NCBI GenBank assembly: GCA_020062035.1 | Contig: JAGUXD010000051.1 | Coordinates: forward strand, 1-11,144 | Length of the DNA stretch: 11,144 nucleotides | DNA from: Candidatus Brocadiia bacterium | GTDB taxonomy: Bacteria; Planctomycetota; MHYJ01; JACQXL01 | Direction of reading: 5' to 3' | Shown: in pieces, positions 1 through 11,144 of the stretch | Numbering within the stretch: position 1 is the stretch's first letter | Layout: the number at the start of each line of letters is the position of its first letter | The notes under the pieces: generated by a model | Seen by the model: the letters and a program-made list of their open reading frames with translations, nothing else | Database searches by the model: none | What the model was told of the DNA's origin: nothing | Made by a program: the position numbers and the translations under genes

Positions 1-165
1 GATATTGAGGCACGTCGGAACACAGAGATAGATTTTCTTAACAAGAAGATAGTGGAATATGCTAAAGAAAAGAATATTGAGGTTCCTTGTAATGAAGTTC
101 TTGTAAAACTTATTAAGGGGATAGAGAAATCATTACAAACTTCCAAAGAGGCCGTTCAGAAATGA
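1..165 (+). CDS. panE: 2-dehydropantoate 2-reductase, C-terminal end (5' partial)
   Basis: Frame 1 is open from the window edge to a TGA at 163-165 and gives the last 54 residues. The segment DIEARRNTEIDFLNKKIVEY, followed by a KNIEVPCNEVL stretch and a final LIKGIEKS helix, matches the all-helical C-terminal domain of ApbA/PanE ketopantoate reductases. In that family a (Q)DIEAxRxTEID helix is followed by G-x-P-x-P-x-N. The enzyme reduces 2-dehydropantoate to pantoate with NADPH in coenzyme A synthesis, in the cytoplasm. The NADPH-binding Rossmann half lies outside the window, so catalytic residues cannot be checked. Some PanE paralogues act on other 2-oxo acids, so the family call is firmer than the exact substrate. 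The gene converges on the ACT-domain gene, with a 56-base gap between stop codons. Confidence 0.8.
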   Translation, partial: DIEARRNTEIDFLNKKIVEYAKEKNIEVPCNEVLVKLIKGIEKSLQTSKEAVQK

Positions 166-181
166 ATTTTTGAACCTATCT

Positions 182-199
182 ATCCCGCTGAGGCAGGAT
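182..199 (-). other. Short hairpin between convergent panE and ACT-protein genes
   Basis: The bases 182-188 and 193-199 can pair around a TGAG loop. One position is a C-A mismatch on the plus strand but a G-U wobble on the minus strand, so the hairpin suits a minus-strand transcript better. It lies just past the stop of the ACT-protein gene. No U-run follows on either strand, so it is at most a weak or factor-dependent 3' end. The adjacent 201-220 stretch is unusually GC-rich for the region. Confidence 0.3.
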
Positions 200-221
200 G
201 CCCGCTTCGCCGCCGCCCCCA

Positions 222-677
222 TTAACGTCTTGACCGGGGTGCACGGAGATTAGGAACAAGTTTTTCTCTTTTTCGTGAGGTGTTTTCCTCCATAACCTTT
301 CTTGCCTGTTCTAAATAAGGAACCTGAAAGACCGCGATGGCGCGTCCAGCCGAACCCCCAGTAGTGCAATAGGCACATTCAATATTTATATGTGAACGAT
401 TTAGTTGCTCTGCAAGACCAGCAAATGCGCCGGGACGATTGGGTATCTCTACTGCAATTACATTGTTTTCAATTACCACAACATCAAACCGTTTCAAAAC
501 GGTTCTGGTTAAATCTGGTTTCTCAACGACCATCCGCATTATATCCTGCCCGCCGGAGTTAATGATTATTAACGCTTTAATATTAATCTTTTCGTTTGCT
601 AAACCACGGGCGATGTTTGCTAATACGCCGGGCTTATTTACGCCCGAAACACTAAATTGTTTTTCAATCTGTGTCAT
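222..677 (-). CDS. Tandem ACT-domain amino-acid-binding protein
   Basis: A 151-residue protein with two ACT domains and no catalytic domain. The first spans about residues 5-66, with the loop VNKPGVLANIARGLA. The second spans about 72-135, with IPNRPGAFAGLAEQL. These N/D-x-P-G-x-L/F loops form the ligand site in ACT domains. Such stand-alone double ACT proteins are thought to be small cytoplasmic amino-acid sensors; the ligand here is unknown. The basic tail after residue 135 is not part of either domain and is encoded in locally GC-rich DNA, so it may be poorly conserved. The ATG at 677 is supported by AAAGGAG at 684-690, six bases upstream. Its own promoter-like sequence overlaps the end of the radical SAM gene, so it can be expressed separately from that operon, although read-through from it is also possible. 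Confidence 0.82.
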   Translation of the reverse strand: MTQIEKQFSVSGVNKPGVLANIARGLANEKINIKALIIINSGGQDIMRMVVEKPDLTRTVLKRFDVVVIENNVIAVEIPNRPGAFAGLAEQLNRSHINIECAYCTTGGSAGRAIAVFQVPYLEQARKVMEENTSRKREKLVPNLRAPRSRR

Positions 678-700
678 CTTTTACTCCTTTCAACATTATT

Positions 701-729
701 ATTCTATCATATCAATTATATAAAATCAA
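701..729 (-). promoter_or_regulatory. Sigma70-like promoter for the ACT-domain gene
   Basis: On the minus strand TTGATT (724-729) and TAGAAT (701-706) are separated by 17 bases, close to the sigma70 consensus. The predicted start falls near 694, leaving a short leader that contains the AAAGGAG ribosome site. The -35 box lies inside the last codons of the radical SAM gene. Confidence 0.6.
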
Positions 730-1742
730 GAAAAACATCTTTTTATCGCATAAGCGTTCCGACAGGCCTCCGGTGATGGTTTATAAATAGAGCCGGTTTC
801 TAAATAATCAAGTCCTGGACATTGGCGACAATATAGCAAAAGTTCACATCTGTAACATTGCTTTTTCTTGCTTATGGAATACCGACGAATCCGATTCAAT
901 AATCTTGAGTTCCGCCAGATTTTTTCAAAAGAACTATCAAGAATATTCCCACTGCTACAAGGCATCTGAATACAGGGATATACATCACCATAGGAATTGA
1001 TGGCACAAGAAGAACGGGCAAAAGAACAAGGATAATAATAAGACTGATGTTGGATTTGAGCCGAAGTATGTAGTTTTTTATAGACCATTTCTAGGTCTTC
1101 ATCTGACAGCCGTGATTTGGTTGGAAACATATTACCATCATCACGTGGGGTAATAATCGGGTCTATATCATAAGAAACATTCAATTCCCGAGATAATTTG
1201 AGCATCCTTGATAAATCGGCAATATTTTCTTTCATCAGAATATACTTAAAACGGATATTCAGTCCGGCTTCTTTTAATCTTTTTACACCTTCTATACTTC
1301 TTTCGTATGAGTTTTCGGTTTGGGTAATATAATTATGGATTCTGGCATCTGCGCCATAAATACTGATATGCACCTGCATTATACTCAAAGAAAATAATCT
1401 CTTGGCTATTTCTTTTGTGATAAGAGTGCCGTTAGTAAAGATTTGCAATGCCATATTAGCATTGATTGCCTTCTGGCAGATTTCAAGAAAATGAGGGTGT
1501 ATTAATGGCTCCCCCCCAGAAATAGTAAGAAAAAGACAACCTGTCTTATGTAATTCTTCTAATAAATCCCGAATTCTTAAAAGAGACATTTCTTTTCGCT
1601 GGGGATATTCCACTCTATAACAGTGCCGACAATTAAGATTACAATGACGCGTCAACTCCAACAGGACCGACAAAGGAATTAAAGATTCGTCTGCTTTTGT
1701 CGTTATTTCTTCTATAATTAAAGGTTCCATATGAATACCCAC
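726..1742 (-). CDS. Radical SAM/SPASM peptide-maturase-like enzyme
   Basis: A 338-residue enzyme. The radical SAM cluster motif CNLNCRHC has Cys34, Cys38 and Cys41, and the SAM-binding GGEP is at 76-79. The C-terminus carries a SPASM domain that would hold auxiliary Fe-S clusters. Its Cys246-x5-Gly-x4-Cys257 is followed by Cys296, Cys299, Cys305, Cys308 and Cys327, matching the seven-Cys SPASM pattern. Related proteins (PqqE, AlbA, anaerobic sulfatase maturases) install cross-links or oxidise side chains on peptides and proteins, often with a PqqD-type partner. Such a partner is encoded directly upstream here. GTG at 1742 has GAGG eight bases before it; an alternative ATG at 1730 would remove four residues. 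It is the last gene of the operon. The fold and cofactor are clear, but the reaction and substrate are inferred from the neighbouring peptide gene. Confidence 0.9.
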   Translation of the reverse strand: MGIHMEPLIIEEITTKADESLIPLSVLLELTRHCNLNCRHCYRVEYPQRKEMSLLRIRDLLEELHKTGCLFLTISGGEPLIHPHFLEICQKAINANMALQIFTNGTLITKEIAKRLFSLSIMQVHISIYGADARIHNYITQTENSYERSIEGVKRLKEAGLNIRFKYILMKENIADLSRMLKLSRELNVSYDIDPIITPRDDGNMFPTKSRLSDEDLEMVYKKLHTSAQIQHQSYYYPCSFARSSCAINSYGDVYPCIQMPCSSGNILDSSFEKIWRNSRLLNRIRRYSISKKKQCYRCELLLYCRQCPGLDYLETGSIYKPSPEACRNAYAIKRCFS

Positions 1743-1745
1743 TTC

Positions 1746-2042
1746 TTACGCCTCTGGGGTAGGGGACTTTTCAGATATTTTTATTAGATGATTCTCTAAA
1801 AGTGTCTCAAGAAACTGAGGAATTTCTCTTTGAGCAACGGCTAAATCCACCTCGTATTCTTCTGCCACTGAGTCTACTATTTCATCAAGCGAGGGTTTTT
1901 TATCCAGATACTCCCAGATATAAGAACCAACTTCATTCAGTTGATGAAGAAGCCGGTCCTTAGTGTCCACGATTACTACACTGTCTTCAATTCGTTGAAA
2001 AGGAAAATATGTTCTTTCTATTAAAGTGTTTGATTTTAGCAT
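1746..2042 (-). CDS. PqqD-family peptide chaperone (RiPP recognition element)
   Basis: A 98-residue protein with the PqqD pattern. A beta-rich start carries VVIVDTKDRLLHQLNEVGSY at about 22-41, then comes IWEYLDKKPSLDEIVDSVAE (42-61), and a winged-helix-like C-terminal half contains the EYEVD and FLETLLENHLI segments. In PQQ and many RiPP pathways this fold binds the leader peptide and presents it to the radical SAM enzyme. Here the radical SAM/SPASM gene begins three bases after its stop. The ATG at 2042 directly abuts the stop of the peptidase gene. An AAGGAGG at 2049-2055, six bases before the ATG, lies within that gene's last codons, so translation is likely coupled and strong. The family call is secure; binding to the 49-residue peptide is inference. 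Confidence 0.88.
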   Translation of the reverse strand: MLKSNTLIERTYFPFQRIEDSVVIVDTKDRLLHQLNEVGSYIWEYLDKKPSLDEIVDSVAEEYEVDLAVAQREIPQFLETLLENHLIKISEKSPTPEA

Positions 2043-2423
2043 TTAATGCCTCCTTGTTATCTGCCATGGGATTAAACAAAGTGAAACAAATAATTTCAGG
2101 AAATTAGTTAAGTGATTTTCTACAGAGAACATTTTATTATTTCTGATAATACTCACCACTTTACCTGAAAACTTTTCTGATTTCATTCGTTCGATGTATG
2201 AAAGAGAATCTCCTTTAAGAACCAATCTCCTCTGATAAAAGTCTTTCCAGATTAAACGATGGACACATAATCGTTTATCTGCGAAGTGGAAACCAACCGC
2301 AACGACATCACCTACTTTCGTATCTTCAAGAAAACAGGGTTTTATCAAAATATAATCACCGTTCCTGATAAAAGGGCGCATACTGCTTCCTGAGACTCTG
2401 ATAACTAAATTATTCATTCCCAT
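2043..2423 (-). CDS. S24/S26-family peptidase without N-terminal signal anchor
   Basis: A 126-residue protein with the signal-peptidase/LexA-type serine peptidase fold. SGSSMRP at 11-17 carries the likely nucleophile Ser14. NGDYILIKP follows, then VGDVVAV at 37-43, and VHRL gives His55 at the position of the general base. LKGDS at 69-73 matches the GD box. A His instead of Lys base is typical of the SipW/eukaryotic-signal-peptidase branch (S26B), so I infer a Ser-His mechanism. Ordinary signal peptidases start with a membrane anchor, but here the Ser box begins at residue 11. The only hydrophobic stretch is near the C-terminus (about 108-120), which could be a tail anchor. The gene overlaps the kinase stop by 14 bases and has no clear Shine-Dalgarno, which suggests translational coupling. 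Leader-peptide cleavage is inferred from context. Confidence 0.8.
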   Translation of the reverse strand: MGMNNLVIRVSGSSMRPFIRNGDYILIKPCFLEDTKVGDVVAVGFHFADKRLCVHRLIWKDFYQRRLVLKGDSLSYIERMKSEKFSGKVVSIIRNNKMFSVENHLTNFLKLFVSLCLIPWQITRRH

Positions 2424-3234
2424 TTTGAATAACTTTTTTCATTATTATTTGGTAAGGCGTATTTTTTTTAAGGAATATCTGGTAAAAAGGAATCTTCAGT
2501 AAGATACGGCTAATAAGCCATAATAGTTTTTGAATATCTTTATTCTGATTCCCAAAGAACAAAGTCAATTTAAGTAATCTTCTTATTGCCTGTAATGGAG
2601 GAATTTCTTTCAGCATCTTCTTTCTGTCGTCATATTTATTTTTAGCGAGGAAGAATATACCCTGTAATTGAGAGGAAATAGGTTGACCCGGCTTCTGGAA
2701 TTCGCCCCAGAAAGGAGTGCTTATAATATAAACCTTTTTATTTTGTATTCTTATGGCGACCAATTCATCGCTTAACAGGTCTGAATAAGGGGCTTTTTTC
2801 GCTAATGTCGTCTTACCGCTTCCACTTGCACCGGGAAAAAGATACCCTCTGTTTTTATAACGAACCGCACAAGCGTGAATTAAAAAACCGCTTTCTAATA
2901 TTAGTAATTGAGAAAAAAGTAACCTGAGTAAGGTATCAAAATTATAAATATTTTCTTCTACTATCCCTTTACCACACCAGAGTCCGTTTTTTCTGGATAA
3001 TCTACACTCAAACCCCTCGCCTTTTACTAATAATCTCTTATTATGGCCGGTGATTGAAGGAACAATATTTGAGTTACAATAAGAGGATGTACGAATGCTT
3101 AAATCAATATTTATCTTATCTAGATCAGATAAAAATCTCTGATATCGCTCTTTAATTTTATTGTAGAATCCAGGGTCAGATTGAAGATTTATTTTAGAGT
3201 GAATCCCACAGATATTAAGAGAGAAAAGAGCCAT
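2410..3234 (-). CDS. HPr kinase (HprK)-like P-loop kinase
   Basis: With the ATG at 3234 this is a 274-residue protein. It has a P-loop GASGSGKTT (135-143), a preceding LIHACAV segment resembling the HprK strand before the P-loop, and LLSDELVAI (153-161), which supplies acidic residues at the metal-binding position. TPFWGEFQKP follows and is typical of HprK-related kinases in peptide-modification cassettes. Classical HprK phosphorylates Ser46 of HPr, but no HPr gene is present. HprK homologues are known to phosphorylate lasso-peptide C-termini, so phosphorylation of the neighbouring peptide is plausible. The frame is open further upstream to a TTG at 3306 and an ATG at 3276, but both lie inside the 49-codon gene and lack a Shine-Dalgarno. 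The chosen start follows that gene's stop by 14 bases and also has a poor site, so low-level expression or coupling is likely. The C-terminal 50 residues are hydrophobic and basic. Confidence 0.8.
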   Translation of the reverse strand: MALFSLNICGIHSKINLQSDPGFYNKIKERYQRFLSDLDKINIDLSIRTSSYCNSNIVPSITGHNKRLLVKGEGFECRLSRKNGLWCGKGIVEENIYNFDTLLRLLFSQLLILESGFLIHACAVRYKNRGYLFPGASGSGKTTLAKKAPYSDLLSDELVAIRIQNKKVYIISTPFWGEFQKPGQPISSQLQGIFFLAKNKYDDRKKMLKEIPPLQAIRRLLKLTLFFGNQNKDIQKLLWLISRILLKIPFYQIFLKKNTPYQIIMKKVIQNGNE

Positions 3235-3248
3235 ATTTTCTGAATAGT

Positions 3249-3398
3249 TTATGAAGTTTTCAGTTTTCTCAGGCATGCGGCTGTAGTGAGTTTGGTTTTT
3301 CCGCAAGCCAGAGCGTTTCCTTCAAAGATTTTTTCAGTGCGAATACGAGGCGTTTGATACCGCTTTTTACCCTTTGATTCCTTTTTATTTTTGGTCAT
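3249..3398 (-). CDS. Candidate RiPP precursor peptide, 49 aa
   Basis: A 49-codon gene (ATG at 3396-3398, TAA at 3249-3251) inside the operon. An AAGGAGG sequence sits six to seven bases before the ATG, within the last codons of the HEAT gene, and is the strongest ribosome site of the operon. The first 13 residues are Lys-rich. Residues 14-26 read YQTPRIRTEKIFE, a leader-like segment. Residues 29-32 are A-L-A-C, an AxA signal-peptidase-type motif before Cys32. The tail after Ala31 is 18 residues with Cys32 and Cys42, four Thr, one Ser and five basic residues. From memory this resembles short Y..P.I..E.IFE..ALACGK peptides next to radical SAM/PqqD genes in other bacteria, which I could not check. 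It overlaps the HEAT gene by 14 bases. I infer that it is the substrate of the flanking enzymes. Confidence 0.8.
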   Translation of the reverse strand: MTKNKKESKGKKRYQTPRIRTEKIFEGNALACGKTKLTTAACLRKLKTS

Positions 3399-4080
3399 CT
3401 TTTTCCTCCTTTTTTTTGGAGTTATTGATGGAGTTAATAATTTTTATGGATTCTAAAGCTGATTGACGAACCCGTTCTGATGTATCCGTCTCTGCCACTT
3501 TCTGAAGAATCTCAACAAAATTACGGTCGTTCAATCTGCCCAAAGCCCAGGCAGCGTTTTCTCTAACAAAATGACCATGGTCTTTCTCAAGTAATTCCAC
3601 AAATAAATCAGCCAGGTCAATCTGGCACATTCTTCCTAATACTCTGGTTGAGAAAGCCCGAACCCGTTCATTTTCACCCTCTAATACTAATTTACGCAAG
3701 AACGGGATTGCCTCATTTCCATATGATTTAATAGAAAGGTCTAATTGTTTAATCTGCTGAATATTCTTGGTGATAATTGCCTGTCGCCAGGTATTTATCA
3801 ATTGGCCGAGTTGTCGTTCTCTGGACGCTACGGTTTCGTCTTTAGGAAAATCCGTCTCTGCCTTGCTCTTATCTGGCGATAGAGTATTCGGATAATCACT
3901 GAGTGGATGTGGAGAGGCAATATTTTCATCATTAGTTTTTATATATTGAATTCCCTGTTTATCCGATAATTTAGAAGTTTTCCCGGACGGTTTGACTTGG
4001 GAATAAAGATAGATAAAAAATATTATCGCACAGGCACAAATGAGAAAAGAACCGATTATCATTATCCTTTTATAACTCAT
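3385..4080 (-). CDS. Membrane-anchored HEAT-repeat protein
   Basis: A 231-residue protein. Residues 7-27 form one strong transmembrane segment after a Lys/Arg-containing start, predicting N-in topology with the bulk outside the cytoplasmic membrane. A polar, Ser/Pro/Asp-rich linker (28-85) follows. Residues about 120-216 form HEAT/PBS-lyase-like helical repeats, with repeated units around ERVRAFSTRVLGRM, HFVRENAAWALGRL and ERVRQSALESI. Such repeats bind proteins or peptides. The tail after 220 is strongly charged. It is the first gene of the operon and its end overlaps the 49-codon peptide gene. It may anchor or receive the peptide, or may simply share the promoter; this is inference. There is no Shine-Dalgarno before the ATG at 4080, and the promoter suggests a nearly leaderless mRNA. 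Met7 is an alternative start but would remove the positive N-terminus. Confidence 0.75.
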   Translation of the reverse strand: MSYKRIMIIGSFLICACAIIFFIYLYSQVKPSGKTSKLSDKQGIQYIKTNDENIASPHPLSDYPNTLSPDKSKAETDFPKDETVASRERQLGQLINTWRQAIITKNIQQIKQLDLSIKSYGNEAIPFLRKLVLEGENERVRAFSTRVLGRMCQIDLADLFVELLEKDHGHFVRENAAWALGRLNDRNFVEILQKVAETDTSERVRQSALESIKIINSINNSKKKEEKDDQK

Positions 4081-4086
4081 TATTAT

Positions 4087-4114
4087 ATTATATCATCACC
4101 TGTAAAAACTTCAA
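4087..4114 (-). promoter_or_regulatory. Sigma70-like promoter for the minus-strand operon
   Basis: On the minus strand TTGAAG (4109-4114) is followed after 16 bases by TATAAT (4087-4092). The expected transcription start is about at the ATG of the HEAT-repeat gene (4080), so the message may have no leader. A second TATAAT, shifted five bases downstream, overlaps the first. Confidence 0.5.
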
Positions 4115-4124
4115 GTTTTCTTGA
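4111..4124. promoter_or_regulatory. Inverted repeat between divergent promoters (possible operator)
   Basis: TCAAG-TTTT-CTTGA is a perfect five-base inverted repeat. Its left arm overlaps the minus-strand -35 box and its right arm overlaps the plus-strand -35 box, a position where one regulator could control both operons. It is short and could be chance. It is not a terminator, because no stable GC stem is present. Confidence 0.35.
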
Positions 4125-4150
4125 CTTGGTTATATGAAAGATAGTATAAA
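4121..4150 (+). promoter_or_regulatory. Sigma70-like promoter for the phosphate-transport genes
   Basis: TTGACT (4121-4126) and TATAAA (4145-4150) are separated by 18 bases. The expected start is near 4157, leaving a short leader with AAGGAG at 4177-4182 before the ATG at 4190. No convincing Pho box is visible. Confidence 0.5.
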
Positions 4151-4189
4151 TCTTGGGATTTTTTATTACTAATAAAAAGGAGAATAAAT

Positions 4190-4837
4190 ATGTTAGGTTC
4201 AATTATCGGTAGTAAAGATAAGGTGTTTTATGATTTGTTTGAAAAGGCGGCTGTTCGTATCTGTGAAGGAGCAAATACGTTATATAATTTTCTTGTTGCC
4301 ATTGGTAATAAATCGCCTGTTAACATTACCGAGGAAGCCAAAAAGATAAAGGATATTGAACATGCCTGTGATACGATTACCCACGAGACTATAGAAACGC
4401 TTAACCGAACTTTTGTTACACCAATTGACCGGGAAGATATCCATCTTTTAATTACTAAAATGGACGATATTATGGACCTGATGGATAGTGCGGCCAGTCG
4501 TATCGCACTGTATAAAATAGAAACTATTACTCCAGAAGCAGTTTCTTTTGCTGAAATATTGAAAAAGGGATGTGAAATCCTCAAACATAGTATTAACAGT
4601 ATGAGGCATATAAAAAATTACCGCGAAATTATTTCTCACTGTGTCCAGATTCATACATTAGAAAACGAAGGCGACCAACTGCTTCATAAAGCAATGGTAA
4701 ATCTCTTTGAAAAAGAAAAGGATAATCCTATCTATGTAATCAAATGGAAAGAAATCTATGAGAATCTGGAAGTTGCTACAGACCGTTGTGAAGATGTTGC
4801 TAATATCATTGAAGGCATCGTCCTTAAGTATGCTTAG
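4190..4837 (+). CDS. DUF47/PhoU-like phosphate transport accessory protein
   Basis: A 215-residue, all-helical cytoplasmic protein of the DUF47 (PhoU_div) family. It begins with LGSIIGSKDKVFYDLFEKAA. Acidic metal-binding-type motifs follow, including IEHACDTITHETIETLNRTF (about 50-70), PIDREDIHLLITKMDDIMD and ATDRCEDVANIIEGIVLKYA at the C-terminus. Members are encoded next to PiT permeases and are thought to modulate low-affinity phosphate uptake. The PiT gene follows immediately here. The ATG has AAGGAG seven bases upstream and a plausible promoter further upstream. Length and start agree with the family. No transmembrane segment is seen. Confidence 0.9.
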   Translation: MLGSIIGSKDKVFYDLFEKAAVRICEGANTLYNFLVAIGNKSPVNITEEAKKIKDIEHACDTITHETIETLNRTFVTPIDREDIHLLITKMDDIMDLMDSAASRIALYKIETITPEAVSFAEILKKGCEILKHSINSMRHIKNYREIISHCVQIHTLENEGDQLLHKAMVNLFEKEKDNPIYVIKWKEIYENLEVATDRCEDVANIIEGIVLKYA

Positions 4838-4866
4838 TGGTTTTGTGTCTTTGTGGTGAGATAACT

Positions 4867-5886
4867 ATGGAAATTTCATTCGGACTAATTATCGTTCTTT
4901 TACTGATTCTCTGGGCGGAGTTTGTCAACGGCTGGACCGATGCGCCCAATGCCATTGCCACGGCCGTATCTACACGGGTGCTCTCTCCTATTCAGGCCGT
5001 GACAATGGCCGCCACCTTAAACTTGGCCGGCGTATTATTAGCTGGCACCGCGGTAGCAATGACCATCGGCAAAGGTATTATTGACCCCTCAGTGGTAAAT
5101 CTGACTACGATTGCCGCCGGAATGTTAGGAATTATTATCTTCTCTACCGTGGCTTGGTATTTTGGATTACCGACCAGCGAGTCACACGCTTTAGTTTCTG
5201 GCTTAGCCGGGGCCGGGTTGGCCCAATTCGGTACATCTGCGCTAATTTGGGCCGGTTGGCAAAAAGTGTTAATCGGGTTATTATTTTCTACTTTTCTCGG
5301 ATTTATCAGCGGACTGGTTTTGATGCTTATTATTTATCGGATTTTTGCCAGAGTCAGAGTACACCTATCTACCGTGCGGGGATTATTTAAGAAATTACAG
5401 ATATTTTCGTCTGCTTTCGTATCTTTCAGTCACGGGACTAACGATGGGCAAAAATTTATCGGCGTATTTGTCCTTGCGCTCACCTTAGGGGACGTTATCC
5501 CGATGGAAACTTTCAAGGACAAATCATTTCAGGTGCCTTTCTGGATTATTCTTACCTGTGCTTTAACAATGGGGGTAGGTACCTTTATCGGTGGCTGGCG
5601 GATTATTAAGACAATGGGATTCGGGATAACCAAACTTGAGCCGGTCCATGGCTTCGCCGCAGAGACCGGTGCGGCGACGACCATTGAGTTAGCCAGCCGA
5701 TTGGGTATTCCCCTTTCTACGACGCATACGATTAATACCGGGATAATGGGTGTGGGTTCAACCAAACGATTCTCGGCCGTCCGCTGGGGAGTAACCAGAC
5801 AGATTGTGACGGCATGGATATTAACCTTTCCGTGTTGTGGACTAATTGCCTTCCTGACTACAAAATTAGTCATCTGGTTTAGCTGA
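4867..5886 (+). CDS. pit: PiT-family inorganic phosphate permease
   Basis: An inner-membrane phosphate:cation symporter of 339 residues with about ten hydrophobic segments. The two PiT half-signatures are visible: NGWTDAPNAIATAVSTRVLS (21-40) in the first half and SFSHGTNDGQKFIGV (186-200) in the second. PTSESHALVSGLAGAG (102-117) and PLSTTHTINTGIMGVGSTKR (282-301) are the paired re-entrant regions expected of the duplicated fold. The ATG at 4867 is chosen because GGTGAG lies six bases before it. An in-frame GTG at 4837 would add ten non-conserved residues and overlap the upstream stop. The DUF47 gene 29 bases upstream is the usual partner, so the two form an operon. The counter-ion (H+ or Na+) cannot be told. 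Sampled stretches look more GC-rich than the minus-strand operon on the other side of the promoter region. Confidence 0.92.
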   Translation: MEISFGLIIVLLLILWAEFVNGWTDAPNAIATAVSTRVLSPIQAVTMAATLNLAGVLLAGTAVAMTIGKGIIDPSVVNLTTIAAGMLGIIIFSTVAWYFGLPTSESHALVSGLAGAGLAQFGTSALIWAGWQKVLIGLLFSTFLGFISGLVLMLIIYRIFARVRVHLSTVRGLFKKLQIFSSAFVSFSHGTNDGQKFIGVFVLALTLGDVIPMETFKDKSFQVPFWIILTCALTMGVGTFIGGWRIIKTMGFGITKLEPVHGFAAETGAATTIELASRLGIPLSTTHTINTGIMGVGSTKRFSAVRWGVTRQIVTAWILTFPCCGLIAFLTTKLVIWFS

Positions 5887-6010
5887 GATTATGTTCTCCA
5901 GATTAAATAGACGGCTGAAGAAAATAAATCTGAAGCATATTTTCCTATGAGTTGTGTGGACATCCGCATTAATATCGGTGTATATCTATTTATAATAGTA
6001 GGAATCCACC

Positions 6011-6030
6011 ACCCCGAAAGTATTCGGGGT
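6011..6030. repeat. Perfect 8-bp hairpin in the aspartokinase leader
   Basis: ACCCCGAA and TTCGGGGT pair perfectly around an AGTA loop. No T-run follows, so it does not look like an intrinsic terminator of the phosphate genes. It lies downstream of a TATAAT at 5991-5996 that lacks a good -35 box. It may be a leader structure or a copy of a dispersed palindromic element; a genome-wide search would decide. Confidence 0.45.
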
Positions 6031-6047
6031 CCTATTTCCCACTGTGT

Positions 6048-6060
6048 CTGCCTCTGGCAG
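6048..6060 (+). promoter_or_regulatory. Small hairpin overlapping the aspartokinase ribosome binding site
   Basis: CTGCC (6048-6052) pairs with GGCAG (6056-6060) around a TCT loop. The Shine-Dalgarno AGGAG at 6059-6063 shares its first two bases with the stem, and the ATG is at 6071. Folding could therefore lower initiation. Its regulatory use is inference. Confidence 0.35.
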
Positions 6061-6070
6061 GAGACGGATA

Positions 6071-7465
6071 ATGAAAGTTCTAAAATTCGGTGGTGCAAGC
6101 ATTAAAGATGCTAACTCCTTAAAACAAATCGCTCAGATTATCAAAGCCACTAAAGGTCCTAAAGCCGTTGTTCTTTCTGCCTTTAATGGTATAACGGATA
6201 AATTACAGGGTTTTATCAGCCGAATTTCAACAAGGCGATTAAATACAAAACACATTCATCGTTTTATATCAGACCTGAAAAATCATCATCTACTATTTCT
6301 TAGATATCCCCTGCCCCGGAATAATGGGCACGATAAAAATGCCATTGATAATCATTGTAGAGAGTTAGAACGGTTACTTTATGGCTTGACTTATATTAAG
6401 GAAGTATCAGAACGATGGCAGGATTTAATATTAAGTTTTGGTGAAAGGTTATCTGTAGTTGTTGCATCAGAAATTCTTTCTCAGATAGGTGTTCATACTA
6501 AAGCCGTAGAATCGGATAAAATCGGACTTCTTACTGACGGCTATTTCGGTAAGGCATCAGCCATATTACCAATCGCCAGAAATAACCTTCGCAAAAACCT
6601 ATTGCCTTTGATAAAGCGAAATATTGTCCCGGTAATTACAGGTTTCTTCGGTGTTGATAAACAGGGTAGAACAACCACTTTTGGAAGAGGCGGAAGTGAT
6701 TACTCAGCCGGGATTGTATCTTATGCGCTTGATGCGGACTGCTTAGAAATCTGGAAAGATGTTGACGGATTTATGAGCGCCAATCCTGCTCTTATTTCTC
6801 ACGCACAATTGATAAAACAACTATCTTATAAAGAAGCGGTTGAACTTTCTTATTTCGGAAGCACAGTCCTTCATCCTAAAACCGTTGAACCGGTCCTCCT
6901 AAAAAATATACCTATCATTATTCGTAATACCTTCTCGCCTGATGGGAAAGGCACTGTTATACATTATTATAAACCGACAAAGGCAAATAAACCAATTATA
7001 AAAGGGATTACTTATGAGACAAATATTGGTCTTATCAAGGTTCACGGATTCGGTGCAGGGTTTGGCTATAAAACCGAAGTAATTCACGAGATTACTGAAC
7101 GATTATTGGCGAAAAATATCAATATCAAAACGATTATCTCGGCTCCTTCTGGAATCGGATTAATTTTAGGCAGGGAAGATTTTGAATCGGGCTATAAGGT
7201 TCTTGATGAAATCCGCCAAGGCGGACTCACCGGAATAGTCTCTGGTTTTGAGAAAATAAAAAACCGTGCCCTTATTGGGACAATCGGAGAAGGTGCAACA
7301 AAAACTAAAGGTTTAGCCGCAAGGGTTTTCCGGACGCTTTCTGCAATTTCTGTAAATATAGAAATGATTTCTGCTGGCGCATCTTCGTCCGCGGGCTATT
7401 TTATTATCAACCAGAAAGACCTTAAGAAAACCGTCAGAACACTCTATAAGGAATTCTTTAACTAA
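6071..7465 (+). CDS. Aspartate kinase with C-terminal ACT domains
   Basis: A 464-residue monofunctional aspartokinase that phosphorylates aspartate as the first step towards lysine, threonine and methionine. The amino-acid kinase domain starts with VLKFGGASIKDANS (3-16). It also has LSFGERLSVV (121-130), the nucleotide/aspartate-site FGRGGSDYSAG (204-214) and EIWKDVDGFMSANP (226-239). Two regulatory ACT domains follow, about 316-385 and 398-464, the second with IGTIGEGATKTKGLAARVF. This implies feedback control by an end-product amino acid, which cannot be named. KFGGAS instead of KFGGTS occurs in some families and need not mean loss of activity. The ATG at 6071 is preferred over an in-frame GTG at 6044, because the protein then begins right at the conserved beta strand and has AGGAG seven bases upstream. 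The HD-GYP gene follows after two bases. Confidence 0.92.
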   Translation: MKVLKFGGASIKDANSLKQIAQIIKATKGPKAVVLSAFNGITDKLQGFISRISTRRLNTKHIHRFISDLKNHHLLFLRYPLPRNNGHDKNAIDNHCRELERLLYGLTYIKEVSERWQDLILSFGERLSVVVASEILSQIGVHTKAVESDKIGLLTDGYFGKASAILPIARNNLRKNLLPLIKRNIVPVITGFFGVDKQGRTTTFGRGGSDYSAGIVSYALDADCLEIWKDVDGFMSANPALISHAQLIKQLSYKEAVELSYFGSTVLHPKTVEPVLLKNIPIIIRNTFSPDGKGTVIHYYKPTKANKPIIKGITYETNIGLIKVHGFGAGFGYKTEVIHEITERLLAKNINIKTIISAPSGIGLILGREDFESGYKVLDEIRQGGLTGIVSGFEKIKNRALIGTIGEGATKTKGLAARVFRTLSAISVNIEMISAGASSSAGYFIINQKDLKKTVRTLYKEFFN

Positions 7466-7467
7466 TT

Positions 7468-8667
7468 ATGTTAGATGAAAGTAATGTTTTTATAAAAAAG
7501 TTTATCTTTGCGCTGTCCGGAGCACTTGGCTTATTAAGCCAACGTATCAGCAAGCACCATCAGAGGGTTACTCATATCTGCCTTAATTTAGCCAATAAAG
7601 TGAAACTAAAACATACAGATAAAACAACGCTTTTCTATTCGGCTTTATTACACGATATCGGCGCTTTTTCATCACAGGATAAATTGGATATTATGAATTT
7701 TGAATATATAAATTATCAACCCCACTGCGAGGCAGGGTTTCAATTACTCAATAAGGTTGAAATCCTTCGCGAGGCAGCCACTATCGTCCGTTATCATCAC
7801 GACAACTGGGATGGGGTAAATAACTCCGGCTTAAATAAAGATGCTATACCACTTTTAAGCCAGATAATTCATTTAGCAGACCGAATAGAAGTGCTTATCA
7901 ATGACCAGGAAGAAATACTTGCTCAAAACAAACGCATTACCAAAAGGATTGTGTCTTTGAGTTCCATCTGGTTTAATCCAATTTTAGTAGAGACATTTCA
8001 GAAAATCGCTTCTCGTAAGATATTCTGGGTCGGGCTTATGCCTGAATTTGTTGATACTATTGTAAATGAATTTGCACCTGAGGACGAACGAAAGATAACA
8101 ATTGAAACAATGATAGAAATCGCTCATGTATTTGCACAGGTCGTGGACTACAAGAGTCACCATAGCAGAACCCATTGTAGCCGGGTTACAGAAATTGCCC
8201 TTAAATTAGGTCGGGGCTTGGGCTTAAGCAAAAGTAAACTGCAGAAACTCTGGATTTCCGCGCTTCTTCACGACCTCGGCAAATTATCTATCCCTGATGA
8301 AATCCTGGACAAACCCGCCTCTCTTACTTATAATGAGTATAATATTATCAAAATGCACCCCTATTTTACCTATCGGATTTTGATTGCCATACCGGGCTTT
8401 GACGAGGTTGCACAATGGGCATTTTTTCACCACGAACAAATTAACGGTGGTGGCTATCCGCTCGGAGTTGACGCGGATAATATCCCTCTGGGAGCAAGAA
8501 TCATCACCGTTGCTGATCAATTCTCTGCGCTAACCGAAGACCGTCCTTATCGGCATAAATTATCCTCTGATGAAGCCATCAAAATCATGGAAGAAAACGC
8601 CAGATGGCAGATGATTGACAAAAAGATATTAGATATTCTCAAGCAGATAATCACCAATAAAAAATAA
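7468..8667 (+). CDS. Tandem HD / HD-GYP domain phosphodiesterase-like protein
   Basis: A 399-residue protein with two HD-type phosphohydrolase domains. The first (about 25-150) keeps metal-ligand candidates His31, His62-Asp63, His110-His111 and Asp138, but its GYP loop is replaced by DNWDGVNNSG. The second (about 230-395) is a canonical HD-GYP domain with ALLHDLGKLSIPDEILDKP (265-283), HHEQINGGGYP (321-331) and TVADQFSAL (347-355). Such domains degrade cyclic di-GMP (or related cyclic dinucleotides) to GMP or pGpG. No receiver or transmembrane sensor domain is present, so the degenerate N-terminal HD may regulate the active one. The ATG lies two bases after the aspartokinase stop with only a distant AAGGA, so translational coupling is likely. 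A metabolic link to aspartokinase is not obvious. Confidence 0.85.
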   Translation: MLDESNVFIKKFIFALSGALGLLSQRISKHHQRVTHICLNLANKVKLKHTDKTTLFYSALLHDIGAFSSQDKLDIMNFEYINYQPHCEAGFQLLNKVEILREAATIVRYHHDNWDGVNNSGLNKDAIPLLSQIIHLADRIEVLINDQEEILAQNKRITKRIVSLSSIWFNPILVETFQKIASRKIFWVGLMPEFVDTIVNEFAPEDERKITIETMIEIAHVFAQVVDYKSHHSRTHCSRVTEIALKLGRGLGLSKSKLQKLWISALLHDLGKLSIPDEILDKPASLTYNEYNIIKMHPYFTYRILIAIPGFDEVAQWAFFHHEQINGGGYPLGVDADNIPLGARIITVADQFSALTEDRPYRHKLSSDEAIKIMEENARWQMIDKKILDILKQIITNKK

Positions 8668-8673
8668 TCATTC

Positions 8674-11040
8674 TTAAACTTCCTCTTCTTCAGATATGAT
8701 TTCTTCCTTTGCAATTGCGTCGGGAGGTTTTTGGAGTGATTTGGTGTTCTTGCATTCAGGATAGCCCGTGCAGGCAAGAAACCGCTGTCGCCGTCGGTTC
8801 ACTTTCACAACTATTGGCTTCCCACATTTTTCACAGGTCTCGGTCATCCGGTTTTCTTGAGGTAATGAGGTCCGGGGTTTTAGCGAAACCGTGTATTTGC
8901 ATTTCGGATATGATGAGCAAGCCAGAAACTTCCCGAAACGAGACCACCGCTCCACTAAAAAACTATCGCACTTCTGACATTTTTGAGAAGTCAGGTTATC
9001 TTCTTTTTCGTTAGTCATTTCTCTTTCTGCTTTGTCTAAATCTTTCATAAACGGCTCGTAAAACTCCGCCAACGTCTCGGTCCAGACCTTGCGGTCTTCT
9101 TCAATCAAATCCAATTCTTCTTCTTTCTGGGCGGTAAATTGGGCGTTAAGAATATCATCAAAAAATGGCATCAGTTTATCGTTCACTAAAGTTCCTAAGT
9201 CTGTAGGAATAAGTTGTCGTGTCTGTTTTATGACATAACCTCTTTCCTGAATAGTAGAGATAATCGGCGCATATGTTGATGGTCTGCCGATTCCGTATTT
9301 TTCAAGGGTCTTGACCAGCGATGCCTCGTTGTAACGGGGTGGCGGCTTGGTAAATAACTGCGACAGAGTGATATTTGCCTGTGTCAGTTTCTCATTCTCT
9401 TTAAGCGCAGGTAATAGTTGCTCTTCAGGTTTATAGAGTATCAGAAACCCCTTAAATAATAGGCGGTGTTCACTTGCCCCGAAAACGCATTTCTGCACGG
9501 ATAATCTCTCGGCAAGCAGGTTATTTTCTACGGTCTCATCCAGGATACCGAGTACCTTTACAAGCAGTGCTTTGTCCACGGGGTCTTTACCTAATTCTTC
9601 CAATATATTCATGGCAGTAATCTTATCCTCTTTATTCTTGTTGAGGATAGTTATTATCTTGCCTATAAGCTCTTTGGCTTGCTGCGAAACAGTTCCTTTG
9701 GACATTAAGTCCTCAGTCCAAACCTCTAAACTTTGAAGTATATTCTCTGCGATAATATTTTTCTTCTTATCGTTGGAGAATACGGATAAATCAATGCCGG
9801 ATGATAAGGTTGCCTCTATTTCCACGGTCTTATTGTGCCAGAGAGCCGGTTTCATCTGGGTTGCTACAAATCTCCTCCAGATGATGTTATAGAGTTTATA
9901 CTGGTCGTTGTTGAGATACTGCCTGATGCTATCCGGCGTCTTGGAGAGATAAGTGGGTCTTATTGCCTCGTGTGCCTGCTGGGATTGTTTGCTCGGTTTA
10001 TAATGACGTTCTTCAGGATGAAGCAGATTCTCTCCGTAATTGGCTATAATAAAATCCCTGCATTCCTTGATTGCCTGATTGCTGACCCTGACCGAGTCGG
10101 TTCGCATATAGGTGATCAGGGCGGTCGGTCCTTCGGGCAACTCCACGCCTTCATATAACTGCTGTGCAATGAACATTGTCTTTTTCGGGCTGAAGTTTAG
10201 CCAATTAGAAGCCATCTGCTGCAGGGTGCTGGTAATAAACGGCGGCACAGGATATTGGTAGTCCTCTTTTACTGTAATAGAAGAAACAATAAAACTACTC
10301 TTAAGCAGACGCTCAACCAGTTTCCTTGCTTCTGGTTCAGCACCGAGCCAGACCTGACTATTACTATCCAATGGGCTTCCGATTTTTACATCGTTGAGTC
10401 TGATAAGCAATGCTGATATGGTTTCTTTACCGTTTGCTAACTCAACCGTGATTTTATAGTATTCCCGTGGTTTGAAAGCAGTTATTTCTTTTTCTCTTTC
10501 TACCAGAAGCCGCAGTGCTACAGATTGGACCCTGCCTGCTGATAAACCTCTGGTTATCTTTTTCCAGAGAAGAGGCGAAAGTTTATAGCCCATAATGCGG
10601 TCAAGAAGCCGTCGTGCCTGTTGGGCATTGACAAGACTCATAGAGATTTTACGTGGTGTCTTAAATGCATTGCGAACCGCAGAAGAAGTAATTTCGTCAA
10701 AACTAACCCGCCATACCTTTTCTTGTCCTATGTTCAACGTCTCAGAAAGATGCCAGGCAATCGCCTCGCCTTCTCTATCAGGGTCAGTGGCTAAATACAC
10801 TGCTTTTGATTTCTCCGATGTCTTCTTTAGTTCCTGCACTATCTTGGCTTGCCTTTTAATCAGTTGATAAACTGGCTTAAAATTATCACGGGGGTCCATG
10901 CCAAATTTGGTTTTAGGTAAATCACGGATATGGCCATAAGATGATTTAACGATATAATCACTGCCGAGAATTTTACTGATGGTCTTAACCTTGGCAGGTG
11001 ACTCCACAATAACTAATGATTTCTGTTTAGTCGTCTTCAT
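8674..11040 (-). CDS. topA: DNA topoisomerase I (type IA)
   Basis: A 788-residue enzyme that relaxes negative supercoils by cutting one DNA strand through a phosphotyrosine bond. The Toprim domain has LVIVESPAKVKTI (9-21, Glu13) and DPDREGEA (86-93). SAGRVQSVALR is at 167-177. The catalytic Tyr311 lies in ITYMRTDSVRVS, and EKYGIGRPSTYAPII at 580-594 is well conserved. Two C-terminal zinc ribbons follow (Cys688/Cys691 with Cys708/Cys714, and Cys736/Cys739 with Cys757/Cys763), then an acidic tail. Between VEIEATLSSG and VFGASEHRLLFKGFLILY there are about 100 mostly helical residues (about 416-518) that the family usually lacks. The start overlaps the end of the upstream gene by 14 bases. The 3' end converges on the HD-GYP gene, leaving only six bases between stop codons and no room for a classical terminator. 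Confidence 0.95.
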   Translation of the reverse strand: MKTTKQKSLVIVESPAKVKTISKILGSDYIVKSSYGHIRDLPKTKFGMDPRDNFKPVYQLIKRQAKIVQELKKTSEKSKAVYLATDPDREGEAIAWHLSETLNIGQEKVWRVSFDEITSSAVRNAFKTPRKISMSLVNAQQARRLLDRIMGYKLSPLLWKKITRGLSAGRVQSVALRLLVEREKEITAFKPREYYKITVELANGKETISALLIRLNDVKIGSPLDSNSQVWLGAEPEARKLVERLLKSSFIVSSITVKEDYQYPVPPFITSTLQQMASNWLNFSPKKTMFIAQQLYEGVELPEGPTALITYMRTDSVRVSNQAIKECRDFIIANYGENLLHPEERHYKPSKQSQQAHEAIRPTYLSKTPDSIRQYLNNDQYKLYNIIWRRFVATQMKPALWHNKTVEIEATLSSGIDLSVFSNDKKKNIIAENILQSLEVWTEDLMSKGTVSQQAKELIGKIITILNKNKEDKITAMNILEELGKDPVDKALLVKVLGILDETVENNLLAERLSVQKCVFGASEHRLLFKGFLILYKPEEQLLPALKENEKLTQANITLSQLFTKPPPRYNEASLVKTLEKYGIGRPSTYAPIISTIQERGYVIKQTRQLIPTDLGTLVNDKLMPFFDDILNAQFTAQKEEELDLIEEDRKVWTETLAEFYEPFMKDLDKAEREMTNEKEDNLTSQKCQKCDSFLVERWSRFGKFLACSSYPKCKYTVSLKPRTSLPQENRMTETCEKCGKPIVVKVNRRRQRFLACTGYPECKNTKSLQKPPDAIAKEEIISEEEEV

Positions 11041-11144
11041 CTACATCCCATTCTTCAGAAGGAAGACTCTGCATCCAGGCGTCTTCTTTCTGCATCTCTT
11101 GCTTTTTTCTTTTAGTCCTTAAAAGAAGAATAAAAAACACCACA
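11027..11144 (-). CDS. C-terminal end of unidentified, probably membrane protein (5' partial)
   Basis: The minus-strand frame is open from the window edge to a TAA at 11027-11029 and yields 38 residues. It begins with a hydrophobic run (VVFFILLL), then a basic patch (RTKRKKQ), then an acidic end with SLPSEEWDVDEDD. This looks like the end of a transmembrane helix followed by a short cytoplasmic tail. The frame overlaps the start of topA by 14 bases, which supports a real, translationally coupled gene. I do not recognise the family. The gene body lies outside the window. Confidence 0.55.
   Translation of the reverse strand, partial: VVFFILLLRTKRKKQEMQKEDAWMQSLPSEEWDVDEDD

Follow-up and report, generated by a model that had tools for sequence, protein, structure and literature searches.

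The peptide gene and its neighbours

The window analysed here is a whole contig of 11,144 bases from a genome that is 64% complete. Its minus strand carries a tightly packed run of genes that begins with a HEAT-repeat protein (3385..4080; N-terminal hydrophobic segment by eye) and continues with a small gene for a putative precursor peptide, a kinase, a signal-peptidase-like protein, a PqqD-family protein and a radical SAM/SPASM enzyme. The peptide gene (3249..3398, minus strand) encodes 49 aa followed by a TAA stop, and its product is MTKNKKESKGKKRYQTPRIRTEKIFEGNALACGKTKLTTAACLRKLKTS. As the original prediction had described, this 49-codon gene sits between two genes that it overlaps, sharing 14 nt with the HEAT-repeat gene and 28 nt with the kinase. 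The latter figure is the true overlap: the kinase frame opens at a TTG (3306), and comparison with loci L031 and L032 (MPQE.., MPEG..) places the start at the ATG at 3276.

With 51 ORFs of at least 40 aa listed in the 11-kb window, a 49-codon ORF is by its length no more than chance, and the case for a real gene is made instead by homologues and by recurrence at the same place in three relatives. A phmmer search with the peptide against 5.8 billion proteins returned three other proteins (E 9e-12 to 3e-10), one close relative carrying the label Candidatus Brocadiia, a lineage of the Planctomycetota. When the peptide was searched against 149 relatives, the strongest matches besides itself came from three genomes of the same order (G005, G003 and G001; E 3.6e-16 to 4e-14), and the corresponding loci (L031, L032 and L033) show an identical cassette order with the peptide gene in the equivalent place. 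In the four peptide genes, pN over the final 36 codons was 0.18-0.21 compared with a pS of 0.65-0.87, and mismatches were distributed over codon positions 1/2/3 as 23/17/60% (28/16/60% without the kinase overlap), so that the protein-level constraint for which a dN/dS-type check had been suggested is evident. The homologues, the conserved locus and the low pN relative to pS rule out a chance ORF, and the 49-codon minus-strand ORF is a conserved protein-coding gene.

Two of the three relatives, L031 and L032 (genomes G005 and G003), likewise have the HEAT-repeat gene ahead of the peptide; L033 (G001) and the other loci searched yielded none. A scan for promoters and terminators gave results close to those for shuffled sequence (15 versus a mean of 12.6, and 3 versus 2.4).

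An AAGGAGG ribosome-binding site (3405..3411, minus strand) is positioned 6 nt before the ATG of the peptide gene, with an anti-SD duplex energy of -11.6 kcal/mol. The original prediction had noted this site and its good spacing and had called it the best of the operon; its strength is confirmed, but it is tied with that of the PqqD gene, which has its own AAGGAGG (2049-2055) 6 nt from its ATG (-11.4 kcal/mol). The remaining energies were -8.2 kcal/mol for an ACT gene, -5.8/-6.1 for the radical SAM gene, -3.8 for the HEAT-repeat gene, -0.4 for the peptidase and +1.2 for the kinase, the last two being as poor as had been claimed. The peptide site is the strongest of the cassette in L032 (-11.3) and L033 (-12.0), not in L031 (-1.0). 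The kinase and peptidase genes, which lack a ribosome site and have starts that fall within the gene before them, probably depend on translational coupling.

The predicted peptide kinase (2410..3276, minus strand) matches PEPCK and HPrK/P folds; HPr kinases were present in the Foldseek list and absent from the 50 VIA-align matches listed. Residues H134, G149, S151, G154, K155, T157, D170 and E171 are invariant in 19 aligned rows, and G152 is kept in at least 90%. The kinase frame of L032 (5229-5936) is short, at 235 aa, and misses part of the N-terminal half relative to the other rows. The signal-peptidase-like protein (2043..2423, minus strand) is of the S26B (Sec11/archaeal) type, its nearest solved relatives are SEC11 proteins, and its Ser14-His55-Asp72 residues are invariant in 18 rows; it is the candidate leader peptidase.

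The PqqD-family RRE (1746..2042, minus strand) is closest to lasso-type RREs, its nearest solved relatives being TbiB1, the lasso RRE 9x90 and LppB (9x8z). When the published pocket numbering of LppB was placed on the chain by residue spacing, N33 corresponded to Asn in 13/15 rows, D70 to Asp in 14/15 and F74 to Phe in 11/15; D70, by which LppB holds the leader Tyr, is Glu in the window RRE. The radical SAM/SPASM maturase (726..1742, minus strand) contains C30-xxx-C34-xx-C37 and seven SPASM cysteines, numbered from the ATG at 1730. Its nearest solved relative is SkfB (E 8.5e-36), described as a sactisynthase, with PqqE second, and none of the NCBIfam equivalogs listed was matched above its cut-off (best 25 of 100 matches for the window, best 25 of 75 for relatives).

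A nucleotidyltransferase of the NTP_transf_5 family (PF14907) is encoded in 15 of 17 genomes, including on another contig of the window's own genome (G000:C102), and was not found in the other two (G017 and G193). It stands near the cassette in two relatives (L031, 3914-4825; L032, 7650-8372). No exporter was found in the window, whose ends are those of the contig. By eye, an ABC-transporter cluster recurs in 6 loci.

A peptide family with an invariant C-terminal serine

A profile search detected 159 family proteins at E<=1, of which the 120 listed were examined. All 120 listed peptides, the window copy included, contain Y-x-x-P, C-x-K and a terminal Ser; the Tyr-to-Cys distance is 18 in 119, and the second Cys lies 7 residues from the end in 107. 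Scanning the DNA of a genome-contig collection for ET[MTS]ALACGK identified 51 loci. This pattern stops short of the C-terminus, making the count of terminal Ser independent, and all 52 peptides of these loci end in Ser. Merging both sets gave 177 distinct peptides that fit a family expression fixing Y..P, E/D, C, K and their spacing, with the other positions and the last residue independent; again, 177/177 end in Ser. The non-fitting peptides dropped from this set (P0066 and P0077 of the 120, and those of L040, L041 and L135) all end in Ser as well. For comparison, Ser was last in 33 of 492 neighbouring ORFs of at least 90 aa, some of them spurious. A locus table was built with a looser expression, and its entries at L063 and L068 (814-1149) and at L081 (3084-3221) are false peptides. 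The invariant C-terminal Ser, which the original prediction did not mention, is the most telling feature of the peptide, whereas the Thr-rich tail emphasised originally proved peculiar to the window copy and is not family-wide.

Within the window peptide, the motif Y14-x-x-P17-x-I19 (3342..3359), of the form YxxPx[hydrophobic], is the putative RRE-binding site of the leader. It is followed by F25-E26 (3321..3326), the counterpart of F-3/E-2 at the mapped cut of linear polyphosphorylated peptides (LPP), so that a candidate cleavage site A falls after FEx. The residues A29-L30-A31/C32 (3303..3314) provide candidate site B, of the small-x-small/Cys kind expected of a signal-peptidase-like enzyme. 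Cleavage at site B would leave an 18-aa core, C32-G-K34 ... C42 ... S49 (3252..3305), ending in the Ser49 codon (3252..3254) that would specify the phosphorylation site. Across the 177 distinct peptides, the residue at -3 to the core Cys is A/S/G in all and that at -1 is A/S/G/T in 176. F/Y-E is conserved before the core and is followed by T in 89, R in 70 and other residues in 18.

The peptide belongs to no named precursor family: the window copy matched no NCBIfam and no Pfam family, four relatives matched no NCBIfam model, and the 120 listed proteins carry no precomputed Pfam domain. A profile of the peptide was without a PDB relative (best E 1.9). A lipoprotein reading was rejected, the leader being basic and, by eye, without a hydrophobic stretch. 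In L091, L094 and L096 (Eisenbacteria, Fermentibacteria), a 62-residue tail rich in Ser/Tyr/Gly/His runs from SALACGK to a terminal Ser, with a radical SAM gene adjoining.

Distribution and co-occurrence of peptide and enzymes

By title, the 51 scanned loci come from Acidobacteria/Acidobacteriota, Burkholderiales, Lysobacterales, other Pseudomonadota, Rokuibacteriota, Armatimonadota, Elusimicrobia, Fermentibacteria and Eisenbacteria, among others, and include one named strain, Thermomonas flagellata, at locus L069. PqqD, radical SAM, S26 and HprK genes all lie within 5 kb of the peptide at 18 of the 28 loci with at least 3.5 kb on each side; two of the rest have PqqD, radical SAM and HprK, three PqqD and S26, one radical SAM only and four none. 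S26 was not found near L074 or L078. Across all 51 loci, many of them cut by contig ends, the four enzymes are present in 29 and none in 10. For nine loci with missing parts (the four orphans, L082, L087 and L088 included), the whole genomes hold kinase, S26, radical SAM and PqqD in 9/9 cases. The enzyme cassettes were located in six such genomes: those at L127, L128, L130 and L132 hold a further, Ser-ending ALSCGK/ALTCGK peptide, and none was seen at L129 and L131. Homologues therefore adjoin the same enzyme set in several phyla, the outcome hoped for when a search beside radical SAM/PqqD/HprK genes was proposed.

Among 392 genomes of the phylum, the peptide was found in 12, the kinase (E<=1e-40) in 13 and both in 11 (Fisher 1.3e-18, a rough value that overstates independence, the genomes being related and only the best candidates per genome scored). 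When the window's own order and the other profile genome were left out, peptide-kinase co-occurrence was 6/6 versus 1/376. The presence lists behind the Fisher test were compiled by hand from profile results. Co-occurrence extends to unlinked genes, kinase and peptides lying on different contigs in G010, G015, G019, G180, G193 and G262. Single peptide copies are present in G000, G001, G003 and G005. Several dispersed peptide genes were observed in G019 (four), G010 and G193 (three each) and G004 (two); G019, G010 and G193 each have one kinase match, on another contig.

Some genomes depart from the full set. The kinase match of G004 is partial (2.4e-11), with none at E<=1e-20. G008 has kinase, RRE and radical SAM proteins, and the peptide was not found; G269 has the kinase and no peptide by profile, and a divergent ORF that contains Cys and ends in Ser adjoins its cassette. 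The same-family genome G002 (78% complete) gave radical SAM and PqqD matches and no kinase or peptide match. No radical SAM protein was found in G262 at E<=1e-40, and no PqqD protein in G180 at E<=1e-10. A kinase scan of the genome-contig collection found no relative. The leader-plus-core precursor role put forward in the original prediction gains support from the codon constraint, from the enzyme-set neighbours in several phyla, from the co-occurrence with the kinase, and from a YxxP motif resembling the one recognised by lasso and LPP RREs, together with a largely conserved RRE pocket.

A proposed maturation pathway and its relation to known systems

The conserved features point to a peptide on which three enzymes would act: a signal-peptidase-like protease, a radical enzyme and a kinase that phosphorylates the last residue. 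We consider it probable that the peptide is a RiPP precursor that is RRE-guided, radical-SAM-modified and phosphorylated on its terminal Ser, and whose leader is removed by the Sec11-type peptidase; each chemical step, the order of the steps and any biological role of the pathway are what we infer from the genes. The PqqD-like RRE would bind YxxPx[IVLF] in the leader and hand the peptide on to the enzymes. Modification of the core, in which C-x-K is invariant and a second Cys typically stands seven residues from the C-terminus, would fall to the radical SAM/SPASM enzyme, most likely yielding a Cys-derived thioether. Acting like PadeK on paeninodin, the HPrK-like kinase would phosphorylate the Ser that invariably ends the peptide, and the NTP_transf_5 nucleotidyltransferase encoded on another contig may decorate the phosphate. 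The Sec11-type serine peptidase would remove the leader, and we lean somewhat towards a cut at small-x-small/Cys rather than after F-E-x as in LPP, because the small residues at -3 and -1 are almost invariant whereas the residue after F/Y-E varies; the conserved small residues before the Cys could instead serve the radical SAM enzyme.

Large proteins are encoded beside the peptide at several loci. At L046, L048, L050, L052, L056, L063, L068, L076 and others, an ORF of ~700-900 aa stands directly upstream, ending 110-321 bp before the ET..ALACGK motif, with a signal peptide and an early D-W-S-x-[RK] stretch by eye. Large repeat proteins, also recognised by eye, lie within ~100 bp of peptide genes in class-level relatives (L036, 2-6694; L038, 8528-16000; L039, 2-7753; L040, 4005-6713; L041, 3-4703; L122, 8183-10978). 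An Acidobacteriota locus (L074) has a large nearby protein with PQQ_2 and CBM96 domains. Two members of the protein cluster described below have no Pfam match, and a 749-aa neighbour has neither a Pfam match nor a PDB match better than E 0.25.

Such neighbours raise the idea that the matured peptide is attached to or secreted with them, as a surface modification and not a diffusible product. In 13 of 51 loci, a same-strand ORF of at least 450 aa has its end no more than 700 bp upstream of the motif, a single-linkage cluster containing such proteins spans 20 of the loci compared, and repeat proteins flank the peptides of L036, L038-L041 and L122. However, the window and the surroundings of L033 lack such a large protein, the three peptide copies of G193 sit among unrelated genes, the neighbours come from several families, and some of the 13 upstream ORFs (L054, L058) look spurious. 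We therefore regard a surface role of this kind as unlikely.

Among described systems, LPP is the kind closest to the window cassette. LPP clusters (lppAKBSDN) are described from Bacillota (Popov et al. 2026, PMC13381572), where LppK phosphorylates core Ser3 and the precursor consensus is YxxPxVLxHQxIxFETxxS with highly variable C-termini. The LPP leader is cut after F-E-T, as matched by mass, the unphosphorylated precursor being cut poorly, and the Sec11-type leader peptidase is called new to RiPP pathways and described mainly in Bacillota (PMC13381572). BsfK is likewise described as phosphorylating core Ser3, not the terminal residue. Common to LPP and the present cassette are a discrete PqqD-like RRE with a YxxP leader, F-E near the leader end, an HprK-like kinase, a predicted archaeal/Sec11-type Ser-His-Asp peptidase and an NTP transferase, which is unlinked here. 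LPP clusters include an MsbA-like exporter; none was found within the 11-kb contig. A radical SAM/SPASM enzyme, a core with two Cys and C-x-K, and phyla other than Bacillota are found here and not in LPP as described.

The shared enzymes, and a leader (Y-x-x-P ... F-E-[T]) resembling the LPP consensus, would also fit a peptide that is an outlying LPP: linear, phosphorylated near the core N-terminus and served by the radical SAM enzyme in an accessory role. The precursor departs from the LPP motif in several respects. The Y-to-F spacing is 11 compared with 13 in LPP, and neither the window peptide nor the FETMALAC.. peptides have a Ser at +3 after FEx. The C-terminal end is nearly fixed, with an invariant terminal Ser as the presumed phosphorylation site, in place of Ser3 and the highly variable C-termini of LPP. 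Moreover, 21 of 28 fully covered loci have a radical SAM gene no further than 5 kb from the peptide, whereas the LPP paper (PMC13381572) does not contain the words 'radical SAM'. An outlying LPP is thus improbable, and phosphorylation of the terminal Ser remains our preferred reading.

PqqA and MftA are the precursors of PQQ and mycofactocin, and a comparable role as precursor of a small redox cofactor would suit the pairing of PqqD with a SPASM enzyme, the position of PqqE as second nearest solved radical SAM relative, and the single peptide copy in G000, G001, G003 and G005. Against this, the stretch separating C-x-K from the second Cys is variable, the C-terminus is kept up to the last Ser, and some genomes hold several dispersed peptides (four in G019, three in G010 and G193, two in G004), making a cofactor precursor very unlikely.

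With regard to phosphorylated lasso peptides, PadeK phosphorylates the C-terminal Ser of paeninodin, and the characterised lasso kinases are described as carrying a D-D motif (PMC9266682). Compared by motif, the paeninodin-type systems (PadeK, ThcoK, SyanK, PsmK) share with the window the kinase His-Lys-Asp residues, the precursor C-terminal Ser, the lasso-type RRE and, in some, an NTP transferase partner. They differ in that here a radical SAM enzyme is present and a ring acid is not, and the kinase has D-E in place of D-D, a point against the main reading. That the peptide itself is a lasso peptide is scarcely credible, despite a YxxP leader and an RRE and kinase motif of lasso type, since no lasso cyclase (C) or B2 protease was found among the window genes scanned and Asp/Glu occurs at ring position 7-9 after the Cys in 1 of 52 peptides.

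The radical SAM protein resembles the maturases of sacti- and ranthipeptides (SkfB and others) in being a SPASM enzyme, with a SAM-cluster motif and seven auxiliary Cys, beside a Cys-containing precursor; here, however, the core is not Cys-dense and the enzyme falls under the listed NCBIfam equivalog cut-offs. The SynChlorMet system (NCBIfam ScmC/ScmD/ScmE/ScmF) similarly brings together a kinase-like protein, a PqqD-like protein and SPASM proteins. For the L069 kinase the top NCBIfam match is ScmC, at 46.2 bits (window kinase, 18.7; cut-off, 125), but the listed Scm matches of the window and L069 all fall far short of the cut-offs and the peptide matches no NCBIfam model.

A literature search of limited reach recognised no published description of this cassette, and none under 'ALACGK' or 'SynChlorMet'. 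Because LPP, paeninodin-type lasso peptides and SynChlorMet each fail as a full match, the cassette probably represents a new form of phosphorylated RiPP system, RRE-guided and equipped with a radical SAM maturase. One small substrate, its terminal residue invariant, would undergo both radical SAM chemistry and HPrK-type phosphorylation, and the cassette extends predicted Sec11-type leader peptidases from the Bacillota, in which they have mainly been described, to several other phyla. An unannotated small ORF thus gives access to a large family of peptides, in phyla with little-known peptide products.
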